Both the position numbers and the translations under genes were made by a program. The notes under the pieces are model-generated. The model saw only the letters and a program-made list of their open reading frames with translations. It searched no databases and was not told the origin of the DNA. From Neotamlana nanhaiensis (lineage in GTDB: Bacteria; Bacteroidota; Bacteroidia; Flavobacteriales; Flavobacteriaceae): a stretch of 64,000 nucleotides of DNA. This document shows positions 1 through 64,000 of this stretch, piece by piece (position 1 is the first letter of the stretch; every line of letters starts with the position of its first letter). The stretch spans positions 62,001 to 126,000 of the forward strand of contig NZ_JTDV01000014.1 in the NCBI RefSeq assembly GCF_000943555.1. The letters run 5' to 3'.

Positions 1-252
1 ATTGGTTTTGAAAATGATATTTCTCTTTGGCCAATACCTACCAAAGGCACATTAAATATAAGTTCTTCTTCTAATGACTTATCTGAAGTTTCAATTTATG
101 ATTTAAATGGCAGATTGATAATGCAAGAAAAACTGAAAAACAGCAACAAACTGGAAATAAACGTATCAAACATTAATTCTGGAATTTATTTTGTAAAGCT
201 CTCAAATAATTTGAATCAAACCGCAGTCAGAAAAATTGTGATAGAAAATTAA
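1..252 (+). CDS. C-terminal end of a T9SS-secreted protein (type A sorting domain), 5' end outside window
   Basis: The first base of the window is in frame with 83 sense codons ending in TAA. The peptide has the features of a type A type IX secretion sorting domain: an early Trp-Pro-Ile-Pro stretch (usually NPxP/YPNP) followed by 'GTLNIS', a central 'SIYDLNGRLI', then 'LEINVSNINSGIYFVKL' and a basic end, 'VRKIVIEN'. Such domains are recognised by the T9SS and removed by PorU, whose gene lies further along in this window. The cargo part of the protein is upstream of the window, so its function cannot be stated. Confidence in the sorting domain is high. Confidence 0.85.
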   Translation: MGFENDISLWPIPTKGTLNISSSSNDLSEVSIYDLNGRLIMQEKLKNSNKLEINVSNINSGIYFVKLSNNLNQTAVRKIVIEN

Positions 253-281
253 ACTGATTATATTTCGCAAAGTGAATAGAT

Positions 282-423
282 AAAAAGAGACTGTCCAAAA
301 AGTGTAAAATCTGTCATTCTGAATTTATTTCAGAATCTTAAACAATGGATTTACAAAACACATTAGAATCTGAAACAAGTTCAGATTGACAAAAATGTGG
401 CTTTTTAGACAGCCTCTTTTTTT
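282..423 (-). repeat. Nested imperfect palindrome between convergent genes; probable terminator for pafA
   Basis: The outer arms (282-302 and 401-423) are inverted repeats of an A5-GAG-n-CTGTC-n-A5-G motif. Their two mismatches become G-U wobble pairs only in minus-strand RNA, where the second arm runs into a U-rich tract. That orientation suits termination of pafA. Nested inside are two inverted copies (312-338 and 365-391) of a ~27-bp element beginning TGTCA-TCTGAA and ending CAGA-TCT. A related element recurs at 37608. No gene lies in 253-487. Confidence 0.6.
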
Positions 424-487
424 AAAATTATAAATACCAATCACAAGTATTTTTATGTCTTAACAGAAACTGTTTTTCAACCTTGAA

Positions 488-2125
488 TTAATCCAACACA
501 AATTCTAAAGGTTGTCCTGTTGATCCGTTAGGAAAACTTATTCCTAATAAAGCAGATACTGTTGGTGCAATATCTGGAATTACTGTTTTTTGCAAAGTCT
601 CGCCATGTTTTATGCCTTTCCCGAAGAACAATAAAGGCACATGCGTGTCGTAGTTAAATCCGCTACCATGCGTAGAACCTGTTTTACTATAAGATATAAA
701 ACCTGGATTTGAAACCACTAAAATATCTCCCGAATATTTTTGATTATACCCTTTTTGTAGTAACTCTTCCATACCTGAAGTAAAATCGTTATTACTCATG
801 GTTGTTGCAGAATATACTTTGTAAACACCATCGTATTGAATAAGCTCATTAACCATCACATCTTGAACTTCGCTTAAAGTTTTACCAGTTTTTTTAACCT
901 GGTCGTAATTAAGAAATATCTGGTCGTTGCTAATATTTTCAATTAAATCTTCAACTCCAAAAGTTTCCGTTAAAAAGGCTTCAAATTTTTTGCGTGTTTC
1001 TCTATTATTTAAATAACCAGAAGGAATGTGCTTCGATTTTAAGTACGAAGGCACTTCAACAGCACCATGATCGGCTGTTAAAAAAACCGTGTATTCCCCT
1101 TTGCCAACTTCAGCATCTAAAGCCTTAAAAAAACGTTCTAAATCTCTATCTAAACGAATATAAGTATCTTCAACTTCTTTGGAATTCACCCCAAAATTAT
1201 GTCCTACATAATCGGTACTAGAAAAGCTTACAGTAAGCACATCGGTAATATCATCTTTACCTAAAGCTTCTCCTTTTAAAGCTGCTATCGCAAAATCAGC
1301 AACAATACTATTGCCGTAAGGTGTGGCTTTTAAAATATCATATCCACCATTTATTTTGTGTAGTTTCTTTAAATTGTAAGGAAATATCGCTTCATCTTTT
1401 CCGCGATAACCACCTTCAAAAGTATTTAAATCGTCGCCGCTTTCAGTGTAAGTTTCAATATCAAAAAAAGTATCCCAAGTTTTTAAATATGTATCGGCAA
1501 CATTCAAATTATTAAAATCTTTTACCCATTTTGGTAAATCATTCATATAAAATGTGCTCGAAATAAAAACGCCTTCATCTTTTCCGCGAAACCAATAGGC
1601 CGCATTAGCTGTATGTCCAGCAGGTAAAATAGCACCTCTATCTTTTATAGAAATTCCTATTGTTTTTCCTCGCATTTGGGTAAACAATCTGTTTTCATCG
1701 GCAAAGGTTGTAGTTTTCATTCGGTGTGGCGACATTTTACCATCTTTTGATGTAGTTCCTACCGATTCATAAGAATCATCACCAGCACAATACACCATTG
1801 TTTTACCGTATTTATCGTACCAATCGTTTGCAATAATACCATGATATTTTGGTGTGGAACCTGTAAAAACCGATGCATGACCAGGTCCTGTTTTTGTTGG
1901 AATATAATTAAAATGATTGTTTTTACAGTTAAACCCATCGTTCATCATACGTTTAAAACCACCTTCGGCATATTTATTATAAAATCGCGTTAAGTAATCA
2001 TAGCGCATTTGGTCTACCACAATACCAACCACTAATTTAGGCTTTGTATTTTGGTTTGTATCTTGTGCTTTTGCAGTAACACTTAACACTACCAAACATA
2101 CCGAAAGGAAAATTCTATTTATCAT
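488..2125 (-). CDS. pafA: PafA-type alkaline phosphatase, periplasmic
   Basis: Secreted phosphomonoesterase of the alkaline phosphatase superfamily, like the phosphate-irrepressible PafA of flavobacteria. I place the start at the ATG at 2125, giving 545 residues. That gives a clean signal peptide (MINRIFLSVCLVVLSVTAKAQ), and the more upstream ATG at 2149 sits inside a promoter-like box. Visible active-site elements are 'VVDQMRYD' (metal Asp), 'TKTGPGHASVFTG' (nucleophile, the second Thr by spacing to a following Asn), a Lys-Asp-Arg triplet about 85 residues later, 'STDYVGHNFG' (Asp and His metal ligands), 'TADHGA' (Asp-His) and 'STHGSGF' (final His). Length matches the family (about 546). It is monocistronic, facing a T9SS cargo gene tail-to-tail and mlaE-like head-to-head. 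Confidence 0.9.
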   Translation of the reverse strand: MINRIFLSVCLVVLSVTAKAQDTNQNTKPKLVVGIVVDQMRYDYLTRFYNKYAEGGFKRMMNDGFNCKNNHFNYIPTKTGPGHASVFTGSTPKYHGIIANDWYDKYGKTMVYCAGDDSYESVGTTSKDGKMSPHRMKTTTFADENRLFTQMRGKTIGISIKDRGAILPAGHTANAAYWFRGKDEGVFISSTFYMNDLPKWVKDFNNLNVADTYLKTWDTFFDIETYTESGDDLNTFEGGYRGKDEAIFPYNLKKLHKINGGYDILKATPYGNSIVADFAIAALKGEALGKDDITDVLTVSFSSTDYVGHNFGVNSKEVEDTYIRLDRDLERFFKALDAEVGKGEYTVFLTADHGAVEVPSYLKSKHIPSGYLNNRETRKKFEAFLTETFGVEDLIENISNDQIFLNYDQVKKTGKTLSEVQDVMVNELIQYDGVYKVYSATTMSNNDFTSGMEELLQKGYNQKYSGDILVVSNPGFISYSKTGSTHGSGFNYDTHVPLLFFGKGIKHGETLQKTVIPDIAPTVSALLGISFPNGSTGQPLEFVLD

Positions 2126-2146
2126 AACGAGTCTAAAAATGAGGTT

Positions 2147-2154
2147 CAAAAATA
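2147..2154 (-). promoter_or_regulatory. Candidate -7 box (TATTTTTG) of pafA
   Basis: The minus strand reads TATTTTTG, an exact fit to the Bacteroidota -7 consensus TAnnTTTG, about 22 bases before the chosen pafA ATG. It overlaps the alternative upstream ATG, which argues against that start. No clear -33 TTTG is visible. Confidence 0.45.
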
Positions 2155-2234
2155 CATATTTTAATACATCATAATTTAAAATTAAAGTTAAATACCAACA
2201 AGTTTTTTATACTTTAGCAATTACAATTTAAATT

Positions 2235-2972
2235 ATGAATTACCTACATAATATTGGAGCCTACTTTTTAATGACTGCTGAAATGTTTCGCAAACCCACA
2301 AAATGGAGCGTCATGAAGCAGCTTATTTTAAAAGATATTGACGATTTAATTATTGGCTCGTTGGGTATTGTTGCCTTCATTTCGTTTTTTGTTGGTGGCG
2401 TGGTTAGTATACAAACCGCACTGAATATTGATAACCCTTTAATACCAAAATATTTGGTGGGTTTTGCCACAAGACAATCTATTGTTTTAGAATTTGCGCC
2501 AACTTTCATTTCGATTATTATGGCCGGAAAAGTGGGTTCGTTTATCACTTCTAGTATTGGCACCATGCGTGTAACCGAACAAATTGATGCTCTAGAAGTT
2601 ATGGGAATTAACGCCGTAAACTATTTAGTTTTTCCTAAATTTATAGCACTTTTATTATATCCATTTGTTATTTCTATTGCTATGTTTTTAGGAATTATAG
2701 GTGGTATGGCGGCATGTGTTTATGGCGGATTTAGCTCTGTTGAAGATTATATTGTTGGTATTCAAACCGATTTTATTCCGTTTCACATTGTTTATGCCTT
2801 TATAAAAACTATTGTTTTTGCTTTTATATTAGCTACCATTCCTTCTTTTCATGGCTACTATATGAAAGGTGGCGCACTTGAAGTTGGTAAAGCCAGTACA
2901 ACATCGTTTGTTTGGACCAGTGTTGTTGTAATTGTAATAAATTATTTTTTAACCCAAATGCTTTTAGGCTAA
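2235..2972 (+). CDS. MlaE-family ABC transporter permease
   Basis: A 245-residue integral membrane protein of the MlaE/TTG2B permease family, which works with an MlaF-type ATPase and an MCE protein to move phospholipids between membranes. Hydrophobic segments lie at about 45-70, 85-110, 140-175, 190-215 and 225-245. The family signature appears as 'LEFAPTFISIIMAGKVGSFI' followed by 'GTMRVTEQIDALEVMGIN'. The stop codon overlaps the ATG of the next gene (TAATG), so the two are translationally coupled. No MCE-domain partner is in the window, so substrate and direction remain inferred. A weak TAnnTTTG-like box (TACTTTAG, 2210-2217) precedes the gene. Confidence 0.9.
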   Translation: MNYLHNIGAYFLMTAEMFRKPTKWSVMKQLILKDIDDLIIGSLGIVAFISFFVGGVVSIQTALNIDNPLIPKYLVGFATRQSIVLEFAPTFISIIMAGKVGSFITSSIGTMRVTEQIDALEVMGINAVNYLVFPKFIALLLYPFVISIAMFLGIIGGMAACVYGGFSSVEDYIVGIQTDFIPFHIVYAFIKTIVFAFILATIPSFHGYYMKGGALEVGKASTTSFVWTSVVVIVINYFLTQMLLG

Positions 2973-3739
2973 TGATTGAAGTTAAAGATTTACATAAATC
3001 GTTTGGAGATGCCCATATTTTAAAAGGCATAACCACCACTTTCGATAAAGGTAAAACCAACTTAATTATTGGGCAGAGTGGATCGGGTAAAACTGTATTT
3101 TTAAAATGTTTATTAGGCCTTTTTAATTACGAGGAAGGAAGCATTGCCTATAACGGACAGGTTTTCTCGAAACTATCGGAAGATGAAAAACGTAACATTC
3201 GTGCCGAAATTGGTATGGTTTTTCAAGGTAGTGCCTTGTTTGATTCGATGACGATTGCAGAAAACGTTATGTTTCCATTGCGAATGTTTACTAAACAAAG
3301 TAAAAGCGAAATGGAAGATCGTGTCGATTTTGTTTTAAAACGCGTAAATCTTGATGATGCTCACAAAAAAATGCCAAGTGAAGCTTCTGGTGGTATGCAA
3401 AAACGTGTGGCTATTGCTCGCGCCATTGTAAATAACCCAAAATATTTATTTTGTGATGAACCTAACTCTGGCTTAGACCCAAAAACATCTATTGTAATTG
3501 ACAATTTAATTCAAGAGATAACCGACGAATATCAAATTACCACCGTAATTAACTCGCACGATATGAACTCGGTTATGGAAATAGGCGAAAAAATTGTGTT
3601 CTTAAAAAACGGCCTTAAAGAATGGGAAGGCTCTAAAGACACTATATTTAAAACCGATAACCAATCGGTTACCGATTTTGTGTATTCTTCAAATTTATTT
3701 AAAAAGGTTCGTAGAGTGTATTTAGAGGAGAACTCTTAA
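2972..3739 (+). CDS. MlaF-family ABC transporter ATP-binding protein
   Basis: A 255-residue ATPase partner of the preceding permease. The start is the ATG sharing one base with the permease stop; an in-frame ATG 60 bases upstream would add a cysteine-rich stretch encoded within the permease gene and is unlikely. Walker A is 'IGQSGSGKT', the Q-loop region follows at 'GMVFQGSALFDSMT', the signature is 'ASGGMQKRVAIARA' rather than canonical LSGGQ, and Walker B is 'YLFCDEPNSGLDP', followed by 'NSHDM' for the switch His. The ASGGM signature and 'FQGSALFDS' are typical of the MlaF/MkL branch. The gene ends convergently with the DUF389 gene, the two stop codons sharing the palindrome TTAA. Confidence 0.92.
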   Translation: MIEVKDLHKSFGDAHILKGITTTFDKGKTNLIIGQSGSGKTVFLKCLLGLFNYEEGSIAYNGQVFSKLSEDEKRNIRAEIGMVFQGSALFDSMTIAENVMFPLRMFTKQSKSEMEDRVDFVLKRVNLDDAHKKMPSEASGGMQKRVAIARAIVNNPKYLFCDEPNSGLDPKTSIVIDNLIQEITDEYQITTVINSHDMNSVMEIGEKIVFLKNGLKEWEGSKDTIFKTDNQSVTDFVYSSNLFKKVRRVYLEENS

Positions 3740-5208
3740 TTCACACGTTTTACAACAACCGTATCTAAATCTAATTTAAACTTAAGCCATTTTTCAAGCT
3801 TCTGTTTGTCTTTATTTCTAGCAGCTTCATTAGCTAAAGAATCTACCCATTTTACAGAAAATACAGGTAAAGTATCTAGCTTTTTAAAATTAGAATGGAT
3901 GATGTTTGCAAACGAAATCTCATCAATAGTTTCGTAATTCATGCTAATTTCTTGCGTTAACTCTTCAAAAGGAATATAATCTTTTTCTAAACGCTCCAAG
4001 GTATTAACACGCTTTTGTAAGTAACGAATTTGATCTTGTTGCGATAATAAATCCAAAGAATCTCGCAGGCGTAATTGCTTCATGGTATTGTAACCATCAA
4101 CCGAAGCATTTCTATTCTGGTTAAAAACTAATTTCGTGTTCTGTTTCACTAAAGCAGGATAATCGGCTAAACGTGTTTTTAGCAAACCAATCGTGCTTTC
4201 TGGAATTTCATCTAAACCAAAAGAATTTAATTCTATTAATCCATCACCATCTTCAAAATATTTATAAGTTGTATTTTTTTTAATGTATTCGGCATGTGGC
4301 AATGCACCTAATTCCGTATCAATAAATTTAATCGCATCTCTATTAAACGTACTTTCTTTATACACACTCCAAAAGGTAAAAGATGCTGGAATCATGACCA
4401 TAATTGCTATTAAGGTTGCTAATTGTGCAATGCGTTTACGTTTCTTAGAATTTGCATACCTAAGCATTGGGAAACGCAAAATTTTAAGTACCAAAAAGGT
4501 TGCTAAGGCAATAAAAATGGTGTTTATAGTAAACAAATACATGGCTTGCCCAAAATACTCCCAATTCGCTTTTGCTAGACCATAACCTGCCGTACATAGT
4601 GGTGGCATTAACGCTGTAGCAATAGCAACACCAAAAATAACCGATGCAATGGTCCCCTTTTTAGTTCGTGCAATTATTAAAGCAGAACCACCAAAAAACG
4701 CTATAAGCACATCTCGAATATCGGGTTTTACACGTCCTAAAAGTTCCGAAGTATCTTCACTCAACGGAAAGAACCTAAAAAATAAAAACGCCGTTAATAA
4801 ACTAAGCACAATCATAATGGCTAAGTTTATTAACGAGCGTCTTAAGGTATCAATATCGTTTATGGCAATAGACAGACCTACACCTAAAATAGGCCCCATA
4901 AGTGGCGAAATTAACATGGCTCCGATAACCACTGCTGTGGAGTTGGCATTTAAACCAATGGAAGCCACAAATATAGAACACACCAAAATCCAAGCCGTTG
5001 CACCTTTAAACGGTATATCGCCTTTAATAGCTGCAATAGTCGCATCTCTATCGGTGTCTTCTCGAAAATCCAATAGCTCACTAAAAAAAGTTTTTATACT
5101 CTTAAATAAACCTTGAGCATCTTTTTTAACTGCTTCTTTTTTCTGTTCTACGGTTTGCTCTTTTTTAACTTCTTCTTCAGAGAAATTGAATTTACTTTCG
5201 TCACTCAT
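3736..5208 (-). CDS. DUF389 family membrane protein
   Basis: A 490-residue membrane protein with a DUF389 core. Residues 1-45 are hydrophilic and charged. The hydrophobic core from about 68 to 285 has about six membrane segments and conserved stretches 'GANSTAVVIGAMLISPLMGP' (starting as NANSTA here), 'FFGGSALIIARTKKGT' and 'GVAIATALMPPLCTAGYGLA'. The long C-terminal part (about 290-490) is hydrophilic and partly coiled-coil. The function of DUF389 proteins is unsettled. The gene lies 6 bases after manC and is the last of a compact minus-strand run; it meets the ABC ATPase gene tail-to-tail. Confidence 0.85.
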   Translation of the reverse strand: MSDESKFNFSEEEVKKEQTVEQKKEAVKKDAQGLFKSIKTFFSELLDFREDTDRDATIAAIKGDIPFKGATAWILVCSIFVASIGLNANSTAVVIGAMLISPLMGPILGVGLSIAINDIDTLRRSLINLAIMIVLSLLTAFLFFRFFPLSEDTSELLGRVKPDIRDVLIAFFGGSALIIARTKKGTIASVIFGVAIATALMPPLCTAGYGLAKANWEYFGQAMYLFTINTIFIALATFLVLKILRFPMLRYANSKKRKRIAQLATLIAIMVMIPASFTFWSVYKESTFNRDAIKFIDTELGALPHAEYIKKNTTYKYFEDGDGLIELNSFGLDEIPESTIGLLKTRLADYPALVKQNTKLVFNQNRNASVDGYNTMKQLRLRDSLDLLSQQDQIRYLQKRVNTLERLEKDYIPFEELTQEISMNYETIDEISFANIIHSNFKKLDTLPVFSVKWVDSLANEAARNKDKQKLEKWLKFKLDLDTVVVKRVN

Positions 5209-5214
5209 ATGTTA

Positions 5215-6294
5215 TTAACCATATTGCTCTCCAAATTTATCTTTTACTTTTTGGAGTACTTTTTTAATGTCTTGTTCTTTTGATTTCGGATAGATTAATA
5301 ATACATCTTCTTTATCTACCACAATATAATCATTTAAACCATCTACAACTACAATTTTATTGTTTTTGGTTCTAATCATATTTCCAGAAGCGTCTTCAAC
5401 TAAGGTTCTGGCATTTACGACCGCATTTCCGTTATCGTTAGCGCCTAATTTATCGTATAAACTGCCCCATGTACCAAGGTCGTTCCAATCGAATTCGGCA
5501 CCAATCACATAAACATTATCAGATTTTTCCATAATCGCATAATCGACTGAAATGTTTTCTGCTAACGGATAATTTTCCTTAATAAACGCTGCTTCGGCAT
5601 CGGTATTATAAGCCGAAATTCCCGCCTCGAAATGTTTGTATAATTCAGGTTGATTGTTCTCAAAAGCTTTTACAACACTTTTAGCACTCCACATAAAAAT
5701 ACCAGCATTCCAAAGGAAGTTACCTTGATCGATAAACGATTTAGCCGTTTCGTAATCTGGCTTTTCTCTAAATTGGTTAACCGATTTTATGTCTTCAGAA
5801 GCACTTTTATCAAATTCAATATACCCATAACCCGTGTTTGGGAAAGTTGGTTGAATACCTAAAGTCATTAATGCATCGTTGTCTGAACAAAACTCAAAAG
5901 CTTGCTCTACATTTTTAGAAAACGTTGCTTCATCTTCAATCCAGTGATCACTTGGTGCCACAATCATGACTGCATCTGGATTTTCCTTTTGAATTTTTAA
6001 TGATGCGTACAAAATACAAGGCGCTGTATTACGCATTGCAGGTTCTAAAACCACTTGTTTTTGAGTTACCTCTGGAAGTTGCTCTAAAACCAAATCGTTG
6101 TAACGCTCGTTGGTTAAAATATATATATTTTCTTTTGGAATAAGATGCGAAAGACGTTTAAATGTTTTTTGAATAAGGGTGTCGCCGGTGCCCAACATAT
6201 CGTGAAATTGCTTTGGAAACTCTTGTGTACTCACTGGCCAAAATCGAGACCCCACGCCACCTGCCATTAAAATGGCATAATAATTTTTATTCAT
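5215..6294 (-). CDS. manC: Mannose-1-phosphate guanylyltransferase
   Basis: Makes GDP-mannose from mannose 1-phosphate and GTP, feeding glycan and O-mannosylation pathways. The 359-residue length fits the short form without a fused phosphomannose isomerase domain. The pyrophosphorylase signature lies at residues 11-28 (AGGVGSRFWPVS then FPKQF), with 'VAPSDHWI' for the metal-binding region, 'FREKPD' and 'FLWNAGIFMW' further on, and 'DWNDLGTWGSL' near 265. It sits 6 bases before the DUF389 gene and 41 bases after the SprT-like gene. The GDP-mannose supply would suit the mannosyltransferase-like genes at 45-48 kb, but that link is only an inference. Confidence 0.93.
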   Translation of the reverse strand: MNKNYYAILMAGGVGSRFWPVSTQEFPKQFHDMLGTGDTLIQKTFKRLSHLIPKENIYILTNERYNDLVLEQLPEVTQKQVVLEPAMRNTAPCILYASLKIQKENPDAVMIVAPSDHWIEDEATFSKNVEQAFEFCSDNDALMTLGIQPTFPNTGYGYIEFDKSASEDIKSVNQFREKPDYETAKSFIDQGNFLWNAGIFMWSAKSVVKAFENNQPELYKHFEAGISAYNTDAEAAFIKENYPLAENISVDYAIMEKSDNVYVIGAEFDWNDLGTWGSLYDKLGANDNGNAVVNARTLVEDASGNMIRTKNNKIVVVDGLNDYIVVDKEDVLLIYPKSKEQDIKKVLQKVKDKFGEQYG

Positions 6295-6335
6295 GGTTGT
6301 GTTTTTTGTTATTCGTTTTTATTTACTTGTTATTG

Positions 6336-6938
6336 TTATTTTGTATTTATAATTTCTACTTCTGCATTGGGATTGAAAAGATACAATTTTCCCGATTTAA
6401 TTTCAACACATTCGTAGCGTTTTACACGCTTACTTACTTTTTTAAAAACTCTGCCGTTGTATATTTTAAAAATGCTACCATACGGTATTTCAAAAATATA
6501 CGATTTATTATTGGGTTCATCAAACTGTTTTAATGATAATGCTAATTTAACATCGGTGTCGCTTGATGCTTTTGGATTTTTAAAATGATTAGCCAAAAGC
6601 GGCAGCAAACTCATCGGAAAAACTTCTGGGTTTAAAAATGGCAGCATAAGGCGCTGAAACGTGCGTTTCCATTCTAAACCATGCGGTTTTATTTGTCTTC
6701 CAAACGCTTTAAAGGCTTCAAAATGGGCGATTTCGTGAATTAATGTGATTAAAAACCGATATTCGTTTAAGTTCGCATTTACTGTAATTTGATGTTTCCC
6801 GTTGGGTAACGCCCTATAATCACCATGTTTGCTTTTGCGCTCACTTTTAATTTTTACAATTAAATTATCGTGTTCTAAGAGTTTTAAAACTGACTCTAAA
6901 GCATTATCGGGTATGTAATTTTTTAATTTAGATTGCAC
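6336..6938 (-). CDS. SprT-like zinc metalloprotease-fold protein
   Basis: A 200-residue protein with a SprT-like domain. The zinc motif HEIAH is at residues 68-72, and the third ligand region 'KPHGLEWKRTF' starts near 84. The function of bacterial SprT-like proteins is not established; the eukaryotic relatives Spartan/SPRTN are DNA-protein crosslink proteases. The start codon is GTG at 6938, immediately after the TAA of the HAD gene, with no ATG available upstream of the conserved region, so the two are probably translationally coupled. Confidence 0.85.
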   Translation of the reverse strand: MQSKLKNYIPDNALESVLKLLEHDNLIVKIKSERKSKHGDYRALPNGKHQITVNANLNEYRFLITLIHEIAHFEAFKAFGRQIKPHGLEWKRTFQRLMLPFLNPEVFPMSLLPLLANHFKNPKASSDTDVKLALSLKQFDEPNNKSYIFEIPYGSIFKIYNGRVFKKVSKRVKRYECVEIKSGKLYLFNPNAEVEIINTK

Positions 6939-7583
6939 TTATTGGCCTGAAATTAAATTTAGAAGTTCACTCATATCTCCAAATGTTTTTGTTGCTTTGG
7001 TTTGCAACTCGTTTTTATAATCGCGTTCGGTGTAACCAAAAACATCAAAACCACCATTTATGGCTGCGGTTACTCCAGACAAACTATCTTCAATCACTAA
7101 ACATTCTTCTGGTTTAAAACCCATAGTTTCAGCTGCCCATAAAAACACCGCTGGATTAGGCTTCCATTTCTGAATTTTGTAGCAACTAAAAATCCGATCT
7201 TCAAAATGCGGTAATAATCCTGTTAATTCTAGATTGAGTTTTATTTTATCTTCTGGCCCGCTAGAAGCTACACAAAACGGTAATTCTAAATGTTCTAAAA
7301 CTTGTTTTATACCTTTAACAGGTTTCATATTTTGTTTAAAAGCAGTAAAGCTTCTTTCTCTGTAAACTTCAATAAAATTATCAATAAGTGGTTTTGTTGC
7401 TATAGCCGAAATTTTCTCCACACAAGCTTCTATAAAACTTCCTTTAAAATGATTGAAAGCATATTCTAAATCTATATTGGCGCCATGTTCGTTTGCCATA
7501 TCAACCAAAACTTGATTGCTTACAATTTCGCTATCCACTAGAATATCATCGCAATCGAAAATAATACATTTGTATTTACTCAT
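6939..7583 (-). CDS. HAD-superfamily hydrolase, beta-phosphoglucomutase-like
   Basis: A 214-residue haloacid-dehalogenase-type phosphatase/mutase with an alpha-helical cap. Motif I is 'FDCDDILVDSE' (Asp10 nucleophile, Asp12; the usual Gly after DxD is Asp here), motif II 'CVASSGPEDK' at about 105, motif III 'KWKPNPAVFLWA' and motif IV 'CLVIEDSLSGV' near 166-176. The pattern resembles sugar-phosphate phosphatases and beta-phosphoglucomutases, but the exact substrate cannot be read from sequence. It starts 1 base after the end of the large T9SS gene and its stop abuts the SprT-like gene. Confidence 0.88.
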   Translation of the reverse strand: MSKYKCIIFDCDDILVDSEIVSNQVLVDMANEHGANIDLEYAFNHFKGSFIEACVEKISAIATKPLIDNFIEVYRERSFTAFKQNMKPVKGIKQVLEHLELPFCVASSGPEDKIKLNLELTGLLPHFEDRIFSCYKIQKWKPNPAVFLWAAETMGFKPEECLVIEDSLSGVTAAINGGFDVFGYTERDYKNELQTKATKTFGDMSELLNLISGQ

Positions 7584-7584
7584 A

Positions 7585-10500
7585 TTATCTCTTTAATGAA
7601 AAATGTCCTTTAAAGTTATAATTTTCATCTAATTTTACGCTAAACCAATAATCAGAATTTTGCATAAATTCGCCTCTAAAAGTTCCATCCCAACCTATAC
7701 TATTAGTTTTTAATTGCTTAAGAATTTTACCGTATCTATCATAAATAAACACGGTGGCTTCTGGGAAATTTTCGACACCTTTAATGTTCCAATAATCGTT
7801 AATACCATCGTTATTTGGTGTGAAAAACTTTGGGTAATCAACCAAAACAACAGTTTGATTATCGGCACCACAACCTAATTTATCTCTAACAGAAATTGAA
7901 TAAACTCCACCTAATACATTTGCAAATAAGTTACTGTTTTGAAAATTTTCTCCGTCGATAGAATATTCAAAATCGCCATCACCAGAAACAAAAACTTCTA
8001 TATAGTTTTTATCGGATAACTCTCGCTTCTCAACACTCGTAATGGTAGGTAATTGAGAACGTACTAATGCCACATTAAAACTATTTTCGCAATAGGTGTT
8101 GTTCGTGGTTTTACCTAATGTTAATGTATAATTTCCTGCCTGCTCCAAATTTACAACGTTGCCCGTTGACACTTGAGAGCCATCTTGATATTCCCATAAA
8201 TACGAATCGAAACCATCTTCAATGCTCAACGTATAAAAAGGTTCTAAATCACATAAAAAATAAGAATCTTGTAACGTTACTGATGGCAATTCGTTAACAA
8301 CCAAATTTAAACTTGTTTCGGAATAACACGCACTATTAAATTCATTTTCTACCCGAACATGTATGGCTTGTTGCCAAGGTGTTGTATTTTGAAAGTTAGA
8401 GCTAACAAAATTATTTATCTCGTTTCCATTAGCATCAAAATACAGTACTTTCAATCCGTTTTGACTTCCAATAATTTCTGATTCAATATTTGAAGTATCA
8501 AAATCTGCGTATCCATTACCTAAATCGCAACTAAAAATTGACTGTGGCACGTTAATTTGTGGTTTAGTTGAAGTATTTAAAACAAGTACTGCTTCAGAAA
8601 AACATGAGGTCGCAGGATTTGTAACGCGTACTGTAATTTCCTCTCTGTTTGCTGTAGCATTCGTATATGGATTTGGTAAAGGATTGGGTAATTCCTCACC
8701 GTTAGCTTTAAAATAAGTCACCAACAAACCTGTTTGATTTCCTAAAACTTCGGTTTCTACATTCGAGGTATTAAAGTATTCTGAAATACCATCATCATTA
8801 TCATCGCAACCAACTAATTCTGATAGTACATGAGCTTCGGGCAACGGATTTACTTTTAATTTAAACGTGGTTTCATTGTAGCAATTAGTGTCTGTATTAT
8901 GGACTTGAACTGTAATTTCTTCTTCGTTAGCAACAGTGTTTTCTACAGCTGTTAAATCGCCTTGAACTTGTTCTCCATCTTCATGGAAAAATAAAACTTG
9001 CAAATTATTCGCGGTACCTATTAAAGATTCTTGTACATCTTGAAGGTTAAATGTTGAAAAACCATTGGTTGCCATTGAGCAAACTACTAAATCTGAGATA
9101 GATTCTAATTGCTGTAACGGGTTAACAATAAAATCGAAAGTCGTTTCGGAATAACAACAAGGGTTATTGCTATGTGAAACACGAATTGTTATCGTTTCCC
9201 TTCCTTGCATTGTATTACTATAAGGGTTTGGTAATTTATCATACACCATTCCTATAGAATTTATAAACTGAACATCCTTATTGGTTTGTCCTCCTAAAAC
9301 CTGTTCTAAAATGCCAGATGTATCAAAAGAAGATGACATTCCTGAATTATAAGTATCCTCACATGCGTAAACATTTTCAATACCGTAGGCTTGTGGTGGT
9401 TCGCTAACGTCAATTGTTTTAGTAAATGTATGCACACTAGCATCGATTGCTGTTACGGTTGCTGTAATTGTGTAGGTACCATCAACTGAAAAATCGTGAA
9501 AAGGAGACAAATCTGTAGAAGTATTATTGACCCCTGAAGCAGGATCTCCAAAATCCCAAATTACTGATGCTACATTAGCTTTATTTGTAACACTAAATTC
9601 CTTTAAAAATTCCGAGCAAATATTTGAAATATCCATATCAAATGACAAATTAGAAACAGGATTTGCTTTACCTGAAACATTGATATAAAAATTAATATTT
9701 CCACGACTTAATTTATCTGTTGTTATAAATTCTAAATTACACCAATCACCTCCATTAACTCCCATACCACAACCTTTGTACCACGAAAAATCTAAATCAT
9801 TATCGGTACCAGCTACAAACATAACACCGCTTCCCCAAACAATATCATGTACAACTTCTACTAATATTTTATCAACTGAAGATTTAATTACAATGGGGTC
9901 TTCGAATTCAATATTTATTATTTGAGGATTGTACTCTGATATGGGTGGCACTCTTTGAAATTGACTACTCCCTATTAAATTCTCTTCGGAAAAAGAATTA
10001 GGAAAGTTATCATCAATCCTGTAAAAATTAAATTTCAAACTGGCTCCTCCATCAGCTCCACTTACACCTACTTGCCCAGAAGTAACAACATATTCCTCAT
10101 TTTGAGATATTCCAAATTCCCCTAAATTAAACACTCTCGCCCAATGATATGCGCCGTACGAACAGCTAAACATTCGAGTTCTTTTAATACCATCACCAAC
10201 ATTATGAATTAAAGTTATCCGTTCTCCAGAATTTGAAACATCTACCATGTTTCCTGTAACATTAATGAAAAAATTAGCATTTGGAACCGGATTTTTAAGA
10301 TTATTTGTTGTTACGTAATCATAATACTCTCTACACCCATAATACCAAGACACATCCGTATCTTGTTCTGTTCCGGCAACTATAACTTCTGCTGAATTAG
10401 GGTTGTAAAAGTCTTCGTGTTTATGGAAAGCAACTAAAATTCTATCAACTTCTCTTGGAACAACTATTGGACTTACTAAATCTAATGTTACAACTTGCGG

Positions 10501-10836
10501 AGAATCTATATTAGGCAACAACCCGTAACCACCAGCTCCCAAAGGAACAGGATTAGAATTAGGAAAGTTTGAATCAATACTATAAACCGAAACTCCAAGA
10601 TATGCGCCATTATACGATTTGCTAATTCCAATCTCAGCTGTGTTAATAATAAACTGATCGTTTGCCGTTTTACCATAATCGGATAGATTAAAAACGCGAG
10701 CCCACGATTCATCATCTTCGCAAGGCGTCATACCCGAATCAATTAATACATCACCAACATTATGAGATAAAGTTATTTGCGCACTTACGTATAGCGAAAA
10801 ACAAAATAAGAATACAAATAGGAAAGTATTTTTCAT
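7585..10836 (-). CDS. Large secreted surface protein with repeats, PKD domain and type B T9SS sorting domain
   Basis: A 1083-residue exported protein with signal peptide MKNTFLFVFLFCFSLYVSAQ. Layout: two tandem ~185-residue modules (about 20-205 and 205-395), each starting 'LxHNVGD' with a 'WARVFNL' core and probably all-beta; a PKD-like domain near 420-475 ('VIWDFGDPASG', 'GTYTITATV'); then four tandem ~90-residue modules (about 475-850) with a 'Cys-x-x-x-x-x-G-x-x-x-F' opening and an 'EITVRV' plus 'CxSE' ending; a short Ig-like part; and the gliding-motility-associated C-terminal (type B) sorting domain, 'FFTPNNDGINDYWNI' through 'GHFSLKR'. It is probably an adhesin anchored by T9SS. Five downstream genes follow closely on the same strand. 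Confidence 0.88.
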   Translation of the reverse strand: MKNTFLFVFLFCFSLYVSAQITLSHNVGDVLIDSGMTPCEDDESWARVFNLSDYGKTANDQFIINTAEIGISKSYNGAYLGVSVYSIDSNFPNSNPVPLGAGGYGLLPNIDSPQVVTLDLVSPIVVPREVDRILVAFHKHEDFYNPNSAEVIVAGTEQDTDVSWYYGCREYYDYVTTNNLKNPVPNANFFINVTGNMVDVSNSGERITLIHNVGDGIKRTRMFSCSYGAYHWARVFNLGEFGISQNEEYVVTSGQVGVSGADGGASLKFNFYRIDDNFPNSFSEENLIGSSQFQRVPPISEYNPQIINIEFEDPIVIKSSVDKILVEVVHDIVWGSGVMFVAGTDNDLDFSWYKGCGMGVNGGDWCNLEFITTDKLSRGNINFYINVSGKANPVSNLSFDMDISNICSEFLKEFSVTNKANVASVIWDFGDPASGVNNTSTDLSPFHDFSVDGTYTITATVTAIDASVHTFTKTIDVSEPPQAYGIENVYACEDTYNSGMSSSFDTSGILEQVLGGQTNKDVQFINSIGMVYDKLPNPYSNTMQGRETITIRVSHSNNPCCYSETTFDFIVNPLQQLESISDLVVCSMATNGFSTFNLQDVQESLIGTANNLQVLFFHEDGEQVQGDLTAVENTVANEEEITVQVHNTDTNCYNETTFKLKVNPLPEAHVLSELVGCDDNDDGISEYFNTSNVETEVLGNQTGLLVTYFKANGEELPNPLPNPYTNATANREEITVRVTNPATSCFSEAVLVLNTSTKPQINVPQSIFSCDLGNGYADFDTSNIESEIIGSQNGLKVLYFDANGNEINNFVSSNFQNTTPWQQAIHVRVENEFNSACYSETSLNLVVNELPSVTLQDSYFLCDLEPFYTLSIEDGFDSYLWEYQDGSQVSTGNVVNLEQAGNYTLTLGKTTNNTYCENSFNVALVRSQLPTITSVEKRELSDKNYIEVFVSGDGDFEYSIDGENFQNSNLFANVLGGVYSISVRDKLGCGADNQTVVLVDYPKFFTPNNDGINDYWNIKGVENFPEATVFIYDRYGKILKQLKTNSIGWDGTFRGEFMQNSDYWFSVKLDENYNFKGHFSLKR

Positions 10837-10911
10837 ACAAGCTAAAATAGAAAAACCTATTACAATCCTATCTGTTTTCTGTTTTAATGCAAATAATTAC
10901 GTTTAAATAAG

Positions 10912-11595
10912 TTAAGGTGTAGAATTAGAAACCTGCAACAATTTCCCGTTGTAATATTTGTGACCGGTTAATGAAAAATGGAAGATATAATTGGCCATTT
11001 CTTCGGCAGTTGTTGGTGCTTGATAACCCGGAAATGCTTCTTCTAGCATTTCGGTTTGCACTGCTCCTAAAGCAAGTACATTAAATGCTATTCCAGAGTC
11101 TTTATATTCTTCGGCAAGTAATTCGGTTAAGGTTATAACAGCTCCTTTACTAGAACTGTACGCGGCCAACCCAGGAAACTTCATACTACCCTGTACACCT
11201 CCCATAGAACTTACTGTAACCACATGACTACTTGCTTGCATGAACGGCAACACGACACGAGTTAATTCGGCAACACCAAAAACGTTCGTCTTATAAACGG
11301 CCTCAAAATCTTGCATACTTAATTCCGAAAATGGTTTATTAATTAAAGCGCCTGCATTGTTAATTAAAACATCGACTTGCTGCCAGTTTTCGGAAATAAA
11401 ATCTTGTACTTTTTTGTACGCTTTAGCATCGCCTAAATCGAATGAAAACGCGGTTACATTGTCAAGTTTTAAAAGTTGAATAGGTTTTTCATTCCGCGAA
11501 AGCGCTAAAACATTGTGTCCTGCTTTCGCAAATAGTTTCACCAACTCGAAACCGATGCCTCGACTCGTTCCTGTTATGATGATGTTTTTACTCAT
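10912..11595 (-). CDS. Short-chain dehydrogenase/reductase
   Basis: A 227-residue classical SDR oxidoreductase. The NAD(P)-binding motif is 'TGTSRGIG' (residues 8-15), 'NNAG' is at 79-82, the catalytic Ser is around 129-130 ('VTVSSMGG') and the YxxxK pair is Tyr146 and Lys150. The substrate cannot be deduced. It overlaps the upstream M28 peptidase gene by 8 bases, so the two are coupled. The gap of 75 bases to the next minus-strand gene shows no terminator-like hairpin. Confidence 0.9.
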   Translation of the reverse strand: MSKNIIITGTSRGIGFELVKLFAKAGHNVLALSRNEKPIQLLKLDNVTAFSFDLGDAKAYKKVQDFISENWQQVDVLINNAGALINKPFSELSMQDFEAVYKTNVFGVAELTRVVLPFMQASSHVVTVSSMGGVQGSMKFPGLAAYSSSKGAVITLTELLAEEYKDSGIAFNVLALGAVQTEMLEEAFPGYQAPTTAEEMANYIFHFSLTGHKYYNGKLLQVSNSTP

Positions 11596-12523
11596 TATTC
11601 ATTTTTATTTCTTGCGACGGCGCATTAGCCATACCTTCAAGGGCAGGAATCATTTTATTTATAAAGCTGGTCATGTGCGTAAAATCCATTTTATCGGCTT
11701 CATCATCCACATGATGATAATACTCAAAATTTGTAAAATCGAAGGTTGAAATAGCATGAGCAGGCACATTAAATTCGTTAAAAAACGGAAAGTTATCCGA
11801 ACGTTTAAATAGGTTATAAGCTTTCGCTTGCACTAAAAAACCTACCAATTCTTCTCCTGCATAAGCGTTTAATTTTTCTGCTATGTTGGATTTATCGTAA
11901 CCTGTAATATAACTTAAAGTTTCACCTGAAGCACGTGGCACACCAATCATTTCAAAATTTATCATGGTATATAAATTTAATCCTTGGTCTTTTAAAACTT
12001 TAGCTAAATGCTCCGATCCTTTTAAGCCCATTTCTTCGGCAGCGTAAAGTGTAAATAATATACTTCGTTTATTGGTTTTGGTTTTTGCAAAATATTTTGC
12101 CCATTCTAAGACGGCCACCGTTCCCGATGCATCGTCGTTAGCACCATTAGAAATCGAATCGCCATCAACTGCTTTTGAAGTTGCAATATGATCGTAGTGC
12201 GCACCAAGCACAATAAACTCATCTTTTAAGTCAGGATCATTTCCTTCTATGAAACCTACAATATTATATCCTGTTATTTTCTTTAGTTGAAAAGAATCTC
12301 GGTAAGTTTCAAAATAAGGTTTTACATCATTCTTCTTAAAAAATGTCTCGATATAAACGGCAGCTTTTTCGATGCCTGGTGTACCGGTTTGACGACCATT
12401 TAACTCATCGGAAGCTAAATAGGTTAAACTTTCTTTTACAGAAGATTCTTGAATTTGAAATGCTTTTGATGTTGAACAGCTAAACACCATAAACACACTT
12501 AAAAGGGAAAATATATGTTTCAT
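11588..12523 (-). CDS. M28-family zinc aminopeptidase, lipoprotein
   Basis: A 311-residue peptidase of the M28 family (bacterial leucyl/glutaminyl-cyclase-like branch). The N-terminus ends in a lipobox (FMVFSC, Cys16), so it is probably a periplasmic lipoprotein. Metal-site motifs are 'GAHYDHIA' (His109, Asp111), 'NGANDDASG' (bridging Asp near 130), 'AAEEMGLKG' (Glu163-Glu164) and a late His in 'YYHHVDDEADK'. It presumably trims peptides in the envelope. The pair with the SDR gene is common for physical coupling but gives no functional clue. Confidence 0.9.
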   Translation of the reverse strand: MKHIFSLLSVFMVFSCSTSKAFQIQESSVKESLTYLASDELNGRQTGTPGIEKAAVYIETFFKKNDVKPYFETYRDSFQLKKITGYNIVGFIEGNDPDLKDEFIVLGAHYDHIATSKAVDGDSISNGANDDASGTVAVLEWAKYFAKTKTNKRSILFTLYAAEEMGLKGSEHLAKVLKDQGLNLYTMINFEMIGVPRASGETLSYITGYDKSNIAEKLNAYAGEELVGFLVQAKAYNLFKRSDNFPFFNEFNVPAHAISTFDFTNFEYYHHVDDEADKMDFTHMTSFINKMIPALEGMANAPSQEIKMNNE

Positions 12524-12553
12524 TTTTTAATTGATTTTAATAGTTTTAAAGAT

Positions 12554-12592
12554 AAAAAAAACCTGTATCATAACTTATGAAACAGGTTTTTA
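12554..12592 (-). terminator. Rho-independent terminator of pdhA-pdhC
   Basis: On the minus strand a long stem, AAAACCTGT-T-TCATAA paired with TTATGA-T-ACAGGTTTT around a single-base loop and one T-T mismatch, is followed by a run of eight T. It lies 26 bases after the pdhC stop and before the M28 gene. Confidence 0.85.
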
Positions 12593-12617
12593 ATATTATA
12601 AATTGAATAACTTATAA

Positions 12618-14237
12618 CTACGCAATCATAGTTACTGGGTTCTCAATAAATGTTTTTAATGTTTGTAAAAACTGTGCACCTACAGCACCATCAACCGTAC
12701 GGTGATCGCAAGCTAACGTTAACATCATCGTGTTACCAACAACAATTTGTCCGTCTTTAACAACTGGTTTTTGTACAATTGCTCCAACCGATAAAATCGC
12801 AGAGTTTGGTTGATTAATAATTGATGTAAAACTCTCGATACCAAACATACCTAAGTTAGAAACAGTAAACGTGCTTCCAGACATTTCATCTGGTTTAATT
12901 TTCTTGTTTCTAGCCTTACCAGCTAAATCGCGCACTGAAGCACCAATTTGCGTTAAACTTAATACATTAGTATGCTTGATTACTGGAACCACTAAACCGT
13001 CTTCTACAGCTACAGCTACACCAACGTGTATATGACTGTGGAACTTCGTTGTATTATCGGCCCAAGTGGTATTTACTTGCGGATGTTTTGTTAATGCCAT
13101 TGCACAAGCCTTAACGACCATATCGTTAAATGATACTTTTGTATCTGGAATAGCGTTAATCGTTTTGCGTGAAGCAATTGCGTTATCCATATCTACTTCT
13201 ATATTTAAGTAGAAATGCGGCGCACTAAACTTAGAATTACCTAAAGCTTTTGCAATAGCCTTACGCATTGAAGAATTTTTAACCTCTTCGGTGTTTTCTT
13301 CACCTGCAATTGCAAAACTAGTTACTGGAGCACTTTCTGCAACTGCTGCAGCAGGTTCATAATTTTCGATATCGCGTTTTACGATACGTCCGTTTTCACC
13401 AGAACCTTGTACTTTTGTTAAGTTAATACCCTTTTCTTCAGCTAATTTTTTAGCTAATGGCGATACAAACACACGTCCGTTTGCAGTAACAGGCGTTGGT
13501 TTTGGCGCACTCGCTTTAGCTTCAGTTTTCGCAGGTGCAGGTGCCGCTTTTGGCGCTTCTGCTTTTGGTGCTTCTTTAACAGCTTCGGTTTTTGCAGCAG
13601 GTGCTGAAAAATTTGCCGCTACTCCAGAAACATCGGTTCCTGCAGGGCCAATTATGGCTAATAACGAATCTACTTTTGCCGATTCGCCTTCTTGTAATCC
13701 TATTTCTAATAAAGTACCAGATTGGAATGATTCGAATTCCATAGTGGCTTTATCTGTTTCTATTTCAGCTAAAATATCACCTTCTTCAACAGCATCACCT
13801 ACTTTTTTCAACCAGGTGGCCACAGTACCTTCTTCCATGGTATCACTTAAACGTGGCATAGTCACCACTACAACACCTTCTGGCAATTCTTGAGCTGGAG
13901 TTTCAGCTGCTTTAGGCGCTTCAGGTGTACTTGGAGCAGCTTCAGCAGTTTCGGCTGCAGGAGCAGCACCTCCACTTAATAAACCAGAAATATCTTCGCC
14001 AGCTTCACCTATAATAGCTAAAAGTTCATCTACTTTAGTGGTTTCACCTTCTTCTACACCAATATGAAGTAAAGTACCTTCGTTAAAAGATTCGAACTCC
14101 ATCGTGGCTTTATCAGTTTCAATCTCAGCTAAAATATCGCCTTCTTCAACTTTATCGCCAACTTTTTTTAACCAAGTTGCCACGGTTCCTTCTTCCATGG
14201 TGTCGCTTAAACGCGGCATATTTACTACTACTGCCAT
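12618..14237 (-). CDS. pdhC: Pyruvate dehydrogenase E2, dihydrolipoamide acetyltransferase
   Basis: A 539-residue acetyltransferase core of the pyruvate dehydrogenase complex. Two nearly identical lipoyl domains stand in tandem (about 1-80 and 123-200), each with the lipoylated Lys in 'ETDKATMEF' (Lys43 and Lys163). They are joined by Ala/Pro/Glu-rich flexible linkers, followed by an E1/E3-binding domain ('VSPLAKKLAEEKGI' to 'GRIVKRDI', about 267-305) and the catalytic domain ending with the active-site 'DHRTVDGAVGAQF'. It is read 3 bases after pdhA in one operon. The two lipoyl copies differ mainly at silent positions in the DNA. Confidence 0.96.
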   Translation of the reverse strand: MAVVVNMPRLSDTMEEGTVATWLKKVGDKVEEGDILAEIETDKATMEFESFNEGTLLHIGVEEGETTKVDELLAIIGEAGEDISGLLSGGAAPAAETAEAAPSTPEAPKAAETPAQELPEGVVVVTMPRLSDTMEEGTVATWLKKVGDAVEEGDILAEIETDKATMEFESFQSGTLLEIGLQEGESAKVDSLLAIIGPAGTDVSGVAANFSAPAAKTEAVKEAPKAEAPKAAPAPAKTEAKASAPKPTPVTANGRVFVSPLAKKLAEEKGINLTKVQGSGENGRIVKRDIENYEPAAAVAESAPVTSFAIAGEENTEEVKNSSMRKAIAKALGNSKFSAPHFYLNIEVDMDNAIASRKTINAIPDTKVSFNDMVVKACAMALTKHPQVNTTWADNTTKFHSHIHVGVAVAVEDGLVVPVIKHTNVLSLTQIGASVRDLAGKARNKKIKPDEMSGSTFTVSNLGMFGIESFTSIINQPNSAILSVGAIVQKPVVKDGQIVVGNTMMLTLACDHRTVDGAVGAQFLQTLKTFIENPVTMIA

Positions 14238-14240
14238 TGT

Positions 14241-15239
14241 TTATAGTTTATGTTTAATAAATGGATAATCGTCTTGTTCGTAAACTACGTCGTACATTAC
14301 ATTTGTTTCTGGGAATGGAGATTCTTCAGCGAATTTCTCACATTCTGAAACTTTAGCTTTTACACGCTTATCAATTACTTTAATATCGGCTTCTGAAGCA
14401 TATTTCTTTTCAAGAATAACATCTTTTACCTGAGTAATTGGGTCGATTTTCTTGTATTCTTCTACTTCTTCTTTTGTTCTATAATGCTGCGCATCACTCA
14501 TTGAGTGCCCTCTATAACGGTATGTTTTTAACTCTAAGAATGTTGGCCCTTCACCACGACGCGCACGTTGAATGGCTTCATCGAAAGCCTCAGCTACTTT
14601 TACAGGATTCATACCATCTACTGGTCCGCAAGGCATTTCGTAACCTAAACCTAATTTCCAGATTTCGGTGTGGTTTGCTGTACGCTCAACCGAAGTACCC
14701 ATAGCATAACCATTATTTTCACAAACAAAGATTACTGGTAATTTCCAAAGCATAGCTAAGTTGAATGACTCGTGTAACGACCCTTGACGTGCCGCACCAT
14801 CACCAAAACAACAAAGGGTAACTGCATCGCTACCGTGGTATTTATCACCAAATGCAATACCTGCACCTAATGGAATTTGACCACCAACAATACCATGACC
14901 ACCAAAAAAACGGTGTTCTTTAGAGAAAATGTGCATAGAACCACCAAGACCTTGTGAGGTTCCAGTACCTTTACCGTAAAGTTCGGCCATAACACGTTTA
15001 GGATCTACCCCCATACCTATTGGCTGTACGTGGTTACGGTAAGCAGTTATCATTTTATCTTTTGTTAAATCCATAGCGTGTAAAGCTCCTGCTAATACCG
15101 CTTCTTGACCGTTGTACAAGTGAAGAAATCCTCTTACTTTTTGTTGGATATAAACTGCAGCTAGTTTGTCTTCAAACTTTCTCCAGAATAACATGTCTTC
15201 ATACCATTTGAGGTAAACCTCTTTTGTGATTTTTTGCAT
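14241..15239 (-). CDS. pdhA: Pyruvate dehydrogenase E1 component, alpha subunit
   Basis: A 332-residue thiamine-diphosphate-dependent E1 alpha subunit. Clear elements are 'YRNHVQPIGMGV', 'GGSMHIFSKEHRFFGGHGIV', the ThDP-binding motif beginning 'GDGAARQGSLHE' and ending 'CENNGYAMGTS', and 'TYRYRGHSMSD' with the phosphorylation-loop-type sequence. It decarboxylates pyruvate together with a beta subunit, which is not next to it here, as is usual in Flavobacteriaceae. It starts the pdhA-pdhC operon, after a 121-base gap to cdd that contains a promoter-like box. Confidence 0.96.
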   Translation of the reverse strand: MQKITKEVYLKWYEDMLFWRKFEDKLAAVYIQQKVRGFLHLYNGQEAVLAGALHAMDLTKDKMITAYRNHVQPIGMGVDPKRVMAELYGKGTGTSQGLGGSMHIFSKEHRFFGGHGIVGGQIPLGAGIAFGDKYHGSDAVTLCCFGDGAARQGSLHESFNLAMLWKLPVIFVCENNGYAMGTSVERTANHTEIWKLGLGYEMPCGPVDGMNPVKVAEAFDEAIQRARRGEGPTFLELKTYRYRGHSMSDAQHYRTKEEVEEYKKIDPITQVKDVILEKKYASEADIKVIDKRVKAKVSECEKFAEESPFPETNVMYDVVYEQDDYPFIKHKL

Positions 15240-15298
15240 TTAATTTAATTTATAAAGAAAAATACTGCTTGCCACTTTTAACTGTTACAAGCGGGTAA

Positions 15299-15306
15299 CA
15301 AAAGTA
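15299..15306 (-). promoter_or_regulatory. Candidate -7 box (TACTTTTG) of the pdhA operon
   Basis: The minus strand reads TACTTTTG, an exact TAnnTTTG match, about 60 bases before the pdhA ATG in the only sizeable gap upstream of the operon. The -33 region is T-rich but not a clean TTTG. Confidence 0.45.
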
Positions 15307-15360
15307 ACACTTTAGTTATTAATGAAAAAACCGAAAATCGTAATTTTTTGCTTCAATTTT

Positions 15361-15843
15361 TTATAATGCCTCTTTATTAAACATTAAAGGCAATAAATTT
15401 TCTAAAGAATGTGATTTTACGACCTTACCCGAATGCCCCATAAAATATATTTCGATAGGCGATTCTTGCTTAATTTCGTATTCGGCAATAGCTTGCCTAC
15501 AAGCTCCACAAGGCGGAATAGGCTCGGTAGTTTCTTTTTTTAAAGAGCCTGCAGAAATAGCCATTTGAAGCATTTTTGCTTCTGGAAATTGCGCACCTGC
15601 ATAATAAATAGCAGTACGTTCGGCACATAAACCCGATGGATAAGAGGCGTTTTCTTGATTGTTTCCTAGAATAATTTCACCATTATCTAACAGTAAAGCA
15701 GCACCAACTTGAAATTGAGAGTACGGTGCATAAGCTTTTTTTCTAGCTTCGAAGGCCTGTAACATTAAGTTATAGACTTGCTCTGGAAGTGCTTCTAAAT
15801 TATCGAATACATATAATTTAGATTCAATTGATAGTTCCTTCAT
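15361..15843 (-). CDS. cdd: Cytidine deaminase
   Basis: A 160-residue pyrimidine-salvage enzyme deaminating cytidine and deoxycytidine to uridine forms. The zinc and catalytic motifs are 'CAERTA' (Cys73, catalytic Glu75) and 'PPCGACRQ' (Cys112, Cys115). I chose the ATG at 15843; an in-frame TTG two codons upstream is part of a promoter-like TACATTTG and is less likely. Length is slightly above the usual ~130-150. It lies between porV (which has a terminator) and the pdh operon, an arrangement I know from other Flavobacteriaceae. Confidence 0.93.
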   Translation of the reverse strand: MKELSIESKLYVFDNLEALPEQVYNLMLQAFEARKKAYAPYSQFQVGAALLLDNGEIILGNNQENASYPSGLCAERTAIYYAGAQFPEAKMLQMAISAGSLKKETTEPIPPCGACRQAIAEYEIKQESPIEIYFMGHSGKVVKSHSLENLLPLMFNKEAL

Positions 15844-15847
15844 ACTC

Positions 15848-15855
15848 AAATGTAC
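15848..15855 (-). promoter_or_regulatory. Candidate -7 box (TACATTTG) immediately before cdd
   Basis: Exact TAnnTTTG match ending 4 bases before the cdd ATG. If used, the transcript would start at or next to the ATG (leaderless). It lies just after the porV terminator, so cdd needs its own promoter here. Confidence 0.3.
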
Positions 15856-15873
15856 TTATAATCTTGTTTAAAT

Positions 15874-15904
15874 AAAAAAACTACTGCCATAGACAATAGT
15901 TTTT
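15874..15904 (-). terminator. Terminator after porU-porV
   Basis: In minus-strand RNA, AAAACTATTG pairs with CAGTAGTTTT (one U-G pair) over a 7-base loop and is followed by a T-rich tract. It sits 24 bases after the porV stop. Confidence 0.8.
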
Positions 15905-15927
15905 ATTAATTTTTATGTTGATTTATA

Positions 15928-17175
15928 CTAATACTCTACATAAGCACCTTCGCCAATATTGAAACTTAGCGAAAAACGCAACGTACCTTCTAAAGGACTT
16001 TGTACTTTTGATGCCGAGAATAAATAAGACAAATCGATATTTATAATACTCGCTTTAAAGCCAGCACCTAATGCTAAAAATTTACGCGCTCCTTTATCTT
16101 CAGCTTCGTTAAAATAACCTGCTCTAAACGCAAAAGAATCTTGGTATTGATACTCGGCACTTAACGCCCAGGTAAACTCGTTTAACTCTTCGCTAAAACC
16201 ACCTGGTGCATCACCAAAAGATTGAAACATACCCGATAGAAAACTTACATCGTTTGATTTACCTTGGTAAATAACATTTTCTGTTTCGCTAATTAAATTA
16301 TCATCTTCTTCTTCGTAAGTTCCGTTCCCATTTAAATCTTCAAACACATACTCTGTTCCGTATTTTGGTGGCGTTGGCACTAATAATTTAGTAACCTCTG
16401 CGGTAACAGCTATTTTGTTGTAGTCGTCGAAAATAAAATCGAAACCACCACCTAAGCGTAATGTGGTAGGTTGAAAGTTTTCTTGACCGCCTTCATCGTA
16501 TTTAAACTTAGGGCCAATATTTTGAATAGCGAAACCACCACGCCAACGGCCATTATAACTATTGTATGCTTCTTCCTCACCTTGATAATATCCCGAAATA
16601 TCGACACCAAACGTATTTGCCGCACTTATATCGCCTCCAATACCTTGGATACGTAAATCGGAACGTAAGTAACGCATAGCTACAGACATTGCGAACTGAT
16701 CGGATAAACGCAAAGCATACGAAGCATCTAAAGACAACTCATTTGGTTTTTGCTGCCTTGGTGTATCGTCTGGACCATTAACAAATTCAATTTCACCTAA
16801 AGAAAAATATCTTAAACTAGCTGCAAAAGCACTACGCTCATCAAGTCTGTTGTAATATGTAAGGCTTCCTAAAAAAATATCGTTTACCAATTTACTTAAG
16901 TAAGGCGTATAACTAACACCAATACCAGATTGCGTTTCGGAAAAGGCATATTTTGAAGAATTCCATTGTTGTGAAAAGGCATCTACACTTGTTGCCACAC
17001 CCATATCTGCTAATCCAGCTGCACGTGCATCGGAAGTAATGAGTAAAAACGGAATACCTGTAGTAATAACACGGCTATCGTTTTCGTTTGGCACTATTTG
17101 TGTTGTTTCTTGAGCAAAACTTTGCGTATTTAAAAGCAAAACAAACGCTAAGAAAAGTAGTATATGATTTTTCAT
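15928..17175 (-). CDS. porV: Type IX secretion system outer membrane protein PorV (LptO)
   Basis: A 415-residue FadL-like outer membrane beta-barrel protein that shuttles T9SS cargo from the translocon to the PorU sortase. The ATG at 17175 gives the signal peptide MKNHILLFLAFVLLLNTQSFAQ; a longer in-frame start would overlap porU and spoil the signal. Typical features are 'PFLLITSDARAAGLADMGVA' followed by 'SQQWNSSKYAF', and a C-terminal strand 'GTLRFSLSFNIGEGAYVEY'. It starts 34 bases after porU and is followed by a terminator, so porU-porV form one unit. Confidence 0.95.
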   Translation of the reverse strand: MKNHILLFLAFVLLLNTQSFAQETTQIVPNENDSRVITTGIPFLLITSDARAAGLADMGVATSVDAFSQQWNSSKYAFSETQSGIGVSYTPYLSKLVNDIFLGSLTYYNRLDERSAFAASLRYFSLGEIEFVNGPDDTPRQQKPNELSLDASYALRLSDQFAMSVAMRYLRSDLRIQGIGGDISAANTFGVDISGYYQGEEEAYNSYNGRWRGGFAIQNIGPKFKYDEGGQENFQPTTLRLGGGFDFIFDDYNKIAVTAEVTKLLVPTPPKYGTEYVFEDLNGNGTYEEEDDNLISETENVIYQGKSNDVSFLSGMFQSFGDAPGGFSEELNEFTWALSAEYQYQDSFAFRAGYFNEAEDKGARKFLALGAGFKASIINIDLSYLFSASKVQSPLEGTLRFSLSFNIGEGAYVEY

Positions 17176-17209
17176 AAATGTAGGTTTAGTTAACAAATAT
17201 ATGTTTTTA

Positions 17210-20200
17210 TTAGAGTATAACAAGTTTTTCAATTTTTTCAACTGTTTTATTTAAAAGGTTGGAATGCACTTTTAATTTGTAAATATACACACCTTTACCA
17301 ATTTTATCGCCAAAATCGTCTCGACCATCCCAAACAATATCTCTGGACAAGGCACTGGTAGTTTGCCCATTTAATGTGCGCACCAGTTTACCCGAAACGG
17401 TAAATATTTGTATAGAAACGTCTAAAGCCTGTGAACTATTGTGATTAAACCAAAATTCTGTATAATTTACAAACGGATTAGGATAGTTTAGCACGTTATT
17501 TACGACCAACTGTTCGTTCTCGTCGAATACAATAAATTGAATTTCGGCTGTTGATGAGTTATTATAAACATCCCAAGCGGTAATGGTTAAAGTATGTAAA
17601 CCTGGTTCTAAATCGCGAAACAAATAAGCAATATCGCCTTTGGTATAATCGTTTACTTCGGTTTGGTAATAACTATTTAATATATACGGATTGGTTTCAT
17701 CGCCATCTAAAACTGCTTTTATATCGTGCCCAACGCCACTTGCAGTATTAATACCGTTTAAATCTTCAAGTTTTACTAACAACGTAGGACTTTCGTTGGT
17801 TATGCCTCCAGAAATAAAACTTTCATCATTCATAAACAAAGTAATTAATGGCCCCGTATTGTCTTCGGGCGCATTTTCGTTTAAACCACCAATTTGTACG
17901 GTGTTTATACTTGCTCCGGTTTGATTTTCGGTTAAAGCTTCATTATTGGCATAAAAACTCACCTTACCATATCCAACAGGAATACCAACATCTTTGGGCA
18001 CAATAAAATCGAATTCAAATTGCCCATTAGTAACGGCAGCTTGTCCTCTAAAAATAATTTCGCCAAGGGTTGTAAAATCGAGTTTTACTAACTCTCCATT
18101 TAATTGAGTTCCGTCATTTGCCAAAGTTTGTCGTTCAATATCCTTATCGAAAATAGTTGTAGCTAAGGCTCCATTATAATCGGACATTATATTTCCTGAT
18201 AAATCGGTGACTTCGCCAGCAAGTTTTACATAACTTAATGCCTTTAAGGTATCGGTTGCTTGTGTAATTGGTACATCGTTAATTTTTGTTAGCCTAATAT
18301 TTGGCTTAGGAAAAGCCAATTTCATAGCTGGATCGCCAATAAAAAATATGAGTCGTTTTTGACTGGCACTAGATACCGACGGATCGCTTTTTGCCAATCG
18401 CAAAGCTTCTGCCATTGATGGATATTCATGATCGGCATAATTATCGTTATCGCTATACGAAAACAAATATTGCCCTAAAGTGTTATTAAAATTAATGGCA
18501 AAATTTACGAAAATTTGACGCGTCGTGGTGATTAAACCAATGGCTCCAGCATCTTTATTCCAATAGGTAAACTCGCCTGCAGTTTCACGAAGTGGATTAT
18601 CGAACCTTGAAAATTCGCAAGTAACTGTAACAAAACAATTTAATTTATTTAAGTTTCTAAGATTGTTAATATCTGTTTTTAAATAGATTTGTTCTTCTGA
18701 AAGTCCGTTTTCGCCACCATGCCCAAAATAATTAACAACCAAAGCACCATTATCGATGGCATTTGAGATTGCCGTGGCTACATCGGGGTAGCGCTCACCT
18801 CCTGCCGAAGTTTCCTGTTTAAAAGCATCAGAATGAATTTTAGTTACGTTAATAAAAGGCTTTTCGTTGCTTACCAAATTCCCAACATTATCGGTTGTTT
18901 CTTGCAATAATCCTTCCCAATCTTGATCGACATCATCGGAAATTACCACAAAATTATTACGCCAACTTCCTAAAGATGCTTTATTGTAATAGGATTCAAT
19001 TTTATCAACCAACTCTACGGCACGTTGCGGCGTATCAGCAAGTATACGGCCAACCGCAATATCTAATTTATCGCTAGTTGCCAAAGTACCTTCATTATCA
19101 TCCATTAACCCGTAAAAATCATCAGAAATAAAGGAATTTGTTAAACTAAAACTATTATAAGCATGCCACGATGGAACTATATTGGTGTTGTTTGCAACTC
19201 TGTTTTTATAATCGTACGAGCCATCGCCAAACAAACACAAATATTTCAATCTATTATTAGCTGAACTTGCATTATTATATACATATTTTACAAAATTTCT
19301 AATGGCACCAACATCGGGATTTCCGGTGCTAAATTCATTATAAATTTCGTTTAATGTTACCACCTTAACATGCAAACCATATTGTAATTCATTTATGTTC
19401 GCCAAGCGCTGTGCCTGACTTAACATATTTAATGGAGCTACAATAATATAATCGATATCTTGAAATGTACCTGAAGCATTATTAAAAACGGTTCCCTTTA
19501 AATCTTGATTGATTACTCGCGTTTCGGAGTCCATTTTAGGCTCAAAATAATCTTGAGGTGCTACGGCTACAAACGTTTTTAAGCTTCCTAAGGCAGATAA
19601 AAAGCTAAACTCTGAGCTATTTTCGAGATTATTAACTCCTGTTACATCGTATATATTAGTAACATCCCAAACCTCTGAAAGTTGTGAGGCATTGGTTATG
19701 GTGTACTCTCCTATTCCTGAGTTTGTAACAACCTCGCTATTTTCAAACTGAAATTGGTCGCCGTGAAAATTTAAACTACGTTTTGCTTTAATGGCAATAT
19801 AGTCTAGATAAGAAACTGCACTCGGGTTACCTGCTTTATCGTAATTTAATTGCACCGAAATATTTGCATTATTTACAGAAACATCACCTGTATAGGATGC
19901 TCCTGTAGCTAATGTAGGTGAAGCTATTTCGGTAAGCGATAAACTTGCTACAGAATTTCCATTTACACTTACCCCCATACTACTATTGCTTAATGCGGTT
20001 GAAGCTACTTTAACCGATACATTTACTGGCGAGGTTGTTACTAAATCGGGAAAATTAAATTCGAAAGTTTTGGTTGTTTCAACATCAAATTTATCTCCAA
20101 ACCATCGGCGTCCTAGCGATACTAAATTATAATCATCGTTTTCGTGATATTGATAATCATCAAATGTATTTATAATAAGATTTGGTGTTCCAGATGGTTG

Positions 20201-21073
20201 TGCCATTGTTGTAATACGCTTTCCATTGCCCGAACTTACATTTATATAATAATATGTTTTATTGGTATAACAATTAATATGGGTTTGGCTTTCGGCGTTA
20301 AAACCTTTAGGACCTTGCGCATAAAATAAAATATAATCATCATTATCAAAATTACCATCATCTTCACCTATAATTTTTATAGCGTTTTCGGGCACATCGG
20401 TTGGGTATTCAACATTATTCGCATAAGGGATCATGCTACCACCATAACCATAAAGTTTTATGGTTCTTGGATCTACAGTGTTTACGTTAACACCTAAACG
20501 CTGCAAAAAAGATTTTGATAATTTAAAAACCCCAGTGGTATCCACATAAAACTTATACCATTCGCCCGATCGTAAAACCGAATTGTTTATACCTTTAAAA
20601 TTATTAAAGCTTTTGCCTGAATTTAATCTTGCAGTATTTCCAAAACTGTAATTTAATTGAAATGATATGATTTTTTTAAAGTTTCCGCTCTTATCTTTAA
20701 TTATAGGCGAAATTTGAAAATAGGTAAACTGTTTTGTTCTTGCGGTTGTATTTTTAAGTGTAAATTTTACTTCGTTCGGAATTAAACTTTCATCCAGATT
20801 TTTTAGTTCATTTTTCGAAATTGAAGCATACACAATATTATTAACTACAACAGACGTTTCATTAATTAAACCGGTGCTTTCCCATTGATCTACAAACCAT
20901 AAACCATCGTTAAAATTAAATGAAAAATTAGCATCATTGAATCTAGGCACTTGAATTGTAAAACTATCGCCACTAAGCGATTTGTAATCACTCCAAGCTA
21001 TAGTATACTTTTTTTGTTGGCTATAAAGTACTGCCGTAAAAAAAAGCAGTATTAAAAAAAATCTTTTTTTCAT
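17210..21073 (-). CDS. porU: Type IX secretion system sortase PorU
   Basis: A 1287-residue C25-family (gingipain-like) cysteine peptidase at the cell surface that removes C-terminal sorting domains and links cargo to A-LPS. It has a signal peptide (MKKRFFLILLFFTAVLYSQQ), a long beta-rich N-terminal half, and the peptidase domain from about 550 to 960 with the catalytic dyad His785 ('NYFGHGGENG') and Cys819 ('VTVTCEFSRF'). The C-terminus carries its own sorting-type Ig domain ('NYPNPFVNYTEF', 'GKLVRTL', 'GDKIGKGVYIYKL'). It is co-directional with porV and divergent from gldJ. Confidence 0.96.
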   Translation of the reverse strand: MKKRFFLILLFFTAVLYSQQKKYTIAWSDYKSLSGDSFTIQVPRFNDANFSFNFNDGLWFVDQWESTGLINETSVVVNNIVYASISKNELKNLDESLIPNEVKFTLKNTTARTKQFTYFQISPIIKDKSGNFKKIISFQLNYSFGNTARLNSGKSFNNFKGINNSVLRSGEWYKFYVDTTGVFKLSKSFLQRLGVNVNTVDPRTIKLYGYGGSMIPYANNVEYPTDVPENAIKIIGEDDGNFDNDDYILFYAQGPKGFNAESQTHINCYTNKTYYYINVSSGNGKRITTMAQPSGTPNLIINTFDDYQYHENDDYNLVSLGRRWFGDKFDVETTKTFEFNFPDLVTTSPVNVSVKVASTALSNSSMGVSVNGNSVASLSLTEIASPTLATGASYTGDVSVNNANISVQLNYDKAGNPSAVSYLDYIAIKAKRSLNFHGDQFQFENSEVVTNSGIGEYTITNASQLSEVWDVTNIYDVTGVNNLENSSEFSFLSALGSLKTFVAVAPQDYFEPKMDSETRVINQDLKGTVFNNASGTFQDIDYIIVAPLNMLSQAQRLANINELQYGLHVKVVTLNEIYNEFSTGNPDVGAIRNFVKYVYNNASSANNRLKYLCLFGDGSYDYKNRVANNTNIVPSWHAYNSFSLTNSFISDDFYGLMDDNEGTLATSDKLDIAVGRILADTPQRAVELVDKIESYYNKASLGSWRNNFVVISDDVDQDWEGLLQETTDNVGNLVSNEKPFINVTKIHSDAFKQETSAGGERYPDVATAISNAIDNGALVVNYFGHGGENGLSEEQIYLKTDINNLRNLNKLNCFVTVTCEFSRFDNPLRETAGEFTYWNKDAGAIGLITTTRQIFVNFAINFNNTLGQYLFSYSDNDNYADHEYPSMAEALRLAKSDPSVSSASQKRLIFFIGDPAMKLAFPKPNIRLTKINDVPITQATDTLKALSYVKLAGEVTDLSGNIMSDYNGALATTIFDKDIERQTLANDGTQLNGELVKLDFTTLGEIIFRGQAAVTNGQFEFDFIVPKDVGIPVGYGKVSFYANNEALTENQTGASINTVQIGGLNENAPEDNTGPLITLFMNDESFISGGITNESPTLLVKLEDLNGINTASGVGHDIKAVLDGDETNPYILNSYYQTEVNDYTKGDIAYLFRDLEPGLHTLTITAWDVYNNSSTAEIQFIVFDENEQLVVNNVLNYPNPFVNYTEFWFNHNSSQALDVSIQIFTVSGKLVRTLNGQTTSALSRDIVWDGRDDFGDKIGKGVYIYKLKVHSNLLNKTVEKIEKLVIL

Positions 21074-21135
21074 TACTAAATAAACGCGTTTAGCAACATG
21101 TTAGTATTAAATTTGTAACAATTTTTAAACAAGTT

Positions 21136-21143
21136 CAAAAATA
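21136..21143 (-). promoter_or_regulatory. Candidate -7 box (TATTTTTG) of porU-porV
   Basis: Exact TAnnTTTG match on the minus strand about 63 bases before the porU ATG, within the 262-base gap between divergent porU and gldJ. On the other side a looser TTTG (21277-21280) and TATATTG (21295-21301) pair precedes gldJ. Nothing else is recognisable in the gap. Confidence 0.4.
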
Positions 21144-21335
21144 CAATAATAAATTAGTAAAACAGTCGTTTATACAACACAAAACAACGACAAAAAACAA
21201 GAAAAACATCGTTGTACGGTATAAAAAACAAGGTGAAATACATGATTTTTTGGATAAAATGCACAAAATAGCTTGCTTTGTTAGGTTAAATTACTATATT
21301 GCAGCACCAAAAATATTATTAGCTTACTTAAACGT

Positions 21336-23003
21336 ATGGATATGAAAAAAGTAATGGCATTCAAGATTATAGCAGTTTTAGCACTTGCTATATTCGCAAC
21401 GAGTTGTAAAAAATCTTCCAGCTCTAAAAATAGTTCGCGCGCAACTGGGTGGGCTATTAACGATAAAAAGGGAGGTTTTCAATACAATTCCGATTTTAAA
21501 GAACAAGAAACCGCTCCTGGTTTAGTGTTTATTGAAGGTGGAACATTTACAAAAGGTCAAGTGCAAGACGACGTAATGCACGACTGGAACAATAGTCCTA
21601 ATCAGCAACACGTTCAGTCTTTCTATATGGATGAAACCGAAGTTACCAACGCTATGTACATGGAGTACTTAGATTGGATTAAACGTGTTTACCCGCCATC
21701 TGAAGATCACTTTAAAGCCATTTACGAAGGTGCCTTACCAGATACATTAGTTTGGAGAAACCGCTTAGGTTTTAACGAAGTAATGACAGAAAACTACTTA
21801 CGTCACCCTGGTTATGGTGAATATCCAGTAGTTGGTGTAAGCTGGATTCAAGCTGTTGAATTCGCTAACTGGCGTTCAGATCGCGTTAATGAATACAACT
21901 TAGAAAAAGCTGGATTTTTAAAGCGTGATGCCAAAGTTACCGATGTTAGTTCAGACCAAACGTTTAGTACAGATACCTATATTAATGCGCCTACCGAATC
22001 TTACGGTGGTAATGAAGAAATTACAAATTTTGAGGGTAAAAACAAACGCTATGTGCGTACCGATGTAGATGGAAACGAATCTAACATTTATGCCACACGC
22101 GAAACTGGTTTATTTGCTCCAAAATACAGACTACCAACCGAAACCGAGTGGGAATACGCTGCTTTAGGATTAAGTGAATTAAGAAGTTACAACATGTACC
22201 GCGGACGTAAAAAATACCCATGGGACGGACAATATACACGCTCTGGAAAACGCAAAATACGTGGTGACCAAATGGCAAACTTTAAACAAGGCAAAGGTGA
22301 TTACGGTGGTATTGCAGGTTGGTCTGACGATGGGGCCGACATTACAAACGCCGTTAAATCGTACGCTCCAAACGATTTTGGGTTATACGATATGGCTGGT
22401 AACGTAGCCGAATGGGTTGCCGATGTTTACAGACCTATTGTTGACGACGAATTTAACGACTTTAACTACTATCGTGGTAACGTATATACTAAAAATGCGT
22501 TAAACGAAGACGGGTCGGTAAAAGTAATCACAACCGATGATATTGTTTACGATACATTATCAAACGGAAAAGTTATTGCTAGAAACTTACCTGGTGAAAT
22601 CTTACAAGTTCCTATTGATGAAAACGAAACGTACTTACGAACCAACTTCGATAAAAGTGATGAAATTAACTTTAGAGATGGTGACAGACGTTCTTCTAGA
22701 GAATTTAGTAATTTTGAAGATGAAGGCAAAACCAGCGAAATGTATAATGCTCCTAAACACAACACTCGAATTGAAAACGGTGAGTTAATTAGAGAAAATG
22801 ACAAAGCCAATGGGCGTACATCTTTAATTAACGACGAAGTTAGAGTTTACAAAGGTGGTTCTTGGAAAGATAGAGAATATTGGTTAGATCCTGCTCAACG
22901 CCGTTTCTTCCCACAAGATATGGCTACCGATTATATTGGATTTAGATGTGCTATGTCTCGTGTAGGCTCTAAAAGCAAAAACAAAAACAAAACAAAAAAC
23001 TAA
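21336..23003 (+). CDS. gldJ: Gliding motility lipoprotein GldJ
   Basis: A 555-residue lipoprotein needed for gliding and for T9SS function in Flavobacterium. The signal ends at a lipobox before Cys24 (IFATSCKK). The rest is a formylglycine-generating-enzyme (SUMF1)-like fold: 'FIEGGTFTKGQ', 'YMDETEVTNAMYMEY', 'PVVGVSWIQAVEFANWRS', 'YRLPTETEWEYAALG', 'DFGLYDMAGNVAEWVADVY' and the final 'RVYKGGSWKDREYW...FRCA'. GldJ is a structural paralogue of GldK and is not expected to be catalytic. The C-terminus is Lys/Asn-rich. It is followed by a strong terminator, then murF. Confidence 0.96.
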   Translation: MDMKKVMAFKIIAVLALAIFATSCKKSSSSKNSSRATGWAINDKKGGFQYNSDFKEQETAPGLVFIEGGTFTKGQVQDDVMHDWNNSPNQQHVQSFYMDETEVTNAMYMEYLDWIKRVYPPSEDHFKAIYEGALPDTLVWRNRLGFNEVMTENYLRHPGYGEYPVVGVSWIQAVEFANWRSDRVNEYNLEKAGFLKRDAKVTDVSSDQTFSTDTYINAPTESYGGNEEITNFEGKNKRYVRTDVDGNESNIYATRETGLFAPKYRLPTETEWEYAALGLSELRSYNMYRGRKKYPWDGQYTRSGKRKIRGDQMANFKQGKGDYGGIAGWSDDGADITNAVKSYAPNDFGLYDMAGNVAEWVADVYRPIVDDEFNDFNYYRGNVYTKNALNEDGSVKVITTDDIVYDTLSNGKVIARNLPGEILQVPIDENETYLRTNFDKSDEINFRDGDRRSSREFSNFEDEGKTSEMYNAPKHNTRIENGELIRENDKANGRTSLINDEVRVYKGGSWKDREYWLDPAQRRFFPQDMATDYIGFRCAMSRVGSKSKNKNKTKN

Positions 23004-23024
23004 ATTTTAGTTTATAATAAATTT

Positions 23025-23055
23025 AAAGTCCTAACCATTAGTTAGGACTTTTTTT
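23025..23055 (+). terminator. Terminator of gldJ
   Basis: Perfect 11-bp stem AAAGTCCTAAC/GTTAGGACTTT with a 5-base loop followed by T residues, 22 bases after the gldJ stop. Confidence 0.9.
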
Positions 23056-23087
23056 ATACATTTAATTAAACAAAAAGACACATAAAC

Positions 23088-24353
23088 TTGAACATAGCTA
23101 AACTTCACGAATTATTTTTAACCTGTAATTCTGCAAATACCGACACGCGTAAAATAAGCCAAAACGATATGTTTTTTGCTCTAACTGGCGATAATTTTAA
23201 TGGCAATACTTATGCCAACAAAGCTTTAAGTTTAGGCGCTAAATACGCAATTATAGACGATCCAGAATACAACACTTCGAGTGCATGCATTTTAGTTGAA
23301 AACACGTTAAAAACACTACAAGCACTAGCTACTTACCACCGTAATTATTTAAAAACTCCAATTATAGCCTTAACAGGAAGCAACGGCAAAACCACAACCA
23401 AAGAACTAATAAACACGGTACTAAAACAAAAATACCGTACCACAGCTACCATTGGTAATTTAAACAACCATATTGGTGTGCCACTTACACTATTATCTAT
23501 GACAAAAACCACCGAAATAGGTATTGTAGAAATGGGCGCAAATCACCAAAAAGAAATAGCATTTTTATGCCAAATAGCGCAGCCAGACTATGGCTATATA
23601 ACCAATTTTGGTAAAGCTCATTTAGAAGGTTTTGGTGGTGTTGAAGGCGTTATAAAAGGAAAAAGCGAAATGTATGATTACTTAATAGATAATAATAAAA
23701 CTGTATTTGTTAATGCCAATGATACGATACAAGTTGAAAAAACTAAAACCGCGAATACAATCTCATTTGGTAATAAAACAACCTATTTAAACATAGAATT
23801 TATTGGAGCTAACCCTTTTGTGAGTTGTTTATTAAAAGGTATTAAAATTAACAGTCAATTAATTGGCGATTATAATTTCAATAATATTGCAGCGGCCATA
23901 GCCATTGGCCAATACTTTAAAGTTTCAATTGAAGACACCAAACAAGCCATAGAAAACTATGTCCCAACAAATAACCGGTCTCAAATTATTCAAAAAGGGC
24001 AACATAAAATAATTTTAGATGCCTATAATGCAAACCCAAGTAGCATGCAGGCGGCTCTATTAAATTTTGAAAAACAAAACGGATTAAAACTAGCTATTTT
24101 AGGCGATATGTTTGAATTAGGCAATGAAGCTGAAATAGAACATCAAAACATTGCCAATTTAGCAACCTCATTAAGTATTGATACTGTAATATTAATTGGA
24201 GAAAACTTTTATAAAACTCAAACAAAATCACAACAATTTAAAACTTTTAATAATTTTAAATCGCAATTCAACATTAGTACCTTACAATCTTCAACTATAC
24301 TAATTAAGGGCTCAAGAGGCATGGCTTTAGAGCGTGTTTTAGAACTTTTATAA
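23088..24353 (+). CDS. murF: UDP-N-acetylmuramoyl-tripeptide--D-alanyl-D-alanine ligase
   Basis: A 421-residue Mur ligase adding D-Ala-D-Ala in peptidoglycan precursor synthesis. It begins with a TTG codon at 23088, chosen because the predicted N-terminus 'NIAKLHELFL' followed by 'STDTRKI'-like sequence ('NTDTRKISQNDMFFAL') matches the start of the family and no ATG fits. The ATP-binding loop is 'ALTGSNGKTTTKEL', followed by 'GNLNNHIGVPLTLL', 'EMGANHQKEI' and 'DAYNANPSSM'. It lies downstream of the gldJ terminator, 84 bases after that gene. Confidence 0.95.
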   Translation: MNIAKLHELFLTCNSANTDTRKISQNDMFFALTGDNFNGNTYANKALSLGAKYAIIDDPEYNTSSACILVENTLKTLQALATYHRNYLKTPIIALTGSNGKTTTKELINTVLKQKYRTTATIGNLNNHIGVPLTLLSMTKTTEIGIVEMGANHQKEIAFLCQIAQPDYGYITNFGKAHLEGFGGVEGVIKGKSEMYDYLIDNNKTVFVNANDTIQVEKTKTANTISFGNKTTYLNIEFIGANPFVSCLLKGIKINSQLIGDYNFNNIAAAIAIGQYFKVSIEDTKQAIENYVPTNNRSQIIQKGQHKIILDAYNANPSSMQAALLNFEKQNGLKLAILGDMFELGNEAEIEHQNIANLATSLSIDTVILIGENFYKTQTKSQQFKTFNNFKSQFNISTLQSSTILIKGSRGMALERVLELL

Positions 24354-24363
24354 AAAAGCTAAT

Positions 24364-24392
24364 GCCTGTTTAATTATAAAAACTAAACAGGC
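24364..24392 (+). terminator. Hairpin after murF
   Basis: Perfect 9-bp inverted repeat GCCTGTTTA/TAAACAGGC with an 11-base loop, 10 bases after the murF stop. The T tract after it is poor, so it may terminate weakly. The rest of the gap to 24488 shows nothing. Confidence 0.6.
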
Positions 24393-24488
24393 ACCTTAAA
24401 AATTCTCCCTAAGAACTAATTAATAGCTCTACAAATATCTGTTAATATCAATAGTATTACAATACTCAATTTGAGTATTTCTTACCTT

Positions 24489-25259
24489 TTATATAAAATA
24501 TTTATTTCCTTTTAACATTCCTATTAGTTCTCCAGTTGACGACACATTGAGTTTTTTCATAATATTTCTTCGGTGCGTATCGACCGTATTATGGCTTATA
24601 CTAAGTTTTTCGGCTATTTGTTTACTTGTATATTTCAACATTAGCAATCTAATAACATCACGCTCTCGATTACTTACACCGTTAGCTAATAATTTATTTG
24701 AAAAGTTACTAAAATACTTCGTTTCGTACTCGTTATTTTCATTTAACATTTTTGCCGAAGCGCAAACCTCCATATTTATTTCTCCACTTAAAACGGTATA
24801 ATGCGCCAAACCAATTATAGGTTTATTATTAGCATCAAACTCAAGTGGCGTTGTATTTTGTATAATATTTACATACTCGTTATTTCCATTTTTTAATCGG
24901 TAATTCCAAGTATAACTCATCTTACTCCTACTCGCATCATCTATTTCATTTAAAGTAAACTCCATTAAACCATTTAGCGCATTTAACCATTGTTCTAAAT
25001 CGTTGGGATGCATGCGTTTCCAAAACATATTCATACCTCCAGATTTTAGAGCTTCTACATCGAGCCCTAAACAAGCCTTTAGGTTTTTACTCACGTACTC
25101 AAACGAAAGCTTTTGAGTATTTGTAATGCAAAAAAAAGTAGAATTATAAGGCAAATAAGGATCAAGTTCTATAATTTTTTCAATATGACTTTCTAAGGAA
25201 GGCTTAGCGTAAGATTGAAAAATTATTTTGTACAAATCTTTAATATGGCTACTAGTCAT
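24489..25259 (-). CDS. PAS-like domain / LuxR-type HTH transcriptional regulator
   Basis: A 256-residue putative regulator. The C-terminus (about 192-250) is a LuxR/GerE helix-turn-helix: 'SNRERDVIRLLMLKYTSKQI' continuing to 'NTVDTHRRNIMKKLNV'. The N-terminal ~170 residues contain a PAS-fold-like region ('FFCITNTQKLSFEYVSKNL', 'WKRMHPNDLEQW', 'YRLKNGNNEYVNI'). There is no receiver domain and no adjacent histidine kinase, so it likely senses a small ligand or redox state directly. It is transcribed alone; the target is unknown. Confidence 0.82.
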   Translation of the reverse strand: MTSSHIKDLYKIIFQSYAKPSLESHIEKIIELDPYLPYNSTFFCITNTQKLSFEYVSKNLKACLGLDVEALKSGGMNMFWKRMHPNDLEQWLNALNGLMEFTLNEIDDASRSKMSYTWNYRLKNGNNEYVNIIQNTTPLEFDANNKPIIGLAHYTVLSGEINMEVCASAKMLNENNEYETKYFSNFSNKLLANGVSNRERDVIRLLMLKYTSKQIAEKLSISHNTVDTHRRNIMKKLNVSSTGELIGMLKGNKYFI

Positions 25260-25326
25260 TGTTCGAGAGTTTATACGAAATTAATAAAACAGGATAACTT
25301 ATAAAATAGAAGAAAAATAAAAACAC

Positions 25327-25354
25327 AAAAAAAGCTCCCATTTCTGGAAGCTTT
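25327..25354 (-). terminator. Terminator of tRNA-Val
   Basis: On the minus strand AAAGCTTCCA pairs with TGGGAGCTTT (one G-U pair) over a 4-base loop GAAA and is followed by a T7 run. It begins 3 bases after the tRNA. Confidence 0.85.
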
Positions 25355-25357
25355 CTG

Positions 25358-25432
25358 TGGGCGCGAAGGGATTCGAACCCCTGACCCCTTGGGTGTAAAC
25401 CAAGTGCTCTGAACCAACTGAGCTACGCGCCC
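25358..25432 (-). tRNA. tRNA-Val (anticodon UAC)
   Basis: A 75-nt cloverleaf on the minus strand: acceptor stem GGGCGCG/CGCGCCC, D-arm GCTC...GAGC, anticodon arm CTTGG-TTTACAC-CCAAG with anticodon TAC, and T-arm with GGTTCGAATCC. The discriminator base is A; the CCA end is not encoded. It follows folC by 84 bases on the same strand and has its own terminator. Confidence 0.97.
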
Positions 25433-25516
25433 TTATGTTTTAACAATCATTGTTCCTGATTGCGGATGCAAATATAAGCGAGTTTTTCGATCTGCAAAAA
25501 CTTTTTCAAGAAAATT

Positions 25517-26734
25517 TTAAATTATTTCAGCTACAACAAAAGTACTACCACCAACAAACACCAAATCTTCATCTGAAGCCTCATTTAAAGCAGATATATA
25601 CGCTTCATTTACAGAATTATACGATTTACCATACAACCTTTCTATTTTAAACCGCTCTTGTAAAATTTTTTCATCTAAACCACGAGAAATTTCAGGTTTA
25701 CAGAAATAATAGGTCGCTTCTTTAGGTAATAAATGCAAAATAGAATCTAAATCCTTATCATTTACAACTCCAAATACAATATGAAGTGTGTTATATGATT
25801 CATTTTTTAACTGATTCATCACATAAGTTAAACCTTCTTTATTATGACCCGTATCGCAAACTACCTTAGGTGTATTTTGTAATATTTGCCAACGCCCCAA
25901 TAACCCCGTGTTTTTAACGGTATTTAAAAAACCTGACTTAATATTATTTTTAGAAATAGAATACCCCAAGTCTTGCAATGCATTTACAGTACTTACAACT
26001 GTTTTTTTATTTTTTTCTTGATAGCTTCCTTTTAAATCCGACTCATAAAATTCAACAACCGATGAGTCAGCAAATGTTATTGCTGCGTTGTTTTGTTCTG
26101 ATAATGCTTTAAAAACCGCTGTTGTTTCATGTTGTGTTTCACCAATTACAACAGGTATATTTGGTTTTATAATACCGCCTTTTTCGTGTGCTATTTCTTC
26201 AAGCGTATCTCCTAAAAACTGCGTATGATCGAGTCCTATATTAGTAATTACCGAAACTTCTGGCGTTATAATATTGGTTGAATCTAATCGGCCTCCCATA
26301 CCAACCTCAACCACAGCAATATCAACTTTTTGTTTGGCAAAATAATCGAACGCCATACCAACTGTCATTTCAAAAAACGAAAGATTATTAGCTTCGAAAA
26401 AAGGCTTATTTCGTTTTATAAACCTCATTACAAATTGCTTGCTAACAACTTGTCCATTAATCTTAATACGCTCTCGAAAATCTTTTAAATGCGGTGACGT
26501 ATACAAACCTACTTTATAGCCAGCTTCCTGTAAAATAGAAGCTATCATATGGCTTGTAGAACCTTTGCCGTTAGTTCCGGCTACATGAATAGATTTAAAT
26601 CTTCTTTCTGGATTATTTAAATATTGTGCTAAATTTACGGTATTGGTTAAGTCTTTTTTAAAAGCCGTTTTACCCTGTTTTTGATACATTGGCAATTGCG
26701 CAAACATCCAATTTAGGGTTTCTTGATATGTCAT
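25517..26734 (-). CDS. folC: Bifunctional folylpolyglutamate/dihydrofolate synthase
   Basis: A 405-residue Mur-ligase-like enzyme that adds Glu to dihydropteroate and to folates. Markers are the P-loop 'VAGTNGKGSTSHM', 'TSPHLKDFRERIKING', 'FFEMTVGMAFDYFA', 'EVGMGGRLDSTNI', 'ITNIGLDHTQFLG', 'EKGGIIKP' and the late 'GRWQILQ' and 'DTGHNKEG'. It starts 4 bases after the TonB-like gene, so it is the last protein gene of that operon, upstream of tRNA-Val. Confidence 0.95.
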   Translation of the reverse strand: MTYQETLNWMFAQLPMYQKQGKTAFKKDLTNTVNLAQYLNNPERRFKSIHVAGTNGKGSTSHMIASILQEAGYKVGLYTSPHLKDFRERIKINGQVVSKQFVMRFIKRNKPFFEANNLSFFEMTVGMAFDYFAKQKVDIAVVEVGMGGRLDSTNIITPEVSVITNIGLDHTQFLGDTLEEIAHEKGGIIKPNIPVVIGETQHETTAVFKALSEQNNAAITFADSSVVEFYESDLKGSYQEKNKKTVVSTVNALQDLGYSISKNNIKSGFLNTVKNTGLLGRWQILQNTPKVVCDTGHNKEGLTYVMNQLKNESYNTLHIVFGVVNDKDLDSILHLLPKEATYYFCKPEISRGLDEKILQERFKIERLYGKSYNSVNEAYISALNEASDEDLVFVGGSTFVVAEII

Positions 26735-26738
26735 GTAA

Positions 26739-27590
26739 TTACTGGCCTAATTTGAAGTTTACAGTAACAAAGCCAATTTGTTTCACAGGTGCTTTAGAAT
26801 CGGATGGCCATTTATGAGATAACGCTATTTTTTTTGCTGGCTCTAACAAACAAGATGCCGTATTTGTAGTTCCTTTTACACCTGGTTCGGCCGAAATAAC
26901 ATTCCCGTTTTGGTTAACAACAATTTTAACCACAACTCTACCCGATTCATTACAATCTTGTCTTTGTGTTTTAAATGTGGCTCGTCCGCGTCCGTTTAAA
27001 CCATAACCAACGCCACCACTTCCAGTTCCTTGTCCGCCAAAGTAACTAGGCGCATACGGATCGCCATCTAACTGACCTTTATCACCAACTTTGTTATCGT
27101 CGCCTTCACTACCCGAACTGGTTCCTTCAGACTTGCTAACACCACCAATTAAAGCATCAAGTTTTTTCCTTTTTTCTTCTTGCTCACGCTTTTCTTTAGC
27201 AATTCGTTCTGCTTCAGCTTTTGCTTTGGCCTCTGCTTCTGCTTTAGCCTTAGCTTGAGCTTCCTTTTGCTTTTTTATGGCAATTTCTTCAGCATTATCT
27301 GCCGTTAAAACATTTTCTTTAACTTCGGAAGGCGCTGCGGATGGTTCAGACTTTGAAACATCGGGTTGGGGTGGTTCATTAATTTCTTTAGGAACCGATT
27401 TTATAGGTGCTTTGGGCTGAACCTTACCACTACCAAAATTACTTGTCCCGAAATTTACAGCTACACCGTATTCTTCTGGCGGATCTTCATAAGTAGTACC
27501 AACAACAAACAATAATAACAACAAAATAACAGTAATTAAAGCTGTTAACTTTGCAGAATTACGTTCGTGTTTTGTGTTTAAGTACTTCAT
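26739..27590 (-). CDS. TonB/TolA-like energy-transducing protein
   Basis: A 283-residue periplasm-spanning protein. It has one membrane helix at about 14-30, a Pro/Lys-containing region, an Ala/Lys/Glu-rich coiled-coil (about 105-145) like TolA, a Gly-rich stretch near 180-200, and a TonB-type C-terminal domain ('SGRVVVKIVVNQNGNV' to 'GFVTVNFKLGQ'). With ExbD and ExbB encoded just upstream it should couple the proton gradient to outer membrane receptors; whether it serves SusC-type receptors or a Tol-like role is not decidable from sequence. Confidence 0.85.
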   Translation of the reverse strand: MKYLNTKHERNSAKLTALITVILLLLLFVVGTTYEDPPEEYGVAVNFGTSNFGSGKVQPKAPIKSVPKEINEPPQPDVSKSEPSAAPSEVKENVLTADNAEEIAIKKQKEAQAKAKAEAEAKAKAEAERIAKEKREQEEKRKKLDALIGGVSKSEGTSSGSEGDDNKVGDKGQLDGDPYAPSYFGGQGTGSGGVGYGLNGRGRATFKTQRQDCNESGRVVVKIVVNQNGNVISAEPGVKGTTNTASCLLEPAKKIALSHKWPSDSKAPVKQIGFVTVNFKLGQ

Positions 27591-27613
27591 AATTATTGGT
27601 AGAAAACTCCTAA

Positions 27614-28006
27614 TTATTTAGGTTGTACGGCTAAAATGACTTTGAATTTATTTCGATTGGCAATATCCATCACCTTAACCACATTTTCAACGGGCACCGA
27701 TTTTTCGGCTCTTAATACAATGGTTGGTTGTTCTTGACTAGATAATGCAGCTAATAACTGATTTTCAAGAACGCTTTCACCAACACGTTTTTGATCTATA
27801 TAGTATGTTAAATCTTTTTTTATGCTTACTGAAACTGAGCGTTTATTTTCGGTTTTACCACTAGCTTTTGGCAAAATAATATCGATAGCATTTGTGGTAA
27901 CCAAGGTTGAAGCAATCATAAAAAAGATAAGTAACAGGAATACAATATCTGTCATAGACGACATATTGAATTCTGGTGTTACTTTATTTCTACTTCTAAA
28001 ATTCAT
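27614..28006 (-). CDS. exbD: ExbD/TolR-family biopolymer transport protein
   Basis: A 130-residue protein with a single N-terminal membrane helix ('TDIVFLLLIFFMIASTLV') containing the proton-pathway Asp20, and a small periplasmic domain. It is encoded between exbB and the TonB-like gene, with gaps of 1 and 23 bases. It forms the proton-driven motor with ExbB. Confidence 0.92.
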   Translation of the reverse strand: MNFRSRNKVTPEFNMSSMTDIVFLLLIFFMIASTLVTTNAIDIILPKASGKTENKRSVSVSIKKDLTYYIDQKRVGESVLENQLLAALSSQEQPTIVLRAEKSVPVENVVKVMDIANRNKFKVILAVQPK

Positions 28007-28007
28007 A

Positions 28008-28700
28008 CTATGTTGGTTCGTTTAACAAGTCTAAAAACTCTAAGGAATTTGCTTCCATTTGATAAACCACCTTATCGGTTCTAACAACCAAATGGTTGTA
28101 TGCCATATAAGCCACAATACCAACAATTAAACCTGCAACCGTAGTTGTCATGGCGGTATATAAACCACCAGCAAGCACATCCATTTCAATGGTACCACCA
28201 GCATTAGCCAGTTCGAAAATAGCAAGAATCATACCAGTTACTGTTCCTAAAAACCCAATCATAGGTGCTGCTCCAGAAATTGTTGCCAAAATACTTACGT
28301 TTTTTTCTAGTCCGTAAATTTCTAATCGCCCCGCATTTTCAATAGCTGTATTAATATCAGCTAAGGGCTTCCCTATTCTAGAAATACCTTTGGCAATTAA
28401 ACGTGATACTGGCGAATTTACTTGGGCACAAAGCATTTGAGCGGCATCTATTTTACCATTACTTACATGATCTTTTATTTGATTCATAAAGTTAGCATCA
28501 ACATTTGAAGCTGCTTTAATAGCAAAAATGCGTTCAAAATAAATATAAATGGCCGCTACTAAAAGTAAAAACAAAATGGCAATAATTATTTGGCCACCAA
28601 CACCGCCACTACTTATTAATTCTATAATGGAGAGCGTTTTTTCTACCGATTCCCCATCAGTTAGTGCTTCTGCACCGTCTTGAACTTCTTGTATAAACAT
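28008..28700 (-). CDS. exbB: ExbB/TolQ/MotA-family proton channel protein
   Basis: A 230-residue protein with three membrane segments (about 35-55, 130-160 and 180-205). The family core is 'GAAPMIGFLGTVTGMILAIF' then 'GLYTAMTTTVAGLIVGIVAY'. It is the first gene of the exbB-exbD-tonB-folC unit, 45 bases after nhaB, possibly continuing the gdh-nhaB transcript since no terminator is seen between them. Confidence 0.93.
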   Translation of the reverse strand: MFIQEVQDGAEALTDGESVEKTLSIIELISSGGVGGQIIIAILFLLLVAAIYIYFERIFAIKAASNVDANFMNQIKDHVSNGKIDAAQMLCAQVNSPVSRLIAKGISRIGKPLADINTAIENAGRLEIYGLEKNVSILATISGAAPMIGFLGTVTGMILAIFELANAGGTIEMDVLAGGLYTAMTTTVAGLIVGIVAYMAYNHLVVRTDKVVYQMEANSLEFLDLLNEPT

Positions 28701-28745
28701 AGGTTATAATTTACTTAATTTGGTAACGGAAAATTATTAATAAAA

Positions 28746-30218
28746 TTATACTAGAACAAATTTTACCATTAAATATCCTAATCCGCCTAAAACAATAGTA
28801 TAAGGTAAAGCCATTTTTACCATCTTACCATACGATAAGTTAATTAATGGCGCTAAAGCCGACGTTAATAAAAATAAAAATGCTGCTTGACCATTTGGCG
28901 TTGCTACACTAGGTAAGTTGGTACCTGTGTTAATTGCAATGGCTAACTTCTCGAAATGTTCTCTATCTATAGCGCCACTTTTAAAGGCTTCTTGTACTTC
29001 GCCAATATACACGGTAGCTACAAATACGTTATCGCTAATTGCCGATAATACGCCGTTAGCAATGTAAAATAAACCTGGTTGCGATGCTGGATCTTGCTCT
29101 AAAGCCCAGTGAATTATTGGACTAAACAAATGCTGATCGTGAATCATGGCCACAATTACAAAGAATACCACTAATAATCCTGTAAACGGTAAAGCTTCCT
29201 CGAAAGCGTGTCCTAATTGATGCTCGTCGATAATACCAATAAATGCAGTTTGGAAAATAATTAAAGCCAAACCAATAAAACCAACTGGCGCAATGTGTAA
29301 GGCTAAACCAATAATTAACAATACTGCCGCAACCCCTTGAACTATTAATGCATATTTTTGTTTATCTGATCTATTAGCGTCTTGCTCATTCGTATAATTT
29401 TCAATAATATCTCCAACTACTGGAGGTAATTTTGCTCCAAACCCAAAGGTTCCTGTAAGCTCTAAAACTACGGTGGTTAACAAACCTGCAAATAACACCG
29501 GGATTGTTATTGGAGCCATTTGAAGGAAAAACTGAATAAAATCCCATCCCATACGTTCACCAATCAGTAAGTTTTGCGGTTCGCCAACAAGCGTACACAC
29601 ACCTCCTAGGGCTGTACCAACAACACCATGCATTATTAAACTACGTAAAAAACTACGGAATTGCTCTAAGGTTTCGCCGCTCAACTCTTTTTTATCTTTT
29701 ACTCCACTTTTATCAAAATCCGATTCTCCAGAATGTATTTTATGATAAACTGCATAAAAACCAACCGCTACGCTAATTAAAACGGCTGTAACAGTTAAAG
29801 CATCTAAAAATGCTGAAAGTATAGCCGATAAAAACACAAATAAAAGTGATAGCACTAATTTCGATTTAATTTTAGTAAATACTTTACTAAAAATAAACAT
29901 TAACAACGGTTTCATAAAGTAAATACCAGCCACCATAAACACTAAAAGCAGCACAACTTCAAGGTTTTGGTCCACTTCATGGTAAGCATTATGCGGTGAT
30001 GTTAACCCTAGTGCAATAACCTCGATAGCTAATAAACCACCCGATTGCAACGGATAACATTTTAACGCCATTGCCAAAGTAAATATAAACTCGGCAATGA
30101 ATAACCAAGAGGTTACCGTTTTACCCAAAACATAAAACGAAAATACATTGAAAATTAAAAAACTAATCATGGTTAACTTAAACCACTTTGGACTACTTCC
30201 TAAAAAATATTTTAACAT
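28746..30218 (-). CDS. nhaB: Na+/H+ antiporter NhaB
   Basis: A 490-residue polytopic inner membrane antiporter that exports Na+ in exchange for protons. It resembles Escherichia coli NhaB closely in the second half: '[20 protein letters not shown]', '[20 protein letters not shown]' and '[20 protein letters not shown]', with about twelve membrane segments. NhaB is a good fit for a marine bacterium. It follows the amino-acid dehydrogenase by 11 bases. Confidence 0.95.
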
Positions 30219-30229
30219 GAGAAAATTAT

Positions 30230-31456
30230 TTAAATGAGTTGGTTTAGTGCTATTTCGAAAGCTGTTGCACTAATTTTTGTTTGTAATTTATTTTTATTGT
30301 GAATATTCTGTAAAGCTGTTTTTATAACATTTGATGTATCGCTAAAAATGGCTTCGTCGGTCATTTGTACTTTACGCTCCATAAAGTAAGCAAAAACTCT
30401 AGCCATACCGCAGTTTGAAATAAAATCGGGAATTAAACTTACACGATCATCGGTATATTCCATAATAGGACCAAAGAAAATTTCTTTATCGGCAAAAGGC
30501 ACATTTGCCCCGCAAGAAACCACTTCTAACCCACTATTTATCATTGTATCTATTTGATTTTTTGTAATTAATCGAGATGCCGCACAAGGTGCAAAAATTT
30601 CGGTATTTATTTCCCAAATTTTCTCATTAATTTCATTAAAAGGTATTAAATTTTCAGCATTTAATGTATTTCCTGTTTTATTTAAAAATAGTTCGGTAAT
30701 TTCTTCAAACGAAAATCCTTCTTCATTAATTACGCCTCCTACAACATCAATTACACCCACTACTTTCGCTCCCATTTGAGATAAATAAAAAGCCGCAGCG
30801 GCGCCTACATTACCAAAACCTTGTACAACGGCGCGTTTACCTTTAATAGTGGCACCATAAATATTATAGTATTGTTTTACGGCTTCGGCTACACCAAATC
30901 CTGTAATCATATCGGCAACTGTATATTTTCTAGCCACATTTGGAGAATACTTTGGATTTTCAATAACTTTTATAACACCGTGTCGCAATTGCCCAATGCG
31001 ATTAATTTTATCGGCTTCAGTTGGTCTAAAATGGCCGTTAAAAACACCTTCTTGCGGGTGCCAAACACCACTTTCTTCGGTAATTGGGATAACTTCGTGA
31101 ATTTCATCTACATTTAAATCGCCACCAGTACCGTAATAACTTTTCAACAAAGGCGAAACGGCTTTATACCAACGCTCTAAAACACCTTTTTTTCTTGGAT
31201 CGAGCGGATTAAAATTAATGCCCGACTTGGCGCCACCAATAGCAGGACCAGACACGGTAAATTTAATTTCCATGGTTTTAGCTAACGATAAAACTTCGTT
31301 AACATCTAACCCTAAACGCATACGTGTGCCTCCGCCAGCAGCACCGCCACGAAGGGAGTTTATTACCACCCAGCCTTCAGCTTCGGTTTCGGCGTCTTTC
31401 CAGTTAAAAACGATTTCAGGTTCTTTATTTTCGTACTTTTTAAGTAATGCTTTCAT
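30230..31456 (-). CDS. Glu/Leu/Phe/Val-type amino acid dehydrogenase
   Basis: A 408-residue NAD(P)-dependent dehydrogenase deaminating an amino acid to its 2-oxo acid. The N-terminal catalytic domain has '[15 protein letters not shown]' and '[11 protein letters not shown]' with the Lys typical of the family; the nucleotide-binding domain starts '[16 protein letters not shown]'. The family includes glutamate, leucine and valine dehydrogenases. The Gly-rich GGAAGGGTR stretch differs from textbook glutamate dehydrogenases, so the substrate is left open. Confidence 0.88.
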
Positions 31457-31562
31457 TTTTATAATATGACTTGATTTAAGCTATTTTATTATTTCGGGAT
31501 ATTTGAGGATAGATAAATCGTAGCTAAAGCAGAGTCATAATAAATCGTATTTTGTATGGTAA

Positions 31563-31570
31563 CAAATATA
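31563..31570 (-). promoter_or_regulatory. Candidate -7 box (TATATTTG) for the amino acid dehydrogenase-nhaB unit
   Basis: Exact TAnnTTTG on the minus strand about 107 bases before the dehydrogenase ATG, in the gap downstream of anmK. The leader between is AT-rich with no clear RNA structure. Confidence 0.4.
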
Positions 31571-31608
31571 AAAAACTAAAACCCTTAAAGATTAATTTTG
31601 TGTTATTT

Positions 31609-32670
31609 TTAAGGAAGATAAATTTTGCCAGAGCTATGATTTTTACTAGCGCCAGTTACACTTTTTAAGCAATTTACTTGTTTTGTGAGTTTTAGCACAC
31701 CAAGCAACCCAAAAATAAGCGCTTCTTTAAACTCGACAACCGAAGGCTTGGGAATAACAATTTTATTGTTTGTTTTGGTTTTTAAGGCTTTCATTAAAAA
31801 GGAATTATACGCACCACCGCCAGTTACTAAAACATTAGCGTTATTTTTTTTATTGATTTCTGCGGCTAATTGAACTACGATATGCTCCACAAAAGTTCGT
31901 AAAACATTTGTAGTTTCAAGTTTATAAGCATCAATTATTGGAAAAACAGTTTTGTTTACCCATTCTAATCCTAACGATTTGGGGTACGACTTACTGTAAA
32001 AAGGTAATTGATTTAGTTCTGCGAGTAATTCCTGATTTACATCACCCGATTTTGCAATTTCTCCACCATCATCATAGCTAAAACCTAATGGTTTTACATA
32101 ATGATTTAACACTATGTTTACCGGACAAATATCGTAAGCAATACGCGCATTACTAATTTCGGTTGAAATATTTGCAAAACCACCCAAGTTTATGCAATAA
32201 TCGTAATCACTAAACAACAACTTATCACCAATAGGCACTAAAGGAGCACCTTGTCCGCCAAAAGCCACATCTTGTACTCTAAAATCGCAAACTACTTTTT
32301 GGTTAATTAGTGTTGCTAGTTTGGGTAAATTACCAATTTGATAAGTTAAATTTTGCTCTGGCTGATGCAATGCCGTATGCCCATGAGAGCAAACAGCATC
32401 AATATCTTTTAAATAATGCTTCGCTATAAATTGATTAATAATTTCGGCTAAAAATGTGGTGTAATCTTCATCAACTGTTTTAAGGGTATCTATATCTTTT
32501 TCAATTAAACCCTTTAAAATGTCATACCACTTTTTAGGATAGGAAACAGTTTCAGCATTTAAAATTTCGAATTGCAACTGGTGCTTATTTTCAAATTTCA
32601 CATAAACCAAATCTATACCGTCAAGCGATGTGCCCGACATAACACCAACAACGTGAAATACATTTTTCAT
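31609..32670 (-). CDS. anmK: Anhydro-N-acetylmuramic acid kinase
   Basis: A 353-residue sugar kinase that opens and phosphorylates 1,6-anhydroMurNAc in cell wall recycling. Markers are 'GVMSGTSLDGID' at residues 9-20, 'HGHTALHQP', 'DFRVQDVAFGGQGAPLVPIG' (truncated here at 20 residues), 'NLGGFANIS' and 'VTGGGAYNSFLM'. It is divergent from the acyl-CoA dehydrogenase gene across 192 bases. Confidence 0.94.
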   Translation of the reverse strand: MKNVFHVVGVMSGTSLDGIDLVYVKFENKHQLQFEILNAETVSYPKKWYDILKGLIEKDIDTLKTVDEDYTTFLAEIINQFIAKHYLKDIDAVCSHGHTALHQPEQNLTYQIGNLPKLATLINQKVVCDFRVQDVAFGGQGAPLVPIGDKLLFSDYDYCINLGGFANISTEISNARIAYDICPVNIVLNHYVKPLGFSYDDGGEIAKSGDVNQELLAELNQLPFYSKSYPKSLGLEWVNKTVFPIIDAYKLETTNVLRTFVEHIVVQLAAEINKKNNANVLVTGGGAYNSFLMKALKTKTNNKIVIPKPSVVEFKEALIFGLLGVLKLTKQVNCLKSVTGASKNHSSGKIYLP

Positions 32671-32792
32671 TCGAATTATTTTGTCTAAATATTCTCAAAA
32701 AAAATCAAAAAACTAAACTTTAACCAAAGATTCTTCAATTTTATTTTTAAAACTCTCTTTAAAATTACCGTTTTGCAAAAACAACATCGTTA

Positions 32793-32823
32793 TTGAAAAA
32801 TTCACATCAAAAAGCTATATTTG
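32793..32823 (+). promoter_or_regulatory. Bacteroidota-type promoter of the acyl-CoA dehydrogenase
   Basis: TTG (32793-32795) and TATATTTG (32816-32823) spaced by 20 bases match the -33/-7 arrangement, about 40 bases before the ATG at 32863. It lies within an in-frame upstream extension, supporting the shorter start for that gene. Confidence 0.55.
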
Positions 32824-32862
32824 AAAAAAAACCGAACTAAACTAAACAAATTATTACGAAAA

Positions 32863-34005
32863 ATGAATTTTGAACTTACCGAAGAACATAAAATGATTCG
32901 CGACGCCGCACGCGATTTTGCGCAAACCGAATTACTTCCAGGCGTTATAGAACGTGACGAAAAACAACATTTCCCCAAAGAATTAGTAAAAAAAATGGGA
33001 GATCTTGGTTTTTTAGGCATTATGGTCGATCCTAAATATGGCGGCAGTGGTATGGATACCATTTCTTATGTTCTTATTATGGAAGAATTATCGAAAATCG
33101 ACGCTTCAGCATCTGTAATTGTTTCGGTAAACAACTCCTTAGTTTGCTATGGCTTAGAAGCCTATGGATCTGAAGAACAAAAACAAAAATACTTAACAAA
33201 ATTAGCTACCGGCGAGTTTGTTGGCGCTTTCTGTTTAAGCGAACCCGAAGCTGGTAGCGACGCCACGTCACAAAAAACAACCGCAATAGACAAAGGCGAC
33301 CATTACCTTTTAAACGGCACCAAAAACTGGATAACTAATGGCGGAAGAGCCGATATTTACCTCGTTATTGCGCAAACCGACAGAGACAAAGGCCACAAAG
33401 GTATTAATGTTTTTATTGTTGAAAAAGATATGGAAGGTTTCCATGTTGGTCCAAAAGAAGACAAGCTAGGTATCCGCGGAAGCGATACGCATACCCTACA
33501 ATTTAACGATGTAAAAGTGCCAAAAGAAAACAGAATTGCCGATGATGGCTTTGGTTTTAAATTTGCCATGAAAACCCTTTCTGGCGGGCGCATTGGTATT
33601 GCCGCACAAGCCTTAGGAATTGCATCTGGCGCTTACGAATTAGCCTTAAAATACAGCAAAGAGCGTAAAGCCTTTGGCACCGAAATTTCAAACCACCAAG
33701 CCATTGCCTTTAAACTCGCCGATATGTACACCGATATTGAAGCAGCTAGAATGTTGGTCATGAAAGCGGCTTTCGATAAAGACCAAGGCGCAAATTACGA
33801 CACATCGAGTGCTATGGCAAAATTAAAAGCTTCCGATGTCGCCATGAAACACACCGTTGAAGCCGTACAAATTCACGGTGGCAATGGTTTTGTAAAAGAA
33901 TACCACGTAGAACGCTTAATGCGCGATGCCAAAATAACGCAGATTTACGAAGGCACAAGCGAAATTCAAAAAATTGTAATTTCAAGAAGCGTTTTAAGAG
34001 ATTAA
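32863..34005 (+). CDS. Short-chain acyl-CoA dehydrogenase
   Basis: A 380-residue FAD flavoenzyme oxidising acyl-CoA to trans-2-enoyl-CoA in beta-oxidation or amino acid catabolism. Markers are 'FCLSEPEAGSDATSQ' (residues 123-137), 'NGTKNWITNGG', 'RIGIAAQALGIA', 'QIHGGNGF' and the catalytic Glu363 in 'QIYEGTSEIQK', the position of the short-chain (butyryl-CoA) branch. The ATG at 32863 is preferred to a TTG 42 bases upstream that overlaps the promoter. A terminator follows, so it is probably separate from the arsenosugar genes downstream. Confidence 0.94.
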   Translation: MNFELTEEHKMIRDAARDFAQTELLPGVIERDEKQHFPKELVKKMGDLGFLGIMVDPKYGGSGMDTISYVLIMEELSKIDASASVIVSVNNSLVCYGLEAYGSEEQKQKYLTKLATGEFVGAFCLSEPEAGSDATSQKTTAIDKGDHYLLNGTKNWITNGGRADIYLVIAQTDRDKGHKGINVFIVEKDMEGFHVGPKEDKLGIRGSDTHTLQFNDVKVPKENRIADDGFGFKFAMKTLSGGRIGIAAQALGIASGAYELALKYSKERKAFGTEISNHQAIAFKLADMYTDIEAARMLVMKAAFDKDQGANYDTSSAMAKLKASDVAMKHTVEAVQIHGGNGFVKEYHVERLMRDAKITQIYEGTSEIQKIVISRSVLRD

Positions 34006-34026
34006 ACTTTTAAATAACATAAAAAC

Positions 34027-34058
34027 AAAGGTTCGGGCTTAAACTTGAACCTTTTTTT
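34027..34058 (+). terminator. Terminator of the acyl-CoA dehydrogenase gene
   Basis: Inverted repeat AAAGGTTC/GAACCTTT with a 12-base loop and a following T tract, 21 bases after the stop codon. Confidence 0.8.
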
Positions 34059-34102
34059 GTTAAGAATTCCCAAAGAGAACGACCAATTTTCATATACATT
34101 TC

Positions 34103-34110
34103 TATCTTTA
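34103..34110 (+). promoter_or_regulatory. Weak -7-like box before the arsenosugar cluster
   Basis: TATCTTTA matches TAnnTTTG with one mismatch, 17 bases before the AhpD-like ATG and after the preceding terminator. No operator palindrome is visible, so arsenic regulation cannot be read here. Confidence 0.3.
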
Positions 34111-34126
34111 ATAAAAAACAACATAC

Positions 34127-34462
34127 ATGTCTAAAAACTATTACGACCCTGCCGATTTAAGAAAATTCAGTAAAATCACCGAATGGAGCGAAGAACTTGG
34201 GAACAAATTTTTCGATTACTACGGCAAAGTGTTCGAAGAAGGCGCCTTAACCGCTCGCGAAAAAAGTTTAATTGCCCTAGCTGTAGCTCACACCGAGCAA
34301 TGCCCTTACTGCATCGATGCCTACACAAAAGACGGCTTACAACGCGGTGTTACTAAAGAAGAAATGATGGAAGCCATACACGTTGGCGCCGCAATAAAAA
34401 GTGGCGCAACGCTAGTGCACGGTGTACAAATGATGAATAAAGTTAATAAGTTAGACGGTTAA
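34127..34462 (+). CDS. AhpD-like (carboxymuconolactone decarboxylase family) protein of arsenosugar clusters
   Basis: A 111-residue alpha-helical AhpD/CMD-fold protein with the redox motif CPYC (Cys59, Cys62) preceded by 'ALAVAHTEQ'. Small proteins of this kind are commonly annotated next to ArsS as arsenosugar-biosynthesis-associated peroxidase-like proteins; the reaction has not been shown to my knowledge. The dithiol could keep arsenic intermediates reduced. It is the first gene of the cluster and is separated from arsS by a dispersed repeat. Confidence 0.87.
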   Translation: MSKNYYDPADLRKFSKITEWSEELGNKFFDYYGKVFEEGALTAREKSLIALAVAHTEQCPYCIDAYTKDGLQRGVTKEEMMEAIHVGAAIKSGATLVHGVQMMNKVNKLDG

Positions 34463-34467
34463 TATTT

Positions 34468-34558
34468 GGGCGTTACCACAAGGGTCGGGCTTTACGCTAC
34501 AAGTCCTCGCTCTCACCTAGCGGTGTCGCTGTGGGCTTTCCACTACAATCCCTAACGC
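34468..34558 (+). repeat. Dispersed intergenic repeat, copy A
   Basis: A ~91-bp block that starts GGGCGTTACC and ends CCTAACGC (ends inversely related), with a GC-rich inner part containing AAGGGTCGGGCTTTACGCT. A related copy (same start, inner and end blocks) lies at 46923-47011. It has no coding potential and is more GC-rich than its surroundings. Confidence 0.75.
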
Positions 34559-34603
34559 AAACCTATTTTAACCTAATAACTATACATTTAGCAATAAACA
34601 ACA

Positions 34604-35659
34604 ATGGCAACAAAGTCCCTAAAAAAACGCGAAAGCGACTTAGCAAATAGTAAAAAGCAACTTGAAATTCTATCAAACGGTATCTTTCAAGATGGCGAAC
34701 TACCAACCTTTGCTAAAAAAATTGCCGAAACCAATCAGTTTCCTTTAAAAGCTAAAAAACTTGAAATTCTTCAAATAAACGTAGGCTACATGTGCAATCA
34801 AGTTTGCGCCCACTGCCACGTAGATGCTGGCCCTGACCGAAAGGAAATTATGACTCGCGAAACCATGCAACAGTGCCTTGAAGTTATTAAAAACACAGGT
34901 GCGCATACACTCGATTTAACCGGTGGCGCTCCCGAAATGAATCCTAATTTTCGTTGGTTTGTAGAAGAAGCTGCCAAAGCAGGTATAAAAGATTTTATCG
35001 TGCGCTCTAACCTAACAATTATTAGAGCTAACAAACAATATTACGATTTACCAGAGTTTTTCAAAAAACACAACGTACACGTCGTAAGTTCTATGCCGCA
35101 TTGGACTCGCGGAAAAACAGATAAACAACGTGGTAATGGCGTTTTCGATAAATCTATTAAAGCGTTACAAGAACTCAACGCCATTGGCTACGGCATGCCA
35201 GATAGTAATTTACGGTTAGACTTGGTTTATAATCCTTCGGGAGCATTTTTACCAGGCAACCAAGCATCCATGGAACAAGATTTTAAGAAGGCTTTAATAG
35301 ACGATTTCGGCATTCGATTTCATAATTTATTTGCCATTACCAATTTGCCAATTAGTCGGTTTTTAGATTATTTAATAGCTTCAGAAAATTACGAAGATTA
35401 TATGCATGCCCTTGTTGATGCTTACAATCCTGCTGCCGTATCCAACGTAATGTGTACCAATACCATTTCTGTAAGTTGGGATGGTTATTTGTACGATTGC
35501 GATTTTAATCAAATGCTACAATTACCTGTAAACAGTAAAGTAAAACACATTTCGGAATACAACGAAACACTTTTAGAAGGCAGAAACATTGTTATTTCCC
35601 AGCATTGTTATGGTTGTACCGCAGGTGCTGGAAGCAGTTGCCAAGGTACTGTAGCATAG
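34604..35659 (+). CDS. arsS: Arsenosugar biosynthesis radical SAM protein ArsS
   Basis: A 351-residue radical SAM enzyme. The iron-sulfur motif is CxxxCxxC at Cys64, Cys68 and Cys71 ('MCNQVCAHCHVDAGPDRKE'). A Cys-rich C-terminal region adds Cys284 and Cys299 ('MCTNTIS', 'YLYDCDFNQM') and Cys335, Cys338 and Cys346 ('CYGCTAGAGSSCQG'), typical of this family. In cyanobacteria ArsS uses SAM as the adenosyl source to convert dimethylarsenic to 5'-deoxy-5'-dimethylarsinoyl-adenosine. ArsM, the maker of its substrate, is encoded three genes downstream of the rhodanese. Confidence 0.92.
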   Translation: MATKSLKKRESDLANSKKQLEILSNGIFQDGELPTFAKKIAETNQFPLKAKKLEILQINVGYMCNQVCAHCHVDAGPDRKEIMTRETMQQCLEVIKNTGAHTLDLTGGAPEMNPNFRWFVEEAAKAGIKDFIVRSNLTIIRANKQYYDLPEFFKKHNVHVVSSMPHWTRGKTDKQRGNGVFDKSIKALQELNAIGYGMPDSNLRLDLVYNPSGAFLPGNQASMEQDFKKALIDDFGIRFHNLFAITNLPISRFLDYLIASENYEDYMHALVDAYNPAAVSNVMCTNTISVSWDGYLYDCDFNQMLQLPVNSKVKHISEYNETLLEGRNIVISQHCYGCTAGAGSSCQGTVA

Positions 35660-35685
35660 TACAAACGAAAACTGGCATTCTTGAA

Positions 35686-36180
35686 ATGAAAAAGAAATTT
35701 TTATACATAACATTACTATTCTCTGGAATCTTATTTTCACAAGAAACACTGTCGGAATTATTAAAAAATCATAATAACAAATCGGTTCCGTATATATCCG
35801 TGCACGAATTAGCAATGCCAAAAACCAAAGCAACACTTCTGGATGCTCGCGAAAAAATAGAATTTGAAACAAGCCATATTCAAGATGCCATTCACGTTGG
35901 ATATGATAACTTCAGCATACAAGAAATTTCAGAAAAACTTAAAAACAAACAGCAAACCATTGTAGTTTATTGCAGTTTAGGCATACGCTCAAACAACATT
36001 GCTAAACAGTTAAAAAAAGCAGGATACACGAATGTTTTCAACTTATTTGGTGGTATTTTTGAATGGAAAAACAACAACTTTACCGTTTACAACCAAAACA
36101 ACGAACCTACCGAAAACGTGCACGTATTTTCCAGATCGTGGAGTAAATGGCTAAAAAAAGGAAACAAAATTTATGACTAA
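35686..36180 (+). CDS. Periplasmic rhodanese-like protein
   Basis: A 164-residue single-domain rhodanese with signal peptide MKKKFLYITLLFSGILFSQ. The substrate loop is 'CSLGIRS' with active-site Cys96, preceded by 'LLDAREKIEFETSHIQDAIH'. I use the ATG at 35686; a longer reading frame starting within arsS is rejected because the signal peptide would be internal. It may transfer sulfur or act on arsenic thiol chemistry outside the cytoplasm, which is inference from position. It overlaps the next gene by 8 bases. Confidence 0.88.
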   Translation: MKKKFLYITLLFSGILFSQETLSELLKNHNNKSVPYISVHELAMPKTKATLLDAREKIEFETSHIQDAIHVGYDNFSIQEISEKLKNKQQTIVVYCSLGIRSNNIAKQLKKAGYTNVFNLFGGIFEWKNNNFTVYNQNNEPTENVHVFSRSWSKWLKKGNKIYD

Positions 36181-36802
36181 TACGCTTTTAATTGTTTTCG
36201 TAAAAAACAAAACCTTAGGAACCGTAAAAACCCGACTCGCTAAAACTATTGGCGATTTAGCCGCTTTCGAGGTATACAATCAACTATTAAAAATTACAGA
36301 GCAAGTAGTAAATACAGTAAATTGCGATAAGCGTATTTATTTCTCAAACTCTGTTGATGAAAACACTTGGAGCAATCATTTTAAAACCATTCAAAACGGA
36401 AAAGACTTAGGCGAACGTATGTTAAACGCTTTTAAAGAAGGCTTTAAAGCGGGTTATAATCGTATCATTCTAATTGGCTCGGATTTACCAGACATTTCCA
36501 AAACACACATCATCCAAGGTTTTGAAGCTTTAAAAACCAACGATGCTGTATTTGGTCCTGCTCAAGATGGCGGATATTACCTCGTTGGATTATCTAAACT
36601 TATTCCTGAAATTTTTAAAAACAAACCATGGAGCCAACCTTCGCTTTTAAAAGAAACACTAAACGAATTAACCCGAAACAACAATTCTTTTAGTACTTTA
36701 GAAACCCTAAATGATATTGATACTTACGATGATTTAATTGCATCGCATTTTTACAAAAACAACAAACTATTACAAGAAAAAATACAACAATTACATGATT
36801 AA
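36173..36802 (+). CDS. CofC-like transferase of the arsenosugar cluster (TIGR04282/DUF2064 type)
   Basis: A 209-residue protein with a nucleotidyltransferase/GT-A-like fold. The start, 'LLIVFVKNKTLGTVKTRLAK', is the family's phosphate-loop-like region (Lys and Arg), followed by 'IGSDLPDI' (metal-binding Asp) and 'FGPAQDGGYYLVGLS'. Family members are named 'arsenosugar biosynthesis glycosyltransferase' from gene context, but resemblance to CofC suggests transfer of a nucleotidyl group to a phosphorylated substrate. It overlaps both neighbours by 8 bases, so it is coupled to the phosphorylase, which would produce a sugar 1-phosphate. Confidence 0.88.
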   Translation: MTNTLLIVFVKNKTLGTVKTRLAKTIGDLAAFEVYNQLLKITEQVVNTVNCDKRIYFSNSVDENTWSNHFKTIQNGKDLGERMLNAFKEGFKAGYNRIILIGSDLPDISKTHIIQGFEALKTNDAVFGPAQDGGYYLVGLSKLIPEIFKNKPWSQPSLLKETLNELTRNNNSFSTLETLNDIDTYDDLIASHFYKNNKLLQEKIQQLHD

Positions 36803-37607
36803 ATTTATAGAAGAAACCGTTGATTATTTAAAAGATAAAGGTTTCGATAGCCCCGAAATTGGGATTATTTTAGGCACAGGTTTAGGGCAATTAATTAATG
36901 AAATAGAAATAATTGCCCAAGTAAGCTATAACCATATTCCTAACTTTCCGACAGCCACTGTAGAGTTTCATAAAGGTAAACTTGTTTACGGTAATATTGA
37001 AGATAAAAAGGTTGTGGTTATGCAAGGCCGTTTTCATATTTACGAAGGCTACACCTTACAAGATGTCACTTTTCCGGTGCGCATTATGGAAAAACTAGGT
37101 ATTAAAACGCTGCTAGTTTCAAATGCGGCTGGAGCCATTAATTTAAACTTTAAAAAAGGTGAATTAATGCTCATCGACGATCACATTAACCTTCAAGGGA
37201 GCTCACCATTAGCCTTTAAAGGCGTTTCCGAACTTGGAGAGCGCTTTGCAGACATGAGCGCACCTTACGACGCCAAAATTAATACAACGTTTAAAAAAAT
37301 AGCCTCGAAAAATAACATTACACTTCACAAAGGAGTTTACGCTAGTGTTGTTGGGCCGCAACTAGAAACCCGCGCCGAATACCGCATGCTAAAAATTATT
37401 GGTGCCGATGCCGTTGGTATGAGTACGGTTCCAGAAGTAATTGTTGCTAATCATTTAAATTTAAAAGTGGCTGCCGTGTCAGTTTTAACAGATGAATGCG
37501 ACCCAGATAACTTAGAACCCGTAAATATCGACGATATAATTGCGCATGCCTCGAAAGCAGAACCTAATATGATTTTGCTTTTTAAAGAATTATTGAAAAG
37601 TATTTAA
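36795..37607 (+). CDS. Purine nucleoside phosphorylase (trimeric PNP/MTAP family) with Asp at the base-specificity site
   Basis: A 270-residue phosphorylase cleaving a purine nucleoside with phosphate. Markers are 'GTGLGQLINEI' (27-37), 'QGRFHIYEGY' (77-86), 'SNAAGAIN' (109-116), 'GPQLETRAEYRML' with Glu191, 'GMSTVPEVIVANH' with Met209, and Asp233 in 'VLTDECDPD'. Human PNP has Asn243 at that position and human methylthioadenosine phosphorylase has Asp220. The overlap of 8 bases with the CofC-like gene and the setting between ArsS and ArsM suggest that it removes adenine from the arsenic nucleoside, though general purine salvage is also possible. Confidence 0.92.
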   Translation: MIKFIEETVDYLKDKGFDSPEIGIILGTGLGQLINEIEIIAQVSYNHIPNFPTATVEFHKGKLVYGNIEDKKVVVMQGRFHIYEGYTLQDVTFPVRIMEKLGIKTLLVSNAAGAINLNFKKGELMLIDDHINLQGSSPLAFKGVSELGERFADMSAPYDAKINTTFKKIASKNNITLHKGVYASVVGPQLETRAEYRMLKIIGADAVGMSTVPEVIVANHLNLKVAAVSVLTDECDPDNLEPVNIDDIIAHASKAEPNMILLFKELLKSI

Positions 37608-37646
37608 TGTCATTCCGAACAAAGTGAAGGAATCTTTTAAAAGATT
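37608..37646 (+). repeat. TGTCATTC-type palindromic element between the phosphorylase gene and arsM
   Basis: Begins directly after the phosphorylase stop codon with TGTCATTCCGAA...GGAATCTTTT and includes a perfect 16-bp palindrome AATCTTTTAAAAGATT (37631-37646). It resembles the two inverted copies at 312-338 and 365-391. It could act as a weak terminator. Confidence 0.55.
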
Positions 37647-37714
37647 GTCACATCATGCATTACACGCCTCGCAATATCGCTTAAAAAACTGAGACTGTAT
37701 TTAAAAACCAAAAC

Positions 37715-38683
37715 ATGAGTTACCTAGACACCACAAAAAACGTATATAAAGAAGCTGCCTTAACACCCGATGTAGGTTTATGTTGCACTACAAAACCTAT
37801 TTGGGAATTACCAGGATTAAAAATCCCGAAAATAATGCAAGAGATGAACTACGGTTGTGGTTCTACGGTGCATGCGCGCGATTTAACAAACAATCCTAAA
37901 ACGCTTTACGTTGGTGTTGGCGGTGGTATGGAGCTTTTACAATTTGCTTATTTTAACCGGCAAAAAAGTGGTGTTATTGGTGTTGATGTTGTCGATGAAA
38001 TGTTGGAAGCTTCTCGTAAAAACTTTATTGAAGCTGAAGCTGAAAATCCTTGGTTTAAAAGTGAATTTGTCGATTTAAAAAAAGGCGACGCTATGAACTT
38101 ACCTGTGGAAGATAACTCGATTGATGTTGCTGCTCAAAATTGTTTGTTTAATATTTTTAAAGCAGATGATTTAAAACAAGCCATAGCCGAAATGTATCGT
38201 GTTTTAAAACCTTATGGACGATTGGTAATGAGCGATCCTACTTGCGAACAACCCATGAACGAAACCCTTAGAAACGACGAACGACTTCGAGCCCTTTGTT
38301 TAAGCGGTAGCTTACCCATTGCAGAATACGTTAAAGCGCTTACTGATGCTGGTTTTGGAACTATAGAAATTAGAGCGAGAAAACCATATCGTATTTTAGA
38401 TCCAAAACATTATCCAACAAACGAGTTAATTTATATCGAATCGATTGAGGTTGCGGCTATAAAAGATCCTATGCCTAATGATGGGCCTTGTATTTTCACC
38501 GGGAAAGCGGCCATTTATTACGGAAAGTCTGATTATTTTGATGATAAAAAAGGACACGTGTTATTAAAAAACCAACCATTAGCTGTTTGCGACAAAACAG
38601 CCGCTGCATTGGCTAGTTTAAATCGCGACGATATTTTTATTAGCCCATCAACATATCATTACGACGGTGGCGGTTGTTGTTAA
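37715..38683 (+). CDS. arsM: Arsenite methyltransferase ArsM (arsenosugar type)
   Basis: A 322-residue SAM-dependent methyltransferase that methylates As(III). It shows the arsenosugar-type N-terminus with vicinal Cys23-Cys24 ('VGLCCTTKPIWELPGL') and Cys48 ('NYGCGST'), a SAM-binding loop 'LYVGVGGGMELLQFAYF', 'GVDVVDEML', 'AAQNCLFNIF', a Cys-containing central part, and a C-terminal 'GGGCC'. The cysteines would form the arsenic site. The dimethyl product is the ArsS substrate. A 107-base gap with a repeat precedes it, and it is followed after 9 bases by the MFS gene. Confidence 0.93.
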   Translation: MSYLDTTKNVYKEAALTPDVGLCCTTKPIWELPGLKIPKIMQEMNYGCGSTVHARDLTNNPKTLYVGVGGGMELLQFAYFNRQKSGVIGVDVVDEMLEASRKNFIEAEAENPWFKSEFVDLKKGDAMNLPVEDNSIDVAAQNCLFNIFKADDLKQAIAEMYRVLKPYGRLVMSDPTCEQPMNETLRNDERLRALCLSGSLPIAEYVKALTDAGFGTIEIRARKPYRILDPKHYPTNELIYIESIEVAAIKDPMPNDGPCIFTGKAAIYYGKSDYFDDKKGHVLLKNQPLAVCDKTAAALASLNRDDIFISPSTYHYDGGGCC

Positions 38684-38692
38684 AAATTCATT

Positions 38693-39856
38693 ATGAACAA
38701 TAAGCGCATTTTAACCATAATTGTATTGGCTCAGTTTTGCTGTACATCGTTGTGGTTTGCTTCAAATGCGGTTATTAACCCTATAATTGAAACTTTTAGC
38801 CTACAGAATAATGCTTTAAACTTACTAACCTCTGCAATACAATTCGGGTTTATTTGTGGCACTTTAGTATTTGCAGCGTTTAATGTAGCCGATAGCTTTT
38901 CGCCATCAAAAGTGTTTTTTATTAGCGCGCTGTTGGCATCTCTTTTAAATTTGGGTATCCTATTACCACAAAACAGTTTACTAAGTTTAATGGGCTTAAG
39001 GTTTGGCGTTGGCATTTTACTTGCAGGCATTTATCCTGTTGGCATGAAAATAGCTTCCGACTATTTTAAAAAAGGCTTAGGGAAATCGTTAAGTTTTTTA
39101 GTTGGCGCCTTGGTTATTGGCACCGCATTCCCTCATTTATTAAGTCATACTATTGAGGCTTCTATTTGGAAACAGGCAATCATTTACACCTCAATTTTAA
39201 GCGGTATTGGAGGTTTATTAGTTTTAATATTTGTACCAAATGGCCCTTATAGAATGGCGAATTCTAAAATAGATTTATCACTTTTCATTTCTATTTTTAA
39301 ATCGAAAACATTCAGAAAAACAGCCTTTGGCTATTTTGGCCATATGTGGGAACTTTATACCTTTTGGGCTTTTGTTCCTATAATTTTAAACTACTACAAC
39401 ACGCACCAAAACACAACATTAAATATCCCATTTTGGGCGTTTGTAATTATTGCTTCGGGAAGTATAGCTTGTGTTATTGGTGGTTATATTTCAGAACGAA
39501 TTACTGTCAAAAAAACAACAATTATTGCCTTATCACTCTCTGGATTATGTTGTTTATTTTCGCCTTTGTTCCTATCAACATCATCAATAGTTATATTCAT
39601 TTTATTTCTAATATTTTGGGGCATGGTGGTTATTATGGATTCTCCACTTCTTTCTACTATGGCGGCTAAACATGCGCATCCCGAAACACGTGGCACCGCT
39701 TTAACCATAGTTAATTGCATAGGTTATAGCATTACTATTTTAAGTATTGAATTTATGGCTTACCTCACGCAAATCATAAACCTAAACTATATTTTTATTA
39801 TCTTATTTTTAGGACCTCTTTTTGGTGTAATATCACTTTTTAAAACCAAAGCATAA
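38693..39856 (+). CDS. MFS transporter of the arsenosugar cluster
   Basis: A 387-residue membrane protein of the major facilitator superfamily with about twelve hydrophobic segments; the first contains a vicinal Cys pair ('VLAQFCCTSLWFASNAV'). The loop 'GLRFGVGILLAGIYPVGMKI' resembles the motif C region of antiporters. Position between arsM and the hydroxylase-like gene suggests export of an arsenic metabolite. That is inferred, and a nutrient or drug exporter cannot be ruled out. It starts 9 bases after arsM. Confidence 0.85.
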   Translation: MNNKRILTIIVLAQFCCTSLWFASNAVINPIIETFSLQNNALNLLTSAIQFGFICGTLVFAAFNVADSFSPSKVFFISALLASLLNLGILLPQNSLLSLMGLRFGVGILLAGIYPVGMKIASDYFKKGLGKSLSFLVGALVIGTAFPHLLSHTIEASIWKQAIIYTSILSGIGGLLVLIFVPNGPYRMANSKIDLSLFISIFKSKTFRKTAFGYFGHMWELYTFWAFVPIILNYYNTHQNTTLNIPFWAFVIIASGSIACVIGGYISERITVKKTTIIALSLSGLCCLFSPLFLSTSSIVIFILFLIFWGMVVIMDSPLLSTMAAKHAHPETRGTALTIVNCIGYSITILSIEFMAYLTQIINLNYIFIILFLGPLFGVISLFKTKA

Positions 39857-39858
39857 CC

Positions 39859-40740
39859 ATGGAAAAGTATTTAGATATCATAAAAAAATCGTATTCTGGA
39901 TACTGGAATTACCTAAAACACGAACTTATAAACATTAACCATTGGGATAATTATTTCTACGGATTAATTGTGATATCGCTTGTTGTTTGGGGATTAGAAA
40001 TTGCATTTCCTTGGCGGAAAAACCAGTCTGTTTTTCGCAAAGATTTTTGGCTTGATACATTTTACATGTTTTTCAACTTTTTCCTATTAAACCTCATCAT
40101 TCTTATTGCTTTATCGAATACAGTTGCTCAATTTTTTAATGATATTTTAGGTTTATTTAACCTTTCACTTTACAAGTTTCAATTATTTGATATTGACGAT
40201 TTACCAACATGGCTTGGTTTACTTATTTTCTTTTTGGTTTCTGATTTTGTTCAATGGAACACCCATAGACTATTACACAGGGTACCTTGGCTATGGAATT
40301 TTCATAAAGTCCATCACAGCGTTAAGGAAATGGGGTTTGCTGCACACCTGCGCTACCACTGGATGGAACCGGTAGTTTATAAATCTCTACTTTACATCCC
40401 TTTGGCTATTATTGGCGGTTTCGATGCTCAAGATGTTGCAATTATCCATTTTTTTAACATCGCCATTGGGCATTTAAATCATGCTAATTTAGGATGGGAT
40501 TACGGTTTTTTAAAATACATTTTTAATAACCCCAAAATGCATATTTGGCATCATGTAAAACACTTACCAAAGCATGTAAGGCACGGCGTAAATTACGGAC
40601 TAACCTTAAGCCTTTGGGATTATATTTTTAAAACCAATTACATTCCGCATAATGGCAGAGATATTGAATTAGGTTTTAAAGGCGACGAAAATTTTCCGAA
40701 GGATTTTTTACATCAAGAAATGTATCCTTTAAAAAAATGA
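39859..40740 (+). CDS. Fatty acid hydroxylase/sterol desaturase superfamily membrane protein
   Basis: A 293-residue protein with about four membrane segments and the di-iron His clusters of the family: 'THRLLHR', 'HKVHHS', 'HLNHAN' and 'HIWHHVKH'. Such enzymes use O2 to hydroxylate or desaturate lipids. It starts 2 bases after the MFS gene and overlaps the DUF547 gene by 4 bases (ATGA), so it is part of the cluster. The substrate is unknown; a lipid attached to or derived from the arsenosugar is a possible inference. Confidence 0.86.
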   Translation: MEKYLDIIKKSYSGYWNYLKHELININHWDNYFYGLIVISLVVWGLEIAFPWRKNQSVFRKDFWLDTFYMFFNFFLLNLIILIALSNTVAQFFNDILGLFNLSLYKFQLFDIDDLPTWLGLLIFFLVSDFVQWNTHRLLHRVPWLWNFHKVHHSVKEMGFAAHLRYHWMEPVVYKSLLYIPLAIIGGFDAQDVAIIHFFNIAIGHLNHANLGWDYGFLKYIFNNPKMHIWHHVKHLPKHVRHGVNYGLTLSLWDYIFKTNYIPHNGRDIELGFKGDENFPKDFLHQEMYPLKK

Positions 40741-41624
40741 AACCATTTATAGTTATTTATCTTGTATTGATGTGTTTAGCATGTACTGGAACTAAAAAGG
40801 TTCCCGAAGTCAGTCAAAAAAAGCATGCTACAATAGATAGCGTATCGCAAACCGTTATTGATGCTGTTAAAAACACTGAAGCACTAGCAACTCCAAAAAA
40901 CCTAGTTCAAACTTCAACCCAAGACGCAACACCATTTATCACACCTAAACAAATCCTTAAAAAACGATTTTTAGGCACACACGACCAATGGGATACACTT
41001 TTAAAACGACACGTTTCAACCGATGGCAAGGTAAATTACAAAGGTTTTAAAACTGACTATGTTAAACTTTTAAGTTACATAAAAAGTTTACAAGCTACGT
41101 ACAACGCCGAAGCCTTTCAAGAATTTAACTCCAATCAAAAATTAGCCTTTTGGATAAATGCTTATAACGCTTTTACTATCGATTTAATCCTTCGCCATTA
41201 CCCGGTAAAAAGTATAAAAGACATTAAAAATCCTTGGGAAGCGCGTTACTGGAAACTCGGTGAAACATGGATTAATTTAAACGAAATAGAACACACTATT
41301 TTGCGTAAAATGAACGAACCACGCATACATTTTGCCATTGTTTGCGCATCGGTTTCCTGCCCTAAATTACTAAATGAAGCGTTTAAGGCCGATTCTTTAA
41401 ACGCGCAATTAACTAAAGCTACAAACGCATTTTTAAACGATTCAACCAAAAACCAAATAACTTCTAACGAATTAAAACTTTCGAAAATATTTAAATGGTT
41501 TGCCAAAGATTTTAAAACGAATAATACGGATTTAATAGATTTTTTAAACACCTATTCTGAAGTACAAATAACGCCTCATGTCAAGAAAAGTTATTTAGAG
41601 TATAACTGGAGTTTAAATGAATGA
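40737..41624 (+). CDS. DUF547 lipoprotein
   Basis: A 295-residue protein with a lipobox ('VLMCLACTG', Cys16), a low-complexity linker of about 60 residues, and a DUF547 domain ('VNYKGFKTDYVKLLSYIK', 'KLAFWINAYNAFTIDLIL', 'PRIHFAIVCASVSCPKL'). DUF547 is a papain-like-fold domain of uncertain function; a Cys near 'CASVSCP' and a His in 'RIHFAIV' are its most conserved residues. It is anchored to a membrane in the envelope. It shares ATGA overlaps with both neighbours. Confidence 0.87.
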   Translation: MKPFIVIYLVLMCLACTGTKKVPEVSQKKHATIDSVSQTVIDAVKNTEALATPKNLVQTSTQDATPFITPKQILKKRFLGTHDQWDTLLKRHVSTDGKVNYKGFKTDYVKLLSYIKSLQATYNAEAFQEFNSNQKLAFWINAYNAFTIDLILRHYPVKSIKDIKNPWEARYWKLGETWINLNEIEHTILRKMNEPRIHFAIVCASVSCPKLLNEAFKADSLNAQLTKATNAFLNDSTKNQITSNELKLSKIFKWFAKDFKTNNTDLIDFLNTYSEVQITPHVKKSYLEYNWSLNE

Positions 41625-42349
41625 ATTCAACTTTAAAAAACAAAGTAAATATGCCTACAATAAGCATTATTATTCCGGTTTTAAATGAAGCCGAACATAT
41701 TAGCAAATTACTTGCGTATCTATTAAACAACGCAAAATCTCCAGAAAATCTTGAAATTTTTGTAGTTGATGGCGGCAGCACCGATGCGACAGTTTCCATA
41801 ATTAAAGATCTAAACTTAAACCAAGTTAACCTTTTACATGCGGCAAAAGGACGTGCCAAACAAATGAATTTTGGTGCAAAACACGCCAATGGCTCTATTT
41901 TATATTTTTTACACGCCGATTCGTATCCGCCAAAACATTTCGATTATTTTATTTTAAATGAAGTTGAAAATGGCAACGAAGCAGGCTGCTTTAAAATGCA
42001 ATTTAACAGCGACCATTGGTGGCTAAAACTAGCTAGTTGGTTTACTCAATTTAATTTGATGGCTTGTCGAGGTGGCGACCAAAGTCAGTTTATCACCAAA
42101 TCGCTTTTTAATGCCATTGGTGGTTATAATGAAGCATTTATAATTTACGAAGATTATATTTTAATAAAAACGCTTTACCGCATTAATACGTTTGTGGTAA
42201 TTCAAAAAAACTTAAAAACATCGGCACGTTTGTATGAAACTCAAGGTGTTTTTAAGCTTCAACGTATATTTTTAACCATTTACTTAAAACGATGGTTAGG
42301 CGCCTCGCCCGAAACATTGCATCGTTATTACAAAAAAGCCTTGGCCTAA
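41621..42349 (+). CDS. GT2 glycosyltransferase of the arsenosugar cluster (TIGR04283 type)
   Basis: A 242-residue family 2 glycosyltransferase. The core is 'IIPVLNEAEHISKLL', 'VVDGGSTDATVSI', 'HAAKGRAKQMNFGA', the DxD-like 'FLHADSYPPKHF' and 'GGDQSQFI'. This family is consistently found near arsM/arsS and is named for arsenosugar biosynthesis. It overlaps DUF547 by 4 bases and ends the cluster. The acceptor (glycerol, lipid or a sugar) cannot be read from sequence. An ATG ten codons downstream is an alternative start. Confidence 0.9.
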   Translation: MNSTLKNKVNMPTISIIIPVLNEAEHISKLLAYLLNNAKSPENLEIFVVDGGSTDATVSIIKDLNLNQVNLLHAAKGRAKQMNFGAKHANGSILYFLHADSYPPKHFDYFILNEVENGNEAGCFKMQFNSDHWWLKLASWFTQFNLMACRGGDQSQFITKSLFNAIGGYNEAFIIYEDYILIKTLYRINTFVVIQKNLKTSARLYETQGVFKLQRIFLTIYLKRWLGASPETLHRYYKKALA

Positions 42350-42352
42350 CAT

Positions 42353-43081
42353 TTACTTATTTCTACCTTTTTCGTTAGGATACAAACCTGGTAAATTATC
42401 ACTTTGTACAAAGGCTTTGGTATCAATATTTATCCCTGTAATTTTCCCTTTAAAAGCGGCGCCAGTATCTACATTCCATACATTAGCGGCATGCATAGGT
42501 TCGGACTCATTAAAATTAGTTGTTGGCGTGTGGCCTATAAAAATTTCGGAATAATGCTTTAATCTATTCGGATAAATTACAGCATCCTTGTCGATGGTTT
42601 TATCCATGGTCAAAGCCATTTCCCATAGGGTTCGGTCGTAATACAAGGTTTCTTTAACTACTTCCCGTTCCACACCATGCATCGAAGTAAAACCTGCGTG
42701 AAGAAACAATCTATTTTTATCATCAAGATAATACATTCGCGTGTTTTCGAAAAACTCTAAATGTATCTTTTTTTGTTCCACCGAATACCCTTCATAACTA
42801 TCCATAGTTTCTTTACCTCCGTGAATGTACCATGTTGGGTTTACTTCCTTATTTCTAAGCCAGTCTTCGCACCAAACATCATGGTTTCCTTTTATAAATA
42901 TGCAATTAATAGTTTCAGATAAATCAATTAACAAATCAATAACTTGAGCCGATTCGCTCCAGCCATCAACATAATCGCCCATAAAAATAAGTGTGTCTTC
43001 ATCTTTTATTTCTAATTTATTTAATACTTGAGTCAGGGCTTTTAAGCCGCCATGTATATCGCCTATTGCAAAGGTTCTCAT
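42353..43081 (-). CDS. Calcineurin-like metallophosphoesterase (serine/threonine phosphatase-like)
   Basis: A 242-residue PPP-family phosphatase. Metal-binding motifs are 'GDIHGGL' (residues 7-13), 'MGDYVDGW' (about 33-41), 'KGNHDVWCE' and 'FLHAGFTS', with a final 'GHTPT'. It could dephosphorylate proteins, diadenosine tetraphosphate or a small molecule. It is convergent with the arsenosugar cluster (3-base gap) and overlaps the GH113-like gene by 4 bases. Confidence 0.9.
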   Translation of the reverse strand: MRTFAIGDIHGGLKALTQVLNKLEIKDEDTLIFMGDYVDGWSESAQVIDLLIDLSETINCIFIKGNHDVWCEDWLRNKEVNPTWYIHGGKETMDSYEGYSVEQKKIHLEFFENTRMYYLDDKNRLFLHAGFTSMHGVEREVVKETLYYDRTLWEMALTMDKTIDKDAVIYPNRLKHYSEIFIGHTPTTNFNESEPMHAANVWNVDTGAAFKGKITGINIDTKAFVQSDNLPGLYPNEKGRNK

Positions 43082-44097
43082 AATTTATAATGTCGTTTTT
43101 TTGCGTATTCGTTTTTAATTAGTGCTTCTACAGGTTTGTTTTGTGGTGTAAACTGATGATTATTTTCTCCGCCAACATCATTGTGATTAACAAACCATTT
43201 CCACACAAAACCACCAGCAAACCAAGGCTCGTCCCAAAAGGTTTTAAATAAAGCTTCGGTGGTATTTACTTGTGCTTGCAAATTTACTTGATTCATATCT
43301 CGATCGCTAACCCAAGGTTTTCTGCCCGAATAATCTACACTGCGATAACCAAATTCGGTAAACAAAACGGGCTTATTATTTGCTTGCTGAACGGTTAAGA
43401 TATCGGCTTTATGCTTTTTCCAACCGTGCAAACAAGCTTCAACTGTTGGTGTTTTACTGTCGCTTACTGGAAAATAAGCGTCTATACCTATAAAATCGAG
43501 GGCTTCCCAAAACGGTGTTCTGTTAAATTCATTCCAATTGGCGGCATAAGTTAGCTTGCCTTTGTAAATGGCTTTAACCTTTTTAATAAGGCCAAACCAA
43601 AATGCTGGTCTGCTATCTACAAATCCTTCTAATTCGGTACCTATACAAAATATTTCGGCATTGGTTTCTTGGGCTACTTCAGCAAATTGTAAAATAAAAT
43701 CGGTATAAGATGCCTCAAAAACAGCCCATTCTGCTTCGGTTTTCAACTTAATAAACCCAGTAAACATACCACGACCAACCCAAATTTGAGGTTTAACCAT
43801 GGTTTTAATACCTTCTTTTTTTAACTGAAATATGTACTGTTTTACACCTGTTCGCGTTTCTCCAAACCATTGCCTGTTAGTATTAAACACTATTTCAGGA
43901 TGATTTAAATCTCGAATAAAACCAAATGGCATAATGGCCGCATAATTGGCATTTAAATTTACAACCGGTTTAATATGCTTTTGATTAACGGAATCGCGAT
44001 GTGCTACAAAACTAACGCCGTTTATTTTGGTCAACTTCGCTGGCTGCGCGCAACCAACACTTAAAATAAGCAGACAAAACACAAAAATAGCTCTCAT
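43078..44097 (-). CDS. GH113-like glycoside hydrolase, lipoprotein
   Basis: A 339-residue TIM-barrel protein resembling family GH113 beta-mannanases. The N-terminus has a lipobox ('LILSVGCAQ', Cys16). Candidate catalytic carboxylates are in 'IGTELEGF' (Glu155 or Glu157) and 'LFTEFGYRS' (Glu248). Other motifs are 'KPQIWVGRG', 'ANWNEF' and 'FIGIDAYFPVS'. The substrate is a guess from family resemblance. It overlaps the metallophosphoesterase and faces away from the MerT-like gene. Confidence 0.78.
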   Translation of the reverse strand: MRAIFVFCLLILSVGCAQPAKLTKINGVSFVAHRDSVNQKHIKPVVNLNANYAAIMPFGFIRDLNHPEIVFNTNRQWFGETRTGVKQYIFQLKKEGIKTMVKPQIWVGRGMFTGFIKLKTEAEWAVFEASYTDFILQFAEVAQETNAEIFCIGTELEGFVDSRPAFWFGLIKKVKAIYKGKLTYAANWNEFNRTPFWEALDFIGIDAYFPVSDSKTPTVEACLHGWKKHKADILTVQQANNKPVLFTEFGYRSVDYSGRKPWVSDRDMNQVNLQAQVNTTEALFKTFWDEPWFAGGFVWKWFVNHNDVGGENNHQFTPQNKPVEALIKNEYAKKRHYKL

Positions 44098-44125
44098 GCT
44101 AGAAATATACTGTTATATTTTCTGT

Positions 44126-44144
44126 AAATACCACTATGGTATTT
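44126..44144. promoter_or_regulatory. Perfect 19-bp interrupted palindrome (candidate operator)
   Basis: AAATACCA-CTA-TGGTATTT lies in the 120-base region between the divergent GH113-like gene and the MerT-like gene. It is 29 bases before the former's ATG and 74 before the latter's, a good place for a shared operator. The binding protein is unknown. Confidence 0.4.
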
Positions 44145-44217
44145 TAAATTTAAATTAAATTGTCGCTGCCTTGAAAGGTTTTTAAGTTTTACAAGACCAA
44201 AGCGAAAAACAAAAGTT

Positions 44218-44667
44218 ATGACAAAAAACAGCACGCCACAAGAACCTAACATTTTTAAATGGGCCTTTAAGTTTGCCGCTTCTGCAGGTATTGCAGGAAT
44301 ATTATGCTGTGTAGCTCCCGCGGTATTATTCATGTTCGGATTAATGGGCGGTATTTATGCCATTTCGTTTGCCGATTTCTTTTACGCCGAAGATGGCTCT
44401 GTTGGTCTTGGTTCATGGCTACTTCGTGCTGCTGCCGTAATTATTGGTATTTATGGCATTTATATGTTTAGAAAAAAACAAAATCAATGCTCCATAGATC
44501 CTAAACGCAAGAAAAAAAACCTGATTTTGGTAACCGTAATTATTATAGTTTTAGGTGTTGGTATCTTTTTAACCCTAGAAAAATGGAGCTCTTGGTATTT
44601 CGATAAACACATTGTACCCGCACAACAAGAAGAATACCAACAACAATTAAATAACAATACAAACTAA
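44218..44667 (+). CDS. Small MerT-like membrane protein
   Basis: A 149-residue protein with three hydrophobic segments (about 20-50, 67-85 and 98-120). The first has 'AGIAGILCCVAPAVLFMFGL', with Cys30-Cys31 in the place of the vicinal cysteines in the first helix of the mercuric transporter MerT. A Cys-containing cytoplasmic loop follows ('KKQNQCSID'). No merA, merP or merR is nearby, so metal or metalloid transport is a suggestion only. It is 33 bases upstream of the next glycosyltransferase, which may have its own promoter. Confidence 0.6.
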   Translation: MTKNSTPQEPNIFKWAFKFAASAGIAGILCCVAPAVLFMFGLMGGIYAISFADFFYAEDGSVGLGSWLLRAAAVIIGIYGIYMFRKKQNQCSIDPKRKKKNLILVTVIIIVLGVGIFLTLEKWSSWYFDKHIVPAQQEEYQQQLNNNTN

Positions 44668-44672
44668 AATTG

Positions 44673-44680
44673 TATTTTTG
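44673..44680 (+). promoter_or_regulatory. Candidate -7 box (TATTTTTG) of the glycosyltransferase pair
   Basis: Exact TAnnTTTG match 20 bases before the ATG at 44700. It overlaps an in-frame TTG (44670) that would give a longer protein, supporting the ATG start. Confidence 0.45.
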
Positions 44681-44699
44681 GCGCTGCAAAACAACCCAA

Positions 44700-45392
44700 A
44701 TGCCAAAAATTAATGTTATTATCCCTGCTTATAACGAGGCCGCATCCATTGCACTGGTTATACAGCATATTCCTAAAATGGTAGACGAAATTATTGTAGT
44801 AAGCAATAATTCTACCGATGCCACCGAGGACAATGCAAAAAAAGCAGGAGCTACCGTTTTAACCGAAAAAAATAAAGGTTATGGTTATGCTTGCCTAAAA
44901 GGATTGCATTATATCGCAAAAAAAATCGAAAAACCAGATATTATTGTATTTTTGGACGGTGATTATAGTGATTACCCTGAAGAATTAACCAAAATAGTAG
45001 AACCAATAACCAACCAAAATATAGACCTTGTAATAGGCGCTCGGGTAAAAACACTTCGAGAACAAGGTGCTATGACAATTCCACAAGTTTTCGGTAACTG
45101 GCTAGCAACCAATCTTATGTCGTTATTTTTTAATGCAAAATTTACCGACTTAGGACCATTTAGAGCCATAAAATACAACAAACTTTTAGCTTTAAATATG
45201 GAAGACAAAACCTACGGATGGACAGTTGAGATGCAACTAAAAGCATTAAAACAAAACTTATCGTATACCGAAATACCCGTAAATTACAGAAACAGAATAG
45301 GACAATCTAAAGTTTCAGGTACCATAAAAGGTGCTATATTTGCAGGCGTAAAAATACTTGGTTGGATTTTTAAATACAGTATTAAAAAATGA
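44700..45392 (+). CDS. GT2 glycosyltransferase (dolichol-phosphate-mannose-synthase-like)
   Basis: A 230-residue soluble family 2 enzyme: 'IIPAYNEAASIALVI', 'VSNNSTDATED', 'LDGDYSDYPEELT' (DxD), 'GPFRAIKY', 'YGWTVEMQLKAL' and 'YRNRIGQSKVSGT'. It looks like a polyprenyl-phosphate glycosyltransferase or one making a lipid-linked sugar. The next gene overlaps by 4 bases (ATGA), so the two are translated together. Confidence 0.88.
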   Translation: MPKINVIIPAYNEAASIALVIQHIPKMVDEIIVVSNNSTDATEDNAKKAGATVLTEKNKGYGYACLKGLHYIAKKIEKPDIIVFLDGDYSDYPEELTKIVEPITNQNIDLVIGARVKTLREQGAMTIPQVFGNWLATNLMSLFFNAKFTDLGPFRAIKYNKLLALNMEDKTYGWTVEMQLKALKQNLSYTEIPVNYRNRIGQSKVSGTIKGAIFAGVKILGWIFKYSIKK

Positions 45393-46879
45393 TTCTTGAA
45401 TCTGTTATTATTTTAATTTATTCTATTTCGCTGCTGCTCATATTCATGTATGCCTTAGCACAGTTAAATTTATTATTTAATTATCTAACTTCTAAAAAGG
45501 CCGAAGATAATTGTGAAAAATTTAACTTATCAAACCCCAACGAAGTTCCCGTAATTACCATACAGCTTCCTGTTTTTAACGAAATGTATGTTATGGAGCG
45601 CTTGCTCGATAATATTGCTGAAATTGATTATCCAAAAGACAAATTAGAGATTCAAGTTTTAGACGACTCTACCGACGAAACCGTTGAAACCACTAAAGCT
45701 CACATCGAACAATTACAAGCCACTGGCTTAGACATAAAACACATTACTCGAACCGACCGAAAAGGCTTTAAAGCGGGTGCGTTAAAAGAAGGTTTAGCCA
45801 TTGCTAAAGGTGAATTTATTGCTATTTTCGACTCCGATTTTCTTCCAAATAAAGACTGGTTATTACGCACCGTACCATACTTTAAAAACGAAAATATTGG
45901 CGTTGTTCAAACCCGTTGGGGACACATAAATCGCGATTACTCCATTCTTACAAAAATACAAGCATTTGCACTCGACGCGCATTTTACACTCGAGCAAGTT
46001 GGCCGTAATAGTAAAGGTCATTTTATAAACTTTAACGGTACTGCAGGCGTTTGGCGCAAACAATGCATTATCGATGCTGGAAACTGGGAAGGCGACACCC
46101 TAACCGAAGACCTCGACTTAAGCTACCGTGCACAACTTAAAAACTGGAAATTTAAATACCTAGAAGATGTTGAAACACCTGCAGAATTACCAGTAGTAAT
46201 TAGTGCAGCACGTTCGCAACAATTCCGTTGGAATAAAGGTGGCGCCGAAAACTTTCGAAAAATGCTTGGACGCGTCTTAAAATCTCCAAACATTTCGGCA
46301 AAAACCAAAATACACGGTTTGCTTCACCTTTTAAACAGTACCATGTTTTTAAACGTATTAATTGTTGGGGTTTTAAGCATCCCAATGCTATACATTAAAA
46401 ACGAATATGCCCACTTAAAACCATATTTTTACATTATGAGTTTCTTTGTGCTTAGTACCATAATATTTTTTATATGCTACTGGCACATGTATAAAAACAT
46501 TTACGGCTCTGGCTTTAAAAACTTCTTTAAATACATTGGCATGTTTTTCGTGTTTTTCTCAATAGCTATGGGCTTTTCATTACACAATTCCATTGCCGTT
46601 CTCGAAGGACATTTTGGTAAAAAAAGCGAATTTGTACGCACGCCAAAATTCAATTTAAGCAAGTTTAAAGACAACTGGAAAACCAACAAATACATGAAAA
46701 AGAACCTTTCCGTAAACGTCGTGTTCGAAGGTTTACTTATGCTCTATTTTGGTTTTGGTATGTATAGCGCGTTTATAGTAGGCAATCAAGGTGGCGATTT
46801 TGGGTTATTTCCATTCCATTTAATGCTTTTTGTTGGCTTTGGTTATGTGTTTTTCAAATCGTTAGCATCAAAAGTATAG
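45389..46879 (+). CDS. Processive-type GT2 glycosyltransferase, cellulose synthase-like (CslA-like)
   Basis: A 496-residue membrane glycosyltransferase with one N-terminal and several C-terminal membrane helices (about 310-490). The catalytic core shows 'LDDSTDET', 'FDSDFLP', 'TEDLDLSYRAQL' and the QxxRW motif ('QQFRWNKGG'). Such enzymes polymerise or transfer beta-linked sugars. The pattern is similar to plant CslA mannan/glucomannan synthases. The product is not known. Confidence 0.88.
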   Translation: MILESVIILIYSISLLLIFMYALAQLNLLFNYLTSKKAEDNCEKFNLSNPNEVPVITIQLPVFNEMYVMERLLDNIAEIDYPKDKLEIQVLDDSTDETVETTKAHIEQLQATGLDIKHITRTDRKGFKAGALKEGLAIAKGEFIAIFDSDFLPNKDWLLRTVPYFKNENIGVVQTRWGHINRDYSILTKIQAFALDAHFTLEQVGRNSKGHFINFNGTAGVWRKQCIIDAGNWEGDTLTEDLDLSYRAQLKNWKFKYLEDVETPAELPVVISAARSQQFRWNKGGAENFRKMLGRVLKSPNISAKTKIHGLLHLLNSTMFLNVLIVGVLSIPMLYIKNEYAHLKPYFYIMSFFVLSTIIFFICYWHMYKNIYGSGFKNFFKYIGMFFVFFSIAMGFSLHNSIAVLEGHFGKKSEFVRTPKFNLSKFKDNWKTNKYMKKNLSVNVVFEGLLMLYFGFGMYSAFIVGNQGGDFGLFPFHLMLFVGFGYVFFKSLASKV

Positions 46880-46888
46880 TGCAAATTT

Positions 46889-46923
46889 AAAATCAAAATA
46901 CAACTAACTTGTTGATTTTTTTT
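46889..46923 (+). terminator. Possible terminator after the CslA-like gene
   Basis: AAAATCAA pairs with TTGATTTT over a 15-base loop, then a T tract. It is AT-rich and thus weak. It lies next to repeat copy B. Confidence 0.4.
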
Positions 46924-47011
46924 GGCGTTTCCCTAAAGGGTCGCGCTTTACACTCATAGTTTTGGCTCGATGCGCGCCTCGCCAAAAGCTAACCGTTGCA
47001 ATCGCTAACGG
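46923..47011 (+). repeat. Dispersed intergenic repeat, copy B
   Basis: Shares with 34468-34558 an opening GGCGTT-CC, an inner GGGTCG-GCTTTAC block and an end CAATC-CTAACG. It fills most of the 154-base gap and has no coding potential. Confidence 0.7.
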
Positions 47012-47033
47012 AGCTCACAACAAAATTTAAAGT

Positions 47034-48446
47034 ATGTTACTAAACAAAAACTTTATAACAACTTATAAAATTCCGTTATTGTTAGTGCTTGCTTCCATGC
47101 TGTTTTATTGGTCTTTTGCCTACAACTTAGTCCGCACCGATTATATAAAACTAGTCACGCTTTACTCGGCATTATTTTACCTGTTTTATAAAATAGTAAA
47201 CATCTTTAAACAAAACACCAAAGCCTTAACCGCTTTTGCATTTTGTTTTCGTGCCTTTTTTATACTGGCCATCCCAAACCTATCACAAGATTTTTATCGC
47301 TTTATTTGGGACGGACGCCTTATTTTTGCAGGTTATAATCCATATTTGTATAGCGTACAAACGTTTTTAGAAAACGATATATTTCCCATTCCTCAAGCCG
47401 AAATACTACGCCAAGGTATGGGACAATTAAATGCGAGCCATTTTAGCAATTACCCACCACTAAATCAGCTCTGTTTTTTTTTAGCAGCATTAATTTCAAA
47501 CCACAACATTTTAGGCTCTGTAATTGTACTTCGTGTTATTATCATTCTAGCCGATTTTGGCACCCTATATTTTGGAAAAAAACTACTAAAAGACTTAAAC
47601 CTTCCTGAGCATAAAATCTATTGGTATATTTTAAATCCGTTTATAATAATTGAGCTTACTGGAAATTTACATTTCGAAGGTGTCATGATTTTTTTCCTTG
47701 TTTGGAGTTTGTACTTATTACAGCAAAAAAAATCGATGCTTGCTGCCTTAACTTTTGCTTGTTCAATTTCAATAAAGCTTTTCCCTTTAATGTTGCTCCC
47801 ATTATTTTTTCAGTGGTTTATAACTAAAAAAAATCGCAACAACGTAAAGCATTTCAACTTAAAATCACTTAGCTCAAAACTTTTAAAACTAGTATTATTT
47901 TACATCATTGTAATTGGTGTTACGTTGCTTCTTTTTCTTCCTTTTTACAATTCTAATTTAATAAGTAACTATACTACAACAACGACTTTATGGTTTAACA
48001 ATTTCGAGTTCAATGCTAGTCTTTATTACATCGCTAGAGCCATTGGATATAGCTTTCGAGGACATAACGAAATTGCCATAATTGGAAAACTTTCACAAAT
48101 TATTGTTATCCTTTTTATTATTGCCATTTCCTTTTTCAGAAAAAACCGCACATTACCACAGCTTATTTCTGCTATGTTATTCGTACTATCGTTTTACTTT
48201 TTTACAGCAACAACGGTACATCCTTGGTACATTTCAACACTTTTAATACTATCCGTTTTCACCAATTACAAGTTTCCGTTGGTTTGGAGTTATATTATTA
48301 TTTTAAGTTACTTGGCGTATTTAAATACTAATTCTATGGATAAATCAGAAAATTTATGGGTTATCGCTTTAGAGTATATTGTAGTTTTTAGCGTATTTTT
48401 ATTTGAAATTTTTAAAAAGAAATCCGTTGACCATAAACTTCTATAA
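47034..48446 (+). CDS. Polytopic mannosyltransferase-like membrane protein (GT87/GT-C type)
   Basis: A 470-residue protein with ten or more hydrophobic segments. The loop after the second or third segment, 'LSQDFYRFIWDGRLIFAGYN', has the acidic pair typical of GT-C enzymes that use lipid-linked sugars. A polyprenyl-phosphate-mannose donor would fit the preceding DPM-like gene. The specificity is inferred. It overlaps the next gene by up to 44 bases. Confidence 0.82.
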   Translation: MLLNKNFITTYKIPLLLVLASMLFYWSFAYNLVRTDYIKLVTLYSALFYLFYKIVNIFKQNTKALTAFAFCFRAFFILAIPNLSQDFYRFIWDGRLIFAGYNPYLYSVQTFLENDIFPIPQAEILRQGMGQLNASHFSNYPPLNQLCFFLAALISNHNILGSVIVLRVIIILADFGTLYFGKKLLKDLNLPEHKIYWYILNPFIIIELTGNLHFEGVMIFFLVWSLYLLQQKKSMLAALTFACSISIKLFPLMLLPLFFQWFITKKNRNNVKHFNLKSLSSKLLKLVLFYIIVIGVTLLLFLPFYNSNLISNYTTTTTLWFNNFEFNASLYYIARAIGYSFRGHNEIAIIGKLSQIIVILFIIAISFFRKNRTLPQLISAMLFVLSFYFFTATTVHPWYISTLLILSVFTNYKFPLVWSYIIILSYLAYLNTNSMDKSENLWVIALEYIVVFSVFLFEIFKKKSVDHKLL

Positions 48447-49248
48447 AATATTCAGATTCTTTAAACGTCTTATAATTGTATTAATTAGTCTTTACTTAGT
48501 ATCGCTAGTCTTTTTATTTTTTAAACAAGAACGCTTCTTTTTCAACCCTAAAATTTTAGACAAAAATTATAAATTCAGCTTTAACGAACCTTTCGAAGAA
48601 CTTATTATTCCCGTTGAACCAAACATAAATTTAAACGCTGTAAAATTTAAGGCAGAACATTCTAAAGGCATAATTTTATATTTCCATGGCAATGCCGGAG
48701 CCATTCACGAATGGGGTACTCGCGCACATTTGTATCTTGAAAATAATTACGATGTCCTGTTTGTTGATTATCGAGGTTACGGAAAAAGTGATGGCGAATA
48801 CAATAATAGCGACCAACTTTTAAGCGATGCGCAAAAGGTTTATAATTTTGTTAAACAAGATTACAACGAACAAAATATTATTGTATTTGGGTTTTCCTTA
48901 GGTTCGGGTTTAGCGTCTTATGTAGCATCAAAAAACACCCCTAAACAACTAATTTTAGGTGCACCTTACTACTCATGGAAAACCTTAATTGCCGACGAAA
49001 TCGCACCACCTATCCCTAAGTTTATTATGAAATATGACATCCCTTCCTACGAGTTTCTAAAATCGGTATCTTGCCCTATTACAATTTTCTGCGGAACACG
49101 AGACTTTTTGGTTAACCCCAAAACCAATGCCGAAAAACTAAAAGCAATCCAACCCGAACAAACAAAACTGTATTACATCACTGATGCTGGACATAATGGA
49201 TTGCATATTACTAAGCAATATTATGATCTTTTAAAAGATATTTTATAG
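48403..49248 (+). CDS. Alpha/beta hydrolase, membrane-anchored
   Basis: A hydrolase of about 281 residues with one N-terminal helix (about 22-42). The fold is clear: 'LYFHGNAGAIHEW', the nucleophile elbow 'VFGFSLGSGLASY', an acidic residue in 'FCGTRDFLV' and His in 'TDAGHNGLH'. There is no ATG near the beginning; TTG at 48403 or 48427 is the probable start, so the N-terminus is uncertain. It overlaps the preceding gene and is the last of its unit. Confidence 0.82.
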   Translation: MKFLKRNPLTINFYKIFRFFKRLIIVLISLYLVSLVFLFFKQERFFFNPKILDKNYKFSFNEPFEELIIPVEPNINLNAVKFKAEHSKGIILYFHGNAGAIHEWGTRAHLYLENNYDVLFVDYRGYGKSDGEYNNSDQLLSDAQKVYNFVKQDYNEQNIIVFGFSLGSGLASYVASKNTPKQLILGAPYYSWKTLIADEIAPPIPKFIMKYDIPSYEFLKSVSCPITIFCGTRDFLVNPKTNAEKLKAIQPEQTKLYYITDAGHNGLHITKQYYDLLKDIL

Positions 49249-49276
49249 GGTTAGATGCGAATTACTTATTGAGAAC

Positions 49277-49390
49277 ACACCCCTGAATCCCCTCTTTTTA
49301 GAGGGAACACTCACACTCTTAATAATTTTATGCAAAATTTTAATAAACACAACAGTTTCCCTCCTAACAAGGAGGGAATAAGGGAGGTGT
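49277..49390. repeat. Long imperfect inverted repeat
   Basis: Arms 49277-49307 (ACACCCC...AGAGGGAA) and 49357-49390 (TTCCCTCC...GGAGGTGT) are imperfectly complementary, about 31 and 34 bases with a ~50-base AT-rich spacer. It lies between a plus-strand gene end and the SusD terminator. No gene lies in 49249-49481. Confidence 0.6.
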
Positions 49391-49400
49391 AAAACACTCA

Positions 49401-49429
49401 AAAAAAAGGGTTAGATAAAAATCTAACCC
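49401..49429 (-). terminator. Terminator of the SusCD/fasciclin operon
   Basis: On the minus strand the perfect 9-bp stem GGGTTAGAT/ATCTAACCC with a TTTT loop is followed by a long T tract. It begins 53 bases after the SusD stop. Confidence 0.9.
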
Positions 49430-49481
49430 CAGCAAAATATAAACTAATGGGAGTAATTACTTAAAACTACTCGTCTCTTAT

Positions 49482-51236
49482 TTATTCTTCTTTCCAAACG
49501 AAAGGTAAATACCAATTATTTGCATCCATAAGCTTACTGCGTACTTCTGCTGCTCTTGGGTTTCCTTCGCTTTCTAATTTATTATAAATTTTATCAGCTA
49601 AAAAAGCAGGATCGTTTCGACGTAAAGCTACACGAAGTAAATCTGCCCAACGGCTTCCTTCGTAGGCCAACTCTAAACCAGCTTCCTTAATAATGTTATT
49701 TTCAATAGAAATTAAACTGTCACCAAATACTTCGGCACGTTCAACATAGGCACGACCACGAATTCCACCATTTCTATGCCAATCACCTCTAAAGTAAGGA
49801 AAATCGCCTTGACGTGCATCAAAATCATATGGAAATGGTAAATGTGTTTGTTCAATATCGGTTACATCAACCTGACCATCGACAGTATAGGCTGACTGAA
49901 TACCGAAGTTCAAGATAGCGTCGGCCAATTTGTGTTGGCTATCGCGGTTAGCAGCTTCAGCATACCTTAAGTGCAATTGTCCAGCACGGTACAAAAACCA
50001 ATCGCCGTTTCTTTCGAAATCACTAATTGGAATTTGACTTGTAGGATCCAAAAATTTATACAAATATTTCATGATAACAGGTTCGTTATTAATCATATTA
50101 TACGTGAATTTTTCACCTCTTGCATCATAAGAAAAACCATTACGCTGTGTTTCGCCTTTCCATAGTTCCATCGCATATTCCGATGGTTTTATTAAATAAC
50201 TTCCAGCTCGATTTGAAAATAAATCGATAAACGGATTTGCAGGTGCAAAATTACTATCGAAAGGCAAAGACCAAATCCATTCTGTATTCCAAAGCACATC
50301 TTTTTCTCTTGCAAACATAGATCGCCATCCTTGGGTATTATTATTAACCAACGATCTTGCATCTTGCTCGCGGTAACGTAAATAACCTACAGCTAAGTCG
50401 TTATTATTAGCTACATCGGCATATTTTACACGATAAATATCGTATAATGCACTTTGGCTACTACTTGAAGTAGATGTTTCCATTACATTTTTATAATGTG
50501 ATGCAGCTTCAACATAATTACCCTTCCATAAATTTAAATCGCCTAATAAACACTCTTTATTAATAAAGAATTTCGCAGTATTATACCCATCAACATCAAT
50601 AACTAAAGTACTGTTTGGGTTATAAGGATTTGTAAAGGGTAAATCTTCAGTAAATGCAACCAATTCATCTAATAACTGAACGAATGTAATTGTATTAGTA
50701 TCATTTTTAATATCATTTACATTATCAACTGGCTCGGTGATATATGGAATTTCGCCATAATGAATACCTAATTGCAAATACAACCAACTACGGATGTTTC
50801 CGATATCGGAATAGCGTTCGTTAAACTCAGTGGTGTCTAAACGGTTATCGTCTGACATAGACTGAAAGTTTTTAAGCGCATCATTACAAAGATTTATAAC
50901 CTCGTAAAAATCGCGAGGATTCGCATAAGGATTCCCCATAGACACGTCGTGCTCGTTTAATTCTTGCAAATACAAATCGGCATTGTTTGTAGTACTCGCT
51001 AAATCGGCACGCAACTCGTTAAGTACAACGTATTTTTCGGCAAGCCCCATAAACTTACCGTAAATACCAATTACGGCAGCATCAGCATCGAAAATATCAT
51101 TATAAACTTGGTCTTCGTTTAATTTATCTTTAGGATCTACATCGAGGTAATCTTGACATGAATTAAAGCTAAAAACCACGGCTAATGAGGCTGCTAAGAT
51201 TAATTTATTTCGTGAGTTTTTTATAAATGTTTTCAT
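49482..51236 (-). CDS. SusD/RagB-family lipoprotein (second pair)
   Basis: A 584-residue outer membrane lipoprotein with a lipobox in 'VFSFNSCQDYLDVDPKDKL' (Cys27) and the SusD layout of N-terminal TPR-like helices and a C-terminal binding part ('LEYEGSRWADLLRVAL'-type sequence 'LAYEGSRWADLLRVAL'). It would lid the SusC partner encoded 111 bases upstream and capture the ligand. The ligand is unknown; no glycan enzyme is encoded near it. It is the last gene before the operon terminator. Confidence 0.93.
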   Translation of the reverse strand: MKTFIKNSRNKLILAASLAVVFSFNSCQDYLDVDPKDKLNEDQVYNDIFDADAAVIGIYGKFMGLAEKYVVLNELRADLASTTNNADLYLQELNEHDVSMGNPYANPRDFYEVINLCNDALKNFQSMSDDNRLDTTEFNERYSDIGNIRSWLYLQLGIHYGEIPYITEPVDNVNDIKNDTNTITFVQLLDELVAFTEDLPFTNPYNPNSTLVIDVDGYNTAKFFINKECLLGDLNLWKGNYVEAASHYKNVMETSTSSSSQSALYDIYRVKYADVANNNDLAVGYLRYREQDARSLVNNNTQGWRSMFAREKDVLWNTEWIWSLPFDSNFAPANPFIDLFSNRAGSYLIKPSEYAMELWKGETQRNGFSYDARGEKFTYNMINNEPVIMKYLYKFLDPTSQIPISDFERNGDWFLYRAGQLHLRYAEAANRDSQHKLADAILNFGIQSAYTVDGQVDVTDIEQTHLPFPYDFDARQGDFPYFRGDWHRNGGIRGRAYVERAEVFGDSLISIENNIIKEAGLELAYEGSRWADLLRVALRRNDPAFLADKIYNKLESEGNPRAAEVRSKLMDANNWYLPFVWKEE

Positions 51237-51347
51237 CTGTTTTTATTTATTGTTTTTCATCGGTCAGATGTTAATTACCATGAATCATTTTTGTTGATAT
51301 CAACATATTGCTATGGTTCATTTTATATTTATAGTTCTGTTTTTAAA

Positions 51348-54300
51348 TTATAGACCTAAACGTAGTCCTAATTGAAATGATGTAAACTGTGGCATTAAAC
51401 CAACATCGGTACCTTGACCAAAAATAGACGAGGTCGCACTAAATTCTGGATCGTATCCTAAATAATCTGTTACCGTAAATAAGTTGTTACCTGTGGCATA
51501 AACTTTTATGTATTTAACAGTGTTAAAATCTACATCAATATCGTACGAAATCATTAGGGTTTTAAATCTTAAGAAAGAACCATCTTCAATCCATCTGCTT
51601 GAAAAATCTGAGTTTCCTAACGGATCGCCCCATGTTGCTCTTGGCACATCGGTTACTTGTCCTTCGGCAACCCAACGGTTATTTACAGCTTTAGTTTGAT
51701 TTTCGTAACCACTCATTTTTTCAGTATTGTAACGCACCGAATTGTAAATATCGTTTCCTAATGAGTAATTAAATAACGCTGAAACACTTAACCCTTTATA
51801 GCTAAAATTAGCACTAATACTTCCTGTTAAGTCTGGGTTTGGATTACCAATAATCTTACGATCGTTATCGTCGATAATATTATCTCCATTTACATCTTCA
51901 AACATCATATCACCACCTTGAAACGGAATAAGACTTCCATTTTCTAAACGACGATATAACCCATCGGCATTAGCTGCAGCCGTTGTAGCATACACCCCGT
52001 TGGCTTGTAACCCGTAAAACAAGTTAGCATCGTAACCTTCTTGTGTTAAATAAGTAGCGCCACCAAATTGGGTAATAGTATTCTCGTTTGGCATAGTTAA
52101 TACCTCATTTTTGTAACGTGAAACATTAACGCCTAAATCGAAAGTCATATCGGCAGTATTTATTAGTCTGCCTTGTAAACCAAAATCGAAACCTTTGGTT
52201 TGCATACTTCCGTTATTAGCTACTACATAATCGAAACCGCTTGTTGTATTAATGGCTTCGTATGTAATTAAATCGGTCGTTTTGTTTTGAAACACATCAA
52301 AAGATGCATTTAAACGTTCGTTGAACAAAGCTAAATCGGCACCCGCATTTAATTTTAAAACAGTTTCATGCTTTAACTCTGGGTTACCAATATTGCTCTT
52401 TACCAAACCTTGTAAGCCTAATAAATTTTGAGACACATAAAGTTGTTGAGCTGTATAGTTTCCTATATCGTCGTTTCCACTTATACCTGCACTTGCACGA
52501 AGTTTGAATAAGTTGATGAAGCTAGCGTTCTTCAAAAAGCCTTCTGATGACAATAACCACCCTGCTGAAAGCGAAGCCATTGGAGCCAATTGAGCATCTT
52601 CACCAAAACGGCTAGAACCATCGTAAGCAGCATTTAAGGTTAAAAAGTACTTATTAATGTAATTGTATTTTGCATTTAAATAAGCGTTATACCATTTCCA
52701 ATCGCCAATACTTCCGCCAATAATACGTAATAAATTACTACCCGAACCAACCGAGGTAAAATCGTCGGTTGCAGCATTAAAGCCTAATCCTAAATCACTT
52801 TCAGATTCGTTTGTTTGCGTTCTTAAACCTAGTTTAACATCGAAATGATTTTTGTAGTTGATTGTTTTAGAAAAATCTAACGAAGTATCGGTATACAAAC
52901 CATAGTAACGTTGCACCTCACTACCGCTTCGGTTTGTACCAATAGCTGTTGGTAAAATAATATCGGCAACTCCATAATCTGGTATAAAGAAGGTTTCGCG
53001 TTCTTTATTAAAATTAAGTCCTGCAATTAAATTTGCTTTTAAGTTTTTACTTATGTCGTACTGAAAATTAAGGTTACCAAAAAAGCGGTAATTTTTATTT
53101 ACGCCTATGCCATTACTTTGAATAGCTACTGGGTTACTGCTATTAAAAATATCGACATCGGTTAGGTTTGGTGATACTTCGCCATCGCCATTTATAATAT
53201 TTACACCAACAAAAGGCGATTTGGTTAACGACAAATACATTGGGCTAGTTTTATAAGCTTGCCCTTGATTATTTTGCGTTTCGTTATTATAAATAAACGA
53301 TAAGTTTGCATTTACAGTAAGTTTATCGGTAAGTCTTAACGCTGCGTTTAACCTCGTATTGTAACGTTTTAAACCCGTGTTTTGCGTTACACCTTCACTA
53401 TTTAAATACCCAACAGATAAACCGTATTTTGCAATATCGTCACCACCACGTACTTTTAAAAATATGTTTTGGTTAGCACTACTGCTGTAAACTTTGTCTT
53501 GCCAATTGGTATTGTTGTGATAGGCATAATAATCTGGATTGCCTTGAATTCTATCGTTCATCCATGGCATACTAGCAATTTGTTGTTGGCTGTCGCCACG
53601 TGTTGCTAATAATTGCGATAAATAAGTACGATACTCTCTAGAATTCATAACAGGTAATGCACGCGGATCTTCATTTACGCCGCCATACATAGTAAAATCT
53701 ATTTTAGTACTTAAATCTACAGGACGTGTCGTTGTAATTACAATTACGCCATTAGCTCCTTTACTACCGTAAATTGAAGCACCATCTTTTAAAACTGTAA
53801 TATCCTGGATATCTTTAACATCAATCATTGTTAAAGGTGACGACATATTACCTTGTAAAATACCAGAACCATAGTCTTCTTCGTCGTAAATCATACCATC
53901 AACCACAATTAAAGGTTTGTTGGTAGCATAAAGCGAGTTAAAGCCTCTAATAGTTAAATAACTTCCGGCGCCAGCCACTCCTGAATTACTTACACTGTTA
54001 AGTCCAGCAATACGACCTTGTAAATAATTACCAACGGCATTGTTTACGGCATTACCCCATTGGTCTTGTTTTAAATCGATAACTTGAGCTGCTTCAGCAT
54101 TTGTGTATTGTAAAGCCTTAGTACCAGATACTTCGGCAGTTTCATAAAATTGCGAATAGTTAGCTTCGTGAAGCGAAATCTCTATTCCTGATTGTTTGTT
54201 GTTTAGCGGATAAACTTTAGTTTGATAACCTTCGCCGCTTATAATTAATAATGCATTTAGATGAGGCACATTTATAGAAAAACTTCCATCGTCTTCACTA

Positions 54301-54533
54301 ATGGCTGCCGAAAAATCTTCAACAGCAATATTTATACCCGAGATTCCTTCACCTGTGTTTGCATTTTTTATGAGTCCTTCAATCTTTATACCTTCCTTTT
54401 CTGATGCGGTTTCTTGATTAGAATCTGATGAATTTTGCGCATGCAGATTCATGCCAATACCTCCGAAAAGCAATATGCATAATAGACTGGTTAGTTTCAA
54501 TATTTTGAGCATAATAGTTGGTTTAATAGACAT
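51348..54533 (-). CDS. SusC/RagA-family TonB-dependent transporter (second pair, divergent N-terminus)
   Basis: A 1061-residue outer membrane transporter. It has a signal peptide (best from an ATG at 54512, 'MLKILKLTSLLCILLFGGIG'), a carboxypeptidase-regulatory-like domain ('GLIKNANTGEGISGINIAV') and a plug with 'NYLQGRIAGLNSVSNSG', 'LTIRGFNS', 'PLIVVDGM' and 'VLKDGASIYGSKGANGVIVI', and then the barrel to 'FQLGLRLGL'. The segment before the plug is unusual, lacking the standard DVVVTA-like motif. Its ATG abuts the stop of the fasciclin gene, so both are co-translated. Confidence 0.93.
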   Translation of the reverse strand: MSIKPTIMLKILKLTSLLCILLFGGIGMNLHAQNSSDSNQETASEKEGIKIEGLIKNANTGEGISGINIAVEDFSAAISEDDGSFSINVPHLNALLIISGEGYQTKVYPLNNKQSGIEISLHEANYSQFYETAEVSGTKALQYTNAEAAQVIDLKQDQWGNAVNNAVGNYLQGRIAGLNSVSNSGVAGAGSYLTIRGFNSLYATNKPLIVVDGMIYDEEDYGSGILQGNMSSPLTMIDVKDIQDITVLKDGASIYGSKGANGVIVITTTRPVDLSTKIDFTMYGGVNEDPRALPVMNSREYRTYLSQLLATRGDSQQQIASMPWMNDRIQGNPDYYAYHNNTNWQDKVYSSSANQNIFLKVRGGDDIAKYGLSVGYLNSEGVTQNTGLKRYNTRLNAALRLTDKLTVNANLSFIYNNETQNNQGQAYKTSPMYLSLTKSPFVGVNIINGDGEVSPNLTDVDIFNSSNPVAIQSNGIGVNKNYRFFGNLNFQYDISKNLKANLIAGLNFNKERETFFIPDYGVADIILPTAIGTNRSGSEVQRYYGLYTDTSLDFSKTINYKNHFDVKLGLRTQTNESESDLGLGFNAATDDFTSVGSGSNLLRIIGGSIGDWKWYNAYLNAKYNYINKYFLTLNAAYDGSSRFGEDAQLAPMASLSAGWLLSSEGFLKNASFINLFKLRASAGISGNDDIGNYTAQQLYVSQNLLGLQGLVKSNIGNPELKHETVLKLNAGADLALFNERLNASFDVFQNKTTDLITYEAINTTSGFDYVVANNGSMQTKGFDFGLQGRLINTADMTFDLGVNVSRYKNEVLTMPNENTITQFGGATYLTQEGYDANLFYGLQANGVYATTAAANADGLYRRLENGSLIPFQGGDMMFEDVNGDNIIDDNDRKIIGNPNPDLTGSISANFSYKGLSVSALFNYSLGNDIYNSVRYNTEKMSGYENQTKAVNNRWVAEGQVTDVPRATWGDPLGNSDFSSRWIEDGSFLRFKTLMISYDIDVDFNTVKYIKVYATGNNLFTVTDYLGYDPEFSATSSIFGQGTDVGLMPQFTSFQLGLRLGL

Positions 54534-55988
54534 TTATTTAATTACTGGAACTAGTTTTAGATAATCTAAGGTTAATGTATTGGCACCGTTAGATGAAGAG
54601 TTCGCTGCTATAAGCGAGATTAAATCGAGGTTTCCAGCTTCTTCAAGGGTAAACTCACCTACGTAAATCTCGTCGTACATATTAACAGGCACTTCGGTAT
54701 AATCTAAAGTAGCAATGGGGTCTATAATGGTTCCTTCTTCATCAAAAGTACCCCCAAATTGTACACGTTGTTCAAAAGTATTGCTTTGAATGTCGTTTAC
54801 AGCGCGCCAGTAAACTTGGTACGTTGTGCTATACATATCTCTAGCATTGTAAAAAATAGAGAACAGGTTTACACCGTGATTTTGTACCATAATGTCGTTA
54901 AAAGGCACACCATCTAAATCTTCTTTATCTCTGTAATAGGTATTTGCCGCTTTATCACCTTGACTAAAACCAAACGGCTCTTCTCCTTCGAGTTTTGTAG
55001 TTAGCAAACGTGTTTCTAAAGGCACATCAAAAGCACTCATAACATAAAGCACTCCGTTACTTAAAAGCACTTCTTCTACAATATTATCGGTATTAATTGG
55101 TACTTTAACTTCAAATCGAGAGGTTAAAGTATCTGGTAAATTCTCACGAGCTACAGCTTTGTGGAAAGCATAATCTCTAACCGAAAAATAACTAGCGTAC
55201 GTTGTGGTAGAATCGGCATTACTTTTTGTTAAATACGGTTCTAATTTTTCTACTTCGGTATTAAAAGCTGCGTCTTCTAATAAGAAAAAAGTATACTTAT
55301 TTTGCTCGTTATTTAAATTATATACATTTTTCAAATATGAATTCGTTAACGAATCGGCATACATTTCTGGAAGCGCATCGGCCTTTGCAATACTGTCCGA
55401 TTGATAAATATTAAATTCGGTAAGCGTTTGTGTTATATAGTTACTCATGGCATTACTACCCGACCGCGCATTTAGGTACTCCCAAATGTTTTGTTTTGGC
55501 ACCAACGCTTTACCAATAATATGGTATAAGCCGTTTGAAGTATACTTATCGATTGTAACAACATTCGCATCGGCTATTACCGAGCCATTTTTAAACTCTA
55601 AAAATTTATTTGAAAGCATTTGTACAGTAACTGTATCTTGCTCACTAACCGACGAAAAAGCCGTTAAAGCAATATGATTTTGTACAAAAAGTCTTTTACT
55701 TTGGGCATTTGCAAGCGCCGATGCTGGTACTTGAGCCATAGCATCGTTGTTTGGCGCCCAAACCGTATAGGTTTTTGAATTGTTTAAAACGGAATTTAAC
55801 CCAGTTTCGGTTAATAATTTTCCAAACTCTGATAACTCGGGTACGTTTAATAAACTTTCGCCAAGATTCGCGTTTAAGTTCGAATCTGTAGTTGTGGCAC
55901 GATCGTCCCAAGGGTCGGAACAGTTTACCACGGTAACAACCAAAGCACCTACAACTAAGATTTTTAATAATTTATGTATTGATATCAT
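54534..55988 (-). CDS. Fasciclin-domain lipoprotein
   Basis: A 484-residue lipoprotein (lipobox 'VTVVNCSDPW', Cys23) with a fasciclin (FAS1) domain at about 40-165 ('LPELSEFGKLL'-like 'VPELSEFGKLLTETGLNSVL', 'TVWAPNNDAM', 'NGLYHIIGKAL') and a second, weaker one at about 205-325. The remaining C-terminus contains a beta-sandwich-like portion ending 'LTLDYLKLVPVIK'. FAS1 domains mediate adhesion or binding. It is joined directly to the SusC gene. Confidence 0.85.
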   Translation of the reverse strand: MISIHKLLKILVVGALVVTVVNCSDPWDDRATTTDSNLNANLGESLLNVPELSEFGKLLTETGLNSVLNNSKTYTVWAPNNDAMAQVPASALANAQSKRLFVQNHIALTAFSSVSEQDTVTVQMLSNKFLEFKNGSVIADANVVTIDKYTSNGLYHIIGKALVPKQNIWEYLNARSGSNAMSNYITQTLTEFNIYQSDSIAKADALPEMYADSLTNSYLKNVYNLNNEQNKYTFFLLEDAAFNTEVEKLEPYLTKSNADSTTTYASYFSVRDYAFHKAVARENLPDTLTSRFEVKVPINTDNIVEEVLLSNGVLYVMSAFDVPLETRLLTTKLEGEEPFGFSQGDKAANTYYRDKEDLDGVPFNDIMVQNHGVNLFSIFYNARDMYSTTYQVYWRAVNDIQSNTFEQRVQFGGTFDEEGTIIDPIATLDYTEVPVNMYDEIYVGEFTLEEAGNLDLISLIAANSSSNGANTLTLDYLKLVPVIK

Positions 55989-56032
55989 TTTTATATGATT
56001 AGTTTAATAGTATTATTTTAGCTCGTTAAGGA

Positions 56033-57712
56033 TTAATCGTATATTAAACCACTTCCGCTAGACTCAAATTTTGGATATAATTGATCCATATCAACAGGTC
56101 TAAATTCAACCACATCGAACCAACTGTTACCACCAGCATATGCTAAAGATTGGAATCTAAAAGTGTGTCTGCCTGTAGTTTCAACATTTATAATACCCAT
56201 TAGTCTAGAATTAAATCTTGATGAGAATGGCTCAATATGACGCTTATAACCTTGCGACTCTAATACGCGTTCTGGCGTACCACTATCTCCATATTCTTGC
56301 ATATTTAATAATCGCGACAAAGGCACATCGTTAAAAAATGCTCTTGCTGATGACGGTGCTCTTGGATTCGTTCTATACGACACCCATACTTTATATTGTC
56401 CTTTAATAATAACTGGTGTTGTAAATTCGATATTATTAATATAACCGTCACGTAAACGTAAAACATCTAATAAATCGCCATGCCAACCCGCTGCATTACC
56501 ATCACCAATAGCAGGGCAAGAATAAGTAACACTTGGGCTTCCTTCCCATGACATACTAGACAATTCTGCATCCGATAGACTTGCATAGTTTCCTGGTTTT
56601 CTAAACACCGCGCTTAATTGACGGAATTCTGGCTGATCTCCTAAATCGAAATAAACAGGTTGTGGTAATCGCTTTTTAATAAAGTAATTATCTTTTACCA
56701 AATGCACCACACCATTAGAAGCTGTTTCGTCGCTTGGTTCTCTATTAATTTCCACCCCTTTTTCTAATACCCCATTAAATACTTCTTCGTTAATTAAAAG
56801 GCTATCGGCAGCTAATTTTACACTAATCACTTCAAGAGGCGCTTGTGTTAATAATGCCGGTGTAACCGCTAAATCGGCTAAATAGTTTAAACCAGGAGAT
56901 ATACGATAGGCAACAAACAGATTTAAGCTATCTTCTAAGTTTGTAGGATCGTTTAAATGACTGTACCGTGCTTTTAATTCATCAAAACTGTTAAAACCAG
57001 CTTTTTGAAAAACCTCATCGGTTTGTGCAATTACTGTTAAATAACTTGGAATACTATCTTCGTCGTAAGTTACTGGTTGGTCTAATTTATCATACCATCC
57101 AGTTGCTTTTATAGCTTCAGCAAAAATACTAAGTGACGCATCGGTATCAATTGTTTCTGCCAAAGTTTTATCGGCTACCCGTAATACTTTATCAATAACA
57201 TGCATCACACCATTCCCTACTTCAACATTCGAAGCCGTTATTTTTGCTTCTTTATTTACAGTTATACTTGCAGATCCTCCATCGTAAGTAGCTCCTGTAA
57301 TTAAGAACTGCCCTTGCATACTTGGAGATGCAATTTTACCATCAGTAAACGATGTTGTAGTAATGGTTTCTTCTAAAATGTGAAGCTTAACGATGTCGCG
57401 TAATTCTTCAATAGGAATTGCGCTAATACTGCTCACGCCAAAATCGGCCATTAAGTTGGTAATCGCATCGTTGGTTGGTAAAAACAAGGTATACGTGCCG
57501 TAGGTATTCATAAACGACGCATATCCGGTAACATCTAAAATCTCAACAAACATCGAGTACTCAGGCATTGTACGAAGGTATTCGGTAATATTTAGAGTTT
57601 CGTCGGTGGTTTCTTTGTATTTCTCTTCAGAACAGCATAGAATAATTGTCGCTAATAGCACAATAACTATCGAAAACTTCCACTTTTTAATTAGTTTAAA
57701 TATTTTTTCCAT
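56033..57712 (-). CDS. Fasciclin-domain lipoprotein with C-terminal DUF5108-like region
   Basis: A 559-residue lipoprotein with lipobox 'LLATIILCCSEEKY'. The first FAS1 domain is at about 45-190 ('EYSMFVEILDVTGYASFM', 'YTLFLPTNDAI', 'GNGVMHVIDKVLRV') and the second at about 195-345 ('SLSIFAEAIKATGWYDKL', 'SNGVVHLVKDN'). The C-terminal ~200 residues are beta-rich ('QYKVWVSYRTNPRA', 'NSWFDVVEFRPVD') and may bind a ligand. It lies 10 bases after SusD and 44 before the next fasciclin gene. Confidence 0.87.
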   Translation of the reverse strand: MEKIFKLIKKWKFSIVIVLLATIILCCSEEKYKETTDETLNITEYLRTMPEYSMFVEILDVTGYASFMNTYGTYTLFLPTNDAITNLMADFGVSSISAIPIEELRDIVKLHILEETITTTSFTDGKIASPSMQGQFLITGATYDGGSASITVNKEAKITASNVEVGNGVMHVIDKVLRVADKTLAETIDTDASLSIFAEAIKATGWYDKLDQPVTYDEDSIPSYLTVIAQTDEVFQKAGFNSFDELKARYSHLNDPTNLEDSLNLFVAYRISPGLNYLADLAVTPALLTQAPLEVISVKLAADSLLINEEVFNGVLEKGVEINREPSDETASNGVVHLVKDNYFIKKRLPQPVYFDLGDQPEFRQLSAVFRKPGNYASLSDAELSSMSWEGSPSVTYSCPAIGDGNAAGWHGDLLDVLRLRDGYINNIEFTTPVIIKGQYKVWVSYRTNPRAPSSARAFFNDVPLSRLLNMQEYGDSGTPERVLESQGYKRHIEPFSSRFNSRLMGIINVETTGRHTFRFQSLAYAGGNSWFDVVEFRPVDMDQLYPKFESSGSGLIYD

Positions 57713-57722
57713 GACTTATTTT

Positions 57723-59219
57723 TTATTTGTAAAACGGGTTTTGCACAAGTGCTTTGTTGGTATACAGCTCGTACTCGTTTATTGGTAAGTAATGGCTGTT
57801 AGGATCTTGCAACTTAGCTACAATAGTCTGCTGTTGGTTAGCAGGTGCACTTTGTATAGCTACGTTAATAATTAAATTAATATAAGCGTAGTTTTCTTTA
57901 CGTGCATTACGCAGTAAATCGAACCATCTTTTCCCTTCAAAGGCAAGTTCTCTTGCTCTTTCTGCTAATATATATTGGCGCACGCCGTTTTTGTTGTCGC
58001 CAGTAACTTGTTCTTCGGTTAAATCGATAGCTGCTCTAGCCTCACGAAGCTCTTCAATTATTAATAAGGCTTCCTCGCCACGATTTAGTTCGTTTAACGC
58101 TTCGGCTTTCATTAAAAGCAAATCGGCGTAACGGTAAATAAACCAATGCGTATCTGATTCTGCAAAAGATTTTCGGTTGTTTTCATCAAAGCCCGTGTAT
58201 TTATAAATTTCGTTTGTACCTGGTACCATTGACGCACGCTCACCACGAATATCTTTATTTTCAGGATCGTTAAAATCTAATCCAAATACATCTTCTAGCA
58301 CACTTGCCTCAGCTAAATACTGCGGCGCCAATAAAAACATGAAGTAAAATGGATTTAAATTCTGTGTGGTGTATTGTAATTCAAAAATACTTTCACTGGT
58401 GTTTCCTCGTGCATAAACCGAAGTAAACCAACTTGGACTAGCTTCGATAAGCTCGTAAGTTTCGTTGGTGTTAGTAATAACTTTATCGGCAGCAATAAGC
58501 GCATTATCATAATCTTCTTGCCATAAATACACATCGGTTAACATGGTGTTAATCGTGTTTTTGGTAATTTTCCCTTTGTTTTCGGCAACACTCTCGTAAG
58601 TTTCAACTGCCATCGCTTCAGCATCAAGTAAATCTTGTACCACTTGTGCAAAAATATCGGCTTGCGGCGTTGTTGGTAATTGAAAGTTATCTTCGTCGGA
58701 TAACGTTGCTTCTAATTTTAACGGTACATCTTTAAAAGTACGTGCTAATGTGAAATACATGTAAGCACGAATAGTTAAAGCTTCGGCTAAATAAGTATTT
58801 AATTCCTCTTGTGTAAAAGTTGGATCTAAATCTAAAACCGGTGGTCCTAAATCGATAACCGTATTACAAAAGTTAATAACGCGGTAAAATGCTCGCCATG
58901 TTGTTAAGCTATTTGATGGTAATATGTTTGTAGTTAACATATCAATTTGGTCGTCGCTAGTATATTGGGCAGCAGAAACCATTCCTCCTCGTAATTCGCC
59001 ATACATAAAAATATACTCGGGTATGGTTAAATCACTTTCACTTGGAGGTGTGTTAAGTAAGGATAAATAAATACCCGTTACAGCCGCCTTTACATCTTCT
59101 TTGGTTTGCCAGAATTCTTCACGCGTCGTACCGTTTTCTGGCCTTAAATCTAAATAGTTATCACACGACTGTAATAAAACAACCGCTAGTAGTATAACAT
59201 TAAATATTCTTGTTCGCAT
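57723..59219 (-). CDS. SusD/RagB-family lipoprotein (first pair)
   Basis: A 498-residue outer membrane lipoprotein with lipobox 'VVLLQSCDNYLDLRPENG' (Cys19). SusD features are the helical repeats ('LTIRAYMYFTLARTFKDVPL'), the 'YRYADLLLMKAEALNELNRG' TPR and 'RARELAFEGKRWFDLLRNAR'. The 13-base spacing after the SusC gene is typical of a pair. Confidence 0.95.
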   Translation of the reverse strand: MRTRIFNVILLAVVLLQSCDNYLDLRPENGTTREEFWQTKEDVKAAVTGIYLSLLNTPPSESDLTIPEYIFMYGELRGGMVSAAQYTSDDQIDMLTTNILPSNSLTTWRAFYRVINFCNTVIDLGPPVLDLDPTFTQEELNTYLAEALTIRAYMYFTLARTFKDVPLKLEATLSDEDNFQLPTTPQADIFAQVVQDLLDAEAMAVETYESVAENKGKITKNTINTMLTDVYLWQEDYDNALIAADKVITNTNETYELIEASPSWFTSVYARGNTSESIFELQYTTQNLNPFYFMFLLAPQYLAEASVLEDVFGLDFNDPENKDIRGERASMVPGTNEIYKYTGFDENNRKSFAESDTHWFIYRYADLLLMKAEALNELNRGEEALLIIEELREARAAIDLTEEQVTGDNKNGVRQYILAERARELAFEGKRWFDLLRNARKENYAYINLIINVAIQSAPANQQQTIVAKLQDPNSHYLPINEYELYTNKALVQNPFYK

Positions 59220-59231
59220 AGTTCTTTTTTT

Positions 59232-62200
59232 TTAAAATCTGGTTTGTAATCCGATAGAAAATCTACGAGTTGGTGGCGTTCGAGAATAATCGATTGCGAT
59301 ACCAAAAGGATCTCCACCACGCATGTTTACTTCAGGATCTTGCCCACGATACTTGGTAAATGTTAAAATATTATCGGCTGTGAAATACAAACGTAAATCG
59401 TCTAGTTTTAAACTCTGTAGCATTTTCTTGCTAAAGTTATAGCTAAAAGTTGCCGAACGCCATCTTAAGAAAGACGCATCTTCTACATACCTGTCTGATC
59501 CTAACCAGTTGTAAGCAGCACCATAAACGGCACGTGGCATGTTGGTTTGGTCACCAGGATTTCTCCAACGAGATAAAGTTGCTGTACTCTGGTTATCAAA
59601 ACCATACATATTTGTTGTTATCATATCAGTACCATTTACAATATCGTAATCTAAACGGTAAGTAAAGAATAACAAAAGTTTAAACTGGTCGTTAAATGTA
59701 ATATTTGGCCCAAAACCACCTGTAAATTTAGGGTTACTATTACCTAAATAAACCACATCGCGACTGTCTATGTTTCCGTCTTTATTGATGTCTTCATAAA
59801 TAGCATCACCAGGTTGAAATACATAATCGGTATTTGGATAGTTAAATCTCATAAATACTTCTTGACCATTAGGCCCAATAATTATATTACCATTGGCATC
59901 ACGTGCTTTAGTTGCTTCTAAATCGGCATAAACACCTTTAAATTTATAACCATAGAATGAACCAAATGGGTTATCTACCTGAAGGAAACGTTTGTACTCG
60001 CCATTTCTATCGATGTTTCCGCTTTCGCTAGGATAAAACTCTGAAATTTCGCGAATAATGTTTTGGTTTCTTGAAATGTTGAAGTTAAAATCGACACGCC
60101 ATTTATCATTTTTAAACGGCGTTGTAAATAAACCAATTTCCCAACCTTGGTTATCTAACACACCAACGTTTTGGTCTGATAATCGGCTATATCCTGAAAC
60201 GGTTGTTAAATCGAGGTTTTCGAAAAGTAAATCTTTGGTTCTGTTATGGTAAACATCAACATCTAACTGTACTTTTCTATCAAATAATTGAAGATTTACC
60301 CCAAAGTTTTTACCCGTTAAGGTTTCCCAACGTAAATTATTTAATTGAATATTTTGCGGATAAACCCCTGTTTCACCTAAATATTCAGCACCATAATTGG
60401 TATATCTATTAAAGAAACGGTAATCGTATCGTGGTGTTCTACCCGATTGACCGTAACTTCCTCTAAAACTAAAATCGTCAACAAAATCAAGGTTTTCCAT
60501 AAAAGGTTCACCCGATACACGCCATCTTGCTGAAACAGATGGAAAATAAGAGTATCGGTTATCTGGACCAAATTTAGAATTACCATCGGCACGTAAACCA
60601 ACGTTAACAATGTAACGATCGAGCAAACTATATTGTGCGCTTAGTAAACCACCTACACTACGAGACTGACTGTTATTTGTGTACAGTATTAAACCCGCAT
60701 TTTGTGTTCTAGATGGCACCGAAGGATCGGTTAATAACGACGACGCCGTGTTAGATGTTAATGCTTGATGCGACTCATAACGATAATCGTTACTTTGTAA
60801 AGACAAAATAGTTTGTAAGGTATGTTTTTCGCCAAAGTAAGGTGTAAAAATAAAATTGGTTTTTGTTGTTACACTGGTGGCATCTACATCGGCATCTGAT
60901 GCTCTGTTTACCACAGTTTCGGTAAATGGTCTACCTGTTGCGTTTTGTGGTAAAAACGATTTTGCTTTTGTACTGTTAAAATCGTATTGCAAATCGAAAG
61001 TTGAAACTAATCGCTCAGGAATAATATCGAACTTTAAATTAAAGTGAGGTACAATACGCTCTCCAACTTGATCGTTAGTAGCATATTCTGCCATGGCTAC
61101 TGGGTTATAGGTTCTAGAATATGATCCTTGAATATTTTGCGCTGGCGAAAAATAGTTTGGTGTTAAATCGCCTACATCATCATACTCGTAAATGCTCATG
61201 TTAGGCATTTTACCATAAGCCACACTTCTAATTCTATCTCTATCGGTGGTTCCAAATGTATTTACATAATTACGTTCGGTATCGGAATGTGTATAAGAAA
61301 TATCGGCTTTAAAACGAATTCGGTCCGACACTACATAATCTAAATTTAAACGACCATTTAAACGTTGATAACCTGTACCTTTGGTAACCCCTTTAGAATC
61401 GTAATAACCAACCGATGCATAATAACGTGCCTTTTCACCACCACCCTGTAACGATAAGTTATGCTCGCCAGTTAAACCGGTTTGAGAAATTGCAGATACC
61501 CAATCGGTATTATTACCATAGTTTTTATAGTAATAAACTTCTTGAGGATCGTATTGAAATTCTCTTAAAGATGTTGGAAGTGGTGTTCCATTACGATTCA
61601 TATACGCTTCGGGAATTAATTGCGAATATTGGTCGCCACTTAACATAGGTATGGTGTTTGGCACTCTAGCAAACGACCCTCTAAAAGTATACCCGATTTT
61701 TGGTTTACCAATAGATCCCCTTTTAGTATTAATTATAAGTACCCCAGCAGCTGCACGCGCACCCCACATGGCGGTTGCTGCCGCATCTTTTAATATGGTA
61801 ATACTCTCGATATCGGCAGGAGCAACGTTAAGTAAAGCTGCATAACCTTGCTGATCTGCAGTACCAAAGTTAAAATCGTCTGGAATTGAGGTTTCGTAAG
61901 GCATCCCATCCACTACTATTAAAGGATCTGAAGAACCCGTAATAGATGATGTACCACGAATACGAATTTGCATTCCCGCACCTGGATCACCAGAATTAGC
62001 AGTAATATCTACCCCAGGAACACGTCCTTGTAGGGCTTCATCGATAGACGCGGCTTGAGTGGTTTCTACATCGGCTGCATTTACGGTTACTACACTGGTA
62101 GTTAAGTTACGCTCTGCAATATTTAAAAGTCCGTTATCTGGAGTTTTTGAAGCGTTAATTACCACTTGCTCTAACCCTTCAACCTGAACAACCAAATTAA

Positions 62201-62513
62201 CATTAAACGTACGTTTTTCGCCAATGGCTAAGGTTTGGGTTTTATAACCAATAATAGAAATTACTAGTTGGTTGTTAGGGCTTTTAACACGAATGGCAAA
62301 GTTTCCGTCAAAATCGGTTACTACCCCTGTAATGGTTCGTTTTTCAGCATCTTGCTCAATAACTGTGGCACCAAGAATTGGTTCTTGGGTTTCAGCATCA
62401 ATAACTTGACCTCTTAAAAGAATTTCGGCTTGCGCAGAAACATCAAAAGATATTAAAGCAAAAAAGATAAATGAAAAACCGTATAATATGTGTTTTATAT
62501 TGTAATATTTCAT
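59232..62513 (-). CDS. SusC/RagA-family TonB-dependent transporter (first pair)
   Basis: A 1093-residue outer membrane transporter. The ATG at 62513 is chosen, because an upstream ATG (62543) lies inside the preceding fasciclin gene; the signal peptide reads 'YGFSFIFFALISFDVSAQA'. Domains: carboxypeptidase-regulatory-like ('LRGQVIDAETQEPILGATVI'), plug ('EALQGRVPGVDITANSGDPG', 'IRIRGTSSI', 'PLIVVDGMPYE', 'ILKDAAATAMWGARAAAGVL') and the barrel to the terminal 'SIGLQTRF'. It should import a ligand using TonB energy. Confidence 0.95.
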   Translation of the reverse strand: MKYYNIKHILYGFSFIFFALISFDVSAQAEILLRGQVIDAETQEPILGATVIEQDAEKRTITGVVTDFDGNFAIRVKSPNNQLVISIIGYKTQTLAIGEKRTFNVNLVVQVEGLEQVVINASKTPDNGLLNIAERNLTTSVVTVNAADVETTQAASIDEALQGRVPGVDITANSGDPGAGMQIRIRGTSSITGSSDPLIVVDGMPYETSIPDDFNFGTADQQGYAALLNVAPADIESITILKDAAATAMWGARAAAGVLIINTKRGSIGKPKIGYTFRGSFARVPNTIPMLSGDQYSQLIPEAYMNRNGTPLPTSLREFQYDPQEVYYYKNYGNNTDWVSAISQTGLTGEHNLSLQGGGEKARYYASVGYYDSKGVTKGTGYQRLNGRLNLDYVVSDRIRFKADISYTHSDTERNYVNTFGTTDRDRIRSVAYGKMPNMSIYEYDDVGDLTPNYFSPAQNIQGSYSRTYNPVAMAEYATNDQVGERIVPHFNLKFDIIPERLVSTFDLQYDFNSTKAKSFLPQNATGRPFTETVVNRASDADVDATSVTTKTNFIFTPYFGEKHTLQTILSLQSNDYRYESHQALTSNTASSLLTDPSVPSRTQNAGLILYTNNSQSRSVGGLLSAQYSLLDRYIVNVGLRADGNSKFGPDNRYSYFPSVSARWRVSGEPFMENLDFVDDFSFRGSYGQSGRTPRYDYRFFNRYTNYGAEYLGETGVYPQNIQLNNLRWETLTGKNFGVNLQLFDRKVQLDVDVYHNRTKDLLFENLDLTTVSGYSRLSDQNVGVLDNQGWEIGLFTTPFKNDKWRVDFNFNISRNQNIIREISEFYPSESGNIDRNGEYKRFLQVDNPFGSFYGYKFKGVYADLEATKARDANGNIIIGPNGQEVFMRFNYPNTDYVFQPGDAIYEDINKDGNIDSRDVVYLGNSNPKFTGGFGPNITFNDQFKLLLFFTYRLDYDIVNGTDMITTNMYGFDNQSTATLSRWRNPGDQTNMPRAVYGAAYNWLGSDRYVEDASFLRWRSATFSYNFSKKMLQSLKLDDLRLYFTADNILTFTKYRGQDPEVNMRGGDPFGIAIDYSRTPPTRRFSIGLQTRF

Positions 62514-62514
62514 T

Positions 62515-64000
62515 TTATTCGGTGTATAAAAGATAGTTATCAACTAGGTGAATAAGTGTACGATCTGCAAGATGATTACTTTCGCTAGGAATATAATCTG
62601 CGATTCTGTTATTATCATCTATAAAAGACAAATCGCCAACTGTACTAACAATGTTAACATAGGTTTTTTCACCAAATTCAGTTTTACGTAACGTTTCAGT
62701 TAAACCATTTACAAGGCCATCGGCTGAAGCAGTACGTGTGGCTAAAATGTGATATTTAATGAAGTGTTCAACTTGATCAATTTCTTCTTGCTCGCTAGGT
62801 GTAAAGTTTGGCGTACCTGTAAGTTCATCACCTGGTAAAACGCCATCCATAACGGCTTGTTGTATGGCTGCATTATTAGGAATTACAAAGGTGTAAGGTG
62901 TACCTAATTCGATACCATCAATGGTACCCGCGGTTTCTTCGTAAAGTGCCGAATTTCTTAAGTATTCATAAAAATTAAAATACTCCGAATCGGTTTCTAA
63001 AGCAATCATTTGTAAATCTAAACCTTGAGCTTCTTCACTAAATTCTAAAATATTATCGATGTAATAGGTTCTTCCGTTTTGCTGATCTTCAAACCCAATA
63101 ATATTCACGCGGTTATCTAACACTTCGTTACCTGCAGCGTAAACTTGGTTATTATCCCATTTAATATATTCACCTGGTAAATCGAAATCACCCGAACGAA
63201 TAATTCCAGAGCCCGACAAATCGTTTAATTCATCGTTTGGCGTTGGTACAATACCATTATATAATACTCTTAATAAACGTGTTCTCGCAAAAGTACCAGT
63301 AACCGTATTTCCTGTTTGCGGCGAGGTATACACCCATTCCGATCGGTTTATATCGTAACTATAACCTAAATGCGTTAAAACCTCATCGGATGGTAAAAAT
63401 ATAGTGTAACGTCCGTAAATATTGCTAATTATTTCGCGATATCCAGAACCATCGTTAAATAAACGTGTTGCTAAGGTAAATGCCGGATCTAAATAAGCCG
63501 ACGTATAAACACTAAAAAACAAGTTTGATGGTTGTACTTTATTGGTTCCATAGAAGAACCCGTTACTCACAACCTCAGCTTCTACAACCTCGTTATCAAT
63601 ATCTATACGAATATCTTCTTCTAAAGCATTGTTGTAACCAGCAGCTTTTGATGGCCAAACGGCATTTTGTACCATGTGAGCGTTAAAAAAGTCTTCGTAA
63701 ACATACTTTGGTAACTGGTCTAACGACGGATAGTTTTTAAGTAACACATCGTCGATAAATTCCTGTAAAACGTTGTTTTCTGGAACAAAAAGTGTGTAAC
63801 CATCGCTTTGCCCATCATTATCGGTGGCTTTAATAAAGTTTTCGTTATTTGGCGAAAATATTAAAGCAGGATCGTATACTTTAACAAAAACATCATCAGA
63901 ATTTAATGTGAAGTTCTGATAGGTTGTTGTTGCATCTTGATCGAAAAGATACTGTACCAAATTAGTTTCTAGCATGTCTCTAAAAATGCTATAATTTGGG
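62515..64000 (-). CDS. Fasciclin-domain protein, 5' end outside window
   Basis: The reading frame stays open to the window end: upstream of the Met at 63975 it continues as 'PNYSIFRD', which is the start of a FAS1 domain, so this Met is internal. At least 494 residues are seen, with FAS1-like regions near the beginning ('LFVPENNVLQEFIDDVL'), centre ('YTIFLPSDEVLTHLGY') and C-terminus ('YTFVIPNNAAIQQAVM', 'TLIHLVDNYLLYTE'). It ends 1 base before the SusC ATG, so it is part of the same operon. Confidence 0.87.
   Translation of the reverse strand, partial: PNYSIFRDMLETNLVQYLFDQDATTTYQNFTLNSDDVFVKVYDPALIFSPNNENFIKATDNDGQSDGYTLFVPENNVLQEFIDDVLLKNYPSLDQLPKYVYEDFFNAHMVQNAVWPSKAAGYNNALEEDIRIDIDNEVVEAEVVSNGFFYGTNKVQPSNLFFSVYTSAYLDPAFTLATRLFNDGSGYREIISNIYGRYTIFLPSDEVLTHLGYSYDINRSEWVYTSPQTGNTVTGTFARTRLLRVLYNGIVPTPNDELNDLSGSGIIRSGDFDLPGEYIKWDNNQVYAAGNEVLDNRVNIIGFEDQQNGRTYYIDNILEFSEEAQGLDLQMIALETDSEYFNFYEYLRNSALYEETAGTIDGIELGTPYTFVIPNNAAIQQAVMDGVLPGDELTGTPNFTPSEQEEIDQVEHFIKYHILATRTASADGLVNGLTETLRKTEFGEKTYVNIVSTVGDLSFIDDNNRIADYIPSESNHLADRTLIHLVDNYLLYTE

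Follow-up and report, generated by a model that had tools for sequence, protein, structure and literature searches.

A ten-gene row in a marine bacterium that probably converts toxic arsenic into an arsenic-bearing sugar

The window, by which we mean the whole stretch of 64,000 nucleotides that was analysed, carries ten open reading frames in a row, all on the plus strand and together spanning positions 34127 to 42349 (Table 1). Each has an ATG start and a stop codon and none contains an internal stop; the ten genes of the original prediction are confirmed as real and intact. Spacing between successive genes is, in order, +141, +26, -8, -8, +107, +9, +2, -4 and -4 bases, so that the 4- and 8-base overlaps described earlier amount to two of each. 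Seven gene products pass the cut-offs of NCBIfam families (TIGR04169, TIGR04167, NF045521, TIGR04282, NF006054, NF038099 and TIGR04283), and the remaining three lie above the gathering scores of Pfam MFS_1, FA_hydroxylase and DUF547. Since five genes score above the cut-off for curated arsenosugar biosynthesis families, the locus is of a kind already known and annotated: ArsS has the CX3CX2C motif (C64, C68 and C71, invariant among 16 aligned ArsS sequences), an arsenosugar-type ArsM lies at the same locus, and TIGR04169, the family of the first gene, is described as arsenosugar biosynthesis-associated peroxidase-like. A search by sequence found no solved relative of ArsS at E ≤ 0.001. The N-terminus of the rhodanese resembles a signal peptide by eye and stays below the hydrophobicity cut-off used. 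Among named genomes, in a comparison that may omit very near records, the nearest ArsS proteins come from Winogradskyella and other Flavobacteriaceae, so that the earlier label ‘flavobacterium’ holds at the family level.

Table 1. Features of the row in their order along the window (scores and cut-offs in bits)
Feature	Position	Strand	Family	Score	Cut-off	Remark
AhpD-like / CMD protein	34127..34462	+	TIGR04169	192.5	120	first gene
Dispersed repeat-like element	34470..34578	+				in AhpD-ArsS gap; 29 own-genome matches at E ≤ 0.001, self included
ArsS, radical SAM enzyme	34604..35659	+	TIGR04167	446.7	300	
Rhodanese	35686..36180	+	NF045521	202.8	145	
TIGR04282 / DUF2064 protein	36173..36802	+	TIGR04282	195.4	134	
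Purine nucleoside phosphorylase (PNP)	36795..37607	+	NF006054	345.5	218	Ile257 type
ArsM, arsenosugar-type arsenite methyltransferase	37715..38683	+	NF038099	574.5	400	
MFS transporter	38693..39856	+	PF07690			
Fatty-acid-hydroxylase family membrane protein	39859..40740	+	PF04116	91.2		His motifs
DUF547 protein	40737..41624	+	PF04784	94.8		lipoprotein-like N-terminus (by eye)
GT2-type glycosyltransferase	41621..42349	+	TIGR04283	228.1	182	

In counts that, like all our co-occurrence statistics, ignore the relatedness of the genomes, 88 of the 120 genomes compared from this family have ArsS, and TIGR04282 is present in each of the 88. Nine of the ten window genes recur in the operons of relatives, the exception being the MFS gene. 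The order AhpD-ArsS-rhodanese-TIGR04282-PNP-ArsM-hydroxylase-DUF547-TIGR04283 is common to 16 of the 88 family ArsS loci, the window being one of these when its MFS gene is ignored; gene order is thus conserved far more than chance would allow. By position, 87 of the 88 loci have an AhpD-like gene immediately upstream of ArsS, on the same strand and less than 1 kb away; counted from gene strings, it is present in 86. Rhodanese and DUF547 genes occur at 54 and 57 of these loci, respectively. The hydroxylase gene lies at 38, while a strong homologue exists somewhere in the genome in 82 of the 88. Strong hydroxylase homologues (E ≤ 4.1e-87) are present in 88 of 94 TIGR04282 genomes and in 0 of 26 others, counts that leave out one match of 89, the single weak one outside the TIGR04282 genomes (genome G119, E 6.8e-16). 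All 79 family genomes bearing TIGR04283 also carry TIGR04282; among the 88 ArsS genomes, 19 are without an arsenosugar-type ArsM and 13 without TIGR04283 (presence threshold E ≤ 1e-40 for both). The families thus recur across Flavobacteriaceae well beyond this genome, so that the lack of co-conservation named beforehand as a refutation was not observed, and this co-conservation, together with the family matches, supports the arsenosugar-type locus that had been predicted. When 20 ArsS loci were read in families elsewhere in the phylum, neither PNP nor rhodanese was seen. ArsS also occurs on 52 plasmid records, 47 of them from Burkholderia; six of the 52 were read, one of these from Burkholderia. 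Phage records gave no ArsS match. Among the four proteobacterial plasmid ArsS loci that were read, three carry a DUF547 gene and three a methylthioadenosine phosphorylase in place of PNP.

Members of TIGR04282 are publicly annotated as glycosyltransferases. In a fold search with the AF2 model of the window protein (pLDDT 94.2), the nearest characterised folds were nucleotidylyltransferases, most like the CofC type, and likeness extends to CofC/FbiD guanylyltransferases and 3-phosphoglycerate guanylyltransferase. The conserved N-terminal Lys/Arg loop of the CofC type is present as well, and residues G16, K19, R21, L22, D104, D132, D181 and D183 are invariant in 47 sequences. The protein reaches 29.7 bits with Pfam CofC (gathering score 22), but differs from CofC in scoring 36.5 bits against a cut-off of 105 with TIGR03552 (2-phospho-L-lactate guanylyltransferase), and is therefore not CofC itself. 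The modelled fold suggests that this family comprises nucleotidylyltransferases, and the name ‘transferase’ used in the original prediction is probably wrong in detail; we propose that the window protein activates arsenoribose-1-phosphate. A paralogue, t4282b, found at 22 of the 88 family ArsS loci, was left out of account as a further activating enzyme: the Lys/Arg loop is absent in six examples inspected and is not conserved.

PNP immediately follows TIGR04282 in 88 of 90 family loci fetched (from 94 TIGR04282 genomes). In a set of named loci, the best 80 of 591, mostly Flavobacteriaceae and of varying length, 54 contain TIGR04282 and 42 have PNP directly 3′ of it; this set and the family set were kept separate because they overlap (loci L266 and L058 carry identical PNPs). 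Canonical PNPs have a His at human position 257 that is expected to bind the 5′-OH. The window enzyme has Ile where the canonical PNPs of the alignment carry this His, and so lacks the residue expected of a canonical inosine/guanosine PNP. The same position is Ile in 84 and Val in 4 of the 88 linked copies, and His in 8 of 16 unlinked PNPs. Asp at position 243 had been considered as a mark of the cluster enzyme and was dropped, since it is invariant across all 104 PNPs, linked or unlinked. The window protein lies just above the TIGR01700 PNP cut-off (295.5 versus 293.35 bits). It shares with the methylthioadenosine phosphorylase MtnP the Pfam superfamily PF01048 and the lack of His at the 5′-OH position, but is a PNP subtype rather than an MTAP, scoring 92.7 bits against a cut-off of 274.85 with TIGR01694. 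We propose it as a 5′-deoxy-5′-arsino-adenosine phosphorylase.

The TIGR04283 protein is proposed as a candidate for arsenoribosyl transfer and the hydroxylase as a candidate modifier of a lipid acceptor. With the model of the ornithine lipid hydroxylase OlsE (NF052566) the latter reaches 83.6 bits against a cut-off of 475, and a sequence search found no solved relative at E ≤ 1. For DUF547, only chance-level matches were found by sequence among solved structures. The MFS protein is possibly an exporter; its gene was matched at none of the 87 other family ArsS loci and at none of the 80 named loci (E ≤ 1e-5, single-sequence profile), and its slot in relatives holds PHO4 in 6 of 88 loci and Pst genes in one of 88.

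From the observed gene content, gene order, co-occurrence, fold and residue change we infer every reaction of a pathway by which the operon would make an arsenoriboside, perhaps lipid-linked, as a means of arsenic detoxification, and we regard this reading as fairly probable. By analogy with the cyanobacterial enzymes, ArsM would form dimethylarsenic and ArsS is expected to couple it with the 5′-deoxyadenosyl group. PNP would then swap adenine for phosphate to give 5-deoxy-5-dimethylarsinoyl-ribose 1-phosphate, which the TIGR04282 protein could activate with an NTP in a CofC-like manner, and TIGR04283 would move the sugar from the nucleotide onto an acceptor, perhaps a lipid. Hydroxylase, DUF547 lipoprotein and transporter may act on acceptor or product at the membrane. 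The 1-phosphate released by phosphorolysis is alpha, and inverting GT2 enzymes convert alpha to beta. The stereochemistry thus fits the route, as a known arsenosugar is a beta-ribofuranoside (PMC6656958). Of the earlier interpretation, the arsenosugar-type locus is supported; the claim that all ten genes serve one end product is not supported in that form, given an MFS gene matched at no other ArsS locus searched and a hydroxylase gene at fewer than half of the family ArsS loci.

The single-product claim is further weakened by genomes without ArsS. The idea that TIGR04282 is strictly tied to ArsS was abandoned, as ArsS is missing from 6 of the 94 TIGR04282 genomes in the family set and from 60 of the 180 in the phylum sample (the 180 counted at E ≤ 1e-25; 178 lie above the cut-off); TIGR04282 therefore has some ArsS-free use or outlasts ArsS. 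Also telling against the proposed route are the ArsS genomes without an arsenosugar-type ArsM or TIGR04283, the ArsS loci of other families without PNP and rhodanese, and the named TIGR04282 loci in which PNP does not come directly next. Four of the six family genomes (G001, G018, G037 and G104) keep rhodanese, TIGR04282, PNP and TIGR04283, rhodanese, PNP and TIGR04283 standing in a row, with neither ArsS above the cut-off nor an arsenosugar-type ArsM, and the hydroxylase is present in all six. Hydroxylase genomes, moreover, carry TIGR04282 in 88 of 88 cases versus ArsS in 82. Such numbers would be expected if TIGR04282, TIGR04283, hydroxylase, DUF547 and PNP formed an older, arsenic-free route to a nucleoside-derived glycoside or glycolipid into which ArsM and ArsS, in genomes that have them, feed an arsenic precursor. 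We nevertheless hold this to be rather unlikely: genomes with ArsS surround the four in a PNP tree whose bootstrap support is unsettled, a position that also fits loss of ArsS, a 54.7-bit match in G018 to the end of ArsS is perhaps a remnant, and ArsS above the cut-off never occurs without TIGR04282 in the family set (kinship ignored). Equally tentative is a broader idea in which TIGR04282, hydroxylase, DUF547, TIGR04283 and a 5′-deoxynucleoside phosphorylase turn SAM-derived 5′-modified adenosines into nucleotide-activated sugars and then glycolipids. Arsenosugars would then be one branch, turned on by ArsM and ArsS, and the many TIGR04282 genomes without ArsS would make arsenic-free products.

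The phosphorylase could also be an ordinary purine-salvage enzyme that recycles adenine or by-products, the sugar being freed or activated otherwise, for example by a nucleosidase, as proposed for an algal arsenolipid (PMC10456119). General salvage is conceivable because the cluster PNP is the sole such enzyme found in its own genome, and eight genomes without TIGR04282 keep a non-His PNP that stands alone. These eight unlinked PNPs are, however, nested among linked ones in the same tree, His is replaced in every linked copy, in G033, which alone has both types, the cluster copy is the non-His one, and a methylthioadenosine phosphorylase stands at three proteobacterial loci; we consider ordinary salvage improbable. 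Uptake and breakdown of algal arsenosugars instead of synthesis is very improbable: a SusC/SusD pair, a sodium:solute symporter family protein and a metallophosphoesterase do lie near ArsS in some relatives and a SusC-type family is found in 15 of 101 fetched loci, but such a module is absent from the window and the other 86 loci, and arsenosugar synthesis reportedly uses radical SAM adenosylation of arsenic (PMC12159101).

Synthesis of an arsenoriboside remains our preferred reading. In edible marine algae, arsenic is described as occurring mainly as arsenosugars (PMC13197290). In the literature searched, which lay mostly outside subscription journals, we found no gene assignment for the steps after ArsS. 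Comparison with other genomes suggests one; the proposal for these later steps is what the comparison adds, and it offers two enzymes and two substrates for direct testing. On proteobacterial plasmids these functions recur alongside another kind of phosphorylase, an independent check of the proposed chemistry.

ArsM and ArsS would have the roles of the arsenosugar pathway reported for Synechocystis (cited in PMC8552651 and PMC12159101), but the window operon adds phosphorylase, CofC-like protein, GT2 enzyme, hydroxylase and DUF547. None of these five occurs in the one cyanobacterial plasmid stretch read, where ArsM and ArsS have TVP38/TMEM64 and mercuric-reductase-like genes as neighbours. For the algal AsSugPhytol546, PMC10456119 proposes that arsenic joins the ribosyl part of SAM and adenine is then lost, as in our proposal; there, however, a nucleosidase and phytyl diphosphate are invoked and no nucleotide sugar, in contrast to a phosphorylase and a nucleotide-activated sugar. 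With arsQML of Burkholderia gladioli (arsinothricin; PMC8552651) the window shares an ArsM-type methyltransferase adjoining a radical SAM enzyme, which in arsQML forms a C-As bond. The two differ in that ArsL transfers an aminocarboxypropyl group and that the window ArsM reaches 100.6 against a cut-off of 500 with the arsinothricin-cluster ArsM model. Synechococcus elongatus has both TIGR04282 and TIGR04283.

The ten genes form a series on the plus strand, as the original prediction had it, all of them intact, and the 4- or 8-base overlaps described there are found at four adjacent gene pairs (8, 8, 4 and 4 bases). The two widest gaps measure 141 bases after the AhpD-like gene and 107 bases before ArsM, the arsenosugar-type arsenite methyltransferase. 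An ACR3 arsenite exporter is encoded on a different contig of the same genome. The operon is of a known kind, since NCBIfam already labels five of the ten families as arsenosugar biosynthesis; the novelty, as far as the literature searched shows, lies in assigning the later steps and in the swapped phosphorylase. On the best-supported reading this is a predicted arsenoriboside operon whose ArsS, the radical SAM enzyme, is connected to the transferase by phosphorolysis and nucleotide activation. The purine nucleoside phosphorylase (PNP) would act downstream of ArsS, and nucleotide activation (proposed for TIGR04282) would precede the transferase step (TIGR04283). We hold this reading with moderate confidence, partly because TIGR04282 and the fatty-acid-hydroxylase (FAH) genes persist without ArsS.

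Features of the window and of the compared loci
Location	Coordinates	Strand	Content
Window, operon	34127-42349	+	AhpD-like TIGR04169, ArsS, rhodanese (NF045521), TIGR04282, PNP, ArsM, MFS, FAH, DUF547, TIGR04283
Window, AhpD-ArsS gap	34470-34578		repeat-like dispersed element; 29 matches in own genome including itself
Window, next gene after operon	at 42353	opposite
Window	43078-44097	opposite	GH113-type gene, lipoprotein-like by eye; family near operon in 43/101 loci
Window, downstream	44670-48446		AglJ-like GT2 (family near operon in 28/101 loci), cellulose-synthase-like GT, mannosyltransferase-like membrane protein
Cupriavidus plasmid			PHO4 phosphate transporter, ArsM-like methyltransferase, CMD protein, ArsS, FAD oxidoreductase, VTT protein, TIGR04283, TIGR04282, methylthioadenosine phosphorylase, radical SAM protein, DUF547
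Acinetobacter plasmid			ArsS, oxidoreductase fusion, DUF547, TIGR04283, TIGR04282, methyltransferase, phosphate transporter; opposite strand: methylthioadenosine phosphorylase, FA-hydroxylase protein
Burkholderia glumae plasmid			row TIGR04282, TIGR04283, methylthioadenosine phosphorylase; MFS between row and ArsS; DUF547 beyond
Thiodictyon plasmid			GT2 protein, FA-hydroxylase protein, ArsS, TIGR04282
Pseudanabaena plasmid			ArsM, ArsS; later families none found on stretch read
Hymenobacter plasmid			DUF547, TIGR04283, two epimerase/reductase-type genes, ArsS; TIGR04282 not found on stretch read
Mycobacteroides plasmid (L293)	5330-7276		GT2, TIGR04282, SAM methyltransferase in row; no ArsS on stretch read
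Loci with SusC/SusD-type module			L063, L074, L079, L080, L081, L088, L095, L099, L111, L113, L122 and others

A gene-neighbourhood check across Flavobacteriaceae, proposed with the original prediction, found the families co-conserved beyond this genome. Among 120 genomes sampled evenly across the family, ArsS exceeded the cut-off in 88 and TIGR04282 in 94; ArsM was present in 69, TIGR04283 in 79 and PNP in 107. The sets are nested: ArsS implies TIGR04282 (88/88), ArsM implies ArsS (69/69) and TIGR04283 implies TIGR04282 (79/79), with Fisher p < 1e-12 for the gene pairs tested, relatedness being ignored. All 88 ArsS loci, the window among them, were read over ~20 kb where the contig permitted. 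AhpD lies directly 5′ of ArsS in 87, and the same stretch holds TIGR04282 in 73, PNP in 73, ArsM in 58, DUF547 in 57, rhodanese in 54, TIGR04283 in 51, FAH in 38 and MFS in the window alone. Fourteen loci carry AhpD and ArsS without the other eight families; for ten of these genomes a separate TIGR04282 site was fetched, and PNP follows there. Arsenosugar-type ArsM is absent from 19 ArsS genomes (G007, G013, G014 and 16 more), which may rely on a different methyltransferase or import arsenic that is already methylated.

Across the phylum, ArsS exceeded the cut-off in 121 of 296 sampled genomes and TIGR04282 accompanied it in 120 (in the remaining genome ArsS lies near a contig start); conversely, ArsS is absent from 60 of 180 TIGR04282 genomes. 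The Mycobacteroides plasmid row is a further sign of TIGR04282 independent of ArsS. Twenty ArsS loci from other families of the phylum held AhpD in 17, TIGR04282 in 13, TIGR04283 in 11, DUF547 in three, ArsM in two and weak FAH-like matches in two, and neither PNP nor rhodanese in any. On these counts AhpD-ArsS-TIGR04282-TIGR04283 is the commoner unit in those families, and the remaining genes are mainly an extension in and near Flavobacteriaceae. The best 80 of 591 named loci contained AhpD (76), TIGR04282 (54), PNP (47), rhodanese (40), ArsM (39), DUF547 (35), TIGR04283 (24) and FAH (17).

Of the 90 family loci fetched, 88 have PNP immediately 3′ of TIGR04282. The residue equivalent to human His257, the histidine that holds the 5′-OH, is Ile in the window PNP, as it is in 84 of the 88 linked PNPs (Val in four); the 16 unlinked copies have His (8) or Ile, Leu or Val (8), and the 47 PNPs of the named loci Ile (43), Val (1) or Leu (1), two being cut off. 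In a tree of 115 sequences the His type forms a single clade (support 100/99, from a bootstrap that had not converged), and the eight unlinked non-His PNPs fall among linked copies. One genome, G033, carries both types, the cluster copy being non-His.

Six loci were read from 52 plasmid records with ArsS. A different phosphorylase, methylthioadenosine phosphorylase, whose natural substrate is a 5′-deoxy-5′-substituted adenosine, occurs in three of the four proteobacterial loci (Cupriavidus: 276.2 bits vs a cut-off of 274.85); at the Thiodictyon locus no phosphorylase was found within 8 kb.

By position FAH appears optional, yet strong homologues (E ≤ 4.1e-87) occur in 88 of the 120 family genomes, all 88 with TIGR04282; the 26 genomes lacking TIGR04282 gave none of that strength and one weak match. 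Six ArsS genomes lack FAH, and all six genomes with TIGR04282 and without ArsS carry it. In the eight genomes with a non-His PNP and no TIGR04282, FAH is absent too; TIGR04282 and FAH were probably lost jointly more than once with the PNP kept, since the PNPs of those genomes scatter over several places of the tree.

The window MFS gene lies between ArsM and FAH and does not match that of the Burkholderia glumae locus. This slot holds a PHO4 phosphate transporter in six of 88 family loci (one without FAH) and four Pst genes in one; a PHO4-type gene also neighbours the methyltransferase in two of the six plasmid loci. A plausible role for these transporters is to supply phosphate, or to take it up selectively when arsenate is present.

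In some Flavobacteriaceae ArsS is followed by a SusC/SusD pair, an SSF-type symporter and a calcineurin-like phosphoesterase; the SusC-type family occurs in 15 of 101 loci, and the module mostly accompanies a DUF2064 paralogue without the Lys/Arg loop.
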